Below are positions 1 to 64,000 of a stretch of DNA of 64,000 bases, piece after piece. Position 1 is the first letter of the stretch. Every line of letters begins with the position of its first letter. Below the pieces are notes generated by a model. The model was not told the DNA's origin. It did not search any database and worked only from the letters and a program-made list of their open reading frames with translations. Source of the DNA: Actinomycetospora endophytica (GTDB lineage Bacteria > Actinomycetota > Actinomycetes > Mycobacteriales > Pseudonocardiaceae); NCBI RefSeq assembly GCF_021026375.1, contig NZ_JAJNDB010000002.1:682001-746000 (forward strand). The letters run 5' to 3'. A program made the translations under genes and the position numbers.

Positions 1-1871
1 TCGACGTCGCGGCCGAGCAGGCGCAGCGCGAGGTAGAGCTGGTCGGCCTGCTCGGGCGGGCAGCGCAGGTCGTCGTCGGAGTGCAGCAGCAGCATCGGGA
101 TGTCGATGTCGGCGGCATAGGTCACCGGGGAGAGCCGGGTGTAGAGCTCGGGCCGGTCGAGGTGGGTGAGCCCGCCGAACTCGTAGCGGAAGAAGCCCGC
201 GGCGTCGGACCCGCCCCACTCCAGGGAGAGCAGGTTGTTCGCGGCCCGCTCGCTGCAGGCCGCCGCGAAGCGGTCGGAGTGCGCCGCCAGCCACGTCGTC
301 ATGAACCCGCCGTAGGAGCCGCCGAGCAGGCCGACGTGCGCCGGGTCCAGCGCGGGGTCGTGGGCCAGGGCGGCGTCGAGCGCGGCGACGACGTCGTCGG
401 CGTCGACCCCGCCCCAGCCCGTCCCGGGGGCCTCCGGTGCCTCCGCCGGGCGGATGGACCGCAGGAACGCCTCGGTGTCGCCGGTCGAGCCGTGCGGGTT
501 GCACCAGACGACGGCGTACCCCGCGCCGGTCCACAGCGCGAACTCGTCGAACCACGCCGTCGGGTACTGCGTCATCGGCCCGCCGTGGACCGAGACCAGC
601 ACGGGCACGCGGTCGCCGGCGCCCACCCGCGGGCGCAGCAGCCACACGTCGATCTCGCCGCCGCCGGGCGAGGGGACCCGGAGGTGCTCCGGCACGGCGC
701 CGGGCACGTCGCGGTGGAAGGCGGCGGACAGCGAGGTCAGCCGGGTCTCGACGCCGCCGCGCACCGCGGAGAGCTCGGGGCGCTCGGTCGGGGACGTCGA
801 GACGGCCGCGAGCGTTCCGGCGGCCTCGTCGTATTCGACGACCGCGCGGGTCCCGCCAAGGACCGGCCCCGGCACCGAGGAGCCGTCCGTGCGCACCCGG
901 CACAGCGGCTGGGTGCCGTGGTCCTCGACCGCGAAGAGGAGCTCGTCGTCGCCGCGCCAGATCGGGGCGCGCAGCCCGATCATGGGCGCGGCCTGTCGGT
1001 CGAGGCCGTCGGTGAGCACCGTCGGGTCGCCACCCGCCGTCGGGACCGTGGCGACGCGGCCGAACGACGGCGCCACCGTCGTCTCCTCGGCCAGCACCGC
1101 GATGCGGGAGCCGTCGGGGGAGAACGACGGGTGCGTCAGTGAGGTCGTCAGCTCCCCGGTGAGCGGGCGCAGCTCGCCGGCGTGCTCCCCGTCGACGTCG
1201 ACGAGGTGCAGGGCCTCGACCATCCTCAGGTCGGCGTCGGGGAGATCCCGCACCGTCGACACCGCGAGTGTCCGGCCGTCCGGCGACCAGGCGGGTGCGC
1301 CGAGGTCGTACCGGTGCGCGACCAGCAGGCGCGGCGGGGCGGGGGTGTCGGTGGCGACGACGAACAGCGCCTGCGGCCGGTCGACGATCCAGCCCTCGCC
1401 GTCGAGCTTGGGAAAGAGGCGGTCGATGCGCCGGGGCGGCTTCCAGCCGGTCGGCTCGGCCGGTGCGGTGAACGGCGCGGCCCCGGGCCGCGGTTCGCGC
1501 GAGACGAACGCCAGGGACGCGCCGTCGGGCGACCAGGCGAGCCCGGCCAGGGGCTCGGGCCGGTCGACCAGGGACACCGGCTCGCCCGGCTCCCCGACCG
1601 GCATGACGAGGAGCTGGTGGCGGCCCTCCGCGGAGCGGGTGAAGGCCAGCCGGGAACCGTCGGGGGACCAGGTCGGGTTCCCGTCCGTGGCCTCACCCGC
1701 GGTGAGCGGCCGCGCGGCCGACGAGCCGTCGGCCGGGGCGAGCCAGACGGCGCTGCGGTAGCGGTCGGCCTCCAGGTCCACACGGGTCACGACGACGGCG
1801 ATGCGCGTCCCGTCGGGGGAGACCCTCGGCGTGCTCGGCGTGACGAGGCGTCCGATGTCGGCGGGCTGCAC
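1..1871 (-). CDS. S9 family (prolyl oligopeptidase/acylaminoacyl) peptidase, C-terminus cut
   Basis: Serine peptidase of family S9, cut by the window edge with 623 codons visible. The C-terminal alpha/beta-hydrolase domain shows the nucleophile elbow GGSYGGFM (about 300-325) and LLLHSDDDLRCP (about 65-100), the strand and loop carrying the charge-relay Asp; the catalytic His should lie beyond base 1. The N-terminal two thirds contain repeated SPDG-type motifs, as in the beta-propeller that covers the active site in this family. I checked that the frame is open throughout. The start chosen is GTG at 1871 (QPADIGRLVTPS), which puts the first SPDG motif near residue 17; no clear ribosome site precedes it, so it may be leaderless. 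It is divergent from the M24 peptidase, so two peptidases share about 95 bp of promoter DNA. Cytoplasmic peptide turnover is inferred from the family. Confidence 0.85.
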   Translation of the reverse strand, partial: MQPADIGRLVTPSTPRVSPDGTRIAVVVTRVDLEADRYRSAVWLAPADGSSAARPLTAGEATDGNPTWSPDGSRLAFTRSAEGRHQLLVMPVGEPGEPVSLVDRPEPLAGLAWSPDGASLAFVSREPRPGAAPFTAPAEPTGWKPPRRIDRLFPKLDGEGWIVDRPQALFVVATDTPAPPRLLVAHRYDLGAPAWSPDGRTLAVSTVRDLPDADLRMVEALHLVDVDGEHAGELRPLTGELTTSLTHPSFSPDGSRIAVLAEETTVAPSFGRVATVPTAGGDPTVLTDGLDRQAAPMIGLRAPIWRGDDELLFAVEDHGTQPLCRVRTDGSSVPGPVLGGTRAVVEYDEAAGTLAAVSTSPTERPELSAVRGGVETRLTSLSAAFHRDVPGAVPEHLRVPSPGGGEIDVWLLRPRVGAGDRVPVLVSVHGGPMTQYPTAWFDEFALWTGAGYAVVWCNPHGSTGDTEAFLRSIRPAEAPEAPGTGWGGVDADDVVAALDAALAHDPALDPAHVGLLGGSYGGFMTTWLAAHSDRFAAACSERAANNLLSLEWGGSDAAGFFRYEFGGLTHLDRPELYTRLSPVTYAADIDIPMLLLHSDDDLRCPPEQADQLYLALRLLGRDV

Positions 1872-1965
1872 GGCCCGCGACGCTAGCGGTCCGGTCCGCG
1901 GCGCCGCCGGGGGATTCCGACGGTGGTCTTCCGTCGCGGCGCCCGGCGGGGTGAGGATCGCGGCC

Positions 1966-2667
1966 GTGGACGCGACGAGCACGCTGGACGAGGACGACCG
2001 GACCCGCTGCCTCGTCGAGGCCGAGCAGCACGCCGCCGAGCTGTTCGCCGAGATCGACCGGCGCGGGCTGATCAGCCCCGGGCGGTGGGAGTCGGAGGTC
2101 AGCCTGGCGGTGCGGGACCTCGGCGCGGACCTGTTCGGGACCTCCCAACACTGGCACAAGCGCGTGGTGCGCTCCGGGGAGAACACCCTGCAGCCCTACC
2201 AGGAGAACCCGCCGGACCGCCGGATCGGCGAGGACGACATCGTGTTCGTCGACCTCGGGCCGGTGTTCGCCGCGTGGGAGGCCGACGTGGGCCGCACCTT
2301 CGTGCTCGGCGACGACGCGCGCAAGCACCGCCTCGCCGCCGACCTGCCGCGCGTCTGGGAGGCGGGCAGGGCGTTCTTCGACGAGCGGCCCGACGTCACC
2401 GGCGAGGAGCTCTACGCGCACATGGGTGAGCTCGCCCGCGAGGCGGGATGGGAGTTCGGCGGGCCGCACAGCGGTCACCTGGTCGGCGAGTTCCCGCACG
2501 AGCTCATCGACGCCGAGCGCCTCCACAGCTACATCACGACCGGCAACGACACCGCGATGCACCGCGCGGTCGACGCGGCCGGGCGCCGGTGCCACTGGAT
2601 CCTCGAGGTGCACCTCGTGGACCGCGAGCACCGCATCGGTGGGTTCTTCGAGCAGCTGATGGGCTGA
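1966..2667 (+). CDS. M24 family metallopeptidase (aminopeptidase P-like)
   Basis: A 233-residue single-domain protein with the pita-bread fold of creatinase/aminopeptidase P enzymes and no N-terminal domain. Candidate metal ligands are the two Asp in IVFVDLGPVFAAWEAD, the His in GPHSGHLVGEFPHE and the Glu in HWILEVHLVD, in family order. The frame is open upstream to 1801, but that stretch overlaps the divergent peptidase. I prefer GTG at 1966 because GAGG lies about 9 bases upstream; GTG at 1951 is the alternative. It probably cleaves N-terminal residues next to proline or hydrolyses a small amide; the substrate cannot be read from sequence. Confidence 0.85.
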   Translation: MDATSTLDEDDRTRCLVEAEQHAAELFAEIDRRGLISPGRWESEVSLAVRDLGADLFGTSQHWHKRVVRSGENTLQPYQENPPDRRIGEDDIVFVDLGPVFAAWEADVGRTFVLGDDARKHRLAADLPRVWEAGRAFFDERPDVTGEELYAHMGELAREAGWEFGGPHSGHLVGEFPHELIDAERLHSYITTGNDTAMHRAVDAAGRRCHWILEVHLVDREHRIGGFFEQLMG

Positions 2668-2867
2668 GCCGCCGGTCCGGTCAGCGGTACCGGGCCGCCG
2701 GCGAAGGGCACCTGGCGCACGTCGATCTGGAGTCGCGCGTGCCTGGCGTACTCCTGATCACCGACCAGCCGACCCCGCCCCATACGAGGGGCATATGGCG
2801 CAGCTTCCGGCCGACTGCGGGGTGCGCAGCGTGCTGATGATCTTCGCGTCGGCCCGGGTCGGCGCGG

Positions 2868-3191
2868 TCAGCGGTCGGTGCGCTCGCTCGGGTACCGCTG
2901 GGTGCCGAAGCCCGCCTCGCTGCCGTTGTTCCCGCCGGTCCGGTGCTGCTGCGGGCCGTACTGGCCGGCCTGGCTCGGCCCGAAGCGGGCCTGGCCGGGG
3001 ACGCTGGTCTCCTTGCGGACCTGGCGCAGCGCGGTGTCGAGGTGGCGGCGGTAGCGGCCGTGCGTGCGCTCGTCGATGAACGTCGCGGCCTGGTCGGCGT
3101 ACCGGTTGACCTTCTCCGGGTTCTGCCGGGCGTACTGGCGGGCGGCGGCCACGGCGGCTCCGAGGGCGGCCACGCGACGCATCAGGGCCAT
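2868..3191 (-). CDS. small MT0933/Rv0909-type (antitoxin-annotated) protein
   Basis: A 107-residue protein beginning MALMRRVAALGAAVAAARQY. Its central segment (NPEKVNRYADQAATFIDE, then RTHGRYRRHLDTAL) matches the pattern of the actinobacterial MT0933-like antitoxin family, in which K/D-rich helices precede 'vDekTggkY'. The C-terminal 45 residues are Gln/Gly-rich and probably disordered. No toxin-like reading frame lies next to it, so the antitoxin label is family-based only and the protein may have another role. It sits downstream of, and on the same strand as, the 6C RNA, so it could be read from the same promoter if transcription continues past the RNA. Confidence 0.7.
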   Translation of the reverse strand: MALMRRVAALGAAVAAARQYARQNPEKVNRYADQAATFIDERTHGRYRRHLDTALRQVRKETSVPGQARFGPSQAGQYGPQQHRTGGNNGSEAGFGTQRYPSERTDR

Positions 3192-3382
3192 CTGCTGCAC
3201 CAATCCGGTCGGGGCGGCCCCGGCACAGGGGCCGGGACGGGACTCCTCCTGGGTACCACGATCCGGTGTGGGAGGACCGGGCGGGCCCGGCGTCGTTCCG
3301 CCTCCCGATCGATCGGACGCCAGCCGATCGGACACCATTCTTCGGCGAAAATATCGTGGATTTCCCCGGAATTGGCACAAGA

Positions 3383-3458
3383 GTAGCCGGGCAGCACACC
3401 TCCGGGTCTGGGGGGGTGACCCGGATTTCGTCGGGGGGAGACGTTGCTGCCCGGCTAC
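3383..3458 (-). ncRNA. 6C RNA (actinobacterial sRNA with two C-tract hairpins)
   Basis: Read on the minus strand, a 14-bp perfect outer stem (3445-3458 with 3383-3396, GTAGCCGGGCAGCA) encloses two hairpins. The first (3429-3443) pairs CGTC with GACG and carries six C in its loop; the second (3402-3424) pairs CCGGGTC with GACCCGG and carries seven C. Two adjacent hairpins each exposing six or more cytosines are the defining features of the actinobacterial 6C motif. The structure starts exactly where the transcription start is predicted from the promoter at 3465-3493. A covariance-model hit would settle the identity. Confidence 0.8.
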
Positions 3459-3464
3459 CAGAAC

Positions 3465-3493
3465 AGAGTATTCCCCCCGTGGTCGGCCAACAA
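3465..3493 (-). promoter_or_regulatory. sigma70-type promoter of the 6C RNA
   Basis: On the minus strand TTGTTG (3488-3493) and TACTCT (3465-3470) are separated by exactly 17 bases. The predicted start, about 7 bases after the -10 box, falls on the first base of the 6C RNA outer stem. This agreement between promoter and structure supports both calls. Confidence 0.6.
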
Positions 3494-3848
3494 GACAGCA
3501 GGGCTGTGAAAGTCGTGTGGGCTTCTCGTGCAGCGGCTGTCCGGCCGTCGCACCGCCACCATCAGCGGAAACGTGTCGGACGCGCACGGTCGGTGATCGG
3601 AACGTCAAAGGGCGGTCGAAATGCGGAACGTGTCTCGTCGCGTTCCGTGGAAGCCGAAAACCCGCCCGCTCGTGATCCGTTTCCTCGGTGTCGCACCGGG
3701 AATCGCGTTCCCGGATCGGTCCAGCATCAATGAACAGGTACCGGAGGTCCCTACGACTTCGTGTCCCGGCCCACACTCCGAAGGCGCCACGCGTGGCCCG
3801 GGCGGGCCGTGGTGCGCCTGGGCCCGCACCCGGGTAGGACAACGGATC
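3494..3848. other. intergenic stretch without a recognised gene
   Basis: About 355 bases between the 6C RNA promoter and the ABC ATPase start. Reading frames here are open only because of high GC and show no family resemblance. The last part, ending in GTAGGA about 10 bases before the GTG at 3849, carries the ribosome site of the ABC gene. I see no other structured element. Confidence 0.4.
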
Positions 3849-4430
3849 GTGACCGACGGTGAGGACGCGGCGGCGTTCACCCTGCAGGACGTGACGGTCA
3901 GACGGGCCGCTCCGGAGGGCGGCGGGGACGCGCGCGTCATCCTCGACGGCGTCGACGCCGAGATCCCCGCGACGGGCACGACGGTGCTGTGGGGCCCCTC
4001 GGGAGCGGGGAAGACGACGCTGCTGCGGCTGCTGGACCGCCTCGACGTCCCCGACGGCGGCGTCGTCCGCTACCGGGGCACCCCGCTCGACGACCTCGAT
4101 CCGCTGGCCCTGCGCCGCGAGGTCGGCATGGTGTTCCAGCGCCCGACGCCGTTCGCCGGCACCGTGCGCGACAACCTCCGGGTCGCCGCCCCCGACGCCG
4201 GCGACGAGGTCCTGGGCCCGCTGCTCGACGAGCCCACCTCCGCCCTCGACGCGGAGCCGACCCGCACCTTCGAGCACACCGTCGCCGCCCTCGCGGCGGA
4301 CGGCCTCACCGTGGTCTGGGTCAGCCACGACGCGCCGCAGGTTCGGCGGGTGGCCGACCGGGTGCTCGAGGTCGCCGACGGCCGGGTCCGGTCGCGGGAC
4401 GCCGCCGAGCTGGAGGACGAGAACGCATGA
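3849..4430 (+). CDS. fetA: FetA-like ABC transporter ATPase lacking the signature region
   Basis: ATP-binding partner of a FetB-type permease (putative metal exporter). Visible parts are Walker A GPSGAGKTT, the Q-loop in GMVFQRPTPFAG, Walker B/D-loop LLDEPTSALDAE and the H-loop VWVSHDAPQ. The protein is only 193 residues against about 220-225 for FetA proteins. Directly after DNLRVAAPDAGDEVLGP comes LLDEPTSALD: the helical segment, the LSGGE signature and the following helix, roughly 40-45 residues, are missing while the frame stays intact. Without a signature motif a canonical ATP sandwich cannot form, so this is either a recently inactivated copy, an assembly collapse, or an unusual ATPase. 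It starts at GTG 3849 and overlaps the permease by ATGA. Confidence 0.75.
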   Translation: MTDGEDAAAFTLQDVTVRRAAPEGGGDARVILDGVDAEIPATGTTVLWGPSGAGKTTLLRLLDRLDVPDGGVVRYRGTPLDDLDPLALRREVGMVFQRPTPFAGTVRDNLRVAAPDAGDEVLGPLLDEPTSALDAEPTRTFEHTVAALAADGLTVVWVSHDAPQVRRVADRVLEVADGRVRSRDAAELEDENA

Positions 4431-5200
4431 CGGTGAACTGGGCCGGGACGGCCTTCTCGCTCGTCCTCGTCGCGGTCGCGGCGGGTCTCTCGCTGTACTG
4501 GGGGCTCGGCCTGGAACGCAGCATCGTCTGGGCCGCGCTGCGGGCGGGCGTCCAGCTGCTGCTCGTCGGCGGGATCCTCGTGCTGCTGCTGCGGCCGGGG
4601 ACCTCGCTGTGGTGGTCGTGGCTCTGGGTGGCCGCGATGCTGGGCTACGCGACCTGGACGGCGAAGCAGCGCGCGCCCGGCGTGCCGCGGATCGTGCCGC
4701 TGGCCCTGACCGCGTTCGTCGTCGCGACGGCGCTGACGATGGTCGTGCTCTTCGGCTTCGGGGTGTTCAGCCTGGCGGCGCGCACGCTCGTCCCGATCGC
4801 GGGCCTCGTCGTCGGGAACGCCATGACCTCGACGGTGCTGGCCGCGCGCCGGATGCTCGAGGAGTTCGCCGACAAGCGCGACGAGATCGAGGCCCGGCTG
4901 GCGCTCGGTCAGCCGTCCCGGGACGCCGCCCGGCCCTACGTGCGCGGGGTGCTGCGCTCGGCGCTGTCCCCGCAGATCGAGACGACGAAGGCGACCGGGC
5001 TGGTGTTCCTGCCCGGCGCGATGACCGGGCTGATCCTCGGGGGCGCGGACCCGATCTCGGCGGTGCTGGTGCAGGTCGTCGTCATGTTCCTCGTGCTCGC
5101 GTCGGCGTCCACGACGACGACCGTGGTGGCGCTCGGGCTCTCGCGCCGGCTCTTCACCGCCGACCACCGGCTGGTCCGGGTGGCGCGCTCGGCGACGTGA
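4427..5200 (+). CDS. fetB: FetB-like ABC transporter permease
   Basis: A 257-residue integral membrane protein of the FetB/YbbM family with about seven hydrophobic segments. Family hallmarks are the central VVGNAMTSTVLAARRM segment and the ETTKATGLVFLPGAMTGLI stretch followed by GADPISAVLVQ. E. coli FetAB is reported to export iron and protect against oxidative stress; the ion here is unknown. Its start codon overlaps the ATPase stop (ATGA), so the two are translationally coupled. The permease looks complete although its ATPase has lost the signature region. Confidence 0.85.
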   Translation: MTVNWAGTAFSLVLVAVAAGLSLYWGLGLERSIVWAALRAGVQLLLVGGILVLLLRPGTSLWWSWLWVAAMLGYATWTAKQRAPGVPRIVPLALTAFVVATALTMVVLFGFGVFSLAARTLVPIAGLVVGNAMTSTVLAARRMLEEFADKRDEIEARLALGQPSRDAARPYVRGVLRSALSPQIETTKATGLVFLPGAMTGLILGGADPISAVLVQVVVMFLVLASASTTTTVVALGLSRRLFTADHRLVRVARSAT

Positions 5201-5209
5201 GCACGGGCC

Positions 5210-6355
5210 TCAGGCGTTCTCGAGGCTGCGCAGGAACCGCAGCGAGTGGGCCGGGGCATCGGCGGCGATCGCGCGCTCGATCCCGGTGGCGGCGCCCTGC
5301 GCGGCGGTGGCCGAGCGCGGCAGCATGAGCTCCTCGTAGGCGCGGACGGCGGCGTCCGGATCGCCGGGGTGCTCGAGGAGCAGCCGCGCGAGGTCGGCGC
5401 CGTCGAGCATCGCGAGGTTCGCGCCCTGGCCCGAGAACGGACTCATGAGGTGCGCGGCGTCGCCGAGCAGCGTCACGCCGCGGGTGTGCTCCCAGCGGTG
5501 CGGTACGGGCAGCGCCATGATCGGGCGGACAGTGAACTCGTCGGCGGCCCGGACGAGCAGCTCGCGCAGGATCGGCGCGTAGTCGGCGAACACCTCGAGC
5601 AGCACGGCGCGGACCTGCGCCGGGTCGCCGTCGTCGAGCCCGTTCTCCGCGGCCCACGCGAGCGGCCGGCGCACCGCGGCGTAGCCCCGCAGGACGCCGC
5701 CGGAGTTGCGCTGCACGATCAGCGAGCGGTTCGCGTAGGGCACCGACATCGAGCCGCGCCCGACGAGGGCCGCGAGGTCGGGGTGGCGCTCGTCGACGTC
5801 GTCGACCCGGAACTCGACGAACGTCACGCCGGAGTACCCGGGCACCGCGGGGGAGAGCAGCGGGCGCACGCGCGACCAGGCGCCGTCGGCGCCGACCACC
5901 AGATCGGCCGCCTCGACGGAGCCGTCATCGAACGCCAGGCGGTACCCGTCGTCGGTCGGCGTCGTGGCGACGAGCTTCGCGCCCCAGCGGACGGTGCCCG
6001 GCCGCAGGGAGTCCAGGAGCAGGCCGCGGAGCTGACCGCGGTCGATCTCGGGGTTGTCGGCCTCGTCCGGGGCCGCGCGGTGCTCGAAGAGCACCGACCC
6101 GTCGTGGGCCAGCAGCCGCCCGTCCTGGCCCTCCGGGCGCGCGGCGGCGAGGAAGGCGTCGAACAGTCCCGCGGCCTCCAACGCGGTCTGGCCGGAGCCG
6201 GCGTGCATGTCCAGGGTGCCGCCCTGCGGCCGGTCGTCGGGGCCGGAGTCGAGGTCGTGCACCCGGACGCCGTCGACGCCGTGGCGCTGCAGGACCCGGG
6301 CGAGGGTCAGGCCCGCGGGGCCCGCGCCGATCACGGCGATGGGGGGAGTGGTCAT
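5210..6355 (-). CDS. TetX/PHBH-type FAD-dependent monooxygenase
   Basis: A 381-residue class A flavoprotein monooxygenase. It has the N-terminal dinucleotide fold (AVIGAGPAGLTLARVL), the middle DG-type motif VVGADGAWSRVRPLL and the C-terminal FAD-contacting motif LLGDAAHLMSPFSGQGAN. Such enzymes use NAD(P)H and O2 to hydroxylate aromatics, polyketides or drugs; the substrate is not readable. It is divergent from a TetR gene (6432) across a 76-bp gap with a palindrome, so ligand-induced expression is likely. A paralogue of the same subfamily lies at 13162-14289, also paired with a TetR gene. Confidence 0.85.
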   Translation of the reverse strand: MTTPPIAVIGAGPAGLTLARVLQRHGVDGVRVHDLDSGPDDRPQGGTLDMHAGSGQTALEAAGLFDAFLAAARPEGQDGRLLAHDGSVLFEHRAAPDEADNPEIDRGQLRGLLLDSLRPGTVRWGAKLVATTPTDDGYRLAFDDGSVEAADLVVGADGAWSRVRPLLSPAVPGYSGVTFVEFRVDDVDERHPDLAALVGRGSMSVPYANRSLIVQRNSGGVLRGYAAVRRPLAWAAENGLDDGDPAQVRAVLLEVFADYAPILRELLVRAADEFTVRPIMALPVPHRWEHTRGVTLLGDAAHLMSPFSGQGANLAMLDGADLARLLLEHPGDPDAAVRAYEELMLPRSATAAQGAATGIERAIAADAPAHSLRFLRSLENA

Positions 6356-6384
6356 GGCGGGGACGATAGACGTGGTCAGTACAA

Positions 6385-6398
6385 AAGTGAAGTCACTT
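6385..6398. promoter_or_regulatory. candidate TetR operator (AAGTGA-AG-TCACTT)
   Basis: A perfect inverted repeat with 6-bp arms and a 2-bp spacer lies in the 76-bp gap between the divergent monooxygenase and TetR genes. Its position 30 bp from the monooxygenase start suggests it covers that promoter; binding by the adjacent TetR protein is inferred. Confidence 0.55.
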
Positions 6399-6431
6399 AA
6401 GCTTTGGGGTGACTGCGCTACCATCGCCGGG

Positions 6432-7025
6432 ATGAGCGCCCCGTCCGAGCCCGGCCGTCGCGAGCGGAAGAAGGCCCGCACGCGCGGCGCCATCGCCGAC
6501 GCCGCCCTGCGGCTCTTCCTGGCGCGAGGGTTCGACGACGTCACGGTGGCCGAGGTCGCCGATGCGGCGGACGTCTCGGTCACCACGGTGTTCAACCACT
6601 TCCCGAGCAAGGAGGCGCTCGTCTTCGACGAGGAGGCCGAGCGCGAGGAGCAGTTGCTCGGGGCGGTCCGCGCGCGCCCCGCGGACGTGGATGTCCTCAC
6701 CGCGCTGCACCGGTTCGTGCGCTCGCAGGTGGACCGGAAGGCCGGCTCCGGGGCCGGAGAGCTTGATCACTTCATCGCGCTCGTGGAGGCCTCGCCGGTG
6801 CTGCGGGCCTACTCGCAGCGCATGTGGTCGGGCTACGAGCGCAGCCTCGCGCTGGCCGTCGGGCAGGACGCCGGTCTGCCTGGTGAGGACCCGCGCGCCG
6901 CGGCGCTGGCCCACGTCGTGATCGGGACCCTCGGGCTCGACTCGCCGACCCCGGGGGAGGCCGTCGACGCCGCGTTCGCTCTTCTGCGCCAGGGATGGCC
7001 CGCTGTGATCGATGACGCTCTGTGA
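6432..7025 (+). CDS. TetR/AcrR family transcriptional regulator
   Basis: A 197-residue one-component regulator. The N-terminal helix-turn-helix is clear (AIADAALRLFLARGFDDVTV, then VSVTTVFNHFPSKEAL); the remaining 140 residues form the ligand/dimer domain. It is divergent from the flavin monooxygenase with a palindromic operator between them, so it probably represses that gene and itself until a substrate-like ligand binds. The ATG at 6432 places the HTH at the usual position about 20 residues in. Confidence 0.88.
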   Translation: MSAPSEPGRRERKKARTRGAIADAALRLFLARGFDDVTVAEVADAADVSVTTVFNHFPSKEALVFDEEAEREEQLLGAVRARPADVDVLTALHRFVRSQVDRKAGSGAGELDHFIALVEASPVLRAYSQRMWSGYERSLALAVGQDAGLPGEDPRAAALAHVVIGTLGLDSPTPGEAVDAAFALLRQGWPAVIDDAL

Positions 7026-7060
7026 GCTACGTAGCCGTGCGTCACGGTACGGCCACGGGT

Positions 7061-7480
7061 ATGAGCGAGGGCGTGACGGCATCACTCGTGACTCTCGGAG
7101 ACGAACGCTTCGTCTCGCTCACCACCTATCGGCGCACCGGCGAGCCGGTGGCGACCCCGGTGTGGGTCGTGCGCGACGGTGACGCCCTCGTCGCCTCCAC
7201 CGTGCGCGAGACCGGCAAGATCACGCGCATCCGCCACGACGACCACGTCGAGCTGCGCGCCTGCGACCGCCGGGGACGCGTCCACCCGGGCACTCCCTCG
7301 GTGATCGCGACCGCCGTGGTCGACGAGTCCCCCGACGCCGTGCGGCTCACCGAGCGGCTGCTGCGGATCAAGTACGGCTGGGAGTACGTCGCGGGTCGCC
7401 TGCTCCGGCAGCTGCAGCGCCGGCTCGGACGCCCGACTCAGACGTCCACCCGGGTCGTCCTGCGCCTGACCCCGATGTAG
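7061..7480 (+). CDS. PPOX-class F420/FMN-dependent split-barrel protein
   Basis: A 139-residue split-barrel flavin/deazaflavin protein. The N-terminal segment (TLGDERFVSLTTYRRTGEPV, then ATPVWVVRDGD) and the strand after KITRIRHDDHVELRACD match small actinobacterial PPOX-class F420-dependent proteins of the Rv2061 type. It probably binds F420 or FMN and carries out a two-electron reduction; the substrate is unknown. The frame opens at a GTG at 7022, but ATG at 7061 fits the family N-terminus; GTG at 7073 is also possible. fgd elsewhere in the window supports an F420 economy. Confidence 0.75.
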   Translation: MSEGVTASLVTLGDERFVSLTTYRRTGEPVATPVWVVRDGDALVASTVRETGKITRIRHDDHVELRACDRRGRVHPGTPSVIATAVVDESPDAVRLTERLLRIKYGWEYVAGRLLRQLQRRLGRPTQTSTRVVLRLTPM

Positions 7481-7483
7481 GGC

Positions 7484-7991
7484 TCACCAGCTGACCGGCA
7501 GCTCCACCAGCCCGTGGATCGCGCGGTGCGAGGCGAAGCGGACCTCGTCGTCGGGAACGGCCGGTCGCAGCGACGGGAAGCGGCGCAGCAGCGCCGGGAG
7601 CGCCAGCCGCATCTCGAGCCGCGCGAGCGGCGCGCCGAGGCAGTGGTGGATCCCGTGCCCGAACGCCACGTGCGGAGCGGCGGCCCGGGTGACGTCGAGA
7701 CGCTCCGGGTCGCGAGCGCGAGCAGGTTGCCCGCGCGGTCCCCGGAGAGCTGGCGCGGGTCGTGGCCGCTCTGTCCGAGATCGGCGGGGGTCCAGCCGTT
7801 GGCGAAGTCGTCGGCGTCGCCGAGCATCGCGCGGACGTCGTCGTACCGGGTCAGCAGCCACGCGCGGTCGGGCCGAACGGCGTGGGGACCCGCACGATCC
7901 CCTCGCCCTCCCGCACCGCGACGACGTCGGGCGCCGGTCCGAACCCGTCCCGGCGGGTGGCGACGGGGCGGGGGTCGGTGGGTGCGCTCAT
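7484..7991 (-). pseudogene. decayed cytochrome P450 (internal deletion plus frameshifts)
   Basis: About 508 bp in three frames together resemble a P450 that should span about 1.2 kb. From 7991 the N-terminus MSAPTDPRPVATRRDGFG runs to GPTARG, then a one-base shift near 7855 is needed to continue WLLTRYDDVRAMLGDADDF and GQSGHDPRQLSGDRAGNLL. The text then jumps straight to the C-terminal heme region (HVAFGHGIHHCLGAPLAR) in another frame. About 250 residues, including the I-helix and ExxR regions, are absent. The Cys-ligand motif alone cannot support catalysis, so I call it a remnant. It sits between the split-barrel gene and the MFS pump. Confidence 0.85.
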
Positions 7992-7999
7992 GGTTCCTC

Positions 8000-9778
8000 C
8001 TAGGCGTGCTCGGCGGTGCCCGCCGGCAGGGGACGGGGTGCGGGCGACGGTGCGGCGGGGCCCGGCCGCGACGCGGCGCCGGCCAGGTCGAGGTCCCGGA
8101 CGAGAGGGCCGCCGCCCCCGAGGTGCTCGGCGTGCGTGTTCCCGAGGGCCCGGACCACGAGCAGGTACGGGTGCCCCGGGCCGGTGGCGACGAGCGCGTA
8201 GCGGCCCTCGGTGTCCGTGGTGGCCCGGCCCAGCTGGCCGCCGCCGTCGCTGACGACGGTCACCGTGGCGCCCGCGGCGGGGCGGCCGCCGTGGCGCACC
8301 ACCCCGCGGACCAGGACGGGACGACCCGTCGTCGGGACCTCCTCGGTGCCCTCGGCGGCCTCGGGCTTCGCGACGGCTGCGGCGGGAGCCGAGGCCGGCG
8401 CCGCCCGTCGGGGGACGAAGCCCATGATCGCCAGCGCGACGAGGGCGGCCGCCGCGCCGAGCAGCATGACCAGCACGAACGCGCCCTCGGTCGGGGCGCC
8501 CGCCGAGGTCACCAGCGAGGCCAGCAGGACGCCCGCGATCGCGCTGGCGAACGAGGTGCCGAGCGCCCGCATGAGGTTGTTGAGGCTGTTCGCCGCGGCG
8601 GTCTGCTCCACCGGCACCGCGGCCATGATCAGCGAGGGCATCGCACCGTAGGCCAGCCCGATGCCGCACGCGATGACGATCGAGCTGATCAGCAGCTGCC
8701 AGACCGCGCCGTGGAACGCGGCGCCCACGCCGTACCCGACGGCGACGACCACCGCGCCGACCATGAGCGTCGTCCGCGGTCCGGCCGCCGCGCTGATCCG
8801 CGCGGAGATCGGGGACATCGCCATCATGCAGAGCCCGCCGGGGGCGAGGACCAGGCCGGCGACGATGATCGACTGGCCGAGCCCGTAGCCGGTCGAGGCG
8901 GGCAGCTGGAGCAGCTGCGGATAGACCAGCGACATCGCGAACATCGAGAACCCGAACACCACTGAGGCGGCGTTGGTGAGCAGCACCTGGCGCCGCGCGC
9001 TCACCCGCAGGTCGACCAGCGGCTGACGGGTCCGCAGCTCCCAGGCGCCCCAGGCCAGGAGCACGACGACGGCGACCGCGAACAGCGTGATCGTCGTCGG
9101 GCTGCCCCAGCCCCAGGAGCTGCCCTTCGAGACCGCGAGCAGCAGGGACACCAGGGCGACGGCGAGCCCGACCGCCCCGACCAGGTCGAACCGTCCGCCC
9201 GCCCGCTGCGCCGACTCGGGGACGAGCGCGAGCACCCCGACGAGGACGACGACGCCGAGTCCGGCCGCGGCCCAGAACAGCACGTGCCAGTCCGCGGTCT
9301 GGGCGATGATCGCCGCGAGCGGCAGGCCGAGTGCGCCGCCGACGCCGAGCGAGGCGCTCATCAGCGCGGTCGCCGAGCCGAGGCGTTCGGGCGGCAGCTC
9401 GTCGCGCATCAGGCTGATCCCGAGCGGGATCAGGCCGGTGGACAGGCCCTGCAGCGCCCGCCCGACGATCAGCGGGATCAGCGACTGCGACAGTGCGGCC
9501 ACCACCGAGCCGGCGATGAGCATGACCAGGCAGAACAGCATCATCCGCCGCTTGCCGACCATGTCGGCCAGGCGCCCGACGACGGGGGTCGCCACCGCCG
9601 CCGTCAGCAGCGTCGCCGTGACGATCCAGGCGGTGTCGGCGGCCGAGGCCCCGAGCAGCCGGGGGAACTGCGGCACCAGGGGGACCACGAGCGTCTGCTG
9701 GAGCGACACCGTGATGCCGGCGAGGGCGAGCACGGCGACGAAGATCGGCGCGCGGGCCGGCGCGGCGGGTGGGGACAT
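8000..9778 (-). CDS. DHA2-type MFS exporter with C-terminal carboxypeptidase-regulatory-like domain
   Basis: A 592-residue transporter. The first ~460 residues form 12-14 hydrophobic segments with the MFS motif A-type loop GRLADMVGKRR and a drug-pump-like helix (GRALQGLSTGLIPLGISLM). After the last helix a soluble tail of about 115 residues contains VRGVVRHGGRPAAGATVTVV and DTEGRYALVATG, the pattern of a small Ig/transthyretin-like carboxypeptidase regulatory domain. That tail is unusual on an MFS protein and recurs on the pump at 38860-40641. ATG 9778 has GGAG seven bases upstream. It is divergent from a TetR gene, so regulated efflux of a small molecule is likely. Confidence 0.85.
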   Translation of the reverse strand: MSPPAAPARAPIFVAVLALAGITVSLQQTLVVPLVPQFPRLLGASAADTAWIVTATLLTAAVATPVVGRLADMVGKRRMMLFCLVMLIAGSVVAALSQSLIPLIVGRALQGLSTGLIPLGISLMRDELPPERLGSATALMSASLGVGGALGLPLAAIIAQTADWHVLFWAAAGLGVVVLVGVLALVPESAQRAGGRFDLVGAVGLAVALVSLLLAVSKGSSWGWGSPTTITLFAVAVVVLLAWGAWELRTRQPLVDLRVSARRQVLLTNAASVVFGFSMFAMSLVYPQLLQLPASTGYGLGQSIIVAGLVLAPGGLCMMAMSPISARISAAAGPRTTLMVGAVVVAVGYGVGAAFHGAVWQLLISSIVIACGIGLAYGAMPSLIMAAVPVEQTAAANSLNNLMRALGTSFASAIAGVLLASLVTSAGAPTEGAFVLVMLLGAAAALVALAIMGFVPRRAAPASAPAAAVAKPEAAEGTEEVPTTGRPVLVRGVVRHGGRPAAGATVTVVSDGGGQLGRATTDTEGRYALVATGPGHPYLLVVRALGNTHAEHLGGGGPLVRDLDLAGAASRPGPAAPSPAPRPLPAGTAEHA

Positions 9779-9826
9779 CGGGCAGCTCCGGGGGTGGGGG
9801 AGCGGTGCTGACACCGCTAATCTAAA

Positions 9827-9838
9827 TCAATCGATTGA
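9827..9838. promoter_or_regulatory. candidate operator, perfect palindrome TCAATCGATTGA
   Basis: A perfect 12-bp palindrome in an AT-richer patch between the divergent MFS pump and TetR genes. It lies about 50 bp from the pump start codon, where the pump promoter is expected, and is the likely binding site of the TetR at 9896. Confidence 0.55.
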
Positions 9839-9895
9839 GAGAAACGAGTGGGGTGGCTGCCCCGTCGTCGAGTGCCGGGGAGGAGGATCGCCGCC

Positions 9896-10546
9896 GTGCC
9901 CGCGAAGGCCCGTACCGAGCGCAACGTCGCGACCCGGGAACGCATCCTGGACGCCGCCGAGCGGCTCTTCGCCGAGCACGGCGTCTGGGCGGTCTCCAGC
10001 CGGCAGGTCGCCCAGGAGGCCGGGCAGGGCAACACCGCCGTCGTCGGCTACCACTTCGGGACGAAGGTCGACCTCGTGCGCGCGATCGTCGCCCGCCACT
10101 CGGGCCCGATCGCGCGCTCCCGGGAGCGGATGCTGGCCGCGGTCGAGGGCAGCACCGACGTGCGCGACTGGGTCGGCTGCCTGGTCCGCCCGAACGCCGA
10201 GCACCTGGCGACCCTCGGGGTGCCGAGCTGGTTCGCCCGCTTCGGCGCGCAGGTCGCGACCGACCCCACGCTGCGCGAGGCGATGACCTCCCGGGCCCTC
10301 GACGAGCCGACGCTGCGGCGCATCGTCGACGGGCTCGACGCGTGCCTGCCCGCGCTGCCGCCCGAGGTGCGGCGCGAGCGTGAGGAGATCAGTCGGCTCC
10401 TGCTGGTCGGGCACTTCGCCGAGCGCGAGCGGGCGGTGGCCGAGGGCCGCCCCACTGCCCGCGCCGGCTGGGCGGACGCGGCGACCGGGCTCGTCGACGC
10501 CGTCGTCGGCGTCTGGCTCGCGCCGGTCACCGCGACCGGGAGCTGA
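9896..10546 (+). CDS. TetR/AcrR family transcriptional regulator
   Basis: A 216-residue regulator with HTH text RERILDAAERLFAEHGVWAV and QGNTAVVGYHFGTKVDLVRA. GTG at 9896 has AGGAGG nine bases upstream, which decides the start over the longer frame from 9848. It is divergent from the MFS exporter (9778) with a palindrome between, so pump repression and autoregulation are the simplest reading. The 3' end faces the micro-gene at 10551-10613, only four bases away, so transcription from there would run antisense to this gene. Confidence 0.88.
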   Translation: MPAKARTERNVATRERILDAAERLFAEHGVWAVSSRQVAQEAGQGNTAVVGYHFGTKVDLVRAIVARHSGPIARSRERMLAAVEGSTDVRDWVGCLVRPNAEHLATLGVPSWFARFGAQVATDPTLREAMTSRALDEPTLRRIVDGLDACLPALPPEVRREREEISRLLLVGHFAERERAVAEGRPTARAGWADAATGLVDAVVGVWLAPVTATGS

Positions 10547-10550
10547 CTCC

Positions 10551-10613
10551 TCACCACCGCACGTGCAGGGTCATCGGTGGGCAGGTGTCGGTCTCGCTCT
10601 CGGTGGTGGTCAC
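10551..10613 (-). CDS. 20-residue micro-ORF with strong ribosome site, divergent from a TetR gene
   Basis: GTG at 10613 opens a frame of 20 codons ending TGA (TTTESETDTCPPMTLHVRW after the start). GAGGAG (10619-10624) lies five bases upstream, an excellent ribosome site, and an inverted repeat (10646-10662) sits just behind it, so expression control is apparent. I do not recognise the peptide. Its single Cys, Pro-Pro and C-terminal HVRW could suit a RiPP precursor, a leader peptide or the first codons of a lost gene; no modifying enzyme or downstream gene follows, as the TetR gene at 9896-10546 occupies the next bases on the other strand. Confidence 0.5.
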   Translation of the reverse strand: MTTTESETDTCPPMTLHVRW

Positions 10614-10645
10614 GGTGGCTCCTCGGGACAGGTCGATGCTCAATA

Positions 10646-10662
10646 ATGGCAAATAGTGCCAT
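10646..10662. promoter_or_regulatory. candidate TetR operator (ATGGCA-N5-TGCCAT)
   Basis: A perfect 6-bp inverted repeat with the 5-bp spacer AATAG lies between the micro-ORF and the TetR gene at 10762. The surrounding 40 bases are AT-rich compared with the rest of the window, as expected for promoter DNA. The sequence CAATAATGGC at its edge recurs upstream of the MFS gene at 38860. Confidence 0.55.
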
Positions 10663-10761
10663 AAAGGCGCTGAGAGACGCATCTCGTTGGTCGTGCGTGA
10701 CCCGGGGTCTAACCTGACGCGGCGTGTCATCACGGCAGTCGAGGACGTCGGGAGGCGGTCG

Positions 10762-11424
10762 ATGAGCGAGACGGCGCTCGAGTCGCAGGCCCGCCCGCGC
10801 GGACGCCGCCCGATGAGCGAGCGCCGCCGCTGGCTGCAGCGCCTGGAGATCTCCCGTGAGGCCGTCCGGCTGTTCCGGGAGCGCGGCGTCGCCGAGACGA
10901 CCGGCGAGGACATCGCCGACGCCGTCGGGCTCTCGGTGCGCACCCTGTGGCGCTACTTCCGCAGCAAGGAGAGCTGCGTGGAGCCGGTGCTCTCGCTGAC
11001 CACCGACGCGTTCGTCGACACCCTGCGCCGCTGGCCGTCGGGGAGCTCGCTCGAGGAGCACCTGGTCGCCGACCACCGGATGCGCGACCAGGTCTCGCCC
11101 GCCGACGGCGACGCCACCCTCGCCGTCGTCGCGATGTCGCGGCGCGAGCCCGCGCTGCGGGCGCTGTGGCTCGTGGTCTACGAGCGGGCGGAGCCGGTGC
11201 TCGCACAGGTCGTCGCCGACCGGCTGGGGCGCTCGCCGGAGGACCTCGCCGTCCGGGTGCAGGCCGCGACCCTCGCCGCCGCGCTGCGGATCACCACCGA
11301 GGACCTCGCGGCCGATCTCGCGGACGGCCGGGCGCGTTCCGACGACGAGGGCGGTGCGCGGCTCTCGGAGGCGGTCCGGGCGGCGACCCACGGTGTGCTG
11401 GGGGACGAACCTCCGTCGGCCTGA
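10762..11424 (+). CDS. TetR/AcrR family transcriptional regulator
   Basis: A 220-residue regulator with an HTH reading REAVRLFRERGVAETTGEDI and VRTLWRYFRSKESC. ATG at 10762 is preceded by GGAGG seven bases upstream. The Arg-rich N-terminal extension (ARPRGRRPMSERRRW) may contact DNA. Its only divergent neighbour is the 20-codon micro-ORF, separated by an inverted repeat; the alpha/beta hydrolase 28 bases downstream on the same strand could also be part of its regulon. Confidence 0.88.
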   Translation: MSETALESQARPRGRRPMSERRRWLQRLEISREAVRLFRERGVAETTGEDIADAVGLSVRTLWRYFRSKESCVEPVLSLTTDAFVDTLRRWPSGSSLEEHLVADHRMRDQVSPADGDATLAVVAMSRREPALRALWLVVYERAEPVLAQVVADRLGRSPEDLAVRVQAATLAAALRITTEDLAADLADGRARSDDEGGARLSEAVRAATHGVLGDEPPSA

Positions 11425-11452
11425 GACGGGGTGATGCGCCAGGATGCCGCGC

Positions 11453-12214
11453 ATGACCGTCGTCCTCGTCCACGGCAATCCCGAGACCGCCGCCGTCTGG
11501 GACCCGCTCGTCACCGCCCTCGCCGACCGGGGCGTCGACGACGTGGTCCGACTGTCCCCGCCGGGCTTCGGCGCTCCGGTCCCGGACGGGTTCGCGGCCA
11601 CCGTCGACGGCTACCGCGACTGGCTGCTCGCCGAGCTGGCCGCGCTCGACGGGCCGATCGACCTGGTCGGGCACGACTGGGGCGGCGGCCACGTCGGGAC
11701 CGCGCTGATGGAGCGCCCGGAGATCGTGCGGAGCTGGGCGAACGACATTCTCAGCGTGTTCGACCCGGACTACGTCTGGCACGACCTCGCGCAGGCCTGG
11801 CAGACCCCCGAGGTCGGCGAGGAGCAGATCGCCGGGCTGCTCGGTGGAACGCAGCAGGAGAAGGTCGCCCGCATGGGTGCTCTGGGGATCGCGCCGGACG
11901 TCGCCGGGCGCATCGCCCCCGGCTGGAACGAGGACATGCAGGCCTGTGTGCTGCGGCTCTACCGGGACGCCGCCCAGCCCGCGATCGGCCGCCGCGGGGA
12001 GGCGCTGGGCCGGTTGAGCGCCCGACCCGGGCTCGCGATCCTCGCCACCGAGGACCACTACGTCGGCGACGATGCGATGCGGCGCCGGGCCGCGGCGCGC
12101 GCGGGGGCCGAGGTCGCGGTGCTCGAGGGGCTCGGGCACTGGTGGATGGTCGAGGACCCGGCGCGCGGGGCCGAGGTCCTGACCGACTTCTGGAACGGTC
12201 TGGCCGGGCACTGA
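11453..12214 (+). CDS. alpha/beta hydrolase, epoxide hydrolase/haloalkane dehalogenase-like
   Basis: A 253-residue hydrolase. The oxyanion-hole loop VLVHGNPETAAVW near the N-terminus and the nucleophile elbow GHDWGGGH, with Asp about residue 75 in place of Ser, are typical of epoxide hydrolases and haloalkane dehalogenases. The acid residue is probably in LAILATEDHYVGDD and the catalytic His in GLGHWWMVEDP. I start at ATG 11453 because AGG lies nine bases before it; ATG 11444 would add three residues. It lies directly after a TetR gene on the same strand, so they may be co-transcribed. Confidence 0.8.
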   Translation: MTVVLVHGNPETAAVWDPLVTALADRGVDDVVRLSPPGFGAPVPDGFAATVDGYRDWLLAELAALDGPIDLVGHDWGGGHVGTALMERPEIVRSWANDILSVFDPDYVWHDLAQAWQTPEVGEEQIAGLLGGTQQEKVARMGALGIAPDVAGRIAPGWNEDMQACVLRLYRDAAQPAIGRRGEALGRLSARPGLAILATEDHYVGDDAMRRRAAARAGAEVAVLEGLGHWWMVEDPARGAEVLTDFWNGLAGH

Positions 12215-12271
12215 CGTCCCGGGGATGGTGGGTGCAGCCCAGCTGCACCGTCGCCGCACCGGAGGCCCGTC

Positions 12272-13153
12272 ATGCCCAAGGAGATCCTCGTCAGCTACGG
12301 GGTCGACATCGACGCCGTCGGGGGGTGGCTCGGCTCGTACGGCGGGGAGAACTCGCCGGGTGACATCTCCCGCGGGCTCTTCGCCGGCGAGGTCGGCGTG
12401 CCGCGGATCCTGGAGCTGTTCCGGCGCGCCGGCCTGCGCCAGACCTTCTTCTGGCCGGGGCACTCGATCGAGACGTTCCCGGCCGAGTTCGACGCGTGCG
12501 TCGCCGCGGGCCACGAGATCGGGGTGCACGGCTACAGCCACGAGAACCCGATCGCGATGTCGCGGCAGCAGGAGTCGGACGTGCTCGACCACTGCATCGG
12601 GCTGATCGAGGGCCGGACCGGAACGCGGCCGACCGGCTACGTCGCGCCGTGGTGGGAGTTCTCGCCGATCACCAACGAGCTGGTCCTCGACCGTGGCCTG
12701 ACCTACGACCACTCGCTGATGCACGACGACTTCACGCCCTACTACGTCCGCGTCGGCGACTCCTGGACGAAGATCGACCTGGACGCCGACGCCGCGGAGT
12801 GGATGAAGCCGCTGCAGCGCGGCGAGGAGACCGACCTCATCGAGCTGCCGGCCAACTGGTACCTCGACGACCTGCCGCCGATGATGTTCATCAAGGGCAG
12901 CCCGAACTCGCACGGCTTCGTCAACCCGCGCGACATCGAGGCGCTCTGGCGCGACCAGTTCGACTGGGTCTACCGGGAGCACGACTACGCGGTCTTCACC
13001 ATGACGATCCACCCCGACGTCTCCGGGCGCCCGCAGGTGCTGCTCATGCACGAGCGGCTGATCGAGTACATCAACTCGCACGAGGGCGTGCGGTGGGCGA
13101 CGTTCGACGAGATCGCGAACGACTTCGCGCGTCGGTCGCCGCGGCGGTCCTGA
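12272..13153 (+). CDS. HP0310/PgdA-type polysaccharide deacetylase family protein
   Basis: A 293-residue NodB-fold hydrolase that closely resembles the conserved family of Helicobacter HP0310 (PgdA), both in length and in signature text ([79 protein letters not shown]). Candidate metal ligands are an Asp in YGVDID (residue 12 or 14) and His86 and His90 (VHGYSHENP). No signal peptide is present, so it acts in the cytoplasm unless exported otherwise; for this family both peptidoglycan deacetylation and cyclic amide/imide hydrolysis have been proposed. GGAGG six bases upstream supports the ATG. Confidence 0.85.
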
Positions 13154-13161
13154 TCCCGGCG

Positions 13162-14289
13162 TCAGGACCCGTCGTCGTCGCCGAAGACCCGAACCATGCC
13201 GCGGGGTGCATCGTCGGCGAGCATGACCTCGAACATCTCGAGGCCGTCCTCGGTGGCGGCGGCCCGGGCGACCATCGCCCGCTCGTGCTCGGCGAGAGCG
13301 GCCTCGACGTCGTCGGGATGCCCGGCCAGGAGTCGGGCGAGCTCGGCGCCGTCGAACATCGCCAGGTTGGCGCCCTCCCCGTTCGGCGGCACGAGGTGGG
13401 CGGCGTCGCCGAGCAGGGTCACCCCCGGCACCCGGTCCCACCGGTGCCCGACCGGCAGCGTCAGGAAGGGCCGCGGCACCGGCGGGGTGTCGGTGTCGGT
13501 GATCAGTGCGGTGAGCTCGGGCGCCCAGCCCTCGAACTCCGCGACGACCTGCGCGGCCGCGGCGGCCGGATCGTCGAAGTCGATGCCGCCCAGCCAGTCC
13601 TGGGGCTTCCGCAGCTGCGCGTAGACGTGCAGGGTCCCGCGGCTCTCCCGATGGGCCAGGAACCCCTTGCCCGGACCCAGCGCCATCAGCGACCCGCCGC
13701 CGACCAGCGCGGCCGCCGCAGGGTGGCGGGTGTCGGCGTCGAGCAGGAACGTCTCGACGGTCGAGATGCCGGCGTACTCGGGCATGGCGTCGGAGAGGAG
13801 CGGGCGAACCCGTGACCACGCGCCGTCCGCGCCGACCAGCACGCTCGTCGTGACGGTGGTCCCGTCGGTGAAGCCCACCTCGTGGCGCCCGCCGCCGAGG
13901 GGGCGCACCCCGCTGACCTTGTGGCCCCAGCGGACGGTGCCGGGCTCGAGCGAGTCGAGCAGGAGCCGTCGCAGGTCGCCGCGCTGCACCTCCGGACGGT
14001 CGCCCTCGCCGTCGTCGGGCCGGTCGAGCCAGACGGTCCCCTCCCGGTCGAGGACCCGGTAGGACTGGCGGCCGGGCAGGACGAGGCCGCGGAACCCATC
14101 GACCAGGCCGGCCGCCTCGAGGGCCGGTTCGCCGTTCCACGGATGGATGTCGAGCAGCCCGCCCTGGGTGCGCGCGGTGGGGGAGGGCTCGGCCTCGTGG
14201 ACCGTGACCGGGACGCCGTGGACCTGCAGGACGCGAGCGAGGACCAGACCGCCCAGACCTGCGCCGATGACCGTGACCGGTGTCGTCAT
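13162..14289 (-). CDS. TetX/PHBH-type FAD-dependent monooxygenase
   Basis: A 375-residue class A flavin monooxygenase with the FAD fold VTVIGAGLGGLVLARVL, the VLVGADGAWSRVRPLL motif and the LLGDAAHLVPPNGEGANLAM motif. It is clearly a paralogue of the enzyme at 5210-6355. AGGAGGAGG lies just upstream of ATG 14289. Divergent from a TetR gene across an 86-bp gap holding two operators, it is probably an inducible hydroxylase for a xenobiotic or secondary metabolite. It converges on the deacetylase gene, eight bases away. Confidence 0.85.
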   Translation of the reverse strand: MTTPVTVIGAGLGGLVLARVLQVHGVPVTVHEAEPSPTARTQGGLLDIHPWNGEPALEAAGLVDGFRGLVLPGRQSYRVLDREGTVWLDRPDDGEGDRPEVQRGDLRRLLLDSLEPGTVRWGHKVSGVRPLGGGRHEVGFTDGTTVTTSVLVGADGAWSRVRPLLSDAMPEYAGISTVETFLLDADTRHPAAAALVGGGSLMALGPGKGFLAHRESRGTLHVYAQLRKPQDWLGGIDFDDPAAAAAQVVAEFEGWAPELTALITDTDTPPVPRPFLTLPVGHRWDRVPGVTLLGDAAHLVPPNGEGANLAMFDGAELARLLAGHPDDVEAALAEHERAMVARAAATEDGLEMFEVMLADDAPRGMVRVFGDDDGS

Positions 14290-14309
14290 GACGCCGCCTC
14301 CTCCTGAGT

Positions 14310-14326
14310 TTGGATCGCCGATCCAA
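14310..14326. promoter_or_regulatory. operator copy 1 (TTGGATC-GCC-GATCCAA)
   Basis: Perfect 7-bp arms with a 3-bp spacer. It is the exact reverse complement of copy 2 (14340-14356), with centres 30 bp apart, so the two sites lie on the same face of the helix. It lies about 20 bases upstream of the monooxygenase start, between the ribosome site and the likely -10 region. Confidence 0.7.
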
Positions 14327-14339
14327 CGGTAGCACCGAG

Positions 14340-14356
14340 TTGGATCGGCGATCCAA
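14340..14356. promoter_or_regulatory. operator copy 2 (TTGGATC-GGC-GATCCAA)
   Basis: Mirror copy of the site at 14310-14326, placed 20 bases upstream of the GTG start of the TetR gene. Two copies oriented towards the two divergent genes suggest coordinated repression and autoregulation by two TetR dimers. Confidence 0.7.
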
Positions 14357-14375
14357 AGAATGCGAGACTGTGGTC

Positions 14376-15035
14376 GTGGCACGGCGGACGGACGCACTGT
14401 CGAAGGAGCGCATCGTCGAGGTCGCGACCGGGATCCTCGATGCCGGCGGCGAGGACGCGCTGACCTTCCGCACGCTCACCACCCGCCTGAGCACCGGGTA
14501 CGGCGCGATCTACCACCACGTCGCGAACAAGGGGGAGCTCCTGGCGGCCGCGACCGACGAGGTCGTCTCCGGTGTGATCGCCGGGCTGGATGGGGGCGCG
14601 GACCCACGGGAGGGGCTGCGCGCGCTCGCACTCGGCCTGTTCGACGCGATCGACACCCATCCCTGGGTCGGGGCGCAGCTCGCCGCGCAGCCGTCGCGGC
14701 CTGCGCTGCTCGACGTCTACGAGCGGGTCGGCGAGCGGCTCCACGCGCTCGGGGTTCCGGAGCCGTCGCTGTTCGACGCGGCGGGCGCCCTTGTCAACTA
14801 CGTCCTGGGCGTCGCCGGCCAGAACGCGGCGAACGCCCGGGTCCTCGCCCATGACGACGCGGACCGGTCGACGTACCTCGCGACGGTCGCGGCCCAGTGG
14901 GAGGACCTCGACCCCGAGCGGTATCCGTTCGTGCGCCGGGCCGCGACGCGGTTGGCCGACCACGACGACCGGGCGCAGTTCCTCGCCGGCGTGGACCTGA
15001 TCCTGGCCGGCATCGGCGCGGTCCACGGTCGTTGA
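14376..15035 (+). CDS. TetR family transcriptional regulator (TetR_C-type)
   Basis: A 219-residue regulator beginning MARRTDALSKERIVEVATGI; the HTH continues LTTRLSTGYGAIYHHVANKGEL, which fits the classical TetR group that recognises drug-like ligands. The frame is open back to 14310, but that stretch consists of the operators, so I start at GTG 14376; GTG 14370 is an alternative. It is divergent from the flavin monooxygenase and directly precedes the hydroxylase/dioxygenase/reductase operon, so it could control either or both. Confidence 0.87.
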   Translation: MARRTDALSKERIVEVATGILDAGGEDALTFRTLTTRLSTGYGAIYHHVANKGELLAAATDEVVSGVIAGLDGGADPREGLRALALGLFDAIDTHPWVGAQLAAQPSRPALLDVYERVGERLHALGVPEPSLFDAAGALVNYVLGVAGQNAANARVLAHDDADRSTYLATVAAQWEDLDPERYPFVRRAATRLADHDDRAQFLAGVDLILAGIGAVHGR

Positions 15036-15112
15036 ACTTTCAGCGACCCTCTTCCCTCGGGGTCCGGTGCGGATCAGGATGAGGTGGTCGTCGCCGACCG
15101 TCGAGGAGCGCC

Positions 15113-16897
15113 ATGGCCGAGGCCCGCCCACCCGCCGTCACCACCGACGTCGTCGTGGTGGGCACCGGTCCGGCCGGGGCCTCGATGGCGCTGGCCCTGG
15201 CGACGCTCGGCGTCGACCACCTCGTCGTCACCCGCTACGACTCGCTGGCCGCGGAGCCTCGCGCGCACATCACCAACCAGCGCACGATGGAGGTCCTCGA
15301 CGACCTCGGCGTCGCCGGCGAGGTGATCGCCCAGGCCACCCCGCAGGACCTCATCGGCACCACGACGTTCTGCACGGCGATCGCGGGGGAGGAGCTCGGC
15401 CGGGTCCGCTCCTGGGGGACCGACCCGGAGACCCGCGCGGCGCACGTGCGCGCGAGCCCGGGCCGGGTCTGCGACATGCCGCAGAACCTCATGGAGCCGG
15501 TGCTGGTGAACGCGGCAACCGCCCGGGGCTCGCGCATCCGGTACGGCACCGAGTACCTGTCCCACGTCGTCGACGACGACGGGGTAACTGTGACGGTCCG
15601 GGACCGGACGCGATCCGACGACGGCGCGGAGTACGACATCCGGGCCCGCTACCTCTACGGCGCCGACGGCGGTCGATCGCGGGTCGCCGACGCGGCCGAG
15701 CTCCCGATGCGCGGCGAGATGGGCGTGGCCGGGTCGCTCAACATCGTCTTCCGCGCCGACCTCTCCCCGTGGGTCGCGCACCGGCCGAGCGTCCTCTACT
15801 GGGTGCTGCAGCCGGGCTCGGACGTCGGCGGCATCGGGATGGGCCTGGTCCGGATGGTCCGGCCGTGGAACGAGTGGCTCACGGTGTGGGGCTACGACGC
15901 CGCCGACGGGCCGCCCGACCTGTCGGAGGAGTTCACGAAGGGCCTGGTCCGCCGGCTGGTCGGGGTGGACGACCTCGACGTCGAGATCGTCGGGAGCTCG
16001 GCCTGGACGGTGAACCACATGGCCGCCGAGCACTACGGCTCCGGGCGGGTCTTCTGCGGCGGCGACGCGGTACACCGGCACCCGCCGTCGAACGGGCTGG
16101 GGTCGAACACCTCGATCCAGGACTCGTTCAACCTCGCCTGGAAGCTCGCGCTGGTGCTGCGCGGTGACGCCGGCCCGGGGCTGCTCGACAGCTACACCGT
16201 CGAGCGCGCGCCGATCGGACGGCAGGTCGTCGACCGCGCCAACCGCTCGATCGCCGAGACCGGCCGGATCTTCGACGCGCTCGGGGTGAGCGGGACGGAC
16301 GACCCCGACGTCATGCGCGCGAACATGGACGCCCGCAAGGACTCCGGCGCCGGGGCCGAGAAGCAGCGGCGGGCGCTGCGCGAGGCGGTGCGGTTCAAGG
16401 CCTACGAGTTCGACGCGCACGGGGTCGAGCTCAACCACCGGTACGTCTCGTCCGCCGTCGTGCCGGACAGGCTCGCCCCGGACCCGCTCGACGTCGTGGA
16501 GGACCCGGAGCTGACCCATGCGCCGTCGACGACGCCCGGGGCGCGGGTGCCGCACGCGTGGCTGGCCGCCCACGGGGCCGGTCGTCGGGAGGTCTCGACG
16601 ATCCAGCTGGCCGGGCACGGCCGGTTCACGCTGTTCACGGGGCCGGGCGGCGAGGCGTGGGGCGAGGCGCCCGACGTCGTGAGCGGTCTCGTCGCGCTCG
16701 TCGTCGTGGGGCCCGGCCGGGAGGTCGAGGACCCCTACGGTGACTGGGCGACGCTGCTCGAGGCCGCCGGGATCGGCGACACCGGTGCGGTGCTCGTGCG
16801 CCCCGACCACCACGTGGCCGCGCGGTTCGCCGCGCTGCCGGACGATCCCACCACCACCCTGACCACCACGCTCGATCGAGCGCTGTCGCGCATGTGA
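15113..16897 (+). CDS. FAD-binding phenol/resorcinol-type hydroxylase (TfdB-like)
   Basis: A 594-residue flavoprotein hydroxylase, the length of 2,4-dichlorophenol 6-monooxygenase and phenol hydroxylases. Motifs in order: VVVVGTGPAGASMALALATL (FAD), YLYGADGGRSRVADAAE (DG motif), CGGDAVHRHPPSNGLGSNTS (FAD ribityl contact), and a C-terminal thioredoxin-like domain (GRFTLFTGPGGEAW). With the intradiol dioxygenase and maleylacetate reductase downstream, the likely job is NAD(P)H-dependent hydroxylation of resorcinol or a (chloro)phenol to hydroxyquinol or a catechol. GAGGAG precedes the ATG. The stop codon lies inside the 46-bp palindrome. Confidence 0.85.
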   Translation: MAEARPPAVTTDVVVVGTGPAGASMALALATLGVDHLVVTRYDSLAAEPRAHITNQRTMEVLDDLGVAGEVIAQATPQDLIGTTTFCTAIAGEELGRVRSWGTDPETRAAHVRASPGRVCDMPQNLMEPVLVNAATARGSRIRYGTEYLSHVVDDDGVTVTVRDRTRSDDGAEYDIRARYLYGADGGRSRVADAAELPMRGEMGVAGSLNIVFRADLSPWVAHRPSVLYWVLQPGSDVGGIGMGLVRMVRPWNEWLTVWGYDAADGPPDLSEEFTKGLVRRLVGVDDLDVEIVGSSAWTVNHMAAEHYGSGRVFCGGDAVHRHPPSNGLGSNTSIQDSFNLAWKLALVLRGDAGPGLLDSYTVERAPIGRQVVDRANRSIAETGRIFDALGVSGTDDPDVMRANMDARKDSGAGAEKQRRALREAVRFKAYEFDAHGVELNHRYVSSAVVPDRLAPDPLDVVEDPELTHAPSTTPGARVPHAWLAAHGAGRREVSTIQLAGHGRFTLFTGPGGEAWGEAPDVVSGLVALVVVGPGREVEDPYGDWATLLEAAGIGDTGAVLVRPDHHVAARFAALPDDPTTTLTTTLDRALSRM

Positions 16898-16936
16898 ACG
16901 GATGTGGTCGTCATGACGACCACATCCGTTCACATG
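16891..16936. repeat. 46-bp perfect palindrome spanning the hydroxylase stop codon
   Basis: Two 22-base arms (CATGTGAACGGATGTGGTCGTC and its complement, separated only by AT) form a perfect dyad. It begins in the second-last codon of the hydroxylase, includes its TGA and ends 17 bases before the dioxygenase ATG. As RNA it would fold into a long uninterrupted hairpin within the operon, which could cause partial termination, RNA processing or protection; as DNA it could extrude a cruciform. Its GTGA...TCAC ends recall the palindromes at 18856 and 25340. Confidence 0.9.
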
Positions 16937-16953
16937 GCCCGGAGGGCCCTGTT

Positions 16954-17823
16954 ATGGACTTCAGCGAGAAGGACTCCGTCGACGCCGTGACCGCGAGCTT
17001 CGCGGACACGCCCGACCCGCGGCTGGCCGAGGTGATGGACAGCCTCGTGCGCCACCTGCACGGCTTCCTGCGGGAGGTGCGCCCGAGCATCGCGGAGTGG
17101 GAGCAGGGGATCGAGTTCCTCACCGCGATCGGGCAGAAGTGCGACGACCACCGCCAGGAGTTCATCCTGTTATCCGACGTGCTGGGGGCGTCGATGCTGG
17201 TCGAGACGATGGAGGCGTCGCGGCAGGCGCAGGATGCGACGGCATCCACCGTGCTCGGGCCGTTCCACGTGGTCCGCAGCCCGGAGCGGGCGCTCGGCGA
17301 CACGATCGACTCGGTCGGCACCGGCGAGGCCTGTCTGATCGAGGGCGTCGTGACCGCGCCCGACGGGACGCCGGTGCCGGGCGCACGGATCGACGTCTGG
17401 CAGGCCGACGACCACGGCTTCTACGACGTCCAGGTCCCCGACGACCAGCCGCTCGGCAACGGGCGCGGCCTCTTCACCGCCGACGACGACGGCCGGTTCT
17501 GGTTCCGGTCGATCGTCCCGGCGCACTACCCGATCCCGACCGACGGGCCGGTCGGGGCGTTGCTGCGCGCGTCGCAGCGCCACCCGTACCGGCCCGCGCA
17601 CGTGCACTTCATCGTCGAGGCGCCCGGCTACGTCCCGGTGACCACGCACGTGTTCGTCGAGGGCAGCGCCTACCTCGACTCGGACGCCGTGTTCGCGGTG
17701 AAGCAGTCGCTGGTGCGGGAGTTCGCGCCGGTCGACGACCCCGACGAGGCCGCCCGGCTCGGCCTGCCGAACCCGTTCCGGCGGGCGCGGTTCGACGTCG
17801 TGCTGCAGCCTGCCGCGTCATGA
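16954..17823 (+). CDS. intradiol ring-cleavage dioxygenase, hydroxyquinol 1,2-dioxygenase-like
   Basis: A 289-residue non-heme Fe(III) dioxygenase. It has the N-terminal helical dimer domain and the catalytic beta-sandwich with likely ligands Tyr157 (DDHGFYDVQ), Tyr192 (VPAHYPIPTDG), His216 and His218 (YRPAHVHFIVEAPGY). The text VLGPFHVVRSPERALGD and the neighbouring maleylacetate reductase favour hydroxyquinol 1,2-dioxygenase, which yields maleylacetate, over catechol 1,2-dioxygenase; chlorocatechol activity cannot be excluded. GGAGG nine bases upstream marks ATG 16954. It overlaps the reductase by ATGA. Confidence 0.87.
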   Translation: MDFSEKDSVDAVTASFADTPDPRLAEVMDSLVRHLHGFLREVRPSIAEWEQGIEFLTAIGQKCDDHRQEFILLSDVLGASMLVETMEASRQAQDATASTVLGPFHVVRSPERALGDTIDSVGTGEACLIEGVVTAPDGTPVPGARIDVWQADDHGFYDVQVPDDQPLGNGRGLFTADDDGRFWFRSIVPAHYPIPTDGPVGALLRASQRHPYRPAHVHFIVEAPGYVPVTTHVFVEGSAYLDSDAVFAVKQSLVREFAPVDDPDEAARLGLPNPFRRARFDVVLQPAAS

Positions 17824-18866
17824 GGTTCACCGAGCTGCCGCGGCCCTCCCAGGTGGTCTTCGGGGCCGGGCGGTTCGCCGAGGTCGGCGACGAGGTCGCC
17901 CGGCTGGGGTGCCGCCGCGTCGTCGTCGTGACCACGCCCGGACGCAAGGCGCTGGGGGAGGAGGCCGCCGGTCACCTCGGTGACCGGTCGGCCGGGGTGC
18001 TCGCGGAGGCCGTCGAGCACGTGCCCGGCGAGATCGCGGACGCCGGGGTCGCGCGGGCCCGGGAGCTCGACGCCGACGGGTGCGTCGCGGTCGGCGGCGG
18101 GTCCGCGATCGGGCTCGGGAAGGCGATCGTCCGGGACACCGGGCTGCCGCTGGTCGCGGTGCCCACCACGTACTCGGGCTCGGAGATGACCCCGGTGTGG
18201 GGCCGGACCGAGGACGGCGTGAAGACGACTGGTCGTGACGAGCGGGCGCGCCCCGCCGTCGTCGTGTACGACCCGGAGCTGACGACGTCGTTGCCGGTCG
18301 CCGTTTCGGTGACCAGCGCGGTCAACGCGCTCGCCCACGCCGTGGAGGCGTTGTGGGCGCCGGACGGGACCCCGGTGACGCGGCTGGAGTCGGCGGAGTC
18401 GGCCCGCGCGATCGTCGACGCGCTGCCGCGGGTGGCCTCGTCGCCCGCGGATCCCGACGCCCGGGGCGATCTCCTCTACGGCGCGTGGCTCGCGGGGTCG
18501 GGGCTCGCGGCGACGACGATGGGCCTGCACCACCGGCTCGCGCACGTGCTCGGCGGCGGGCTCGACCTGCCCCACGCCGGCACCCACACCGTGCTGCTGC
18601 CCGCCGTCATGGCCTACACCCTCCCGGCCGCACCGGTCGCCGCGGTGGCCCTGGAGAACGCCCTCGGCGGCGACCCGGTGGCGATCCTGTCCGACCTGCT
18701 CGCACGGTTGGGCGCCCCGACGACGTTGGCCGAGCTCGGCGCGGACGACGCGCAGTTCGACGTGCTGGCCGAGCGCGCGGTGACGCCGCCCCCGACGCAT
18801 CCCCGGGTTCCGACGGCGGCGGAGGTGCGTTCACTGATAGGTGGCCTACGGCCCCGTGAGCACTGA
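17820..18866 (+). CDS. maleylacetate reductase (iron-containing ADH family)
   Basis: A 348-residue NAD(P)H-dependent reductase of maleylacetate to 3-oxoadipate. Landmarks: QVVFGAGRFAEVGDEVARLG at the N-terminus, the nucleotide motif VAVGGGSAIGLGKAI, then VPTTYSGSEMTPVWG, and the His-bearing helix GLHHRLAHVLGG, where family metal-binding residues are partly replaced, as usual for maleylacetate reductases. Its ATG overlaps the dioxygenase stop. The last codons (Arg-Glu-His-stop) are written by the left arm of the palindrome at 18856-18895. Confidence 0.88.
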   Translation: MRFTELPRPSQVVFGAGRFAEVGDEVARLGCRRVVVVTTPGRKALGEEAAGHLGDRSAGVLAEAVEHVPGEIADAGVARARELDADGCVAVGGGSAIGLGKAIVRDTGLPLVAVPTTYSGSEMTPVWGRTEDGVKTTGRDERARPAVVVYDPELTTSLPVAVSVTSAVNALAHAVEALWAPDGTPVTRLESAESARAIVDALPRVASSPADPDARGDLLYGAWLAGSGLAATTMGLHHRLAHVLGGGLDLPHAGTHTVLLPAVMAYTLPAAPVAAVALENALGGDPVAILSDLLARLGAPTTLAELGADDAQFDVLAERAVTPPPTHPRVPTAAEVRSLIGGLRPREH

Positions 18867-18895
18867 TTGACGCCAGGGCGTCAATCAGTGCTCAC
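18856..18895. repeat. 40-bp perfect palindrome between convergent genes (GTGAGCA type)
   Basis: Perfect 19-bp arms (GTGAGCACTGATTGACGCC) with a 2-base spacer. It lies between the converging maleylacetate reductase and formate dehydrogenase genes and contains the reductase stop codon. There is no T-tract, so it is not a classical intrinsic terminator, but the position suits bidirectional termination. The arm matches the left arm at 25343-25360 at 16 of 18 positions, so it is a dispersed element. Confidence 0.9.
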
Positions 18896-18910
18896 ATGCC
18901 CGAAGGGCAC

Positions 18911-19843
18911 CTAGAGGTTCTGCACGTGCTGGAACCCGAACCGGCCCTTGATGCAGAGGTGCCCGTGGGTCACCGAGTGGTCGTGCGGCGAGGTCACGTT
19001 GACGATCGTGTTGTGCTGCACGTGCAGCTCCAGCGTGCAGCCGACCCCGCAGAACGAGCAGATCGTGGAGGTCACCGTCTCGTCGTCGGGGTCCCAGATC
19101 CCCGCCTCGCGGCGCTCGTGCTCGGCGACCGACTTCAGCGCCCCCGTCGGGCACACCCCGATGCAGTTCCCGCAGTACACGCACGCCGAGTCCGGCAGCG
19201 GGACCGCGAACTCCGTCGAGATCGTCGCGTCGAACCCGCGCCCGGCGACCGCGATCGCGAACGTGTTCTGCGCGTCGGTCCCGCACGCCTCGACGCACTT
19301 GTAGCAGAGGATGCAGCGGGCGTAGTCGCGCACGTACAGGTCGTTGTCGACGGTGACCGGCTGCGCGACGGTCGCGCGTGTCTCGCCGTCGGGCTCGGCG
19401 TGGTGGCCCGGGTGGCGGTTGCCGCGCTCGCCGGCCGCGGCGGGCGGTCCGGGCGGGCCGTAGCGTTCGGGGTCGGCGCCGTACTCGACCGACCAGCGGG
19501 CGACGTCGTCGCCGGCCTGGGACATGTCGTTGGCCGACTCGAGCAGCTCGAGCACCATCCTGCGGCTGTGCGCGACCCGCTCGGTGTCGGTGCGCACCAC
19601 CATCCCGTCCTCGACCCGGCGCGCGCACGACGGCACCAGCGGGCGCGATCCCTCGACCTCCACCACGCACACCCGGCAGGCGTTGACCGGGGTGAGGTTC
19701 GGCGCCTGGCACAGCCGCGGGGTGTCGCAGCCGGCCCCGTCGAGGACGTCCATGATCGTCGCGCCCTCGGGGACGCGGTGCTCGACGTCGTCGACGGTCA
19801 CGCTGACCAGTCTCCGGATGGTGCCCAGGTCGATCGTCGTCAC
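18911..19843 (-). CDS. formate dehydrogenase Fe-S subunit (detached N-terminal part of alpha subunit)
   Basis: A 310-residue iron-sulfur protein. In order: a [2Fe-2S] NuoG-like domain (Cys in TPRLCQAPNL, NACRVCVVE and VPSCARR), a two-[4Fe-4S] ferredoxin domain (CILCYKCVEACG and CVYCGNCIGVCPTG), and a last segment STICSFCGVGCTLEL...HGHLCIKGRFG, the [4Fe-4S] binding start of the molybdopterin domain that normally opens the catalytic chain. The protein ends there. The rest of that domain is encoded by the first gene of the operon (21719-23692), so the cluster beside the molybdenum site would be supplied in trans. GTG 19843 overlaps the NuoEF stop (GTGA). Confidence 0.85.
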   Translation of the reverse strand: MTTIDLGTIRRLVSVTVDDVEHRVPEGATIMDVLDGAGCDTPRLCQAPNLTPVNACRVCVVEVEGSRPLVPSCARRVEDGMVVRTDTERVAHSRRMVLELLESANDMSQAGDDVARWSVEYGADPERYGPPGPPAAAGERGNRHPGHHAEPDGETRATVAQPVTVDNDLYVRDYARCILCYKCVEACGTDAQNTFAIAVAGRGFDATISTEFAVPLPDSACVYCGNCIGVCPTGALKSVAEHERREAGIWDPDDETVTSTICSFCGVGCTLELHVQHNTIVNVTSPHDHSVTHGHLCIKGRFGFQHVQNL

Positions 19844-21702
19844 GCGTTCTCCCCGATCAGTCCGAGCTTCAGTGCCGACCGCACCGCCGACGCCGCGGTC
19901 TGCCCGAGACCGCAGATCGACGCGTCGGTCATGACCCGGTCGACGTCGGTGAGCAGCTGGAGCTCCGTCTTCCGGTCGCCGATCTCACGCCCCCGCACGA
20001 TCCGCGCGAGTGCCTCCTCCTGGCGGACCGTCCCGACCCGGCACGGCACGCACTGCCCGCACGACTCGTCGCGGAAGAACCCGGCGATCCGGCGCAGGAT
20101 CCTCGCCATGTCGACGGACTCGTCGAGGCACAGCACGACCCCGGACCCCAGCGTCGCCCCGATCTCGCGGGTGTCCTCGAGCGTGAGCCGGACGTCGAGC
20201 TGGTCGGGCGTGACGAACGTTCCCGCGGCGCCGCCGAGCAGGATCGTCCGGAGCCGGTCGGGCACCCCGCCGGCGAGCTCGAGCAGCTCGCGCAGCGTCG
20301 TGCCCATGTCGATCTCGTAGACGCCGGGCCGCGCCACCACCCCGGACAGGCAGAACAGCTTCGTCCCGGTGGAGCGGCCCGACCCCACCTCGGCGAACGC
20401 CGGACCGCCCTCGGCGACGATGCGCAGCACGTTGATCAGCGTCTCGACGTTGTTGATCACCGTGGGCTTCGCGAACAGGCCGGCGACCGTCGGGAACGGC
20501 GGTTTCGCCCGGGGCTCGCCGCGGTGGCCCTCGAGCGAGTTCATCAGCGCGGTCTCCTCACCGCAGATGTACGCGCCCGCCCCGCGTCGGACCTCGATGT
20601 CGAACACCCGACCCGAGCCCATGACGTCGTCGCCCAGCAGCCGGTGATGCCGCGCGGCCTCGATGGCGTGGCGGACCGCGCGCTCGGCCGCGGGGTACTC
20701 CCCGCGGATGTAGAGGTAGCCGGTGTGCGCGCCGACGGCGATCCCGGCGACGGTCATGGCCTCGACCAGCGCGAACGGGTCGGCCTCCATGAGCACCCGG
20801 TCCTTGAAGGTGCCCGGTTCCGACTCGTCGGCGTTGCAGATCAGGTACTTGTCCGGGTCCGGGGACCCGGCCACGGCGGACCACTTCGTCCCCGTCGGGA
20901 ACGCCGCCCCGCCGCGGCCCGTGAGCGAGGCGACGGTGATCTCGTCGACCACCCGCGAGGAGCCGACGGCCAGCGCGCGCCGCAGCCCGGAGTAGCCGCC
21001 CGCGGCCCGGTAGGAGTCGAGGTCGGCCGGGTCGACGATGCCGACGCGGGAGAGCAGGTGCAGCTCCTGCGGGCGGGTCCCGTTGCTCCGGCTCCGGTCC
21101 ATCCGTGACTGCGGGGTGGAGACGACGGGGTCGGGGCCCGGGACGTCGGCGCCGCCGAGTCCCTCGAGCACCGTGGTGACGTCGGCGGGGGCGATCTGCT
21201 GGTGGTCCCCGAGACCGTCAGCGGCCTCCGGTCCGGCATCGATGGTCGAGCTCCGCTGCGCTGCGTCTCCTGCCCGCTGCAGGAACACCGCCGGCGCCCG
21301 CTCGCACATCCCCAGGCAGGGGCTGCGCGTCCAGGTCACGTCCTCGCGCTCGCCCGCCGGCCCCAGGCGCTCCTCCAGGGCGGCGCAGAGCGCGTCGCCG
21401 CCGAACGCGGCGCACGCCACGTCGTCGCACACGTGGGCCGTGCGCGGAGCGCGGGGCGTGACCGAGAACAGCGCGTAGAAGGTGGCCACCCCGTAGGCCT
21501 CGGCCGGCGGGACCTGCAGCCGTTCACAGACGTGCCCGAGCGCACCCCGGCTGATCCACCCGACCGCGTCCATCACCGCGTGGAAGGCCGGCAGCAGCAG
21601 GTCCCGACGCTCGCCCGTCGAGCCGAGGTCGTCGGGGACCACGGCGTCGATCGCGGTCCGCTCCACGTCGGTGGGTGCGTCGGGCAGCAGCCTCAGATCC
21701 AC
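19840..21702 (-). CDS. NuoE-NuoF fusion, NADH-oxidising diaphorase subunit of formate dehydrogenase
   Basis: A 620-residue fusion. Residues 1 to about 150 are NuoE-like with a thioredoxin-type [2Fe-2S] site (CDDVACAAFGG, then SPCLGMCERAPA). The remainder is NuoF-like: the FMN/NADH segment GRGGAAFPTGTKWSAV, NADESEPGTFKDR, GAGAYICGEETALMNSLEG, and the C-terminal [4Fe-4S] motif SCGQCVPCRVGTVRQEE. It passes electrons between the Fe-S subunit and NAD(H), as in soluble NAD-dependent formate dehydrogenases. Middle gene of the operon; starts at GTG 21702. Confidence 0.88.
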   Translation of the reverse strand: MDLRLLPDAPTDVERTAIDAVVPDDLGSTGERRDLLLPAFHAVMDAVGWISRGALGHVCERLQVPPAEAYGVATFYALFSVTPRAPRTAHVCDDVACAAFGGDALCAALEERLGPAGEREDVTWTRSPCLGMCERAPAVFLQRAGDAAQRSSTIDAGPEAADGLGDHQQIAPADVTTVLEGLGGADVPGPDPVVSTPQSRMDRSRSNGTRPQELHLLSRVGIVDPADLDSYRAAGGYSGLRRALAVGSSRVVDEITVASLTGRGGAAFPTGTKWSAVAGSPDPDKYLICNADESEPGTFKDRVLMEADPFALVEAMTVAGIAVGAHTGYLYIRGEYPAAERAVRHAIEAARHHRLLGDDVMGSGRVFDIEVRRGAGAYICGEETALMNSLEGHRGEPRAKPPFPTVAGLFAKPTVINNVETLINVLRIVAEGGPAFAEVGSGRSTGTKLFCLSGVVARPGVYEIDMGTTLRELLELAGGVPDRLRTILLGGAAGTFVTPDQLDVRLTLEDTREIGATLGSGVVLCLDESVDMARILRRIAGFFRDESCGQCVPCRVGTVRQEEALARIVRGREIGDRKTELQLLTDVDRVMTDASICGLGQTAASAVRSALKLGLIGENA

Positions 21703-21718
21703 AGGACCCCTCTCATGA

Positions 21719-23692
21719 TCACGATCCGGCCACCGGCACTCGCACGTCGGGAACGTCGCGTTCCTGACGTTCGGCGTCAGCGACGAGGCTTTCCTGACGC
21801 GGGGGAAGGGGCTCGATCCGGATCGCCGTCGCCTTGAACTCCGACGTGCCGGACTGCGGGTCCCACGCCTCGTTGGTGATCAGGTTGACGTCGACCTGCT
21901 CGGAGAAGTGCGGCGTGATGAACGCCAGACCGGGCCGGGCCGCCCCGTCGAACCGGATCGGGGCCTCCACCGCCCCGCGCCGCGAGACCACCCGGACCCG
22001 CTCGCCGTCGGCGATCCCCAGCGCCTCGGCGTCGGCCGGGTCGATGCACAGCGCCTCGTCGCGGCGCAGCGGCGAGGAGTACCCGCCGGTCTGCACCCCG
22101 GAGTTGTACGAGTCGAGGGTGCGCACCGTCGTCAGGCGCAGCGGGAACTCGGCGGTCAGCACGTCGAGCGGCCCGGCGTGCTCGACCCCGGCGAACGGGG
22201 CGGGCTTGCCCCGCGCGGCGGGATCGCGCTCCCACAGCCGGGTGTGCATCGTCGGGGTGCCGGGGTGGTCCTCGCTCGGGCACGGCCACTGCAGCCCGCC
22301 CAGCTCGGTCAGCCGGGCGTAGGACATCCCGGCGTGCCAGTTCAGCGACACCGACCGCAGCTCGTCCCACACCTGCTCGGCGGTCGGCGCGCCCCAGTCG
22401 TGGCCCAGCCTCGTCGCGAGGTCGCAGATGATGTGGGTGTCGGGCCGGGCCAGCCCCGGCGGGTCGATGGCCTTGCGGACGCGCTGCACGCGCCGTTCGG
22501 AGGACGTGACGGTGCCCTCGTACTCGCACCAGTCCGCGCAGCTGGGCAGCACGACGTCGGCCAGCTCCGCGGTCGCGGTCCGGAAGATGTCCTGGACGAC
22601 GAGGTGGTCCAGGCCGGTGAGGAGCTTGCGGGCGTGGGCGACGTCCGCCTCGGACTCGGCCGGGTTCTCTCCGACGCAGTAGACCGCGCGGATCTCCCCG
22701 CGTTCCATCGACTCGAACATCTGCGAGAGGTGCAGGCCCTTGCGCGGCGGGATCGGCGCACCCCAGACGCGCTCGAAGCGTGCCCGCTCGACCTCGTCCT
22801 CGACGTCGTAGCCGCCGGGCAGCTTGTTGGGGATGGAGCCCATGTCCCCGCCGCCCTGCACGTTGTTCTGCCCGCGCAGCGGGACGACGCCGGAGCCCCA
22901 CCGGCCGACGTGGCCGGTGAGCAGCGCGAGGTCGATGAGGGCGCGGACGTTGTCGACGGCGTTGTGGTGCTCGGTGATGCCGAGCGTCCAGCACAGCTGG
23001 GCACGGTCGGCCGTCGCGTAGGCGAGCGCGGTGTCACGGATCAGCGCGGCGTCGACGCCGGTGACCTCCTGCGCGCGCGCCAGGGTCCACGGCTCGACCG
23101 CGGCCCGGTACTCGTCGATGCCCGTCGTCGCGCGCTCGATGAACGCCCGGTTCTCGAGGCCCTCGTCGAGGATCACGCGGCCCATGGCGTGGGCGAGCGC
23201 GATGTCGGTGCCGACGTCCAGGGCCAGGTGCCCCGTCGCCCACTTCGCCGACGAGGTGCGTCGGGGGTCGACGACGTACAGCTCGGCCCCGTTGTGCAGG
23301 CCCTTGAGGACGTGGTGGAAGTAGATCGGGTGGGTGTCGCGCGCGTTCGAGCCCCAGAGGATGACGAGGTCGGTTTCCTCGACCTCCTGATAGGCGCTGG
23401 TGCCACCACCGGCGCCGAACACTGCCGTCAGACCGACGACGCTGGGAGCGTGTCAAGTGCGGTTGCAGGAGTCCACGTTGTTGGACCCCATCACCACCCG
23501 GGAGAACTTCTGGGCGGTGTAGTTCATCTCGTTGGTCGCCTTCGAGCAGGAGAACATCCCGTAGGCCTCGCCCGGCACCCCGCGGAAGCCGGCCGCGGCG
23601 CGGTCGAGCGCTTCGTCCCAGCTCGCGGGACGCAGCTCCCCGTGCTCGCGCACGAGGGGTTCGGTGAGACGGACATGGCGCGGAGCGCGCAT
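21719..23692 (-). CDS. fdhA: selenocysteine-containing formate dehydrogenase catalytic subunit (in-frame TGA)
   Basis: Mo/W-bis-MGD formate dehydrogenase catalytic chain, 657 residues if the TGA at 23453-23455 is read as selenocysteine (residue 80). Before the TGA the frame reads GSNNVDSCNRT and after it HAPSVVGLTAVFGAGGG, the expected context of the active-site (Sec/Cys)-His pair; the usual conserved stretches follow (DLVILWGSNARDTHP, YVVDPRRTSSAKWA, RGQNNVQGGGDMGSIPN). A SECIS-like hairpin follows the TGA. The chain begins at TEPLVREHGELRPASWDEAL; the N-terminal [4Fe-4S] segment is on the gene at 18911-19843. ATG 23692 has GGAGG nine bases upstream. Without recoding this would appear as two ORFs. 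Confidence 0.87.
23424..23455 (-). promoter_or_regulatory. bacterial SECIS element after the selenocysteine UGA
   Basis: Read on the minus strand, UGA CAC G is followed by a hairpin with stem GUCGUC/GACGGC (23435-23440 with 23424-23429, one U-G pair) and apical loop GGUCU (23430-23434). The GGU CUG codons fall at +7 and +8 after UGA, the same spacing and loop text as I recall for E. coli fdhF. This is the signal recognised by SelB. Confidence 0.8.
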
Positions 23693-23797
23693 GGGGATCG
23701 ACCTCCGGCGGGACTGCTCTGACGTGCTCTCACCCGCCACGCTAAACGGCGTGGAGATCAAGTGCGACCCGCGTCACAGGAAGATCCCGACCTTCGT

Positions 23798-24466
23798 TCA
23801 CGCCTCCGGAACGGCGATCCCCGTCAGCAGTTCGGCCAGGCCACGGGTGTCCGGGTCCAGGCTGACCGCGATCACCCGCTCGGCGACGACGATCAGCGGC
23901 TCGGCCGCGGCGTTGGCGAGGTGGGCGAGCAGCGCGGCGCCCGCCTCGGACGTCAGTTCCATCGCGTCGGCGAGGACGTCGGCGGCCCGGCCGACGTGGC
24001 GGTCGTGCTCGGCGGCGGACCACGACGAGCCCAGCGAGGGCAGCCGGCCCTGCGGGTCACCGCGCGGGAACGGCGCGGTCGGGATGCCGACGGACGCGGT
24101 CGCCGTGAACTCGGCGGACGAGGGGCGGGGCGCCGTCGTCGCCAGGTGCACCAGGTAGCCGCGCAGCAGCAGGCCCGGAGGCCAGCGCTCGTCGTGGTCG
24201 GCGGGATGCCCGACGGCGACCACCTGGTGGATGGTGCCGTCGACCGACACGATCCGATGTCGGCAGGTGTAGGCCAATCGGTGGGCGACCGCGTCGGCCA
24301 TGATGCGCTCGACGTGCGCCCGATCGTCGGGATGCTTGTGCGCGACGACGAGCGCCCGGCTCGGCCGGACCTCGCCGGAGGCGTATCCGAGCAGGTGGAA
24401 CATGGTGTCGTTCCAGATCCACCGGTCCGAGCTGGGGTGCCAGGAGTAGGCGCCGATCTTGTCCAT
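23798..24466 (-). CDS. PAS-domain regulator with degenerate ANTAR-like C-terminus
   Basis: A 222-residue cytoplasmic protein. The first ~110 residues are a PAS_3-type sensor (IGAYSWHPSSDRWIWNDTMF, HPDDRAHVERIMADAV, YTCRHRIVSVDGTIHQVVAV). The last ~60 residues (ADVLADAMELTSEAGAALL, then ANAAAEPLIVVAERVIA) resemble the helical ANTAR RNA-binding domain but lack the usual AKG motif. It lies 105 bases upstream of, and on the same strand as, the formate dehydrogenase operon, so it may regulate it, perhaps by antitermination; that is inference. Confidence 0.65.
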   Translation of the reverse strand: MDKIGAYSWHPSSDRWIWNDTMFHLLGYASGEVRPSRALVVAHKHPDDRAHVERIMADAVAHRLAYTCRHRIVSVDGTIHQVVAVGHPADHDERWPPGLLLRGYLVHLATTAPRPSSAEFTATASVGIPTAPFPRGDPQGRLPSLGSSWSAAEHDRHVGRAADVLADAMELTSEAGAALLAHLANAAAEPLIVVAERVIAVSLDPDTRGLAELLTGIAVPEA

Positions 24467-24595
24467 CGCACCCCTGACGGTCACGGGCCCGGACGATCCG
24501 GAGGGTAACGGCGTACCCAACGATCGGGGTAAACCATCCCTCGACAGGGCATCGATTCTCGGATGGTGTCCTGGGCCACCCCTAGAGTCGGTCGC

Positions 24596-25327
24596 GTGCC
24601 GAGCACCGTGGACCTGCTCCCGCCCACCGTCTGCCTGGATCACCTGGATTCCGCGACCGCGAGGTTCTCGACGGCGCTCGCCGGGGCCGACCTCGCCGCG
24701 CCCGTCCCGTCGTGCCCGCCGTGGAGCCTGCGCGAGCTCGCCCACCATCTCGGCGGGGTGCACCGCTGGGCCCGGGTGGCCGTGCTCGAGGGGCACCCGA
24801 ACGGCACGTCCGACGATCCGCCGTCGTCCCGGGCGGACCTGGTCGCGTGGTTCGACGAGGGCTCGGCCGCGTTGATCTCGACGCTGCGGGAGGCCGGTCC
24901 GGACGCCCCGTGCTGGTCGTTCGGCCCGAAGCCGCGGACCGCGGCGTTCTGGTTCCGGCGCCAGGCCCACGAGACCGCGATGCACGCCCACGACGCCGAG
25001 GTCGCGTCCGGCACGGCAGGGGCGCTGGCGTCCGACTTCGCCCTCGACGGCCTCGACGAGGCGATCGCGATGTTCCTGCCCCGTCAGGTCCGGCTCGGGC
25101 GGTGCACGGTGCCGGACGTCCGGATCGCGGTGGCGAGCGCCGAGGGACCGTCGTGGGAGATCGCCGGGGACGGCGCGCCGGAGCGCCCGGCGGCCACCGT
25201 GCGCGGGGACGCCGAGGCGCTGCTCCTGCTGGTGTGGGGACGGGTCGGTCCCGACGACGCGCGGGTCGACGTCGAGGGGGACCGGGGCGCGGTGGACGCG
25301 GTGCTGGCGGCGGGGCTGACCCCCTAG
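24596..25327 (+). CDS. mycothiol-dependent maleylpyruvate isomerase/DinB-family protein
   Basis: A 243-residue protein of the actinobacterial maleylpyruvate isomerase N-terminal (DinB-like four-helix) family. Family features are VPSCPPWSLRELAHHLGGVHRWA near the front, WFRRQAHETAMHAHDAE in the middle (His and Glu are candidate metal ligands) and a C-terminal MDMPI-C-like part (ATVRGDAEALLLLVWGR). Function is probably a mycothiol-dependent isomerase or transferase with unknown substrate. GTG 24596 follows a TAGAGT box at 24583-24588 by seven bases, so the message is probably leaderless. Confidence 0.75.
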   Translation: MPSTVDLLPPTVCLDHLDSATARFSTALAGADLAAPVPSCPPWSLRELAHHLGGVHRWARVAVLEGHPNGTSDDPPSSRADLVAWFDEGSAALISTLREAGPDAPCWSFGPKPRTAAFWFRRQAHETAMHAHDAEVASGTAGALASDFALDGLDEAIAMFLPRQVRLGRCTVPDVRIAVASAEGPSWEIAGDGAPERPAATVRGDAEALLLLVWGRVGPDDARVDVEGDRGAVDAVLAAGLTP

Positions 25328-25339
25328 GTGCGCTCCGCG

Positions 25340-25385
25340 CTCGTGAGCAGTAATTGACGCTCTGGCGTCAGTTAGTGCTCACGAG
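25340..25385. repeat. 46-bp imperfect palindrome between convergent genes (GTGAGCA type)
   Basis: 21-bp arms (25340-25360 and 25365-25385) with two mismatches and the loop TCTG. It lies between the DinB-family gene (stop 25327) and the histidine kinase, whose last codons and TGA are inside the right arm. The core GTGAGCAGTAATTGACGC differs from the element at 18856 at two of 18 positions. No T-tract follows. Confidence 0.88.
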
Positions 25386-26837
25386 GCCGGAGGCCACCAG
25401 GTCCGAGCCGTCGGCCGTCGCGCGGTAGACCAGCTCGCCGCCGTGCGCGCGGACGAGCGCCCGCGCGATGGCCAGTCCGAGGCCCGCCCCGCCGGAGTCG
25501 CGTGCCCGGGCCTCGTCCAGCCGCACCAGCCGGTCGAAGATGCGCTCGCGGTCCGCCTCGGCGACCGGCTCGCCGTCGTTGTGCACCACCAGCTCCCCGT
25601 CCGCGACCGTCACCCGCACCGCGCCGCCCGGGCGCACGTGCCGGCGCGCGTTGTCGAGCAGGTTGATCAGCACCCGCCGCAGCTTCTGCTCGTCGCCCGG
25701 CACGACGACGGGTCCGGGCGCATCCACCGTCACGTCCAGGTCGGGGTCGACCAGCCGCAGCCGTCCCACCTGGTCGGTGACCAGCGCGGTGAGGTCCACC
25801 GGCCGCCGGTCGAGGTCCTCCCCGCCCTCGATGCGGGCGAGGTCGAGCATGTCGGTGACCAGCGACGACGCCCGCGAGGTCTCCCGCACCAGCGCGATCG
25901 CGAGCTCCTCGCGGGTCTCGCGGTCGTCGTCGGAGTCGCGCACGAGGGTCTCGGCGAGGGTCTGCATGCCGGCCAGCGGCGTGCGCAGTTCGTGGGCGGC
26001 GTCGGAGAGGAACCGTCGGGTCGTCGCCTCGGAGCGCCGGGCCTCCTGCTCGGCCGCCCGAGCCTGCGCCGCGGCGTCGAGCGCGTCACGGGCGGACGTC
26101 TCGGAGCGCTGCCGGGCGGCCTCGAGCGCGTCGAGCATCTCGTCGAACGCCGCCGCAGTCCGCCCGATCTCGGTGTTCGTCGTCGTCGGGCGCAGTCGTC
26201 GTCCGCGGTCCCCGGTGGTGATCGCCCGGGCCACCCGGGTCATCGCGTCCAGCGGCCGCAGCGCCGCGGTGACCCCGGTGAACAGCACCACCGCCGAGAT
26301 CGCCAGCCCGACCAGCCCGACCCCGATCATCACCCCCCGCAGCACGTGGACCACCGAGTCGATCTCCCCGGGATCCGCGAACAGCCGGACGACGGTGCCG
26401 TCGGCCAGCCGGGTGTCGACGGTCGGGCCCCGGACGCCGCGCATCCCCGGCCCCGGCCCGTCCCCGGGTGGTCGGCCGCCGGGGCCTGGCGGGCGAGGCG
26501 CGCCCGGTCCGCCGGGCGGGTCGGGGAGTCCCTGCAGCACCGCCCCGGTGGCGGACACCCGGACCGCGCGCACCCCCTGGCCGTCGAGCAGGGACACCAT
26601 CTGGTCGGGCGGCACCTGCTGCGCGACGAGGGTGGTCGCCCGCGCCGCCCGCTCGGTGAGCCGGGACTGCTGGTCGCGGTCGAGCGCCTGACCGAGGACG
26701 ACGTCGACGACCAGACCGGCCACCAGCAGCGTCACCGCGACGACGGCGACGACGGTCGCGGTCACCCGCCAGCGCAGCGAGAGCGTCGGGACGATGCGGT
26801 CACCCGCCCGCTGCCGCAACCAGGCGAGCGACCTCAC
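25368..26837 (-). CDS. HAMP-domain sensor histidine kinase
   Basis: A 489-residue membrane kinase: TM1 (about residues 25-50), an extracytoplasmic domain of about 115 residues with a Pro/Gly-rich stretch (GAPRPPGPGGRPPGDGPGPG), TM2 (about 165-190), HAMP, a coiled segment, then the dimerisation domain with His282 in SDAAHELRTPLAG and the HATPase (LINLLDNARRHV, GGAGLGLAIAR). Its GTG overlaps the regulator stop by GTGA, so kinase and regulator are coupled. The C-terminal residues LVSTN come from the palindrome at 25340-25385. Confidence 0.9.
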   Translation of the reverse strand: MRSLAWLRQRAGDRIVPTLSLRWRVTATVVAVVAVTLLVAGLVVDVVLGQALDRDQQSRLTERAARATTLVAQQVPPDQMVSLLDGQGVRAVRVSATGAVLQGLPDPPGGPGAPRPPGPGGRPPGDGPGPGMRGVRGPTVDTRLADGTVVRLFADPGEIDSVVHVLRGVMIGVGLVGLAISAVVLFTGVTAALRPLDAMTRVARAITTGDRGRRLRPTTTNTEIGRTAAAFDEMLDALEAARQRSETSARDALDAAAQARAAEQEARRSEATTRRFLSDAAHELRTPLAGMQTLAETLVRDSDDDRETREELAIALVRETSRASSLVTDMLDLARIEGGEDLDRRPVDLTALVTDQVGRLRLVDPDLDVTVDAPGPVVVPGDEQKLRRVLINLLDNARRHVRPGGAVRVTVADGELVVHNDGEPVAEADRERIFDRLVRLDEARARDSGGAGLGLAIARALVRAHGGELVYRATADGSDLVASGLVSTN

Positions 26838-27523
26838 GCGTCCTCCTCCGCCGGCCGCAGCGTGTAGCCGAGGCCGCGGCTGGTGTGGACGATCCGCGGT
26901 CCGTGCGCCTCGAGCTTGCGCCGGAGCGCCGAGAGGTGGACCTCGACGAGGTTGGGGTCGTACGCGTCGTACCCCCACACCTGGGTCAGGATCTGGTTCT
27001 TGCTCACCAGCCGGCCGCGCTGCTCGGCGAGGTAGCGCAGCAGCCGCAGTTCGGTGGCGGTCAGCTTCAGGGGCGCGCCGGCCCGGGTCGCGACCCCCGC
27101 CTCTTCGTCGATCACCAGGTCCCCGACGACGAGGGCGGTCGGCGTCCGGCCCCGGCGCCGCAGCACCGCCTGCACCCGGCTCGTGAGCTCCTCGAGCAGG
27201 AACGGCTTGACCACGTAGTCGTCCGCGCCGGAGTCCAGGTCGCGCAGGCGGTCGTCGAGGGCGTCGCGGGCGGTCACCATGACGATGCCCGCATCGGTCC
27301 GGTCCCGGACGACGTCGAGCAGCCGGAACCCGTCCCGCCCGGGCAGCATCACGTCGAGGACGACGAGGTCGGGGCGGAAGCCGTCGAGGGTCTCCTCCAG
27401 CGCCGCGCCGTCGGGCAGTCCCCGCGCGGCGTACCCGGAGCGGTCGAGGGTGCGCACGATCGACTCGCGCATCGTCGCCTCGTCCTCGACGACGAGCACC
27501 CGCGGCCCGTCACCCCTGCTCAT
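26834..27523 (-). CDS. OmpR/PhoB-family response regulator
   Basis: A 229-residue regulator. The receiver carries the acidic pair in VVEDEATM, phosphoacceptor Asp57 (LVVLDVMLPGRDG) and Lys106 (DDYVVKPF); the winged-helix domain ends LVEVHLSALRRKLE...RGLGYTLRP. It is the first gene of the operon with its kinase. Three paired CCTGAA-like half-sites with 11-bp period upstream (27547-27633), shared with a divergent Pro/Ala-rich membrane protein gene, are its probable targets. Confidence 0.9.
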   Translation of the reverse strand: MSRGDGPRVLVVEDEATMRESIVRTLDRSGYAARGLPDGAALEETLDGFRPDLVVLDVMLPGRDGFRLLDVVRDRTDAGIVMVTARDALDDRLRDLDSGADDYVVKPFLLEELTSRVQAVLRRRGRTPTALVVGDLVIDEEAGVATRAGAPLKLTATELRLLRYLAEQRGRLVSKNQILTQVWGYDAYDPNLVEVHLSALRRKLEAHGPRIVHTSRGLGYTLRPAEEDA

Positions 27524-27546
27524 GGGGCTCCATCAGACCAGGCCGG

Positions 27547-27633
27547 CCTGAACCGCGCCTGAAGGCGCACCCCGTCGGCTGAAGCGTCGCTGAGGAAGTC
27601 GTCCGGCCGCTCGGGCCTCAGGGACGCTTCAGG
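27547..27633. promoter_or_regulatory. array of response-regulator half-sites (11-bp period)
   Basis: Direct repeats in three pairs, each with an 11-bp period: CCTGAA at 27547 and 27558; GCTGAAG at 27578 with GCTGAGG at 27589; and, on the minus strand, CCTGAAG (27627-27633) with CCTGAGG (27616-27622). The first and second pairs are 31 bp apart. Tandem half-sites one helical turn apart are typical for OmpR-family dimers. The array lies between the regulator gene and the divergent gene at 27703, so it could control both. Confidence 0.65.
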
Positions 27634-27702
27634 TACGCGGGCCACGGTCGGTGCCGTGCCGGTCCACCAAACCGGCCACGAGCCGAGATCGGAAGGAACC
27701 CG

Positions 27703-28344
27703 ATGAGCGAGAACGACCCGCCCACCACTCCGGCCACGCCCACCCCGGAGAGCACGCCGACGGCGGCGTCAGCGGGGGTGCCCGGCGGTTCGCGGTGGTC
27801 GAGGTTCCGGGGCGCGGCGGCGTCACGGCGTCCTCGCGGCCGGATGGCGACGGTCCTGGTCGGGGTCGGCCGCTTCGTGCTCGGTCTCGTCGTGGCGGGG
27901 GTCCTGCTGCTCGCGACCCCGCTGGGCGGTGGTCACGACGGGCACGGCCCCGGTCGCGTCGCGGCGCAGGGTCCCGACGGCGGGCCGGCTGGCGCGGGTC
28001 AGGGGCGCGGCGGGCCGGGCGACGGTCCGGGACGCGGCGGTCCCGGGCACGGCGGACCCGGTCGCGGTGGTCCCGACGGCGGGCAGGGTCGAGTCGCGCC
28101 CGGTGCCGCCGGTTCGGGCGGGTCGGGCCCGGTGATCCAGGTGCAGCCGGGCGGCACGGTGATCGTCCAGCCGGGCGCGACGGTGCAGCAGGCTCCGGGC
28201 GCGGCACAGGCTCCGGCGGCTCCTGCCCCGGCCGCCCCTGCGCCGGCCGCTCCTGCGCCGGCCGCTCCTGCTCCGGCCGCTCCTGCTCCGGCCGCTCCTG
28301 CTCCGGCCGGTCCGGCTCCCGCGGCCCCTGCCCCCACCGGCTGA
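27703..28344 (+). CDS. single-pass membrane protein with Gly- and Pro/Ala-repeat exterior
   Basis: A 213-residue protein of unknown function. A charged N-terminal cytoplasmic part (residues 1-48, Thr/Pro then Arg-rich) precedes one hydrophobic helix (VLVGVGRFVLGLVVAGVLLL, about 50-70); the exterior part is GRGGPG-like repeats, a short beta-type core (GPVIQVQPGGTVIVQPGATV) and six to seven PAPAAPAPA-type repeats. AAGGAA precedes ATG 27703. It is divergent from the two-component operon across the half-site array, so it is a probable target, perhaps a cell-envelope spacer protein. Confidence 0.7.
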   Translation: MSENDPPTTPATPTPESTPTAASAGVPGGSRWSRFRGAAASRRPRGRMATVLVGVGRFVLGLVVAGVLLLATPLGGGHDGHGPGRVAAQGPDGGPAGAGQGRGGPGDGPGRGGPGHGGPGRGGPDGGQGRVAPGAAGSGGSGPVIQVQPGGTVIVQPGATVQQAPGAAQAPAAPAPAAPAPAAPAPAAPAPAAPAPAAPAPAGPAPAAPAPTG

Positions 28345-28482
28345 TCCGGATTCGGGCGGCGGAGTGCTCGCTCAGCGATCACCCTGCCGCCCGGTTCGTG
28401 ATCTTGGTCGAGGAGCCGCCCGGCCGATGTCAGCGATGGTCCATTGCTGATAGAGGGCGAGGCGGGAACGGGGCGGGCGCGC

Positions 28483-28893
28483 TCAGCCCTCGCAGATCCC
28501 GCGCAGCGTCTCGAGGTCGCCCGCCACGGTTCCCGCGTCGGCGGCGACCTCCTCCTGGCTCATCCCCTCCCGCCGGCGCACGGTGAACAGCACCTCCGTG
28601 CCGACCGCATGGGGGAGGGCCCGCATCGGGTTGAGCACCTCGGTGCCGTCGGGCATGCGGACGGTGTGGTCGAGCACGCCGAGGTCGTTCGGCTCGGTGA
28701 AGCGGACCGTGACCTCGCCGAACGGGGACGACGCGAGCCAGGTGCCGTCTCCGACCGGGGTCACCGTCGCCGTCGCGAGCCCGGACGCCCAGTGGACGAG
28801 GTTCCGCGGGTCGGCGGCGTACTCGTAGACCTCGCGCCAGGGCCGGGCGATCAGCCGCGAGACGTGCCGGGTCCCGGCGTCGGTGTCAGCCAC
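28483..28893 (-). CDS. SRPBCC (START-like) family protein
   Basis: A 136-residue protein with the helix-grip fold pattern: RHVSRLIARPWREVYEYAAD at the front, WASGLATATVTPVGDGTWLA in the middle, and a closing long helix (SQEEVAADAGTVAGDLETLR). Members bind hydrophobic ligands or act as polyketide cyclases/aromatases; no catalytic residue can be assigned. Isolated gene; downstream it faces the Pro/Ala-repeat protein. Confidence 0.75.
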   Translation of the reverse strand: MADTDAGTRHVSRLIARPWREVYEYAADPRNLVHWASGLATATVTPVGDGTWLASSPFGEVTVRFTEPNDLGVLDHTVRMPDGTEVLNPMRALPHAVGTEVLFTVRRREGMSQEEVAADAGTVAGDLETLRGICEG

Positions 28894-29081
28894 GCGGCCG
28901 ATCGTGCCAGGTCAGCGCCGTGGGCGGACACGATGGACGACGGGCACACCAGGCATCGAGAACCGCCGACGGGAGTGCGCGGTGTGCTCGTGATCTCCAG
29001 CGTCCCTGCGCCGCCGGGCACGACGGGCACATCAGGCATGGAGCCGGGCCCGGAATCCTGCGCCCAGTGCTCTTGATCATG
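28894..29081. other. intergenic DNA with a short direct repeat
   Basis: No gene recognised. A roughly 23-bp phrase around CGACGGGCACACCAGGCAT occurs near 28935 and again with one or two changes near 29018, so the segment contains a diverged local duplication. With the tandem array that follows, it forms a 386-bp gene-free gap. Confidence 0.4.
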
Positions 29082-29231
29082 GAACGGGGGGCGCGGCCGA
29101 ACGGGGCGCCGAACGGGGCGCCGAACGGGGCGCGGCCGAACGGGGGCGCGGCCGAACGGGGGCGCGGCCGAACGGGGGCGCGGCCGAACGGGGGCGCGGC
29201 CGAACGGGGGCGCGGCCGAACGGGGCGCGGC
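29082..29231. repeat. GC-rich tandem repeat (16-bp unit GAACGGGGGCGCGGCC)
   Basis: Five perfect, contiguous 16-bp units run from 29138 to 29217. They are preceded by variants of 17, 12, 12 and 15 bp and followed by a 14-bp partial unit, all starting GAACGGGG. Length differences are confined to the G-tract and the CGCC/CGCGGCC end, as expected of slippage. The array ends 49 bases before the D-amino-acid oxidase start, so repeat number could influence its expression. No spacers are present. Confidence 0.92.
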
Positions 29232-29279
29232 GAGCTACACCTGCGGCGCACCGCACCCCGCCGCGCGAGGATCACGACC

Positions 29280-30230
29280 ATGACCTCACGCGCGACGGTG
29301 ATCGGGGCCGGGATCGTCGGGCTCGCGGCGGCCTCCCGGCTGCTGGAGCGCGGCTGGGAGGTCACCGTCCTGGCCGATCGCCCCACCGCGGAGTCGACCT
29401 CGCACCTCGCCGCGGCGGTCTGGTTCCCCACCCGCGCCGCCCCCCGCGACCGCGTCCTCGCCTGGGGCGCCGCCACCTTCCGCGAGCTCGCACACCAGGC
29501 GCACGGGAACGTGCCCGGGGTCGTGATGCGGGAGAGCCTCGCGCTGTACCGCGAGGACCCGGGGGAGCCATGGTGGTCCGCGGCCGTCGAGGGCCTGCGC
29601 TCCGCACGCCCCGACGAGCTGCCGCACGGCTACTCCCACGGCCTGCGCTTCGCCGTGCCGCTGGTCGAGATGCCGGTGCACCTGCCGTGGCTGGCCGAGC
29701 ACGTCGCGGGCCGGGGCGCGCGGTTCATCACGACGCGCCTGCACACCCTCGACGAGGCACCGGCAGCGGCCGATCGCCCGGACCTCGTCGTCGTCGCCCC
29801 CGGGCTCGGCGCGCGCGACCTCGTCCCCGACGACTCGGTGACCCCGGTGCGCGGCCAGATCGTGCGCGTCGCCAACCCCGGCCTGACGCTCTCGGTCCGC
29901 GACGAGGCCCACCCCGGTGGCCGCGCGTACGTCCACCCGCGCGCCCACGACGTCATCCTCGGCGGCACCCTCGAGGAGGACGTCTGGGACGCGACCCCGG
30001 ACCCCGCCACCGCCGCGGCGATCGTCGCGCGCTGCACCGACCTCGTCCCGGAGCTCGCCGGCGCGGAGGTGCTGGGCACCGTCGCCGGGCTGCGGCCCGC
30101 CCGCCCGACGGTCCGCCTGGAGCGCGCCACCCTCGCCGACGGGACGCCGGTGATCCACGACTACGGCCACGGCGGCTCCGGGGTCACGCTCGCCTGGGGC
30201 TGTGCCGACGAGGTCGCCGACCTGGCCTGA
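29280..30230 (+). CDS. D-amino-acid oxidase family FAD-dependent oxidoreductase
   Basis: A 316-residue flavoprotein with TVIGAGIVGLAAASRLLERG (FAD fold), the AAVWFPTRAAPRD segment, VVVAPGLGARDL and the C-terminal active-site/FAD text VIHDYGHGGSGVTLAWG, all characteristic of D-amino-acid oxidase. It would oxidise D-amino acids to 2-oxo acids with H2O2 release. The start is ATG 29280; the frame is open through the repeat array, but those upstream codons are repeat-encoded and not conserved-looking. Confidence 0.85.
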   Translation: MTSRATVIGAGIVGLAAASRLLERGWEVTVLADRPTAESTSHLAAAVWFPTRAAPRDRVLAWGAATFRELAHQAHGNVPGVVMRESLALYREDPGEPWWSAAVEGLRSARPDELPHGYSHGLRFAVPLVEMPVHLPWLAEHVAGRGARFITTRLHTLDEAPAAADRPDLVVVAPGLGARDLVPDDSVTPVRGQIVRVANPGLTLSVRDEAHPGGRAYVHPRAHDVILGGTLEEDVWDATPDPATAAAIVARCTDLVPELAGAEVLGTVAGLRPARPTVRLERATLADGTPVIHDYGHGGSGVTLAWGCADEVADLA

Positions 30231-30363
30231 GCCGCGGCACGACCGCCACGAAGGAGCCCAGCCGGGGACCGCCGATCCCAGGATGAGGGGTCCGATGCCG
30301 CACAGCGGATACCCGGCGCAGAGTGGACCCCGCAACGATCTCCGACGTACCCGGAAGGCGATC

Positions 30364-31251
30364 ATGACCTCCCTCCCCACGCACGACCTGCCCGGCGGCA
30401 CCGCCCGCCTGGGCGACCTCGAGGTCACCCGCGTCGGCTACGGCGCGATGCAGCTCGCGGGACCCGGTGTGTTCGGCCCGCCGAAGGACCGCGACGAGGC
30501 CGTCCGGGTGCTGCGCGCCGTCGTCGACCTCGGCATCAACCACATCGACACGTCGGACTTCTACGGTCCGCACGTCACGAACGAGATCATCCGCGAGGCG
30601 TTGTCGCCCTACCCGGCGAACCTCGTCCTGGTCACGAAGGTCGGCGCCCGGCGCGACGACCGCGGGAACTGGCTGCCCGCACTGGGTCCCGACGAGCTGC
30701 GCTCGGCCGTCCACGACAACCTGCGCCGCCTCGGCGTCGAGCGCCTGGACGCCGTGAACCTGCGGCTCGAGGCCGACCACGACAACCCGCTCGCGCCGAT
30801 GGCGCAGCCGGTGGCCGAGCGGTTCGGCGTCCTCGCCGAGCTCCAGGCGCAGGGCCTGATCCACCACCTCGGGATCAGCACCGCGAGCGCGGAGCAGGTC
30901 GCCGAGGCGCAGACGGTGGCCCCGGTGGCCTGTGTGCAGAACCCCTACAACCTCGCGCACCGCGAGGACGAGGCGCTGGTCGACTCGCTCGCCGCGCAGG
31001 GGATCGCCTACGTGCCCTACTTCCCGCTGGGCGGGTTCTCGCCGCTGCAGTCGCAGACCCTCGACGACGTCGCCGAGCGGCTCGGCGCGGGCCGGATGGC
31101 CGTGGCGCTCGCCTGGCTGCTGCAGCGTTCGCCGAACGTGCTGCTGATCCCCGGCACCTCGTCGGTCGAGCACCTGAAGGAGAACGTCACGGGAGCCGGG
31201 CTCGACCTGCCCGCCGACGCGCTGGCCGAGCTGGACACCATCGGCCGCTGA
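30364..31251 (+). CDS. aldo/keto reductase family oxidoreductase
   Basis: A 295-residue (beta/alpha)8 NADPH-dependent reductase. Asp62, Tyr67 (INHIDTSDFYGPHVTNE) and Lys92 (LVLVTKVGARRDD) of the catalytic tetrad are visible. The usual His (in LxLH) is replaced within AVNLRLEADHDNP, as in a subgroup of bacterial AKRs. The C-terminal nucleotide segment LLIPGTSSVEHLKENV is intact. It follows the D-amino-acid oxidase on the same strand, 133 bases away. Substrate unknown. Confidence 0.85.
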   Translation: MTSLPTHDLPGGTARLGDLEVTRVGYGAMQLAGPGVFGPPKDRDEAVRVLRAVVDLGINHIDTSDFYGPHVTNEIIREALSPYPANLVLVTKVGARRDDRGNWLPALGPDELRSAVHDNLRRLGVERLDAVNLRLEADHDNPLAPMAQPVAERFGVLAELQAQGLIHHLGISTASAEQVAEAQTVAPVACVQNPYNLAHREDEALVDSLAAQGIAYVPYFPLGGFSPLQSQTLDDVAERLGAGRMAVALAWLLQRSPNVLLIPGTSSVEHLKENVTGAGLDLPADALAELDTIGR

Positions 31252-31291
31252 ACAGGACCGACCCACCCCCGACGACGGCGGGTGCGTCCGC

Positions 31292-32005
31292 TCAGGCGGG
31301 CGCGTCCGTCGTCGCCGTCCCCTTGGCCTGGGAGACGAGCCACTGGGCGACGTCGACCAGCTTCATGTTGGTGGCCTGCGAGGCCTGGACCAGCATCGCG
31401 AAGGCGCTCTCGTCGTCGACGCCGTCGCGCTGGATGAGGATCCCCTTCGCCTGGCCGATGACGTCGCGGGAGCTCACCGCGCGGGCGAGCCCGGCGATGC
31501 GCTGCGCGCCGAAGAGCGCGACCGCGGCCTGCGCCGTGAGGGCCTCGGCGAGCACCCGGGCGTCCGGGTCGAGAGGGGCCGGGGTGTAGAGCGTGAGGAC
31601 GCCCAGCACGCCGTCGTGGCCGCGCAGGACCAGGGAGAGCGCGCTGGTGACGCCGTGCCGGGCCGCGGCCTCGGCGAGCCGGGGCCACCGCGGGTCGGCG
31701 ACGAGGTCGGGGACCTCGACGCACGTGCCGCGGGCCGCCGCCTCGGGGCCCGGCCCGGAACGGCCGGAGGCCTGCACCGCGTCGAGCTCCTCGGCGACCG
31801 CATCGCCGGTCGCGCGGGCGGCGAACGTCCCACGGACGGTGACGGCGGCGCCGACGTGACCGGCGCCCGGCACGACCGTCGCGACCGCACTCGCGGCGGT
31901 GCGCAGCGTCCGGTCGACGACGTCGTCGTCGGTGCTCATGACGCCGGTCAGGTCGGCGGCGGCGGTCAGCAACGCCTCGCCGATCGGTTGCACGTCGTCA
32001 CCCAC
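31292..32005 (-). CDS. GAF-ANTAR transcription antitermination regulator
   Basis: A 237-residue protein with a GAF-like sensor domain (about residues 20-170) and a C-terminal ANTAR RNA-binding domain: SSRDVIGQAKGILIQRDGVD, ESAFAMLVQASQATNMKLVD, VAQWLVSQAKG. ANTAR proteins bind paired hexaloop hairpins in nascent RNA and prevent termination. The sensed signal is not readable. It stands alone on the minus strand. Confidence 0.85.
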   Translation of the reverse strand: MGDDVQPIGEALLTAAADLTGVMSTDDDVVDRTLRTAASAVATVVPGAGHVGAAVTVRGTFAARATGDAVAEELDAVQASGRSGPGPEAAARGTCVEVPDLVADPRWPRLAEAAARHGVTSALSLVLRGHDGVLGVLTLYTPAPLDPDARVLAEALTAQAAVALFGAQRIAGLARAVSSRDVIGQAKGILIQRDGVDDESAFAMLVQASQATNMKLVDVAQWLVSQAKGTATTDAPA

Positions 32006-32072
32006 CGCGGCGGCCCCCGGAATCCGGTTCTACTGGCACGCCCGCCTCGTTGGTGAAACAGACCGCGCAACT

Positions 32073-32606
32073 CTAGGACACCGGCGGTCCGGCCCGGGCC
32101 GAACCACGCCGCCGTGCCCCGTCGTGTCCCTCCAACGCGGCGAACGCGCGGGCCAGACGATGCTGCTGCTCGGCCGTCGGGATCAGCGGGGGCCGGTCGG
32201 CGATGGGCACCACCCCGTCGATGTCGCAGGGATCCACCCGGTACGCGTCGAGCAGGTCCCCGTCGATCCGGACGGGGACCCGGGAGCGGTGCGCGAGGGT
32301 CAGCGCGTCGACCATCGACGTCTCCCGGCCACCTTCCGGCGGCAGCACCGGCTCCCGGCCGGGCTCGACCGGCGCGACCACCGCGTACAGGTTCCCGCCG
32401 GCGTCGCCGTCGAGCCGGACGGTCATCTCCCGCTGCGGCGATGGCCGAGGCAGCCACGGGTCGAGCACCCGGGCGAAGCCGGGCAGGTCCCCGGGCGGCA
32501 GTGGCACCGCGATCAGCCGCGGGACGTCGCGGTCGTCGCTCAGGACCGCGCACGGCTCGTCGAAGAGGGCACGGCGGGCCAGGGCGACGAGTCGCACGAC
32601 GGGCAT
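32073..32606 (-). CDS. conserved-looking hypothetical protein
   Basis: A 177-residue soluble protein I do not recognise. ATG 32606 has GGAGG seven bases upstream. The text alternates short strands and turns (MTVRLDGDAGGNLYAVVAPV, TLAHRSRVPVRIDGDLLDAY) and the last 20 residues are Arg/Gly-rich. No membrane segment or signal peptide. It follows the repair methyltransferase on the same strand, 62 bases downstream, so the two may share a transcript. Confidence 0.6.
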   Translation of the reverse strand: MPVVRLVALARRALFDEPCAVLSDDRDVPRLIAVPLPPGDLPGFARVLDPWLPRPSPQREMTVRLDGDAGGNLYAVVAPVEPGREPVLPPEGGRETSMVDALTLAHRSRVPVRIDGDLLDAYRVDPCDIDGVVPIADRPPLIPTAEQQHRLARAFAALEGHDGARRRGSARAGPPVS

Positions 32607-32668
32607 GGCCGTCCCTCCGCTCGCTCTCTCCTCGCCGGCGGCGCATCCTCGCACGTCGCCGGGGCGCA

Positions 32669-33301
32669 TCAGCGCGTCTGCGCGCCTCGCAGGGCCACGA
32701 AGCGCACCGGCCCGAGCTCCTCGGTGAGGCCGGCGCGGCACCGCAGCAGCATCCCGTCGCGGTCGGGTCCGACCGGGGCGACCAGCACGCCGCCCGGGGC
32801 CAGCTGCTCGAGCAGTGCCGGTGGCAGCTCCGGGGCCATCGCAGTCACCGCCACGGCGTCGAAGGGCGCCCGGTCCGGCGCGCCGAGCGCCCCGTCGGCG
32901 TGCCGGACCTCGACGGCGCCGAACCCGGTGGCGTCGAGGGCGTCGCGCGCCGAGCGCGCCAGGTCCTCGTCGTACTCGAGGGTCACGACCTCGGCTGCGC
33001 AGGCCGCGAGCACCGCGGCCGCGTACCCCGATCCCGTCCCCACCTCGAGGACCCGTTCGGTCCCCGTCAGCTCCAGTGCCTCGGTCATCCGCGCCACGAT
33101 GGACGGCGCCGAGACGGTGGCGTCGGCGTGGATCGGGAGCGGGCGGTCCTCGTAGGCGAGGTCCGCGAGATCGGCGGCCACGAAGCGCTCGCGGGGGACG
33201 AGGTCCATCGCGGCGAGCACCCGGGGGTCGCGCACGCCCTCGTGGCGCAGCGCCTCGACCATCCGGTGCCGCCGTGTCGCGGCCGGCTCGGGTGACTCCA
33301 T
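32669..33301 (-). CDS. pcm: protein-L-isoaspartate O-methyltransferase-like
   Basis: A 210-residue class I SAM methyltransferase of the PCMT family, which repairs isoaspartyl damage. Features: RDPRVLAAMDLVPRERFVAA, the YEDRPLPIHADATVSAPSIV substrate region, SAM motif I VLEVGTGSGYAAAVLA, and the post-motif text DAVAVTAMAPELPPALLEQL and GGVLVAPVG. The usual 'PxxH' and 'T...P' positions are slightly diverged (Thr-Val-Ser-Ala-Pro), so substrate preference may differ. ATG 33301 follows GAGGG by seven bases. Confidence 0.8.
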   Translation of the reverse strand: MESPEPAATRRHRMVEALRHEGVRDPRVLAAMDLVPRERFVAADLADLAYEDRPLPIHADATVSAPSIVARMTEALELTGTERVLEVGTGSGYAAAVLAACAAEVVTLEYDEDLARSARDALDATGFGAVEVRHADGALGAPDRAPFDAVAVTAMAPELPPALLEQLAPGGVLVAPVGPDRDGMLLRCRAGLTEELGPVRFVALRGAQTR

Positions 33302-33399
33302 GGCAGTGCCCTCCCGGCCGTCGTCGGGGAGGCGGCGGCGCAGGCTCTCGACCGGTGCCGACGGATTTTCCCGGCCGAGCGCCTGCCGCACCAGACGCA

Positions 33400-33690
33400 T
33401 CACCCGCCGGAACGCCCCTCCCGACGGGCCTCGGCGCCGGTCTCGCCGGCGTAGCCCTCGTCGAGCCCGGCGGCGCGTCCGACGAAGACGTCTGTGTCGG
33501 CCGTCCCGGTCACCGATCCGGAGTCGCCGGTGTGCCGGGTGTGGCAGCCGCCCGCGGGACGGCTGCCCGCGGTGGCCGGGTCGTGTCCCACGTCCTGTTC
33601 CGAGGGCTGGGCGGACACCGGTCGTCCGAGACGACCGTCGTCCCCGCGCAGGCGGTCCAGGAAGCGGGTGAGTGCGTCGGAGAGCGCCAC
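33400..33690 (-). CDS. small hydrophilic hypothetical protein
   Basis: A 96-residue protein starting at GTG 33690 with AGGAG eight bases upstream. The first 20 residues form an amphipathic helix ([19 protein letters not shown]); the rest is Gly/Asp/Arg/Thr-rich and probably disordered ([18 protein letters not shown]). No family recognised. It lies upstream of the repair methyltransferase on the same strand and divergent from otsA, a setting compatible with a stress-related small protein. Confidence 0.5.
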
Positions 33691-33843
33691 GGTGGTGCTC
33701 CTCTCGTCGTGGTCCGTCCGAGGGGTTGTCGGTGGGCGGGGTCCGCGAACCGTGTCGGAGCCGGACGTGTCCGCCGCGGACGGCCCGGGGTAGCCGCCGC
33801 TCCGTGACCGGGAGATCGGACGACGGGAACGGAGCGACGTCGG

Positions 33844-33885
33844 ATGGCCGAGCAGGCCCGCAACCAGGCCGCCCAGCAGGAGTGA
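33844..33885 (+). CDS. 13-codon leader ORF coupled to otsA
   Basis: ATG 33844 opens a frame of 13 codons ([13 protein letters not shown]) whose TGA overlaps the otsA GTG as GTGA. The Gln/Ala-rich peptide is unlike its surroundings. Because the terminating ribosome ends on the otsA start, this frame could couple or tune otsA translation. Another 13-codon frame with the same arrangement precedes the mce operon at 54402. Confidence 0.45.
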
Positions 33886-35315
33886 GCACCGTCGACCTCG
33901 TCGTCGTCGCCAACCGCCTCCCCGTGGACCTGGTGACCGGCGACGACGGCGTGGGCCGGTGGCAGGCGGCTCCCGGCGGCCTCGTCACCGCGCTCGCGCC
34001 CGCCCTGCGGGACCGCGGCGGGGCGTGGGTCGGCTGGCCCGGCGTGCCCGATGCCGCCCCCGAGCCGTTCACCGACCCCGAGGTCGGCGACGACGTCGTC
34101 CTGCACTCGGTGGCGCTGGACGCCGAAGAGATCGCCGCGCACTACGAGGGCGTCGCCAACGCCACGCTCTGGCCGCTCTACCACGACCTGATCGCCGCCC
34201 CGGTCTACGACCGCGACTGGTGGGAGACCCACCGCCGCGTCAACGCCCGGTTCGCCCACGCGGCCGCCGAGGTCGCCGCGCCGGGCGCGACCGTGTGGGT
34301 GCAGGACTACCAGCTCCAGCTCGTGCCCCGGATGCTGCGTGAGCGCCGCCCCGACCTGCGCATCGGCTTCTTCCTGCACATCCCGTTCCCGCCGGTGGAG
34401 CTGTTCCAGCAGCTGCCGTGGCGCACCGAGGTGGTGCAGGGGCTGCTCGGCGCCGACCTCGTCGGCTTCCACACCCCCGGCGGCGCCCGCAACTTCCGCT
34501 GGCTCGCGCGCCGGCTGTGCGGCGCGGACGTCGACGACTCGCCGATCGGGCTGCGGGAGGCCCCCGGCGAGGTCCGGCTCGACGGCCGCACCACCCGGGT
34601 CGGTGCGTTCCCGATCTCGGTGGACAGCTGGGCGCTCGCCGAGCGCGGTGCGGATGCGACGACGGCGGAGCGCGCGGCCGAGGTGCGGGCCGGCCTCGGG
34701 GATCCCGGGACGGTGCTGCTGGGGGTCGACCGGCTCGACTACACCAAGGGCATCCAGGCCCGCCTCGAGGCGTACGGCGACCTGCTCGCCGACGGGCGGC
34801 TGGACCCGGCGTCGACGGTGCTGGTGCAGGTCGCGACGCCGAGCCGCGAGCGGGTCGATGCCTACCGGCGGACCCGCGAGGAGGTCGAGCGCATCGTCGG
34901 ACGCCTCAACGGCGACCACGCCGACCTGGGCCGACCCGTCGTGCACTACCTGCACCGCCCGCTGCCGCCCGAGGAGCTGGCGCCGCTCTACCTCGCCGCG
35001 GACGTCATGCTGGTCACCCCGTTGCGCGACGGCATGAACCTCGTCGCGAAGGAGTACGTCGCGACCCGCCCGGACGACAGCGGCGCGCTGGTGCTCTCCG
35101 AGTTCACCGGCGCCGCGGAGGAGCTCACCGAGGCGTGGACGGTCAACCCGCACGACGTCGACGGGGTGTCGGCCGCGATCGCCGACGCCGCGGCGTCCGG
35201 CGGCACCGACGACGGCCGCGCCCGGATGGCGGCGATGCGCACCCAGGTCCGGGAGCACGACGTCGCCCGGTGGGTCGAGGCGTTCCTGGACGCGCTCGCC
35301 GGGCCCGACGTGTGA
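33882..35315 (+). CDS. otsA: trehalose-6-phosphate synthase
   Basis: A 477-residue GT20 glycosyltransferase that joins UDP/ADP-glucose and glucose-6-phosphate to trehalose-6-phosphate. Diagnostic text: [12 protein letters not shown] at the N-terminus, [65 protein letters not shown], and [18 protein letters not shown] near the donor site. Starts at GTG 33882, overlapping the leader ORF. No otsB phosphatase gene lies next to it. Trehalose protects against osmotic and desiccation stress and feeds actinobacterial glycolipids. Confidence 0.93.
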
Positions 35316-35323
35316 GAGCTCGT

Positions 35324-35355
35324 CCCGTCGTCGGGTCTAGGTTCCCGACGACGGG
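35324..35355. terminator. bidirectional hairpin terminator
   Basis: Perfect 12-bp arms (CCCGTCGTCGGG and complement) with the 8-base loop TCTAGGTT lie between the converging otsA and the hypothetical gene at 35337, whose TAG stop is within the loop. No long T-tract, as is usual in high-GC actinobacteria. Confidence 0.7.
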
Positions 35356-35711
35356 TCGGCGTCCGGCTCCGGGGTGGTCACGCCGAGCCGGCGATCGGCC
35401 GGCGTGGACGGGTCGGGCTCCGGCTCGAGGACCACGCCGCTCTCGCCGATCGGGTGGGCGTCCCCCTCGACCGCCCACGTCCGGCCGGCCCGGTCCTCGA
35501 CCTCCGCGCCGACCGGGATGTCGCCCTCCGGCCCGGCGGGCACGTCGAGACGGCCGCCGTAGCGGAGCTCGTCGCCGTCCTTCCGCAGCCAGGCGTCCCG
35601 CGGGTCGCCCACCGGGCTGGGCAGGGCACCGTCGGTGGCCGCGTCGTCCGGCGTCCGGTCGGGCCGGGGCCGCACCGGCGCGTCGTCGGGGACCTCGCCG
35701 GAGCTGGTCAT
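35337..35711 (-). CDS. acidic hypothetical protein
   Basis: A 124-residue Asp/Pro-rich acidic protein. ATG 35711 has GGGAGGG seven bases upstream. N- and C-terminal thirds look disordered ([34 protein letters not shown]). The centre ([40 protein letters not shown]) has the strand-turn pattern of a small beta domain. No family recognised. It follows the RraA gene on the same strand. Confidence 0.55.
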
Positions 35712-35781
35712 CGTCCCTCCCGGGAACTCGGTCGTGATCGTCCGGACGCCGCCGGGTTCCCCGCCCGGACGCCCCCCACCC

Positions 35782-36486
35782 TCAGGGCAGCTCGACGCCC
35801 GCGCCGCGCCGCTTCTCCCGGATCACGTCGTCGATCCCGGTCGCCGCGGACAGCGACGCGCCGCCGCGGATCGTCTCCAGCCACGCGGACTCGCGCTCGT
35901 CGACCGCACGGGTCAGCGCGACCACCTCGTCGACGTGCTCGCGGGGGACGACGACCACGCCGCTCGCGTCGCCGCGCACCACGTCGCCCGGGCGCACGGT
36001 CACCCCGCCCAGCTGCACCGTCACGTTGATCGCGCCCGGGCCCTCGTTCGACCCGGTCGCGGGGTGGGCGTTCCGGGCGAAGGTCGGGGTCCCGACGTCG
36101 TCGATGCCGTCGAGATCGCGGACGGCGCCGTCGACGACGGTGCCCACCGCGCCGGCCCGCGACAGGACGCTCGACACGATGTCGCCGAGCACCGCGGCAT
36201 CCGTGCGTCCGCCGCCGTCGACGACGAGCACGTCGCCCTCGCGGGCGAGGTCGGGCGCCTTGAGCACGAACAGGATGTCGCCGGGCTTCGTCCACACGGT
36301 CAGCGCCGGGCCGCAGAACCCGGTGCCGCCCGCGAGCCGCGCGATCCCGGGACCGACGACCGCGACCGGACCGCCGCAGTCCGCGATCTGGGTGCTCGGG
36401 AACGTGGCCAGCGTGGCGACGGAGGCCGGGTCCGGGCGGTGGTCGTCGGTGACGATCGCCCACTGCTGCGGGTGCGACTTGCTCAT
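35782..36486 (-). CDS. RraA-like/4-hydroxy-4-methyl-2-oxoglutarate aldolase family protein
   Basis: A 234-residue protein of the RraA fold. The N-terminal QIADCGGPVAVVGPGIARL, the core DILFVLKAPDLAREGDVLVV followed by DGGGRTDAAVLGDIVSSVLS, and VGTVVDGAVRDLDGI (Arg-Asp of the metal/oxo-acid site) match this family, which includes HMG/CHA aldolases and oxaloacetate decarboxylases. Its ATG overlaps the stop of the GH1 gene (ATGA), so the two are coupled, although a metabolic link between them is not obvious. Confidence 0.82.
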   Translation of the reverse strand: MSKSHPQQWAIVTDDHRPDPASVATLATFPSTQIADCGGPVAVVGPGIARLAGGTGFCGPALTVWTKPGDILFVLKAPDLAREGDVLVVDGGGRTDAAVLGDIVSSVLSRAGAVGTVVDGAVRDLDGIDDVGTPTFARNAHPATGSNEGPGAINVTVQLGGVTVRPGDVVRGDASGVVVVPREHVDEVVALTRAVDERESAWLETIRGGASLSAATGIDDVIREKRRGAGVELP

Positions 36487-37751
36487 CGGGTGCTCCCGGT
36501 CGTCGACGGTGCGGCGGAGGCGTCCTGGGTGGCGACCGCGTCGTGGAGCGCGGTGAGGTCGCCGGACCGCGCGACCTCGCCGAACAGCTGGGCGCTGCGA
36601 CGCGGCTCCCGGCGGTACCCGTCGGCCCGGTCGACCCCGACGAGGCCGAAGGTCGGCGCGTACCCGCGGGCCCACTCGAAGTTGTCGAACGAGGACCAGT
36701 AGAGGTAGCCGCGGATATCGACGCCGTCGGCCATGGCCCGCTCCAGTTCGGTGAGGTGGCTGTCGAGGTAGCGCACCCGCTGCGCGTCGTCGGCGGTCGC
36801 GATGCCGTTCTCGGTGACGACGACGGGCAGCCCGGTCTCCGCGATCCGCCGCAGCATCACCCCGAACCCGGCCGGGTGCACCTCCCACCCCATGAGCGTG
36901 GTCTCGGCGCCCTCGGGTGGCGGCGCGGTGTCCAGCCCGCCGCCGGAGGCGTCCATGCGGGTGCGGGTGTAGTACTGCAGTCCGACCCAGTCGCCGACGT
37001 CGCCGCCGGCGCGCAGGTCGTCGATGTGGTGGTCGACCATCACCGCGCGGGCCATCCCGGCGGCGCCCTCGTCGGCGTCGTCACCCGGGCGCAGCGGCTC
37101 GATGTAGGGCAGGTGCAGGCAGGTGCCGATCTTCGGCGTGCCGCTGGCCGCGCGGATGGCCTCGACCGCGGTCCGATGGGCCTGGCCGAGGGTCGCGTTG
37201 CACGCGATCGCCTCGCCGACGTCCTGGTGGCCGGGTGGGAACTCGCCGTTCAGGTAGCAGCCGAGCGCGACGATCTGCGGTTCGTTGATCGTGCACACGT
37301 AGGGCATGCGGTCGCCGAGCGCGGTCGTCACGTGCTCGACGTAGCGGCCGAAGATCTCCAGCGCGTCGTCGGCGAGCCACCCACCCCGTGCTGCGAACCA
37401 CCGCGGCAGCGTGAAGTGGTAGAGCGTCACGAACGCGGTGAGCCCGTGCGCGGCGAGGCTGTCCAGCACCCGGGCGTAGTGGTCGAGCGCGGCCCGGGAG
37501 AACTCGCCCGGGGCCGGTTCGATCCGCGACCACTCGAGCGAGAGCCGGTGCGCGTTCTGCCCCGACGAGGCGAGCAGCGCGAAGTCGGCGTCGTAGCGGT
37601 GCAGGTGGTCGATCGCGTCCCCGGAGGACTCGACGGCGGGGGAGGCCGGGTCGTGCTCCCAGTCCCACCAGTCGTTGTTGTGGTTGCCGCCCTCGACCTG
37701 GTGCGCCGCGGTGGCGCTGCCCCAGAGGAAGCCGGTCGGGAAGCTCGGCAT
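36483..37751 (-). CDS. GH1 family beta-glucosidase
   Basis: A 422-residue retaining glycoside hydrolase of family 1. Glu157 in CTINEPQI is the acid/base, Glu314 in VVVTENGIA the nucleophile; the N-terminal FPTGFLWGSATAAHQVEGG and the C-terminal YLYWSSFDNFEWARGY (aglycone/glycone pocket) are canonical. No signal peptide, so cytoplasmic hydrolysis of beta-glucosides or related glycosides. First gene of a two-gene operon with the RraA-like protein. Confidence 0.92.
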   Translation of the reverse strand: MPSFPTGFLWGSATAAHQVEGGNHNNDWWDWEHDPASPAVESSGDAIDHLHRYDADFALLASSGQNAHRLSLEWSRIEPAPGEFSRAALDHYARVLDSLAAHGLTAFVTLYHFTLPRWFAARGGWLADDALEIFGRYVEHVTTALGDRMPYVCTINEPQIVALGCYLNGEFPPGHQDVGEAIACNATLGQAHRTAVEAIRAASGTPKIGTCLHLPYIEPLRPGDDADEGAAGMARAVMVDHHIDDLRAGGDVGDWVGLQYYTRTRMDASGGGLDTAPPPEGAETTLMGWEVHPAGFGVMLRRIAETGLPVVVTENGIATADDAQRVRYLDSHLTELERAMADGVDIRGYLYWSSFDNFEWARGYAPTFGLVGVDRADGYRREPRRSAQLFGEVARSGDLTALHDAVATQDASAAPSTTGSTR

Positions 37752-37841
37752 CGCGCTCCTCTCCCACGTCCGCGCCGGGTCCGGGCGGTCCGATCATGAT
37801 CCTGCCGCCCGGGGACCGGCGGACGCCAGCAGGGACCGCGG

Positions 37842-37871
37842 GCGGTTGCGTCGTCCACGAAACGCAACCGC
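37842..37871. terminator. hairpin in the GH1/membrane-protein gap
   Basis: Perfect 10-bp arms (GCGGTTGCGT and complement) with a 10-base loop between the divergent GH1 gene and the small membrane protein gene. Between divergent genes it is more likely a 5' leader hairpin or a protein-binding site than a terminator; I cannot tell which. Confidence 0.4.
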
Positions 37872-37973
37872 TGATCCGATACATCACTCGAACGGACGTG
37901 TAGCAGCTGGCTTTCGCGCGCGATTACACCACTGACCGTAAGCGTCGCCAGCCGCCCCGAAGGAACCACCGCC

Positions 37974-38297
37974 ATGACCACCGCCGCTCAGCCCCAGCGC
38001 CCGTCCCAGTCCGTTCCCGCTGTCACCGTCGAGCCCGTCGCGCTCGAGCCCGCCGTCACCCCCGCCGCGGTGGTCGAGCCCGAGCTCGGTCCGCTCGTCG
38101 TGCCCGAGTCCGAGCTCGACCTGCGTCCGGCGGTCACCGAACCGCCCTCGGCCCGCTCGCTGCGGGCGACCAAGGACGTCAACGGCATCTACCACTCGAA
38201 CGCCGGCCGCAGCCTGATGTGGGTGACCTTCTGGTTCGTCCTCGCCGCGTGGGTCGTGCTGCTCGGCGGTATCGCCTACGCGGGATTCACGAACTGA
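37974..38297 (+). CDS. small single-pass membrane protein
   Basis: A 107-residue protein: about 60 residues of Pro/Val/Glu-rich, probably disordered text (VTVEPVALEPAVTPAAVVEP), a short conserved-looking stretch (KDVNGIYHSNAGRSLMW), then one C-terminal hydrophobic helix (TFWFVLAAWVVLLGGIAYAG). AAGGAA lies nine bases before the ATG. A tail-anchored topology is likely. Function unknown. Confidence 0.6.
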   Translation: MTTAAQPQRPSQSVPAVTVEPVALEPAVTPAAVVEPELGPLVVPESELDLRPAVTEPPSARSLRATKDVNGIYHSNAGRSLMWVTFWFVLAAWVVLLGGIAYAGFTN

Positions 38298-38324
38298 TCC
38301 CGGGCTTCAGGTCGCCGACGGGGA

Positions 38325-38693
38325 CTACCGGACCGGACGGAGGTGACGCCGCGCGCGGTGCTTCGGCTCGCGCGCGCCGCGGCCGTCGTCGTTCCCGACG
38401 GCGGGCAGGACGGGACTCGTCGGACGGTCACCGCCCGTGGCCTCGCGACGCCGCAGGATGGCGTCGGAGAGCTGGGCGGCGAGGCGGGGCACATCGGGCC
38501 CGGACGTCCCGCTCGCCATCTCGACGGCGTCCGCGAGCGCGCTCGTGAGACGTGCGAGCTCGTCGAGCAGCTCGCCGCTCCACTCCTCCCGCTGCGCCGG
38601 GTCGGCGAGCAGGTGGCGTCCGGAGCGCTCGAGTTCACGGAGGGCATCGGTTGCGGCACGGGCCTGGGCGACGGCCGGGTCGTCGAACGTCAC
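38325..38693 (-). CDS. helical hypothetical protein
   Basis: A 122-residue soluble protein (VTFDDPAVAQARAATDALRE, DELARLTSALADAVEMASG, VPRLAAQLSDAILRRREAT), almost entirely amphipathic helix with a basic tail (KHRARRHLRPVR). GTG 38693 has GAGG nine bases upstream; GTG 38708 is an alternative. No family recognised; a four-helix-type bundle or coiled-coil partner protein is plausible. Confidence 0.55.
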   Translation of the reverse strand: MTFDDPAVAQARAATDALRELERSGRHLLADPAQREEWSGELLDELARLTSALADAVEMASGTSGPDVPRLAAQLSDAILRRREATGGDRPTSPVLPAVGNDDGRGAREPKHRARRHLRPVR

Positions 38694-38859
38694 GGCGCTG
38701 ATCCTCACCCATCCCCGCCGGGGTCCGCACGTCGGGGTCGGATGTCACGACGTGCCATCGTGTCGCTCCGAGACCGCGATCACAGGGCGGGACGGCCACT
38801 CCGTGGATATCGTGGCACTGCGCGCCAATAATGGCGTCACCGATCTCCGGAGTGCATCC

Positions 38860-40641
38860 ATGGCCCACACCGCGAGCCCGTCGTCCGCGACCGACCACGC
38901 TCCCGCGGCCCCGCCGGCCCGGGCGGGTCTGCTGCTCGGGGTACTCGTCGTCTCGGCGTTCGTCATGATCCTCAACGAGACGATCCTGTCGGTCGCGCTC
39001 AAGGATCTCACCGTCGACCTCGGGGTCTCGACGACGACGGTGCAGTGGCTGACCAGCGGCTTCCTGCTCACGATGGCCGTGGTCATCCCGATCACGGGGT
39101 TCCTGCTCGAGCGGTTCACGCCGCGCCGCATCTTCCTGATCTCGCTGACGCTGTTCAGCGTCGGCACGCTGATCGGTGCGATCGCCCCGGGCTTCGCGGT
39201 GCTCCTGGTCGGGCGCGTCGTCCAGGCGTGCGGCACCGCGGTGATGCTGCCGATGCTCATGACCACCGTGATGCGCCTGGTCCCGCCGGAGCGCCGCGGC
39301 GCCACCATGGGCACGATCACGATCGTCATCGCGGTGGCGCCCGCGATCGGCCCGACCATCGGCGGCGCGATCCTGGAGTACCTGGGCTGGCGCTGGATGT
39401 TCTGGCTCGTCCTGCCGCTCGCCGTCCTCGCGCTGATCGCCGGCGCGACCTGGCTGCGCATCCCGACGACGACGCGGGCCGTCCCGCTCGACGCCTCCTC
39501 GGTGCTGCTCTCCGCGATCGGCTTCGGCGGCCTGCTCTACGGGCTGTCCACGATCGGCGAGTCCGGCGGGGGGCACGCGCTGCCGCCGTGGGTGCCGATC
39601 GCGGTCGGCGTCGTCGCCCTGGTGCTGTTCGTGGTCCGCCAGTCGGGCCTGCAGCGCCGCGACCGCGCCCTGCTCGACCTGCGGCCCTTCACCCACCGGG
39701 CCTTCGGCGTCGCGATCGCGCTGAGCGTGCCGCTGTTCATGTGCCTCATCGGCGCCTCGTCGATCCTGCTGCCCCTCTACCTGCAGACCGTGCTGCACAC
39801 CAGCACCTTCGTCAGCGGGCTCGCGGTCCTGCCCGGCGGACTCGTGCTCGGCGTGCTCGGCCGGCCGGTGGGGGCGCTGTACGACCGCGTTGGTGCCCGC
39901 CCCCTGGTGATCCCCGGCGCGCTCGCGATGGCGGTCTCGCTGTGGCTGTTCGCCTCGCTGGGTCCTGGATCGCCGCTGGTCGCCGTGATCGGCATCCACG
40001 TCCTGCTCATGGGCGGGCTGGGCCTGATGATGACGCCGCTGATGACGTCGTCGCTCGGCTCGCTGCCCGACCACCTCTACTCCCACGGCAGCGCGATCCT
40101 CTCGACGCTGCAGCAGGTCTCCGGCGCGTTCGGCACGGCCGTGTTCGTCACCGTCGCCGCGCTCGGGACGGCGGACCCGAGCGGGGCCCCGGACGCGTCC
40201 GGGCTGCGGGTCGCGTTCGTGGTCGCGGGATGTCTCGGGGTGCTGGCGTTCCTCGCGTCGTTGCTGGTCCGGCGCCGGACGGCAGGGGCCGCGACGGACA
40301 CCACGACGGGCAGCGCGCCGGTCCCCGCCGACGCGACCGGGCGGCTTGACGGAGCCCGACCCGACGTCGGGATGCTCACCGGCTCCGTCGCGACCCGCGA
40401 CGGCACCGAGGCCGCGGTGACCCTGGTCGACGACCACGGCCGCCAGCAGGGGCGGACCCGCACCGTCGCCGGCAGCTGGTCGCTGCGCGTACCCGGGGCG
40501 GGGAGCTGGCAGCTCATCGTCAGCGCGCCGGGCCACGCCCCGCAGGCCCGCCGGGTGGTCCTGGCCGGGGTCGGGGACCGGTCGGACGAGCACCTCGACC
40601 TGGTCCCGACGGCGGCCCCGGCCTCACCCGCCGGGCGTTGA
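38860..40641 (+). CDS. DHA2-type MFS exporter with C-terminal carboxypeptidase-regulatory-like domain
   Basis: A 593-residue transporter. The 14-helix EmrB/QacA-like body shows NETILSVALKDLTVDLGVST, TVQWLTSGFLLTMAVVIPIT, GRVVQACGTAVMLPMLMTTV and APAIGPTIGGAILEYLGWRW, i.e. proton-driven drug/H+ antiport features. After the last helix comes a soluble tail of about 120 residues with GMLTGSVATRDGTEAAVTLV and GSWSLRVPGAGSWQLIVSAP, a carboxypeptidase-regulatory-like fold, as on the pump at 8000-9778. GGAG lies eight bases before ATG 38860. No regulator gene is adjacent. Confidence 0.87.
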   Translation: MAHTASPSSATDHAPAAPPARAGLLLGVLVVSAFVMILNETILSVALKDLTVDLGVSTTTVQWLTSGFLLTMAVVIPITGFLLERFTPRRIFLISLTLFSVGTLIGAIAPGFAVLLVGRVVQACGTAVMLPMLMTTVMRLVPPERRGATMGTITIVIAVAPAIGPTIGGAILEYLGWRWMFWLVLPLAVLALIAGATWLRIPTTTRAVPLDASSVLLSAIGFGGLLYGLSTIGESGGGHALPPWVPIAVGVVALVLFVVRQSGLQRRDRALLDLRPFTHRAFGVAIALSVPLFMCLIGASSILLPLYLQTVLHTSTFVSGLAVLPGGLVLGVLGRPVGALYDRVGARPLVIPGALAMAVSLWLFASLGPGSPLVAVIGIHVLLMGGLGLMMTPLMTSSLGSLPDHLYSHGSAILSTLQQVSGAFGTAVFVTVAALGTADPSGAPDASGLRVAFVVAGCLGVLAFLASLLVRRRTAGAATDTTTGSAPVPADATGRLDGARPDVGMLTGSVATRDGTEAAVTLVDDHGRQQGRTRTVAGSWSLRVPGAGSWQLIVSAPGHAPQARRVVLAGVGDRSDEHLDLVPTAAPASPAGR

Positions 40642-41493
40642 CGCCGGACTCGCCGGATCCGGGGTGGCGGTGTCCTCGGAGACGTCCCCGAAGCGGGCGA
40701 GCGTCAGCGCCCCGAGGATCGTCAGGAGGAACCCGACGAGCGCGAGCGTCCCGACGCTGACCTCGTCGTGCAGTACCAGCAGCCCGACCAGCCCCGGGAA
40801 GACCGTCTGCCCGACGACGGTGCCCGCCGTCGCGGCGGTCACGGACTCGCGCTGCAGGGCGGTCGCGTAGAAGAGGAACGCGAGGAAGCCCGCGCCGGGG
40901 AGCACCCAGGTGGCGGGATCGGCGGCGAGCGCGCCGACCGAGCTCGGGTCGATCACCCGGCTGGCCAGGCTCGTGAGGCCGAATCCGCACCCCGCCAGCA
41001 GCCCGAGCACGGCGCCCGCGGCCCGCGGCGGCAGCCGCCCGGCGAGCCACCCGAGGACGGCGAGCACCCCGACGGCGACCAGGAGCGTGACGTGCAGGGC
41101 GGCGTCCCCGTGCGACGGTCCCTGGCGTCCGGCGAACAGGCCCAGCACCACCAGCCCGGCGCACACCGCGACGACCGCCGCCTTCTCGATCCGGCCCAGG
41201 TGCGTACCGAGCACCCGGCGCGCGACCACCGCGGTGACGGCGAGGTTGGCCGAGGTGGCGGCCTGGACCAGGAACACCGGGCTGACGCGCAGTGCGGTGA
41301 AGGTGGCGACGAAGCTCGCGAGGTCGAGGCCGAGGCCGGCCCAGAAGCGCCACCGCCGGGTCAGGTCCAGCAGCAGGTGCACGTGCACGCCGCGGCCGCT
41401 GTCGGGGACCGAGCGCGCGGCGACCGCCTGGACCACGGCGGCGGTGCCGGAGAAGACCGCTCCGCAGAGCGCGACGAGGACGCCCCACCACAC
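40624..41493 (-). CDS. DMT/EamA-like membrane transporter
   Basis: A 289-residue protein with about nine to ten hydrophobic segments in the two-fold arrangement of drug/metabolite transporters (GVLVALCGAVFSGTAAVVQA; FLVQAATSANLAVTAVVARR; TVVGQTVFPGLVGLLVLHDE). I start at GTG 41493, with GAGAGG nine bases upstream, because the longer frame adds only Arg-rich text overlapping the next gene. Last gene of a methyltransferase/P-loop/DMT operon; it overlaps the convergent MFS gene by 18 bases. Confidence 0.75.
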   Translation of the reverse strand: MWWGVLVALCGAVFSGTAAVVQAVAARSVPDSGRGVHVHLLLDLTRRWRFWAGLGLDLASFVATFTALRVSPVFLVQAATSANLAVTAVVARRVLGTHLGRIEKAAVVAVCAGLVVLGLFAGRQGPSHGDAALHVTLLVAVGVLAVLGWLAGRLPPRAAGAVLGLLAGCGFGLTSLASRVIDPSSVGALAADPATWVLPGAGFLAFLFYATALQRESVTAATAGTVVGQTVFPGLVGLLVLHDEVSVGTLALVGFLLTILGALTLARFGDVSEDTATPDPASPASTPGG

Positions 41494-41506
41494 GGGCCTC
41501 AGCCTC

Positions 41507-42133
41507 TCAGCCCGGGCGTCGGTCCGCCCCGCGCGGTTCCGGTTCGTCGCCGAGCGCGAGCCGGAGCTGCTCGTCGATCCCGGCACGGCCCTGGGCGCTG
41601 TTGTCCACGGCCAGGTGTGGCACGTCCGGCGGCTCGCCGGGCCGCATGCGGGCCGTGAAGGCGTCGAAGCCCGCGAGCTTCCCGGCGTCGCGGTCGAGGC
41701 CCCGCGCCTCGATCCGCCGGCGCAGCGTCGCCGGATCGCAGCCGACCCAGACCAGGCGCACCGGTTCGCCCCCGAGCTCGGCGACCCAGCGGCGCCACCG
41801 CTCGGGGTCGCGGATCTGGCCGGTGAACGGAGCGGTGAGCAGGACCGGGCAGCCGCGTTCGCGGATCTCCCGGGCGACCGCGGTCATCCCGCCGTACTCG
41901 TGGATCTTGATGTGCTCGTCGTACCAGGGGCCCTCGCGCTCCCCGTCCGGGCGGCCGGCGACGGCGAGGGTGGCGGCCACGAACCCGCCGTAGAGGGAGT
42001 CCTTGTCCAGCAGCGCGGGTACCGGCCGCAGCCGGGCCAGCAGCCGGTCGGCGACGGTGCTCTTGCCCGCGCCGGGCGCCCCGGCGACCACCCACACGTC
42101 CGCGCCGGACGCGGACGCGTGGGTGCCCGTCAC
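41507..42133 (-). CDS. P-loop kinase/AAA-type ATPase
   Basis: A 208-residue nucleotide-binding protein. Walker A is [26 protein letters not shown] follows with a kinase-type Asp; [20 protein letters not shown] is the lid/Arg-rich helix of the gluconokinase/shikimate-kinase-like group. It probably phosphorylates a small molecule or nucleoside; the substrate is unknown. Ten bases separate it from the methyltransferase gene upstream and 13 from the DMT gene downstream, so a three-gene operon is likely. Confidence 0.7.
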
Positions 42134-42143
42134 GAGTGGGCCG

Positions 42144-43661
42144 TCACGGCCGGAGCGCGCTCACCTGTCGGGCGACCGTCGTCAGGCGCTCGCGGGCGCC
42201 GTGGCGCAGGCCGGCCCCGACCGAGCAGAACCGCGGCGGGGTGCCGGGGCGCCGGGCGTAGGTCGGGGGCATGCCGAGCACCACGAAGCGCCGCAGGTAG
42301 TACGGCGTGCGGTCGGTCTCGAGCCCGTCGCTGATGGCGTCGAAGGTCTTGGCGTCCATCCACTCGCCCGCGGACGTGTAGCTGATCATCGCCGAGTTCT
42401 CGAACGCGTACCAGGTGGACGGGAACGCGAAGCGCAGGTGCACGTCGTCGGTCGTGCCGTTCCGCTCGACGTGGAAGATCGGGTTGACCTGGAGCGTCCC
42501 GGCGGCGTGCGGCATGGTCTCGAACTCGTCGGCGTCGACGAAGAGCGACTCGTCCTGGCTGGAGATCAGCGAGAGCCACTTGCAGTCGGTGAAGTCCTCG
42601 GGCGGGCGGGGCGTCGCGAGCTGGACACCGCGCCCGGCGCGGTAGCCCGCGAACAGCTCGTCCTCGCAGGCCAGCCGCCACGGCGCGCCGCGCAGCAGCG
42701 ACACGTAGCCGGCGGGGTCGCGCTCCTCGTCGGTGTCGTGCGGCTCGAGCTCGGCGTTGCCGACGCGGTCGAGCAGCACGGTGTCCGCCTTCGCGATCCG
42801 CCGCAGCTCGTCCATCGCCTCCTGCTGCGTGGGGAACAGGTGGAACGCGTCGGTGCACACCGAGGCCGCGAAGGCGTCGTCGGCGAAGGGCAGCGAGTCC
42901 AGTCGGCCCGAGCAGACGTAGCTCTGGCCCTGCGCGATGTAGCGGCGCGCGACCCAGAGCTGGAAGAAGTTCCGGTCGAGCCCGACCGAGTCCACCGGGT
43001 TCTTCCGGACGCCCAGGTGGTACATGATGTGCCCGAATCCGCACGCCATGTCCAGAATGGGGCCGGAATCCTTCGGGAGGGCCTCGAGGAACGAGATCGA
43101 CGACAGGTAGCGGGGCTGACCGAATCGGATGAAGAAATACGGGAACAGTTCGCCGTTGATCCGGTCGGAGGAGCGCTCGTAGCACAGCTCCATCCAGTCC
43201 TGTGCCGTGAGCGAGTCGAGCTCACCGAGCAGCGCGCGGACCTCGCCGCGACGGGCCTCGTGGGCCAGGTGCGGCCACGGACCCCGGGTGAAGGGGAGCC
43301 GGACGCCCGGGGTGGAGCCCAGGTTCAGCGGCGTCGGCGGGGGGAAGGCGAGCAGCTCCACGAGCGATTCGACGGGGCTGTCGCCGCGGATCAGCGCGAC
43401 CAGCCGCGCCACGGTGGGTCCGTCGACCTCGGCCCGCTCGGTCATGTGGTCCTGGACGTCGACCTGCCCGTGGCGGATCACCGGGATGCTGTCGACCACC
43501 GGGTACTCGCTGCAGGGGCACGTCAGGACTCCGAAGACCCCGCCCTCGAGCGGCTGAGTCGCGGCGGACTCGAATGCCAGGGTGGTGCGGCATTCGGGGC
43601 AGACAAGATCGATCGGAGCCAGTCGGCCGCCCGCTGTCGAATCAGTCGGCGAGGTGATCAC
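42144..43661 (-). CDS. SAM-dependent methyltransferase with N-terminal zinc-ribbon-like segment
   Basis: A 505-residue protein. Residues 18-60 resemble a Trm112-type zinc ribbon ([10 protein letters not shown] and [20 protein letters not shown]). A central class I methyltransferase domain has motif [19 protein letters not shown], and later [20 protein letters not shown] (motif for adenine/acidic loop). The C-terminal ~200 residues ([17 protein letters not shown]) are not recognised. It could modify a natural product or envelope compound that the DMT protein at the end of the operon exports, but this is conjecture. A 230-bp gene-free gap lies upstream. Confidence 0.7.
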
Positions 43662-43891
43662 GATATTTCCCCCCGGGGGGTGCGGGACTCGGTTCGGACC
43701 GACACCGTAGCGATGCCCCGGACCCGCACTAACTGGGGCTCCTTACCCGCTTCGTGCACGGACGAAACCCGTCAAATGTCCGATTCGGCAACATCACGGA
43801 CACATCTCGCACCGATCGGATGGCGAGGTGGTCCGGCCGCCTCCCGGGGTCGCCCGTCCCGGGCCCCCCGTGGCGCTGAGTCAGCGCCGGA

Positions 43892-44893
43892 TCAGCCGAG
43901 TGCGCGCAGCCGGGGGATGAGGTCCTCGCCCACCTGGTCGAGGAAGCGCTGCTGGTCGGCGCCGGGGCCGTGCAGGACCAGATGGTCGAGTCCCGCCTCG
44001 ACGTAGGGCCGGATCTGCTCGACGGCCTCGTCGGGGTCCGAGGTGACGATCCACCGCTTGGCGATCTGCTCGATGGGTAGCTCGTCGGCCAGCTTCTCCA
44101 TCTCCTGCGACGAGGTGACCGACTGCTTCTGCTCGGCGGTCAACGACAGCGGCGCCCAGAACCGGGTGTTCTCGAGGGCCGTGTCGGCGTCCCGGTCGTA
44201 GGAAATCTTGATCTCGATCGTGCGGTCGACGCCCTCGACCCCGGGGTTGCCCGCCTTTTCGCGCCCCTCGGCGAGCGCGGGCATCAGCTTGTCGGTGTAG
44301 AGCTCCATGCCCTTGCCGGAGGTGCAGATCATCCCGTCGCCGACGCGTCCGGCGTAGCGCGCCATCTGCGGGCCGCCGGCGGCGACGTAGACCGGCACCG
44401 GGGTGTCCGGACGGTCGTAGATCGAGGCGTCGACGGTCGTGTAGTACTCGCCCTCGAAGCTCACCGACTCCTCGGTCCAGAGCGCCCGCATGAGCCGGAC
44501 CGACTCGCGGAGCCGGGCGAAGCGCTCCTTGAAGTCCGGCCACTCGCGCCCGGAGACGGCGACCTCGTTGAGCGCCTCGCCGGTCCCGATCCCCAGGATC
44601 ACGCGGCCACCGGTGAGCAGGGACATCGTCGCGAAGTCCTGCGCGAGCACCGCGGGGTTGTACCGGAACGTCGGCGTCAGCACGCTCGTCCCGAGCTGGA
44701 TCCGCGAGGTCCGTTCGCCGACCGCGGCCAGCCACGGGATCGCGGCGGGCGCGTGCCCGCCCTCGTGGCGCCAGGGCAGGAAGTGGTCGGAGACGAAGGC
44801 GCTGTCGAGGCCGACCTCCTCGGCGTGCACCGCGTACTCGACGAGGTCGCGGGGGCCGAACTGCTCGGACGAGGCCTTGTACCCGATCTTCAC
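43892..44893 (-). CDS. fgd: F420-dependent glucose-6-phosphate dehydrogenase
   Basis: A 333-residue LLM-fold enzyme nearly colinear with mycobacterial FGD1 (336 residues): [99 protein letters not shown] and [18 protein letters not shown]. It oxidises glucose-6-phosphate to 6-phosphogluconolactone and reduces coenzyme F420, supplying F420H2 for enzymes such as the split-barrel and LLM proteins here. I prefer GTG 44893 with GAGG seven bases upstream; GTG 44899 is the alternative. Divergent from the acyl-CoA dehydrogenase. Confidence 0.93.
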
Positions 44894-45010
44894 GGTCACC
44901 CTCGCGAGCCTACGCGGCACCGTGTGTGGCGGCCCGGTGTCGCGGGCAGGTCGCGGGCTGCGGCGACCAGAATTTAAGATGGATGAGAAAACGTCGACGC
45001 GCCCCGGAGG

Positions 45011-47317
45011 ATGTCCATGCAGAGCAGTGCCCCGGTGTGGCCCGACGACGACCAGCGCGACCTCGCCGAGGCGGTGCGGACGCTGCTCGTGCGGCGGGCG
45101 GACAGCGGCGCCGTCCGCGCCGCGATCGCGTCGAGGTCCGGGTTCGACGACGGCCTGTGGGTCACCCTGGGCCGGGAGCTCGGCGTGGCCGGTCTCGCGG
45201 TGGCGGCCCGGCACGGCGGCTCCGGAGCGGGGCCGGGCGAGCTGGCCGTGGTGGCGCAGGAGCTGGGCCGCGTCGTCGCGCCGAGCCCCTGGTTCGCGAC
45301 GGTGCTCGCGGCCGAGGTGCTCGGGGCGGCGTCCGACGACGACCCCGCCGCGGCCGAGTCGCTCGTCGCGATCGCCTCCGGAGAACGTCGCGCCACGGTC
45401 GCCCTCCCGCTCGACGGGCGCGACCCGGCCGACCCACCGGCCATCCAGGGCGACCCGGCGGCCGACGGCTCCGGTGTCACGATCACCGGCGAGCTCGCCG
45501 ACGTCCTCGACCCGCACGCGGACGACGTCGTCGTGCCCGTCTCGACCCCGACGGGGCCCGGGCTCGCCGTCGTCGGGGCGGACGCGCTGACGGTCACGGA
45601 CCTCGAGGGCCTCGACCTCACTCGCCGTCGGGGGCGGATCGGGCTGGACCGGGCGGTGGGGCGGCTGCTCGACGTGCCCGATCCCCACGAGGCCGTCCGC
45701 CGCGGCGTGCGGCTCGGCCTCCTGCTGCGGGCCGCCGAGCACGTCGGCGTGGCGGGCCGGTGTCTGGATCTCGCGGTCGAGCACGGCGGCACCCGGCGAC
45801 AGTTCGACCGGCCGATCGGCTCCTTCCAGGCGGTCAAGCACCTCTGCGCGGACCTGCTCGTCGCGCTGGAACAGGCCCGCGCCGCCCTGCACGACGCGGT
45901 GGTGGCGGCCCAGGCCGACCCGGACGGTGCCGAGCCGGCGATCCGGGCGGCGGCGCTGACCGCCGCGGACGCCGCCCGGGAGGTCGCGGGTGGCGCCGTG
46001 CAGGTCCTCGCCGGCATAGGGTTCACCTGGGAGCACGACGCGCACCTGTCCTTCCGCCGGGCCCACGCCTCCGCGGTGCTGTTCGGCGGCCCCGACGTCC
46101 ACCGCCGGGCCCTCGCCGGGGAGGCGCTCGGCGGCGCGGCCCCCGCGCCGTCGTCGGACGGTCCGGACGACCTCGCCGCGTTCGCCGCCCGCGTCGACGC
46201 GTGGCATTTCGCCCGGCCGCCGCTGCCCGCGGGCACCCGCCGCGACGTCGACGCCGGACGCAGGTGGTTCGACGCGGCGATCGCGTACCGCCGCGACCTC
46301 GCCGACGCGGGCCTGGCCGGGCTCACCTGGCCGGTCGACTACGGCGGCCAGGGGCTGGACCCGGCCCACGAGGTCGCGTTCGCCCGCGGGACCCGGGGCC
46401 ACGAGACCTTCAGCGAGGTGTTCACCGTCGGCGTCGCGATGTGCGGCCCGGTGATCCTCTCGCTCGGGAGCGCCGACCAGCGGTCCCGGTACCTCGCGCC
46501 GCTCCTGCGTGGCGAGGAGTACTGGTGCCAGCTGTTCTCCGAGCCGGAGGCGGGTTCCGACCTCGCCTCGCTGCGGACCCGGGCGGTTCCCGACGGGGCC
46601 GGCTGGCGCGTGACCGGGCAAAAGGTGTGGACGACGTTCGCCCACTTCGCCGACCACGCCCTGCTGCTCGCCCGCACCGACCCGGAGGTCCCCAAGCACC
46701 GCGGGCTGACGATGTTCGTCGTCGACATGGCCGCCCCCGGCATCCGCACCCGGCCGTTGCGCCAGATGACCGGCGACGAGGAGTTCTGCGAGGTCTTCCT
46801 CGACGACGTCGCGCTCCCGGCGGACGCCGTCGTCGGCGAGGTCGGTGGCGGCTGGAAGGCGGCGCTGACGATGCTCGCCCACGAGCGGCGCGCCCTCGGC
46901 CGGGACCCACTCGCCCTCGCGCCGCCGGTGACGCTGCAGCACCTGGTCGGGCTGGTCGGGGACGACGAGGTGGGCGAGACGCATCGTCATCGGGTGATCG
47001 ACCTGTGGGTGCGCGAGCGGGCGCTGCGGGCGTTCGGCGACCGCCTCGCCGCCGCCGGCGTGGCGGGCGAGGACCCCGGCGCGCTGGCGTCGGTCGGGAA
47101 GCTCGCGGCCGCCGGGCTGGCGCGCGACGTCACCCGGGCCGCCGTCGAGATCGCCGGCGCGCACGGCCTGGCCTGGGACCCGGCCGAACCCGACGGCGAG
47201 CTCTGGTCCCGCGGGGTGCTCTACGCCCCGATGCTCTCCATCGCGGGCGGTACCGACCAGATCCAGCGGACGATCATCGGCGAGCGCCTGCTGGGTCTGC
47301 CGCGCGAGCCGTCCTGA
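45011..47317 (+). CDS. double-length (fused alpha-beta) acyl-CoA dehydrogenase, FadE34-like
   Basis: A 768-residue polypeptide holding two acyl-CoA dehydrogenase units. The first (about 1-370) includes [40 protein letters not shown] and [20 protein letters not shown]; the second (about 400-765) has [60 protein letters not shown] and [20 protein letters not shown]. This matches the fused FadE34/ChsE3 class used on sterol and bile-acid side chains in actinobacteria; sterol substrate is inferred from family and from the mce operon nearby. The AT-rich gap to fgd holds TTTAAGAT-like promoter text. Confidence 0.85.
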
Positions 47318-47323
47318 GCGCGA

Positions 47324-47612
47324 TCACCGCACGAGGTAGATCAGCGGGAAGATCACGATCCAGAGCAGATCCACCAGGTGCCAGAAGCACGCCGCGCCCT
47401 CGACGAAGGTCCGCTGGTTGCGGGTGGGCGCGGGCCGCCGGCCCAGTGACGCGACGATGCCCAGGAACGCCATGCCCAGCAGCAGATGACCCCCAGTGCA
47501 CCCCGGTCATGGCGACATAGAGCATGAAGAAGTCGTTCGAGGCCGGGACCTCGCCCGCCGTCCGTGGGGCGGCCGGACGGGTGTCGCCGACGGCAGTCCC
47601 GGGCGCCGTCAC
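47324..47612 (-). pseudogene. cytochrome c oxidase subunit III-family remnant (truncated, frameshifted)
   Basis: The start region (TAPGTAVGDTRPAAPRTAGE) runs into ASNDFFMLYVAMTGVHWG, typical of the mid-part of small heme-copper oxidase subunit III proteins. After one extra base near 47489 the frame changes and continues HLLLGMAFLGIVASLG, FVEGAACFWHLVDLLWIVIF and PLIYLVR before TGA. The first two to three membrane helices (about 90 residues) are missing and no single frame spans the rest, so I call it a remnant. It lies seven bases from the dehydrogenase stop and overlaps the FAD oxidoreductase end. Confidence 0.8.
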
Positions 47613-48988
47613 CGGGTGGCCCGCACCGGGGTGCGGCTGCGCATCGCCGCCATGAGCTCCCGCGCGGCACGCTCACCCGCCGTCGTCGCGGTGTTGACGT
47701 TCCCGGACGACGTGAAGGACCCGCCGAGGTGGATGCGCGAGGAGCGGTCCCGGGCGGCGTGGAAGGCGCCGAGCTTCCGGTAGAGGCCCGGGTGGCTGTA
47801 GACGAGCACCGGGAACCAGCGGTTGACCTGGCTGAACTCGACCATGCCGCTGACACCCGGGAGCGCCTGCTCGGCGACGGGCAGCACCTCGGCGAGGATC
47901 TCCTCGTCGGTGAGATCCCAGTGGTCGAGGGCCCACTGGTTCATCATGAACAGGCTGACCAGGCCTTTCCTGGCCGGTGTGCGCCCCGGGGCCTTGTTGT
48001 GCTCGAGGATGATCGCGAACATGCCGTCGTGCACCGGGCGGGGCACGACGACGAACGACGCCGGACAATCGGGGACGTCGGAGAGGGCGAGGTTGATCGA
48101 CATCGTCGCCGTGTAGTCGAGGTCCCGCAGGAACTCCGCGCGCTCGGGGGCGAGTTCGGGGACCAGGTCCGGGACGCGGTTGCCCATCGCGGTGACGATC
48201 GCGCCCGCGCCGCGCTCGGTCCGCTCCCCGTCCGGGCCCGACCAGGTGACCCGCACCCCGTCGCCGTCGTGCACGACCTCCGACACCCGGCAGCCGAGCC
48301 GGACCTCGGAGGCCGCCGTGGCCAGGCGCTCGGTGAACGACGAGTACCCCCGCTCGAAGGCGTAGAGCTTGGAGCCGAGCACCTTCTGCCAGAGGAAGAA
48401 GAACTCGACGAGCGAGATGACGTCGCCCGGGACGCCCGCGCCGCCCCGGATCGTCGGCTCGATGAGGTAGTCGTAGAGCTCGCCGTCGAGGCCACGCCGA
48501 CGCGCGTACTGCTCGGGGGTCTCGGCGTCGTAGACGGCGCCCGCGGACAGGTCGTCGTAGCTCAGCGCCCGCCGCAGCCGCGCCGCGTCGAGGGCGAGGC
48601 GACCGACGGCGAGCTTGGAGCGCAGCGAGAGCAACCGGGTGCGGGCGGCGTCGAGCGCGAGCCGGTCGGCGCGCAGGTAGTGCAGTTCGGAATCGCGCAT
48701 GAACCCCATCAACGAGTTCCCGACCTGCAGTTCGTCCGCCATACCGGCGTCACGGACGAGGCGCATCACGCTGTCGTACGCCTCGGGCAGGATCACGGTT
48801 CCGCATTCGATGAGGAATCCGTCCCGCTCGACGGTCAGGAGTTGCCCGCCGACCCGGTCGCGCTCCTCCAGGACGATCACCTCGTGGCCCGCCTCGCGGA
48901 GCCGCCAGGTCGCCGCGAGACCGGACGGACCGGCGCCGATGACGAAGACCGGGCCGCGATCGGACACGTCGTGCATCGACCCAGACAT
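47609..48988 (-). CDS. FAD-dependent amine oxidase/protoporphyrinogen oxidase-like protein
   Basis: A 459-residue flavoprotein of the NAD(P)-binding Rossmann/amine-oxidase group: VFVIGAGPSGLAATWRLREA, VIVLEERDRVGGQLLTVERD, then KLYAFERGYSSFTERLATAA and the C-terminal FAD motif IHLGGSFTSSGNVNTATTAG. The helix-rich middle resembles protoporphyrinogen oxidases and phytoene desaturases; substrate unknown. ATG 48988 has AAGG nearby. An 8-bp-arm inverted repeat covers the region just upstream (48989-49010), so it is tightly regulated. Divergent from a membrane protein gene. Confidence 0.8.
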   Translation of the reverse strand: MSGSMHDVSDRGPVFVIGAGPSGLAATWRLREAGHEVIVLEERDRVGGQLLTVERDGFLIECGTVILPEAYDSVMRLVRDAGMADELQVGNSLMGFMRDSELHYLRADRLALDAARTRLLSLRSKLAVGRLALDAARLRRALSYDDLSAGAVYDAETPEQYARRRGLDGELYDYLIEPTIRGGAGVPGDVISLVEFFFLWQKVLGSKLYAFERGYSSFTERLATAASEVRLGCRVSEVVHDGDGVRVTWSGPDGERTERGAGAIVTAMGNRVPDLVPELAPERAEFLRDLDYTATMSINLALSDVPDCPASFVVVPRPVHDGMFAIILEHNKAPGRTPARKGLVSLFMMNQWALDHWDLTDEEILAEVLPVAEQALPGVSGMVEFSQVNRWFPVLVYSHPGLYRKLGAFHAARDRSSRIHLGGSFTSSGNVNTATTAGERAARELMAAMRSRTPVRATR

Positions 48989-49010
48989 GCTGTGCACCTT
49001 AATGCACAGC
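48989..49010. promoter_or_regulatory. candidate operator (GCTGTGCA-CCTTAA-TGCACAGC)
   Basis: Perfect 8-bp arms with a 6-bp spacer abut the start codon of the FAD oxidoreductase and lie 38 bases before the divergent membrane protein. The arm-spacer geometry (8-6-8) equals that of the site at 52549, but the arm sequence differs. The regulator is not identified. Confidence 0.6.
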
Positions 49011-49047
49011 GTGTTTTCTGTCAGCGACATCATGTACGGTCCGCGTC

Positions 49048-49815
49048 GTGGCCTCCCAGCACGGGTTCCAGCGCATGGCCGCGCTCTGCGGGGTCGTGGC
49101 CGTCCTGCTGTTCTTCGGGGCCTTCGCCCTCGCCGGTTTCATCCCGCCGGTATCGCCGTCGCTCACGGCGGAACAGATCACCGCCCACTATCGCGAGCAC
49201 ACGTTCGGAATGGGGCTTGGCGGCCTCGCGATGATGCTCAGCGGGATGTTCTACGCGCCGTTCACCGCGGTGATCTCGACGCAGATGCAGCGCATTCCCG
49301 GGGTGCACCGGACCGTGCACTACACGCGGCTGGTCGCGGGGGCATTCGCGTGCGTGACGTTCACGCTGCCCGGGATGCTCCTCGTCGTGGCGTCGTTCCG
49401 GCCGGAGCGGGCGCCCGACCTGACATTGCTGTTGAACGACCTCGCCTGGATCCTGCTGGTGCTGCCGTGGCCGCCGTTCTTCGCCCAGAACGGTGCCTTC
49501 GCCTTTGCGATCATGACGGACCGAAGAGAAGTCCCGCTCTTCCCGCGCTGGGTCGCGTACTTCAACGTCTGGGCGCCGATCTCGTTCAGTCCGTCGATCC
49601 TGCTGCCGTTCTTCCGCTCCGGGCCGTTCGCGTGGAACGGGCTCTTCGTGGTGTGGATCCCGGCGGTCGTGTTCGTGGCCCAGTTCGTCGTCAACGCGGC
49701 GGTGCTGTTCACGGCGATCCGGCAGGAGGAGAGCCTCGAGGTCGGTCTGCCCGGTTTCGACGGTCTGGGAGCTCCGGTCGCGGTGGTGCCGCCGAGCATG
49801 ATCAGCGGGACGTAG
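49048..49815 (+). CDS. multi-pass membrane protein of unknown function
   Basis: A 255-residue protein with about six hydrophobic segments: an N-terminal helix (AALCGVVAVLLFFGAFALAG), a periplasmic-type loop (TAEQITAHYREHTFGMGLGG), then helices in LVAGAFACVTFTLPGMLLVV, NDLAWILLVLPWPPFFAQNG and FVVWIPAVVFVAQFVVNAAV. No family recognised. Leaderless GTG 49048 or ATG 49075 are both possible. It is divergent from the FAD oxidoreductase with a shared operator, suggesting a joint pathway. Confidence 0.65.
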   Translation: MASQHGFQRMAALCGVVAVLLFFGAFALAGFIPPVSPSLTAEQITAHYREHTFGMGLGGLAMMLSGMFYAPFTAVISTQMQRIPGVHRTVHYTRLVAGAFACVTFTLPGMLLVVASFRPERAPDLTLLLNDLAWILLVLPWPPFFAQNGAFAFAIMTDRREVPLFPRWVAYFNVWAPISFSPSILLPFFRSGPFAWNGLFVVWIPAVVFVAQFVVNAAVLFTAIRQEESLEVGLPGFDGLGAPVAVVPPSMISGT

Positions 49816-49875
49816 TGGTTCCGGGGTCGGGGGGGGGGCCGGAGCGATGAGGTCCCGGTGATCATGGTCAGTACG

Positions 49876-49918
49876 CGACGATGCCGGCCCTCCCGGGTGG
49901 GGAGGGCCGGCATCGTCG
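49876..49918. terminator. strong bidirectional hairpin terminator
   Basis: Perfect 19-bp arms (CGACGATGCCGGCCCTCCC and complement) with the loop GGGTG lie between the converging membrane protein gene and the repeat-rich exported protein gene. Very GC-rich, no T-tract. Confidence 0.8.
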
Positions 49919-49933
49919 TCGGTGCGGTACTGC

Positions 49934-50605
49934 TCAGAGCTTCATGTTCATGCCGCTGAGCCAGGAGCGGCTGTCGTGGCTCGAGGCCTTGTCGGCGGCC
50001 TTGGAGAGGTCGTTCTTGGCGGCGTCGGCCTTCTTGGAGTCGGCCTTGCTCGAGTCGGCCTTCTGCGAGGTCGACTTCTTGGCGTCCGAGGCCTTCGAGG
50101 TGGCCTTGGAGCCGGCCTGCGAGAAGAGGCTCTTGGCGTCGCCGGCCTTCGGGGTGGACGCCTGCGGGGTCGACGGCGTGGCGGCCGGAGCGGCGGTGGC
50201 CGAGGAGCCCATCAGCGTGCCGAGCAGGCCGGGCGAGGGCGCGGCCGGCGCGGCGGCGGCCGGCTGGGCGTAGGCGGGCTGCGCGGCGGCGGGCTGCGCG
50301 TAGGCCGGCTGAGCCGCGGCGGGCTGCGCGTAGGCCGGCTGCGCCGCGGCGGGCTGCGCGTAGGCCGGCTGGGCCGCGGCGGGCTGGGCGTACGCGGGCT
50401 GGGCCGCGGCGGGCTGGGCGTAGGCGGGCTGCGCGGCGGCGGGCTGCGCGGCGGCGGGCTGGGCGGCGGCCGGCTGAGCGGCCGCGGGGGCCGGAGCCGC
50501 GGCGGGCGCCGGGGCGGGGGCGGCGAACGCGGTGGCTGCCGGCGACGCGGCGGCCGCGGCGAGCACGCCGATCGTCAGGGCACGGGAGCGTGCGGACAGG
50601 GGCAC
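49934..50605 (-). CDS. exported protein with QPAYAQPAAA repeats and Lys/Ser/Asp-rich tail
   Basis: A 223-residue protein. A signal peptide is visible (LSARSRALTIGVLAAAAASP, then AATAFAAPAP with an AxA-type cut). Residues about 55-130 are Ala/Pro repeats with six copies of the 10-residue unit QPAYAQPAAA, written by near-identical 30-bp DNA repeats (about 50260-50440). The C-terminal third (KAGDAKSLFSQAGSKATSKA; DSSKADSKKADAAKNDLSKA) is a highly charged, probably helical region that could bind wall polymers or nucleic acid. GTG 50605 has GGAGG six bases upstream. Function unknown; a flexible wall-spanning protein is plausible. Confidence 0.7.
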   Translation of the reverse strand: MPLSARSRALTIGVLAAAAASPAATAFAAPAPAPAAAPAPAAAQPAAAQPAAAQPAAAQPAYAQPAAAQPAYAQPAAAQPAYAQPAAAQPAYAQPAAAQPAYAQPAAAQPAYAQPAAAAPAAPSPGLLGTLMGSSATAAPAATPSTPQASTPKAGDAKSLFSQAGSKATSKASDAKKSTSQKADSSKADSKKADAAKNDLSKAADKASSHDSRSWLSGMNMKL

Positions 50606-50752
50606 GAACGACCTCCACTGCTGCGGGGAGCGGGACAGGCGCGCGTGCACCCGTCGGGGGATGTGCCTCGTCCAACGACGGGGTGCGCAGGGGGATGCGC
50701 CGAATCAAACAGGGGTTCACAAATCTCGGATTGATCTCGCCCCGGTGCGGAT

Positions 50753-51358
50753 CTACTCCGACTCGTGCGCCGCGACGGGACGGAACGAGCGCAGCATCAG
50801 GTGCAGCTGTCGCCGCACCCGTCCGTCGTCCGTCGTCGGCTGCAGAATGATCGAGGTGAGAACGGTCTGCATCCAGTCGTACAGATCCTCGTCGGTGAGC
50901 TCACCGCTGACGAGCCCGTCGGACCGGGCCGACCGCAGCCAGCCCGTCCAGTCGGTGAGACCCCGCAGCCACACCTCCGGCTGCCACAGGATCTCGTGCA
51001 GCGTCAGCGGCCCCTCGCTGATCAGCAGCCCCAGCTCGGTGTCGTTCCGGATGCTCGCCACGATCGCCTGGCAGCGGTCGAGGAACACCTCGGCGGGCCC
51101 GGCGTCACCCCAGTCGCGGGCCAGGATGTCGTCCGCCAGTTCCGCGATCCGTGCCCCGCCGGCGGCCTCGACCAGCTCCCGCCGTCCGGCGAAGTGCTTG
51201 TAGAGCGTCTGACGGGACACGTCGGCGCGGCGGGCGACGTCCTCCATGGTGGTCTTGCGGACCCCCACGGCCGCGAAGCAGTTCCTGGCGGCGGCCTGGA
51301 CCTGCTGCCGAGTCGCGTCGCGATCGGCCCGGGAGTCGCGAGCCACGGAGCTGATCAT
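50753..51358 (-). CDS. TetR/AcrR family transcriptional regulator
   Basis: A 201-residue regulator with HTH AARNCFAAVGVRKTTMEDVA and ADVSRQTLYKHFAGRRELVE. ATG 51358 lies 11 bases after the stop of the LLM oxidoreductase, so they are probably co-transcribed. Inverted repeats upstream of that operon (52549-52596) are candidate binding sites, implying autoregulation. The C-terminal ligand domain is not diagnostic. Confidence 0.87.
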   Translation of the reverse strand: MISSVARDSRADRDATRQQVQAAARNCFAAVGVRKTTMEDVARRADVSRQTLYKHFAGRRELVEAAGGARIAELADDILARDWGDAGPAEVFLDRCQAIVASIRNDTELGLLISEGPLTLHEILWQPEVWLRGLTDWTGWLRSARSDGLVSGELTDEDLYDWMQTVLTSIILQPTTDDGRVRRQLHLMLRSFRPVAAHESE

Positions 51359-51369
51359 ACGAGGAGGGC

Positions 51370-52514
51370 CTACTCGGCCGCCTTGACCAGCCGGCAGATC
51401 TCGGCCGAGCGCTCGATCGTCTCCTGCGGGTCGACCGGGACGAGCAGCGGCGCGAGGTCGGCGATCAGGTGCAGGTCGGCGCCGGCCGCGACGTAGGGCC
51501 GGATCTGGGATGCGATGTCGTCCGGGGTGCCGTGGAAGTAGGTCTTGCGGACCATCTCGGCGGGGACCTTGTCGATGATCTCCTGGATCTGTTCGAGGGT
51601 CATGGAGTTCGGTTCCATGTGGAAGGCGTAGTGCCAGTCGTCGGGCATGACCGGCTCGAGTCCCTCCGGGCGCCAGTCGGGCATGTTCAGGCGGCCCCCG
51701 GTCGCCGCGTACCACTTGAGCAGGGGGTTGTCGAGGTACTGCTCGAACTCGTCCTTGTCGTTGAGCACGAACACGATGTGGTGCAGCGCGAACGTGAAGT
51801 CCTCGGGATCGCGGCCGTACTGCGCGAGCGTCTTCTTGTGCCCGGTGACGTCCCGCGCGTACTGCTCGGCGTCCGGGTAGACGAACGGCGCGCCCGTCCC
51901 GAAGCCGTCGGCGTACCGCAGGGCCATCTCCGTCAGGCGCGGTCCGCCGCCCATGGCGATCACCTCGGGGGACCGGTCCTTGCCGGCGTTGCCGAGCCAG
52001 GCGTCCCGGAGCTTCCAGACCTCGCCGTCGAAGTCGACGAGGCATTCGTCCTTCAGTAGCCGCGCCATGACCTGCAGGGCCTCGTTCAGCCGCTTGAGCC
52101 CCATCGAGCGCTTCCGGCCGAACGGCGCGACGTGCCGCACCTCGCCGGCGCCCAGACACAGCGTCCCCGGCCGCGGGTCGCGGTCGCCAGGGTGAGCATC
52201 GTCTGAGCCATCTCGGCGGGCTCGCGCCGCAGGGCGTCGGTGCAGACGGCGAAGCCCAGGTCGTCCACGCCCGAGAGGGCGAAGGCGGCCGTCGCGAACG
52301 GGTCCTGCAGTGAGTCCATGTCGGGGACCTGGGTGGCGAGCACGGTGTTCTCGGGGGTCCAGAGCGAGTTCGGCCACCAGCTCGTCAGCTGGTCCCACAG
52401 GACGAACTGGTCGATCTGTCCGGTCGCCTGCAGTGCGCTCGCGTACTGCGCCGATCCCTTCGGATCCATGTAGCGCGATGACCAGATGCCGATACCCGTG
52501 CGCAGGTCACCCAT
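51370..52514 (-). pseudogene. LLM-class flavin/F420-dependent oxidoreductase with a frameshift
   Basis: From 52514 the frame reads MGDLRTGIGIWSSRYMDPKG, DQFVLWDQLTSWWPNSLWTP and PAEMAQTMLTLATATRGRG; to continue (TLCLGAGEVRHVAPFGRKRS, VIAMGGGPRLTEMALRYADG, FALHHIVFVLNDKDEFEQYL) one base must be added in the run CCCCGGCCGCGGG at 52164-52176. Combined length is about 381 residues, normal for the family, and both halves keep conserved text, so this is either a very recent pseudogene or a sequencing error in a GC run. Intact, it would be a luciferase-like F420/FMN oxidoreductase. Regulated by the TetR encoded next to it, by inference. Confidence 0.75.
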
Positions 52515-52548
52515 GGCCCACCCGTCCCCTCGTCGATGGCTGGTCGGT

Positions 52549-52596
52549 TGACAAATGTGGGTATTTGTCAGACACAGCTGGTGGTTTGTATCAAAC
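52549..52596. promoter_or_regulatory. two inverted repeats between the LLM operon and a small membrane gene
   Basis: The first, TGACAAAT-GTGGGT-ATTTGTCA (52549-52570), has perfect 8-bp arms; the second, GTTTG-TAT-CAAAC (52584-52596), perfect 5-bp arms. Both are in AT-rich DNA between the divergent LLM gene (52514) and the membrane gene (52627). A TTGACA box for rightward transcription is part of the first repeat. Probable TetR (50753) binding sites. Confidence 0.62.
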
Positions 52597-52626
52597 GAGT
52601 GGTCGGGTCCGCTAGGCTCACCGGCG

Positions 52627-52788
52627 ATGCTCGGGATGCTCTACATCGTGATCACGGCGATCCTGATGCTGGGCGCCGTGCTCGGACACGAGGGCATCGC
52701 CGGCATCGGCGTCGTCGTGCTCGTGGCGCTCTTCGTGCTCTGGGCGGCGATGGCCGGGCGGAGTCGTCGGGACGAGCACCGCTCCTGA
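52627..52788 (+). CDS. 53-residue two-helix membrane protein
   Basis: A 53-residue protein: LGMLYIVITAILMLGAVLGH, then EGIAGIGVVVLVALFVLWAA and a basic tail (GRSRRDEHRS). Two hydrophobic helices with a positive C-terminus predict both ends in the cytoplasm. Divergent from the frameshifted LLM gene with operators between. Function unknown. Confidence 0.6.
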   Translation: MLGMLYIVITAILMLGAVLGHEGIAGIGVVVLVALFVLWAAMAGRSRRDEHRS

Positions 52789-53095
52789 GGCTCGCGCTCA
52801 GCGCCCCGCCCGGACGACTTCTCCCCGGGCGTGCGATCGATGGTCCCTCCTGGTGACGCGGTGCGACCGTCCGGCCGGACGCCTACCAGCCCGTCGGCCC
52901 ATCACAGGGTCTTGACGGCGACCGCACCCGGCTTCTAATTTACGTTAAGGTCAATTCGAGACGGCGATCACTGCCGCGCTGCAGCGGGGGGACACGTCCC
53001 GGGCTGGCCGCACGGACGGGCGCCGCGGGGCGGCCCGACCGGCCCCACCGTGCTGCGGCGCGGTGCAGTCGAGGACGCGAGCCAGGGAGGTCGCA
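52789..53095. other. intergenic region with an AT-rich promoter-like patch
   Basis: 307 bases with no recognisable gene. The patch TTCTAATTTACGTTAAGGTC around 52933-52952 is the only AT-rich part and probably holds the promoter for the gene at 53096; it contains the imperfect dyad TTACGTTAA. GGGAGG six bases before ATG 53096 is the ribosome site. Confidence 0.45.
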
Positions 53096-54094
53096 ATGCT
53101 GCCGACGGTCCTGACGGATCCACCACCGGTGAATCCCTATCCGGGAATGCCGGAGATGACCCTGCCGAGCCCGCCGGACTTCTCGGCCGGGCCGGTCGCT
53201 GGGTGGTTCTTCACCCTCTACGCCGGTGCCTTCGTGGTGATCGTCGCGCTCTGCTGGGCGATCTACGTCGGGTTCAAGCACAAGAACTGGCTCCCGACGA
53301 TCCTCATCGGCGGCGGGTTCCTGTGCTCGCTCTGCGAGCCGATGCTCGACTTCCTCGGGCATCTGCGCTGGGCGAACGATCTCCCGATCTACCTGTTCCA
53401 CAACTTCGGCATCGACATCCCGCTGCTGATCCCGTTCTGCTACGCGGCGTTCCTCGGGCTCGAGCCGTACTTCTGGTACCTCGTGTTCAAGCGCGGGGTC
53501 ACGGTGAAGCAGACATTCCTGGTCTTCGCCGTCGCCGGACTCACCGACGCGATCATGGAGACCCCGGGCCTCAACCTGAAGGTCTACGAGTACTACGGCG
53601 TGCAGCCGTTCACGTTCCTGAAGTTCCCGTACTGGTGGGCGTTCCTCAACGGGCTCTCGTTCGTGCTGATCGGCGCGCTCATCTGGTATCTGGAGCCGCG
53701 GCTCAAGGGCTGGTCGCGGGCGTGGTTCCTCATCGTTCCGCCGTGCGGGATGATGATGGCCTACTTCCCGGCGGGCTGGCCGCACCTGCTCGCGCTGAAC
53801 TCCGAGCTGCCCGAGCCGCTGAAGTGGGTCGCGACCGCGATCACCTGCGCCCTGGTGCTGGTCGTCGTGCGGATCATCGCCTACTTCGTGGCGGTGGACG
53901 AGCCGACCGTGAACTGGACCGTCGGCAAGCTCGTCATGTTCCGTTTCATGCTGCCGCACCAGCGGGAGCGGATGCTGGCCAAGGATGCGCCGGCCGGTGT
54001 CGCCGACGAGGCCGCGCCGGAACCCGAGTCGCAGCCGGAGCCGGCCACCACCTCGGCGACGGCCGTCCGGCCCGCCCCACGCCCGGCGACCTGA
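53096..54094 (+). CDS. multi-pass membrane protein of unknown function
   Basis: A 332-residue protein with about seven to eight hydrophobic segments (TLYAGAFVVIVALCWAIYVG; IPLLIPFCYAAFLGLEPYFW; ALVLVVVRIIAYFVAV), a Pro-rich N-terminus (PPPVNPYPGMPEMTLPSPPD) and a disordered acidic/Pro tail. The loop FLCSLCEPMLDFLGHLRWAN is Cys-containing, and ITDAIMETPGLNLKVYEYYG-like text between helices could be a functional loop. I recognise no family. It lies upstream of the mce operon in the same direction but is followed by a terminator, so it is a separate unit. Confidence 0.65.
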   Translation: MLPTVLTDPPPVNPYPGMPEMTLPSPPDFSAGPVAGWFFTLYAGAFVVIVALCWAIYVGFKHKNWLPTILIGGGFLCSLCEPMLDFLGHLRWANDLPIYLFHNFGIDIPLLIPFCYAAFLGLEPYFWYLVFKRGVTVKQTFLVFAVAGLTDAIMETPGLNLKVYEYYGVQPFTFLKFPYWWAFLNGLSFVLIGALIWYLEPRLKGWSRAWFLIVPPCGMMMAYFPAGWPHLLALNSELPEPLKWVATAITCALVLVVVRIIAYFVAVDEPTVNWTVGKLVMFRFMLPHQRERMLAKDAPAGVADEAAPEPESQPEPATTSATAVRPAPRPAT

Positions 54095-54116
54095 CCCCAC
54101 CCGCACGGCCCACGAA

Positions 54117-54155
54117 GGGGCCGGGCCGCATCTCGGACGAGGTGCGCCCGGCCCC
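54117..54155 (+). terminator. hairpin terminator after the membrane protein gene
   Basis: GGGGCCGGGC pairs with GCCCGGCCCC, and the inner CGCATCTC with GAGGTGCG (one U-G pair, one bulge), closing on a GGAC loop. It starts 22 bases after the stop at 54094 and separates this gene from the mce operon. Confidence 0.65.
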
Positions 54156-54401
54156 GTCGTCGTGTCCGGGGCTTGTACCAGCCTCTCGGCCGATCATGGA
54201 TTCGTGAAACTGTGACCTAGCGCACAACGCGTAACGAGATCCTGCCCACCTCGTTGAATCGGTATAAGAAAAGCGACGCCGAGCACAGTGCCTCGGAGTC
54301 GGGCCCCGGGACCCGGGCCGACTCGTCGCCCCCCTGGTCACGCCACCGCAGCACGACCTGATCCGTCGTGGCGTGGCGTCCCGTGAGCGCTAGGAGTCAT
54401 C
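54156..54401. other. gene-free leader region of the mce operon
   Basis: About 245 bases with no gene. GTGACCTAGCGCACAACGCG and, about 35 bases later, TTGAATCGGTATAAGAAAAG (54253-54272, with a TATAAG -10-like box near 54263) are AT-richer and likely contain the operon promoter; the -35 is not clear. The final AGGAG precedes the leader ORF at 54402. Confidence 0.4.
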
Positions 54402-54443
54402 GTGGGCGACCCAGTGACGACCTCGGACCGGGCGCCGCGGTGA
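54402..54443 (+). CDS. 13-codon leader ORF coupled to the mce operon
   Basis: GTG 54402 with AGGAG five bases upstream opens MGDPVTTSDRAPR, whose TGA overlaps the permease GTG as GTGA. The permease start has no ribosome site of its own, so initiation by the terminating ribosome is likely. The arrangement, down to the 13 codons, matches the otsA leader at 33844. Confidence 0.5.
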   Translation: MGDPVTTSDRAPR

Positions 54444-55312
54444 GCATCGAGGAGGAGGGGCGCAGTCGCGACGACCAGCGGCACGCCCCCGGCCTGTACG
54501 ACGGGCTCAGCCCGCGGGTCGTCGGGCTCGTCCCCGAGGGGCCCCGGTCCTCGATCGCCGAGATCGGCGGCATGCTCGAGCTGCTCGGGAAGATCATCTG
54601 GAGCGCCGTCCGGAAGCCCTACGGGTTCTGGGCGGAATCGCTCGACTACTTCTTCGTGACCCTGCGACGCTCGGCGCTGCCGATGGCCGCGGCGATCTTC
54701 GGCTTCCTGCTGTTCTTCTCGCTGGTCGTCGTGATCTTCTTCAGCCAGGCCGGCGCGGTCTCGCTCGGCACCGCGTACCTCTTCCAGTACGGCTTCCGGG
54801 CCTTCACAGTCTTCGTCGTCGCGGTGGTGGTCTCCGGGGTCGCGGGCGCCGCCCTGACCACCGACCTGGGCGCCCGGAAGATCCGCGAAGAGCTCGACGC
54901 GATGACGGTCATGGGCATCGACCCGATCCGGGAGCTCGTCGTCCCGCGGGCCATCTCGCTGACCGTGCTCACCACGCTGATCTCGCTGCCCGGCCTGGCG
55001 GTCACCGCCGTCGGGCTCCAGCTCGGGGCGAGCTACTACGGCCACCTCTCGGCCGCCGACTTCTACCACTCGCTGTTCAGCTCGCTGTCCCCGCTCGAGC
55101 TGTACTCGGTGCTGATCAACTGCTTCATGCTCGGCGTCCTGATCACCACGGTCTGCTGCTACAAGGGCCTCAACGCCGGCGGCGGGTCGATCGGGCTGGG
55201 CCGCGCGGTCAACCAGGCGGTCGTCATCAGCTACGTCGCGCTCTTCGTCTTCCAGCTCGCCTACAACGCGATCTTCCTCGGTCTGTTCCCGGAGCTCGGG
55301 AGGGTTCGATGA
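54440..55312 (+). CDS. yrbEA: MlaE/YrbE-family ABC permease of the mce operon (first)
   Basis: A 290-residue integral membrane protein of the MlaE family; two such permeases form the core of an Mce lipid importer. The 5-helix body includes MAAAIFGFLLFFSLVVVIFF, VVVSGVAGAALTTDLGARKI and the conserved cytosolic loop REELDAMTVMGIDPIRELVV that contacts the ATPase. Starts at GTG 54440 inside the overlap with the leader ORF; the stop overlaps the next start (ATGA). Confidence 0.88.
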   Translation: MSIEEEGRSRDDQRHAPGLYDGLSPRVVGLVPEGPRSSIAEIGGMLELLGKIIWSAVRKPYGFWAESLDYFFVTLRRSALPMAAAIFGFLLFFSLVVVIFFSQAGAVSLGTAYLFQYGFRAFTVFVVAVVVSGVAGAALTTDLGARKIREELDAMTVMGIDPIRELVVPRAISLTVLTTLISLPGLAVTAVGLQLGASYYGHLSAADFYHSLFSSLSPLELYSVLINCFMLGVLITTVCCYKGLNAGGGSIGLGRAVNQAVVISYVALFVFQLAYNAIFLGLFPELGRVR

Positions 55313-56154
55313 GCCAGGACGCCTCGGAGCGGAGCGACACGCCCACCACGCGGGAGTCGCTCGACGACGCGCGGAAGGCGATGGAGAAGGCGGTCACCAA
55401 CGCCGCCGACCTGGTCCGCTACTGCGGCCGCTCCCTCGTGCAGATCCCGATGACCTTCCGGCTCTACCCGTCGGAGGTCTTCGCCCAGGCCGGCATCCTC
55501 ATCCGCGGCAGCGGCCCGGTCATCGTCGCGCTCGTCGCGGTGCTGGCCGTGCAGAGCGCGGTCGGCGGCCACTACATCTTCGACACCCCGGGCCTGAACA
55601 GCTACGCCGGCGCGATCTACTCGGTGGCGCTCATGCGCGGCCTGGTCCAGGTCGTGTTCGGCTGGATCGTGGCGGCCAAGATCGGCTGCGGCGTGGTCGC
55701 CGAGCTGGGCTCGATGAAGATCAACGAAGAGGTCGACGCCCTCGAGGTCATGGGCATCAACCCCGTGCAATACCTCGCCTCGACGCGGGCCGCCGCGGGG
55801 ATCATCGTCGTCCCCTTCCTGTTCGCGACCGGCCTGCTCGTCGAGTTCCTGGCGGGCTACGTCGGCAGCGTCGTGTTCATGAAGACGGTGTCGGCAGGTG
55901 GTTTCTTCACCTATCTCTACCTGTTCCAGAACTTCGCCGACTTCGCGATCGCGCTCACCTGGGCGTTCTGCACCGGCGTGATGTGCATTCTCGTCGCCAC
56001 CTACTACGGCGCGACCGCCTCCGGCGGCCCGGTGGGCGTCGGGCAGGCCACCGCCCGCTCCATGGTGGTCAACCTCGTGCTGATCAGCACCCTCGCCGTC
56101 GTCTTCGCGCAGGTCTTCTACGGCGGCAACGCGAACGCGCCGATCGGCAACTGA
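55309..56154 (+). CDS. yrbEB: MlaE/YrbE-family ABC permease of the mce operon (second)
   Basis: A 281-residue MlaE-family permease: VIVALVAVLAVQSAVGGHYI, VAAKIGCGVVAELGSMKINE and the coupling loop EEVDALEVMGINPVQYLAST. The N-terminal 40 residues are a charged helix (DDARKAMEKAVTNAADLVRY). Translationally coupled to the first permease. Together they form the membrane channel through which lipids delivered by the Mce proteins pass. Confidence 0.9.
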   Translation: MSQDASERSDTPTTRESLDDARKAMEKAVTNAADLVRYCGRSLVQIPMTFRLYPSEVFAQAGILIRGSGPVIVALVAVLAVQSAVGGHYIFDTPGLNSYAGAIYSVALMRGLVQVVFGWIVAAKIGCGVVAELGSMKINEEVDALEVMGINPVQYLASTRAAAGIIVVPFLFATGLLVEFLAGYVGSVVFMKTVSAGGFFTYLYLFQNFADFAIALTWAFCTGVMCILVATYYGATASGGPVGVGQATARSMVVNLVLISTLAVVFAQVFYGGNANAPIGN

Positions 56155-56194
56155 CCCCCGTCCTCCCGCCCGCTCCCCGAATCCAGGAGTCGAC

Positions 56195-57010
56195 GTGTCC
56201 GAAGCACCTCCGACCACCCCCCTGCGCGCGGTCGGTCCCGATCCGCGCGACCGCGGTGCGTCGCCGATCGAGCTCGATGACGTGAAGAAGGCCTTCGGCA
56301 GTTTCAAGGTGCTCGACGGGGTGTCGGCGGACTTCGCCGACAACAAGATCACCACGATTCTCGGCCCGTCCGGGACCGGCAAGAGCGTCCTGCTCAAGCA
56401 CATCGTCGGGCTGATGCAGCCCGACTCGGGCCGCGTCCGCATCTTCGGCAACGACCTCTGGGACCTCAAGGAAGCCGAGCGCTTCGAGATCCGGAAGCGC
56501 TTCGGGCTGCTGTTCCAGGACGGTGCGCTGTTCGGGTCGATGAACATCTACGACAACGTCGCGTTCCCGCTGCGCCGGCACACCAGCCGCAGCGAGGCGG
56601 AGATCCGCGAGACGGTCATGCACTACCTGCAGCAGGTCGGTCTGGAACAGGCTCTCGACCGGGTGCCCAGCCAGATCTCGGGCGGCATGAAGAAGCGGGC
56701 CGGATTCGCCCGCGCGCTCGTCATGCAGCCCGAGATCATCATGTGCGACGAGCCCGACTCCGGCCTCGACCCGGTGCGTACCAAGCTGCTGTGCAACCTC
56801 ATCAAGGACCTGCACGCCGAGCACGGCGGCACGTACGTGGTCATCACGCACAACATCGAGGCCGCGCGGACGCTGAGCGACTACGTCGGCGTGCTCTGGC
56901 ACGGCAACCTCGTCCATTTCGGTCCCGCCGAGGAGGCGTTCAACTCCGACGAGCCGTTCGTGCGGCAGTTCCTCGCGGGTTCCGACGAGGGCCCGCTGGG
57001 GATGGAATGA
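56195..57010 (+). CDS. mceG: Mce/Mla transporter ATP-binding protein
   Basis: A 271-residue ABC ATPase of the MlaF/MceG (Mkl) type: Walker A ILGPSGTGKSVLLKHIVGLM, Q-loop FGLLFQDGALFGSMN, signature QISGGMKKRAGFARAL, Walker B IIMCDEPDSGLDPVRT and the H-loop VVITHNIEAARTLSD; complete, unlike the ATPase at 3849. The C-terminal tail resembles the regulatory extension of MceG. In mycobacteria mceG lies away from the mce operons; here it is between permeases and the first mce gene. GTG 56195 follows GGAG text. Confidence 0.92.
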   Translation: MSEAPPTTPLRAVGPDPRDRGASPIELDDVKKAFGSFKVLDGVSADFADNKITTILGPSGTGKSVLLKHIVGLMQPDSGRVRIFGNDLWDLKEAERFEIRKRFGLLFQDGALFGSMNIYDNVAFPLRRHTSRSEAEIRETVMHYLQQVGLEQALDRVPSQISGGMKKRAGFARALVMQPEIIMCDEPDSGLDPVRTKLLCNLIKDLHAEHGGTYVVITHNIEAARTLSDYVGVLWHGNLVHFGPAEEAFNSDEPFVRQFLAGSDEGPLGME

Positions 57011-58248
57011 GAATCTCCCGTCCCCTGATGATCGCCGGCCTCGCGGTGGTCGTGGTCCTGATCGCCGCGATCGCGATCACCGTCGTCTCCACGGCGTCCC
57101 CCTACAAGGTGCAGTTCCTCATGGCCAGTGCGGAGGGCACCTTCGCCGGCAACAAGGCGATGATCGGCGGCCGCGAGGCGGGCACCGTCGAGAGCGTCGA
57201 GGTGCGCGGCAACAAGGCCCTGGTCACCGTCGACCTCGACGACTCCTTCGCCCCGCTGCACGAGGGCACCGACGCGCGGATCAGCTGGCAGGCGGTGCTC
57301 AACGAGCGCTTCCTGGAGATCCTCCCCGGTCCGGCCGCGGGCCCGGAGCTGCCCTCGGGCAGCCGGGTGGACTCCCACTACGAGCGCGTCGAGCTCGACC
57401 AGGTGCTCGCCACCCTGGACCCGAGGACGCTCAAGGACACCAACTCGCTGGTCCAGCAGGTCGCGGCGACGCTCAAGGGCCGCGAGCAGGGCCTCAACGG
57501 CACGCTGCAGTCCGGCGGGCCCGCGTTCAACGCCCTCGGCGAGGTGCTGCAGGGCGTCGGCGCCGACGGACCGGCGATCCGCGACCTGGTGACCCAGCTC
57601 CACCAGGTGACCGGCACGCTCTCCGCCCGCGGCGACAAGCTCTCGAACACGGTCGACAATCTCGGCGACCTCACCGCCGCGACCGCGTCGCAGCAGAAGG
57701 CGCTCAGCGACGGCATCTCCCAGCTGCCCTCGACGCTCTCGGCGGCGAGGACGACGCTGGACAAGGTCCCCGGCGCGGTCGACCAGACCGTCCCGCTGCT
57801 CAAGGACCTGCAGCCGGCTACGGCGAAGCTGCCCGGGATCGCGGCGAACCTCAGCCCGGTGCTGTCGGACCTGCGACCCGCCGTCGGGCAGCTGAAGCCC
57901 ACGCTGGGCTCGGCGCAGTCCCTGCTCGACCGGACGCCCGGCCTCATCGACACCGCGCACGACGTCCTGCCGGGGGCGACCGACGTCGTCACCCGCGCCC
58001 AGCCCGCCGTCGCGTTCCTGCGGCCCTACACCCCGGAGCTCACCGGTTGGCTGACCAACTGGACCGGGATCTGGGCCGGGCGCGACCGGGTCGGTGGCTA
58101 CGCCCGGGCCCTGCTGACCACGTCCGCGTCGGCGCTCGGCGACAACCCCGGGGTCATCCCGCCGGGCCAGCGCCGTGACGAGCGGCCCGCCCCGGGCTCG
58201 CTGGTCGGCCAGCCCTGGACCGACGCGAACGGAGACTCGCCGCAGTGA
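57007..58248 (+). CDS. mceA: MCE family protein (first of six)
   Basis: A 413-residue Mce protein: an N-terminal signal anchor (MIAGLAVVVVLIAAIAITVV), the MCE/MlaD beta-barrel domain (KVQFLMASAEGTFAGNKAMI, GREAGTVESVEVRGNKALVT, EILPGPAAGPELPSGSRV), then a long helical needle region with heptads (ATLKGREQGLNGTLQSGGPA; RGDKLSNTVDNLGDLTAATA) and a closing segment. Six such chains are thought to form a hetero-hexameric tube across the periplasm. The letter is assigned by gene order. ATG overlaps mceG stop (ATGA). Confidence 0.88.
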   Translation: MRISRPLMIAGLAVVVVLIAAIAITVVSTASPYKVQFLMASAEGTFAGNKAMIGGREAGTVESVEVRGNKALVTVDLDDSFAPLHEGTDARISWQAVLNERFLEILPGPAAGPELPSGSRVDSHYERVELDQVLATLDPRTLKDTNSLVQQVAATLKGREQGLNGTLQSGGPAFNALGEVLQGVGADGPAIRDLVTQLHQVTGTLSARGDKLSNTVDNLGDLTAATASQQKALSDGISQLPSTLSAARTTLDKVPGAVDQTVPLLKDLQPATAKLPGIAANLSPVLSDLRPAVGQLKPTLGSAQSLLDRTPGLIDTAHDVLPGATDVVTRAQPAVAFLRPYTPELTGWLTNWTGIWAGRDRVGGYARALLTTSASALGDNPGVIPPGQRRDERPAPGSLVGQPWTDANGDSPQ

Positions 58249-59567
58249 CACGGACGACATGGATCCGGCGCGGCGCGATCGCCGTGGTGGGAGTGCTCGT
58301 GATCGGCGCGGTGGCCGTCGGCGTGAACAGGTGGATGACAACCAGCGAGACCACGGTCTACGGCGAGTTCGCCGACGCGAACACCCTCGCCGTCGGGAAC
58401 ACGGTGCGGGCCGGCGGCGTCGAGGTCGGCCAGGTGACCTCGGTGGGCCTCGAGAACGGGCACGCCCGCGTCGGGCTGCAGGTGGACCCGCAGCTGCTGC
58501 CGCTGCACCAGGACGCCACGATGACCATCCGCGCGGTCAACCTGCTCGGCGAGAAGTACGTCGAGCTCAGCAGCGGCAGCCCCGGCGCCCCGGTGGCCGA
58601 CGACGACACCGTGCCGATGCAGCGCACCAAGGTCTCGGTCGACATCCAGGACGTCATCAACGGGCTCGGCGACCCGGCCGCGACCGGGCTCTCCGCGCTG
58701 GTGACCACCGCGGGCGAGGGCCTCGACAAGCAGGGCCCCCAGCTCGCGGCCACGATCAAGGCCCTCGAGCCGGCGTTCAGCCAGACCAACCAGCTCGCCG
58801 GGCTGCTGCGCGACCAGAACACCGCGCTCAACCAGCTCGTCGACCGGGTCGGGCCGGTGGCGGACTCCCTGGCCGACGACAACGGCGCCACGCTCGACCA
58901 CCTGGTGGGCAACACCCAGCAGACGCTCTCGACGGTGGCCGTGAACCAGCAGGACGTCGACGCCACCCTCGCCCAGCTCCCGGCCACCGTCACCTCGGCC
59001 CGGAAGACCCTGGGCGAGCTGGCGGGCACCGCGGACGCGGCGACCCCGACGCTGGCCTCGATCCGGCCGGTCACCGACAACCTGCCCCAGATCGCCGGCG
59101 AGCTGAAGGACTTCTCCGACGCCGCCGACCCGGCGCTGTCGTCGCTGAAACCGGTGCTGGAGAAGGGCGACGACCTCCTCGGCCAGGCCCAGCCCCTGGT
59201 GGCCCAGCTGCGCCAGGGCGGCCCGGACCTGCGCAGCACCGCCGCGAACGCCAAGCCGGTCGCGAGCCAGCTGCTGGACCAGAACCTCCGGGGAGTCCTG
59301 GACTTCGTGAAGCTCTGGGCGATGAGCACGAACGGCTCGGACGGGCTCTCCCATTACTTCCGCGGCGTCGCCTACGCCACCCCGCAGAACTTCGGCCGCA
59401 TCGCCACCGGGTTCATCCCGAACCAGCCCCCCGGCCCGCTGCAGCTGCCGCTGCGGCCCGCCCCGCAGCCGTCGTCGACTCCGACCGGCGCCGACCCGGG
59501 CAACGCGACCGGGCTCTCCCCGCAGCAGGAGCAGGGCATGGTCGGCCAACTCCTCGGAGGGCAGTGA
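58245..59567 (+). CDS. mceB: MCE family protein (second)
   Basis: A 440-residue Mce protein with an N-terminal anchor (IAVVGVLVIGAVAVGVNRWM), MlaD domain (TVYGEFADANTLAVGNTVRA, GGVEVGQVTSVGLENGHARV, RAVNLLGEKYVELSSGSPGA), the helical repeat region and a C-terminal Pro/Gln-rich tail (PPGPLQLPLRPAPQPSSTPT). ATG overlaps the upstream stop. Part of the same importer; letter by order. Confidence 0.88.
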   Translation: MTRTTWIRRGAIAVVGVLVIGAVAVGVNRWMTTSETTVYGEFADANTLAVGNTVRAGGVEVGQVTSVGLENGHARVGLQVDPQLLPLHQDATMTIRAVNLLGEKYVELSSGSPGAPVADDDTVPMQRTKVSVDIQDVINGLGDPAATGLSALVTTAGEGLDKQGPQLAATIKALEPAFSQTNQLAGLLRDQNTALNQLVDRVGPVADSLADDNGATLDHLVGNTQQTLSTVAVNQQDVDATLAQLPATVTSARKTLGELAGTADAATPTLASIRPVTDNLPQIAGELKDFSDAADPALSSLKPVLEKGDDLLGQAQPLVAQLRQGGPDLRSTAANAKPVASQLLDQNLRGVLDFVKLWAMSTNGSDGLSHYFRGVAYATPQNFGRIATGFIPNQPPGPLQLPLRPAPQPSSTPTGADPGNATGLSPQQEQGMVGQLLGGQ

Positions 59568-59568
59568 C

Positions 59569-60852
59569 ATGGCACGGGTCAACCGCACCACCGCGCGCCA
59601 CTTCCTCATCGGGGTCGGCGGCCTCGTCGTCATGGCCGCCCTCGCCGCGCTCGGCGCCATCGTGAGCTCCGGCGGGGAGATCCCGGCGAAGAGCTACAGC
59701 TACGCCACGGCCGCGTTCCACGACGTGGGCACCCTGCGCGTGCGCCAGGACGTCCGCATCGACAGCCTGATCGTCGGTCAGATCAGCGACATCCGCTACG
59801 AGGCCGGCCAGGCCGTCGTGACCCTGCGCATGGACGGCGACCACCCGGTCTACGGGAATGCGTCGGCGAAGATCTGGCAGGAGTCGGCGCTGGCGCGGTC
59901 CTTCGTCGAGCTGACCCCCGGCGACCCGTCGTCGGGCCCGCTGCCCGGCAACCGCATCCCGGCCGCCCGGACCGCGGACGCCATCGACCTCGACCAGCTG
60001 TTCAACGTCTTCGACCAGCCCACCCGCACCGCGCTCTCGGGGACGCTGACCCAGCTCGGCGGCGGGCTCCTCGGGCACTCCGCGGACCTGCGCGACGCGC
60101 TGCGCGAGGCACCCGGGGGACTGGACAACCTGGGCCGCGTCGCCACCGACCTCACCGACCCGGACACCCACCTGCCGGCGCTGCTGAGCACGGCGAACCG
60201 TGTGGTGGGCCGGCTCGACAGCCGCAGCGCGCAGCTGCGCGGCCTCGTCACGCAGACCGACCAGACGCTGGCGGCGGTCAACACCGACGACACGCGGCCG
60301 CTCGACGCGACCCTCAAGGACCTGCCCTCGACGCTGACGCAGGCCCGTCAGGCGCTCGACTCGCTCAACGGGCCCCTCGGGGACGCCCGCTCCGCGGTGA
60401 GCACCATCCGCCCCGGCGGCGAGGCCCTCGGCGACTCGGCCGGCGACCTGCGCGGGGTGCTGCGCGAGGCCGTCACGCCGCTCGACAAGGTCCCGGACGT
60501 CGCGGACAAGGCCACCCCCGCCGTCGAGGACCTGACCTCCACGGTCTCGGACGCGCGGCCGCTGGCCCCGAAGCTGCTGAACACGCTGGACTCGACGCAG
60601 CGGCTGCTCGCGGGCCTCTCGCCGTACTCGCCCGACATCGGCCGGTTCTTCAACCAGCTCGCCGCCCCGAACGGTCTGCTGTCCGGGTCGATCTCGCCGA
60701 CGGAGCACTACTTCGGCATCTTCCCGACCATCCCCGGCGGCCCCGGACTGGCCAGCCTGCCCGACCCGACGATGCACGAGAACCCGTACCCGGGCCCGGG
60801 CCAGACCGCCTACCGGACCAACCCCGACGGCTCCCAGAAGGCAGGTCGATGA
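59569..60852 (+). CDS. mceC: MCE family protein (third)
   Basis: A 427-residue Mce protein: anchor HFLIGVGGLVVMAALAALGA, MlaD domain (ATAAFHDVGTLRVRQDVRID, IVGQISDIRYEAGQAVVTLR, SFVELTPGDPSSGPLPGNRI), helical region and a Tyr/Pro-rich C-terminus (MHENPYPGPGQTAYRTNPDG). One base separates it from the previous stop; GGAGG precedes the ATG. Confidence 0.88.
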   Translation: MARVNRTTARHFLIGVGGLVVMAALAALGAIVSSGGEIPAKSYSYATAAFHDVGTLRVRQDVRIDSLIVGQISDIRYEAGQAVVTLRMDGDHPVYGNASAKIWQESALARSFVELTPGDPSSGPLPGNRIPAARTADAIDLDQLFNVFDQPTRTALSGTLTQLGGGLLGHSADLRDALREAPGGLDNLGRVATDLTDPDTHLPALLSTANRVVGRLDSRSAQLRGLVTQTDQTLAAVNTDDTRPLDATLKDLPSTLTQARQALDSLNGPLGDARSAVSTIRPGGEALGDSAGDLRGVLREAVTPLDKVPDVADKATPAVEDLTSTVSDARPLAPKLLNTLDSTQRLLAGLSPYSPDIGRFFNQLAAPNGLLSGSISPTEHYFGIFPTIPGGPGLASLPDPTMHENPYPGPGQTAYRTNPDGSQKAGR

Positions 60853-62342
60853 TGGGACGACTGCGCGATCTGCTGTCCCGTCGCGAGGACCGCACGCCGA
60901 TGAGCTCGTTGACCTTCGGGGCGGTCGTGCTCGGGGTGACCGCACTGGTCGCGCTCGGGCTGTTCTTCAAGCCGACGATCTCGACCTGGCTCGCCGGCGG
61001 CGACACCATCACCGCGGAGTTCCCGGAGAACTACCTCGGGAAGCTGTTCAGCGGCGAGACGACGGTGAAGCTCTCGGGGCTGGAGTCCGGGCGGGTCACC
61101 GGGGTCGACTACACCGACCACCACACCGCGGTCGTGTCGATGAAGGTCGACGACGGGGTGCTCGACAAGATCGGGCCGCAGCCCTCGGCCACCATCACCC
61201 CGCGCACCCTGCTCGGCGGCCTCTACAGCATCGAGCTGGTGCCCGGTGGTGGGCACGGCAGCTTCCCCGCCGACGGGCGGATCCCGCTGCAGCGCACGAG
61301 CCTGCCGGTCGGTCTCGATCGCATCCTCGAGGCGGTGCCGCGGCCCACCCGCCAGGCCGTGCAGGGCATCGTGTCCACGACGAACCAGGCGCTGGCGCAG
61401 GGCGGCGAGCAGGCCGTCGGGAACCTGCTGACCCAGGCGCCGGACACGCTGCGCCCTACGAACGACGTGCTGCAGGCCGCCCGCGGCACCCGCCCGGGCG
61501 TCGACCTGCCGCAGCTGGTGACCAACCTCGAGTCGACGGCGTCGGTGCTCACCGCCAAGGACGGCCAGCTCGACGGGATCGTCGACGACCTCGACCGCAC
61601 CACCCAGGTCCTGGCCTCGTCGAGCAAGCCGCTGGCCGACTCCATCTCGACGATGCCCGACACGCTGCGCATCACCCGGGAGAGCGTCACCAACCTCGGC
61701 GGCACGCTGGACAAGCTGAGGGACACCGCGTCCTCGTTCCGGCCCGCCGCGCAGAAGGTCGGCCCGCTGCTCGACCAGCTCGACCCGGTGCTCGTCGACG
61801 CCCGTCCGGTGGTGCACGACCTGCGCCCGGTGCTCGACGACGCCCGACCCGCCGTCGGCGAGCTGGTCCCCACCGCCGACCGCGCCACCGGCGTCCTCGA
61901 CGACGTCCGCGGGCCGACGCTGCAGCGGGTGCAGGGGCCGGTCCTCGACACTCTGCTGAACACCTACCGGGGCACCGGGCCCTACCAGGGCAGCGGCGGC
62001 GGGTTCCAGGCCGACCACACCTTCTACCAGGAGCTCGGCTACCTGGTCACCAACCTCGACCGCGGCTCCATGACCCAGGACAAGCAGGGCTCGCTGCTCG
62101 GCTTCCAGGTCGGGGCCGGGCCGCTCGAGACCGTCGGCGGGCTCCGCTCGGTGAGCCTGCCCGACCTGGTCGACCAGCTCGGTCGCGCGGGAGGCCTGAC
62201 CCCGTCGCTCGGCAACGGCGGCGCGACCGGTCCGCTGGCCGCGGCCCCGACGCTCGGGCGGCTCGGGCAGGGCAACAGCGCACCCGCGAACCCGGCGGCG
62301 GGTCTCCCGTTCGCCGCGTCCGGACAGGGGAACGGCCGATGA
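60849..62342 (+). CDS. mceD: MCE family protein (fourth)
   Basis: A 497-residue Mce protein, the longest of the set. A short cytoplasmic start (GRLRDLLSRREDRTPM) precedes the anchor (VLGVTALVALGLFFKPTIST); MlaD domain text: TITAEFPENYLGKLFSGETT, SGLESGRVTGVDYTDHHTAV, LLGGLYSIELVPGGGHG. The helical region is followed by an extra ~100-residue C-terminal part with GGGFQADHTFYQELGYLVTN. ATG overlaps the mceC stop. Confidence 0.88.
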   Translation: MMGRLRDLLSRREDRTPMSSLTFGAVVLGVTALVALGLFFKPTISTWLAGGDTITAEFPENYLGKLFSGETTVKLSGLESGRVTGVDYTDHHTAVVSMKVDDGVLDKIGPQPSATITPRTLLGGLYSIELVPGGGHGSFPADGRIPLQRTSLPVGLDRILEAVPRPTRQAVQGIVSTTNQALAQGGEQAVGNLLTQAPDTLRPTNDVLQAARGTRPGVDLPQLVTNLESTASVLTAKDGQLDGIVDDLDRTTQVLASSSKPLADSISTMPDTLRITRESVTNLGGTLDKLRDTASSFRPAAQKVGPLLDQLDPVLVDARPVVHDLRPVLDDARPAVGELVPTADRATGVLDDVRGPTLQRVQGPVLDTLLNTYRGTGPYQGSGGGFQADHTFYQELGYLVTNLDRGSMTQDKQGSLLGFQVGAGPLETVGGLRSVSLPDLVDQLGRAGGLTPSLGNGGATGPLAAAPTLGRLGQGNSAPANPAAGLPFAASGQGNGR

Positions 62343-63637
62343 CGCGCACACGGAAGCTCGCCGCCTCCTGGGACCGGATGCGGAACATCCCCGGCCTGGG
62401 GCGCAACCTCGTGACGGTGGCCGTGCTGGTCGCGCTCGGCATCGGGTCGTCGGCCTACATCCTGTCCAACTACTCGGTCTCGTGGCCCTGGCAGGCCCGC
62501 GAGGTCGTGCAGATGGACTTCTCCAAGGGACCGGGCCTGGTCGCCGACGGTGGCCAGGAGGTCCGCATCGCCGGGGTCAAGGTCGGCACCATCTCCGCGG
62601 CGACCGCGCAGACCGACGGCGTGCGGGTGACGGTCGATCTGGACCCCGGCCACCCGGTCTACGCCAACGCGCACGCCGACCTGAAGAGCAAGACCCCGCT
62701 CAACGACCCGTACATCTCGCTGGAGCCGGGCGGCTCGCCGGCGCCGGAGCTGGCGACCGACGGCTCCGGCGTGATCCCGGCGTCGCAGACCACCCGGCTG
62801 ATCCAGCCGTTCGAGGTCCTCAACAACCTCGACACCCGGACCCGCGAGGCGCTGACCTCGCTGGTGGACGAGGCCGACGTCGGGCTCAAGGACAGCCCGC
62901 AGCAGCTGCCCGGCAGCCTGCACTCGGTCACCGACGCGCTGAACACCCTCAAGCCGGTGGCCGACCAGCTCCAGACCCGCCGTCAGACCATCCAGACCCT
63001 GGTCACCGACCTGTCGGAGATCTCCACGGCGGCGGGCCGCAACGACGGGCGGCTCGCCGGGCTGGTCGCCTCGCTGCAGACCACGCTCTCCACGCTGGCC
63101 AACCGTGACGACCAGCTCGGCGACACGCTGAACCAGCTCCCGGGACTGGGCGACGACCTGCGGCACGCGCTGGGCAGCGTGAACACCCTGACCGGCCAGC
63201 TGGACCCGACGCTGGACGACCTCGAGAACGCCTCCGACGCCCTGCCGCCCGCGCTGTCGAAGCTCACCGACACGCTCCAGGACGCCGGACCCGTCGTCGA
63301 CGCCGCGAGACCCGTCGTCGCGAAGGCCCGACCCGTCGTCGGGGACCTGCGCCCGCTGGTCAGCGACGCCCACGCCGCGCTCGACGACCTCAAGCCGACC
63401 ACCGGGCTGCTGCCGAACGCGACCGCCCAGGTCGCGCCGTGGCTGCCCAACCTGCAGGCGTTCATCTTCCAGACCTCGTCGGCCTTCAGCCTCCAGGACG
63501 CCAACGGCGGCTACGGGCGGGCGCAGGTGTTCATCGACGCCAGCAACCCAGCCGGCGGCCTGCAGAACGAGGGCAAGGGCACCAGCCCCGGTCCCGGCGA
63601 CGAGGCTCGCACGAAGAAGACCGGGGGCGGCAACTGA
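62339..63637 (+). CDS. mceE: MCE family protein (fifth)
   Basis: A 432-residue Mce protein: basic start, anchor (NLVTVAVLVALGIGSSAYIL), MlaD domain (VVQMDFSKGPGLVADGGQEV, AGVKVGTISAATAQTDGVRV, LNDPYISLEPGGSPAPELA) and the helical region. In mycobacteria the fifth protein is often a lipoprotein; here no lipobox Cys is present, so it is membrane-anchored by its helix instead. ATG overlaps the previous stop. Confidence 0.87.
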   Translation: MTRTRKLAASWDRMRNIPGLGRNLVTVAVLVALGIGSSAYILSNYSVSWPWQAREVVQMDFSKGPGLVADGGQEVRIAGVKVGTISAATAQTDGVRVTVDLDPGHPVYANAHADLKSKTPLNDPYISLEPGGSPAPELATDGSGVIPASQTTRLIQPFEVLNNLDTRTREALTSLVDEADVGLKDSPQQLPGSLHSVTDALNTLKPVADQLQTRRQTIQTLVTDLSEISTAAGRNDGRLAGLVASLQTTLSTLANRDDQLGDTLNQLPGLGDDLRHALGSVNTLTGQLDPTLDDLENASDALPPALSKLTDTLQDAGPVVDAARPVVAKARPVVGDLRPLVSDAHAALDDLKPTTGLLPNATAQVAPWLPNLQAFIFQTSSAFSLQDANGGYGRAQVFIDASNPAGGLQNEGKGTSPGPGDEARTKKTGGGN

Positions 63638-64000
63638 TGCGTTTCACCACCCAGACCCTGGTGCGCTCCGGGTTCGTCGCGGGCTTCCTCGTGGTCTGCC
63701 TCGTGCTCGCCGGCTACTTCTACACGAGCATGGGCGGCCGCATCCCGGTGATCGCCGAGGTCGGCGACTACCACGTCAGCTTCCTGACGAACGACATCGA
63801 CAACCTGCTCGACGACGCCGACGTCACCATCGCCGGCGTCGTGGTCGGCAAGGTCAGTGGCCGCACGCAGGAGGGCAGCCAGGTCCGCGTGCAGCTGACC
63901 ATCCAGCCGCAGTACGCGCCGCTGCACCAGGGCGCGACGCTGCGCATCGGGGTGAAGAGCCTCGTCGGCGCGAGCGACGTGACCATGACCGACGGCCAGG
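63637..64000 (+). CDS. mceF: MCE family protein (sixth), cut by window end
   Basis: 121 residues are visible before the window ends: anchor (TLVRSGFVAGFLVVCLVLAG), then the beginning of the MlaD domain (YHVSFLTNDIDNLLDDADVT, IAGVVVGKVSGRTQEGSQVR, LHQGATLRIGVKSLVGASDV). ATG 63637 shares its A with the previous TGA (TGATG). It completes the six-member set expected of one importer. Confidence 0.88.
   Translation, partial: MRFTTQTLVRSGFVAGFLVVCLVLAGYFYTSMGGRIPVIAEVGDYHVSFLTNDIDNLLDDADVTIAGVVVGKVSGRTQEGSQVRVQLTIQPQYAPLHQGATLRIGVKSLVGASDVTMTDGQ

Follow-up and report, generated by a model that had tools for sequence, protein, structure and literature searches.

The closest described system is FDH3 (FdhA3-FdhB3-FdhC3) of Actinomycetospora chiangmaiensis DSM 45062, published by Rohwerder et al. 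(2020; PMC7176365). In the sections of that paper used here, FDH3 is called cytoplasmic and NAD-dependent, and all three of its subunits were detected by proteomics, at low abundance; those sections do not state if any peptide covered the Sec residue. The UGA-containing genes of A. chiangmaiensis were submitted to bSECISearch, and FdhA appears in the published table under one RefSeq accession with 640 aa. Formate was found to accumulate when selenite was omitted, and there was hardly any accumulation when it was supplied (PMC7176365). Since the authors credited the removal of formate to FDH1, a membrane-bound Sec enzyme, as well as to the cytoplasmic FDH3, the selenium effect described in those sections is not specific to FDH3.

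Two better-known enzymes share parts of this arrangement. Formate dehydrogenase H (FdhF) of Escherichia coli has a UGA before His at the position corresponding to that in the gene described here, fdhA, and GGUCU 18 nt downstream, as fdhA does. In FdhF the Fe4S4 domain lies in the same chain, and the enzyme is not known to have an NAD-reducing partner. FdsA of Rhodobacter capsulatus, the alpha subunit of an NAD-dependent formate dehydrogenase, presumably carries Cys where fdhA has Sec. We take PDB entries 6tg9 and 6tga to be this FdsA, with the organism assigned from the part of PMC7171172 consulted.

The window, a stretch of 64,000 nucleotides from Actinomycetospora endophytica, contains three genes in the order fdhA, fdhB, fdhC on the minus strand, from 23692 down to 18911. 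Their features are as follows:

21719 to 23692, minus strand: fdhA, catalytic (molybdopterin) subunit of formate dehydrogenase; 657 aa, with residue 80 a presumed selenocysteine; stop codon TGA at 21719-21721
23453 to 23455, minus strand: in-frame TGA, taken as a selenocysteine codon from the reading frame and its conservation
23424 to 23440, minus strand: putative SECIS hairpin of six pairs, loop GGUCU at 23430-23434, 18 nt from UGA to loop
19840 to 21702, minus strand: fdhB, NuoE-NuoF-like fusion, presumed NAD-reducing subunit; 620 aa; 2Fe-2S, FMN-binding, SLBB and 4Fe-4S domains
18911 to 19843, minus strand: fdhC, HoxU/NuoG-N-like iron-sulfur subunit; 310 aa; Molybdop_Fe4S4 domain at its end

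These genes are orthologous to those of A. chiangmaiensis FDH3 (locus L073), and the gene order, the UGA, the hairpin and the split of domains between subunits are the same. The two loci differ only by sequence divergence, with 85, 82.5 and 93.5% identity over aligned residues for the three subunits. From the A. chiangmaiensis genome, the published lengths of 640, 614 and 316 aa were reproduced with the starts ATG, GTG and ATG, each frame ending at a stop; for fdhA, the same start as the ATG used in the window gives the published 640 aa exactly. We are nearly certain that the three genes fdhABC, presumably one operon, specify a cytoplasmic, NAD-reducing Mo (or W) formate dehydrogenase with a selenoprotein as its catalytic subunit. 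The evidence for this consists of the reading frame, its conservation, the hairpin with its covariation, the sel genes and the layout of domains.

The sequence-only reading had described a frame that is broken by the TGA at 23453-23455 and yet continues for 577 codons with formate dehydrogenase sequence, and translation and domain assignment confirmed this. The TGA is flanked in frame by NVDSCNRT and HAPSVVGLTAVFG, with 577 sense codons on its 3' side. Starting at the ATG at 23692, fdhA has 657 residues with the UGA as codon 80, and when the UGA is taken as a residue the product is one open chain with molybdopterin oxidoreductase and dinucleotide-binding domains. The same reading had placed the TGA at the active-site Sec/Cys position before His, and this too was borne out, as homologues carry UGA or Cys there. 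The resulting motif is UHxP, which a table in PMC13188914 gives as the motif of selenoprotein FdhA. With the NCBIfam model for the formate dehydrogenase alpha subunit, TIGR01591, fdhA scored 613.2 bits, below the cut-off of 666.25. Model positions 52-672 were matched by fdhA and positions 1-49 by fdhC.

Protein searches against genomes of the genus, of the family and of a named collection provided 201 homologous loci, 200 of which were readable at the site. After removal of copies alike in both site context and protein stretch, 160 distinct homologues were left, with UGA at the site in 93, TGC in 40 and TGT in 27. Three of the 67 Cys genes (L233-L235) are distant, at 41-42% identity to the query. 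The finding of homologues with a true stop would have spoken against a selenoprotein, and all 160 have UGA or Cys, none a different stop. In the named collection, 78 of the best 80 of 171 relatives have TGA and two, from Nocardiopsis, have TGC, a ratio that is biased because the query belongs to the UGA family and only the best 80 are included.

Translation table 11 reads TGA as a stop, and on that reading the gene would be broken and its downstream part decaying. Selection does not fit such decay, since pN was lower than pS on both the 5' and the 3' side of the TGA against all eight relatives compared (3' side: pN 0.046-0.182, pS 0.263-0.385). The gene was present with TGA at the same column in each of the 18 genus genomes searched, including its own, and fdhB and fdhC downstream are open with their domains kept. 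A true stop is therefore hardly credible, and the apparent stop codon in fdhA is very probably read as selenocysteine to give a formate-oxidising enzyme.

Codon usage around the site is also unusually constant. When fdhA is scanned 16 codons at a time, the highest proportions of invariant codons fall in the segments that begin 3 and 4 codons 5' of the TGA, and among residue-invariant columns just 3' of it 10 of 15 are codon-invariant vs 122 of 357 elsewhere (Fisher p = 0.013). This was considered as proof of a downstream element and rejected: in the usable columns just 5' of the TGA, 8 of 12 are codon-invariant, so the constancy marks the site and not its downstream side.

The hairpin was evaluated by comparison between homologues. 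A six-pair stem with loop GGUCU at a distance from the UGA like that in E. coli fdhF had been claimed from the sequence, and a comparison with the fdhF sequence upheld it, with 18 nt and GGUCU in both. The predicted fdhF hairpin has a bulge in its stem, whereas the hairpin in the window (GUCGUC-GGUCU-GACGGC, 23440-23424) has six pairs. Loop GGUCU together with all six pairs was found in 93 of 93 distinct UGA homologues vs 0 of 67 Cys homologues, among which the loop string alone occurs in five. Codons +7 (GGT) and +8 (CTG) are the same in all 93 UGA genes, and GGT stands at +7 in 5 of the 67 Cys genes; as a share of all Gly codons, GGT makes up 11.9% in the UGA set and 8.6% in the Cys set. One pair between codons +5 and +9 changes from C-G to G-C, on both sides, in six of the 93 UGA genes, and a pair between codons +6 and +9 is U-A, U-G or C-G in 59, 25 and 9 of them, respectively. 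When the partner arm was slid by -3, -2, -1, +1 or +2 bases, no UGA gene kept six pairs, and at +3 they were kept in 36 of 93. These counts should not be read as probabilities, since the sequences are related and one of them supplied the structure.

Folding of single sequences was rejected as proof of a SECIS element. Compared to shuffled sequences, the three stretches folded had no unusual stability (z +0.20, +0.53 and -0.10), and in stretches of 49 and 71 nt a competing hairpin was favoured. The claim of a hairpin therefore rests on the comparison. Rfam returned no match to the hairpin at the gathering score, and with E up to 10 the 101 bases around the site gave only two chance-level matches to unrelated families (E 4.4 and 9). 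The bSECIS criteria, as listed in the part of PMC13188914 used, are a loop of 3-9 nt with G in the first two positions, a stem of 4-16 pairs, a distance of 16-37 nt from the UGA and an MFE of at most -7.5 kcal/mol. The 5-nt loop GGUCU, the six pairs and the 18 nt lie within these ranges. The energy limit is reached only when the 40 nt from the UGA, hairpin included, are folded (-12.0 kcal/mol), as the 17-nt hairpin alone has -6.8 kcal/mol.

Another possible explanation is that the UGA does encode Sec while the hairpin is an accident of conserved Gly-Leu codons in a GC-rich gene and has no role. The Gly-Leu at the same place in the Cys homologues inspected, the folding z-scores near zero and the 36 of 93 genes that keep six pairs when one arm is slid by +3 are all compatible with an accident. 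An accident does not account for a GGT that is fixed with UGA and rare with Cys, for changes at codons +5/+9 and +6/+9 that preserve pairing, or for six pairs that are complete in every UGA gene vs none of the Cys genes. We regard it as extremely improbable, and the hairpin is best seen as the SECIS element of fdhA.

The genome (6.98 Mb, 17 contigs) was then considered for selenocysteine machinery. SelA, SelB, SelD and tRNA-Sec had been implied to lie elsewhere in the genome, and all four were found. A tRNA-Sec with anticodon UCA lies on contig C2 (136238-136329; 70.3 bits), where selA (SelA, 312 bits) adjoins selB (SelB, 258 bits, with a winged-helix domain); selD is on C11 (SelD, 381 bits) and fdhD on C1 (FdhD, 166 bits), each over its cut-off. 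Only matches over the cut-off were counted, because the tRNA-Sec, SelB and SelD models also match below it in 14 of 14 control genomes. All 18 genus genomes had SelD over the cut-off. Of the family genomes that carry the UGA gene, 50 of 53 had SelA at E 1e-60; of those that carry the close Cys gene, 35 of 62 did. This comparison excludes three genomes that have only 41-42% identical matches. The three genomes with the UGA gene in which SelA was not found at this threshold (G014, G315 and G320) have assemblies of about 640, 380 and 1060 contigs. The sel genes were rejected as a predictor of UGA, as Cys versions also occur in SelA-bearing genomes (the 35 of 62).

A second formate dehydrogenase, of the FdnG type and with its own in-frame UGA (ARI-U-HSATVPG), lies outside the window on the minus strand, within L018:12955-16731. 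It is on C2 near the sel genes, beside the tRNA-Sec.

Independently of the sel machinery, the UGA might also be decoded as Cys or Trp, by read-through in general or by a suppressor tRNA. Because Cys occupies the site in 67 of 160 distinct homologues, insertion of Cys would also give a plausible enzyme. The SECIS-type hairpin, though, is kept only where there is a UGA (93/93 vs 0/67), the genome has a complete sel set with tRNA-Sec(UCA), and dependence on selenium has been published for the genus (PMC7176365, in the sections used). Insertion of another residue thus has only a minute chance of being correct. A selenoprotein is supported by the sel genes and tRNA-Sec, by the fdhF-like spacing and loop and by the UGA or Cys in homologues.

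Within the family, UGA genes were found in genera g1, g14, g17, g30 and g45 and Cys genes in g10, g23, g25, g35 and g42, and no genus had both among copies readable at the site. Of the 160 distinct homologues, 69 were picked, partly at random, for a quick tree (LG+G4, short search). They comprised 41 distant UGA genes, 8 near UGA genes, 17 Cys genes and, as outgroup, 3 distant Cys genes. The Sec/Cys labels need one change on this tree, at a branch support of 28, so the tree leaves the direction of the exchange, gain vs loss, undecided. Nor does it settle where L149 and L150 belong between the other UGA genes and the family's Cys genes. These are two UGA genes of genus g17, about 65% identical to fdhA, with the stem form GCC-GGTCT-GGC.

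The division of domains between the subunits sets the locus apart from FdsA. fdhA lacks the Fe4S4 domain, and Molybdop_Fe4S4 stands at the end of fdhC. FdsA has the same domains as fdhC and fdhA together; it is one chain of 958 residues, whereas the window encodes two chains, with the gene for the C-terminal part first, that for the diaphorase next and that for the N-terminal part last. On the FdsA chain (PDB 6tg9), fdhC corresponds to residues 13-302 and fdhA to residues 306-932. As the match splits between 302 and 306, the Fe4S4 domain that belongs ahead of the molybdopterin domain sits on another polypeptide. All elements of an FdsA-type enzyme are present over the three genes (molybdopterin domain, Fe4S4 domain, 2Fe-2S/4Fe-4S arm and NuoE-/NuoF-like diaphorase), but the Fe-S arm, Fe4S4 and molybdopterin domains are not on one alpha chain. 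Judged by its domains, the product of fdhABC would be a formate:NAD oxidoreductase.

The split was counted in the named loci, again the best 80 of 171 relatives, and family Cys genes were covered over the fdhA stretch alone. In 69 of the 80, the fdhC frame carries the Fe4S4 domain near its end, and the stretches of the other 11 end before the domain; in L122 the domain is cut by the edge. L103 was also flagged because an open frame that overlies its fdhA site contains the Fe4S4 domain; the test concerned considers position only, and the two frames differ. Split loci are labelled Actinomycetota, Acidobacteriota, Chloroflexota, Gemmatimonadota, Planctomycetota, Spirochaetota and Bacillota, labels that may be wrong as many come from metagenome bins. 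The main text of PMC7176365, as far as it was available, does not mention the missing Fe4S4 domain or use the terms iron-sulfur or Fe-S. No account of a split alpha chain was found in the literature searched, including the portions of PMC13397495 and PMC7325909 covered, which gives little ground to call it unreported.

The surroundings of the locus have features of their own. A 40-bp palindrome, GTGAGCA(C/G)TNANTGACGC-N4-GCGTCA..., occurs at 18856-18895 and 25343-25382, each time at the meeting point of two convergent genes. Its pattern has 34 sites in the genome and none when read backwards, and it looks like a repeated bidirectional terminator or a REP-like element. Convergent with the fdh genes, at 15113-18866 on the plus strand, are genes for an FAD-dependent aromatic hydroxylase, an intradiol (catechol-type) dioxygenase and an iron-containing alcohol dehydrogenase family protein, which overlap by a few bases each and which we take to resemble a hydroxyquinol/maleylacetate pathway. 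Immediately upstream of fdhA on the same strand (23798-24991, minus) is a PAS-fold protein, possibly a regulator, and a histidine kinase and response regulator pair lies at 25368-27523 (minus).

The proposed mechanism is as follows. fdhABC would be co-transcribed, and a ribosome meeting the UGA at codon 80 of fdhA would insert Sec instead of terminating. The hairpin, with its loop 18 nt downstream of the UGA, would recruit SelB carrying Sec-tRNA(UCA), which would be made by SelA with selenophosphate from SelD. In this strain's FdhA, the Sec would then ligand the Mo or W of the bis-pterin cofactor. Electrons from formate would pass from the Fe4S4 cluster on FdhC through further Fe-S clusters to the FMN on FdhB and on to NAD, the likely acceptor. 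Selenium-dependent formate removal and the detection of three subunits have been shown by others in the same genus (PMC7176365, in the sections used).

Since the genus already has a described enzyme that matches it, FdhA is a well-supported but ordinary selenoprotein. The selenoprotein reading is not new; it is known in kind and, through the FDH3 orthologue of 2020, nearly in person. For the selenocysteine field it is one more example and no surprise. What it confirms is a selenoprotein that a plain table-11 reading breaks in two. The 93 UGA and 67 Cys homologues are a clean comparative set, in which a SECIS element within the coding region constrains both codons and residues. More tentatively, and at somewhat less than even chances, these loci may represent a broad, undescribed subfamily of NAD-dependent formate dehydrogenases, labelled as several phyla, in which FdsA is split between the Fe4S4 and molybdopterin domains, the cluster by the active site is on another subunit, and the whole SECIS hairpin is present in Sec versions and absent from Cys versions. 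The split chain leads to a testable question, namely how the active site of a molybdoenzyme is assembled if the Fe-S cluster closest to it is supplied by a different polypeptide.
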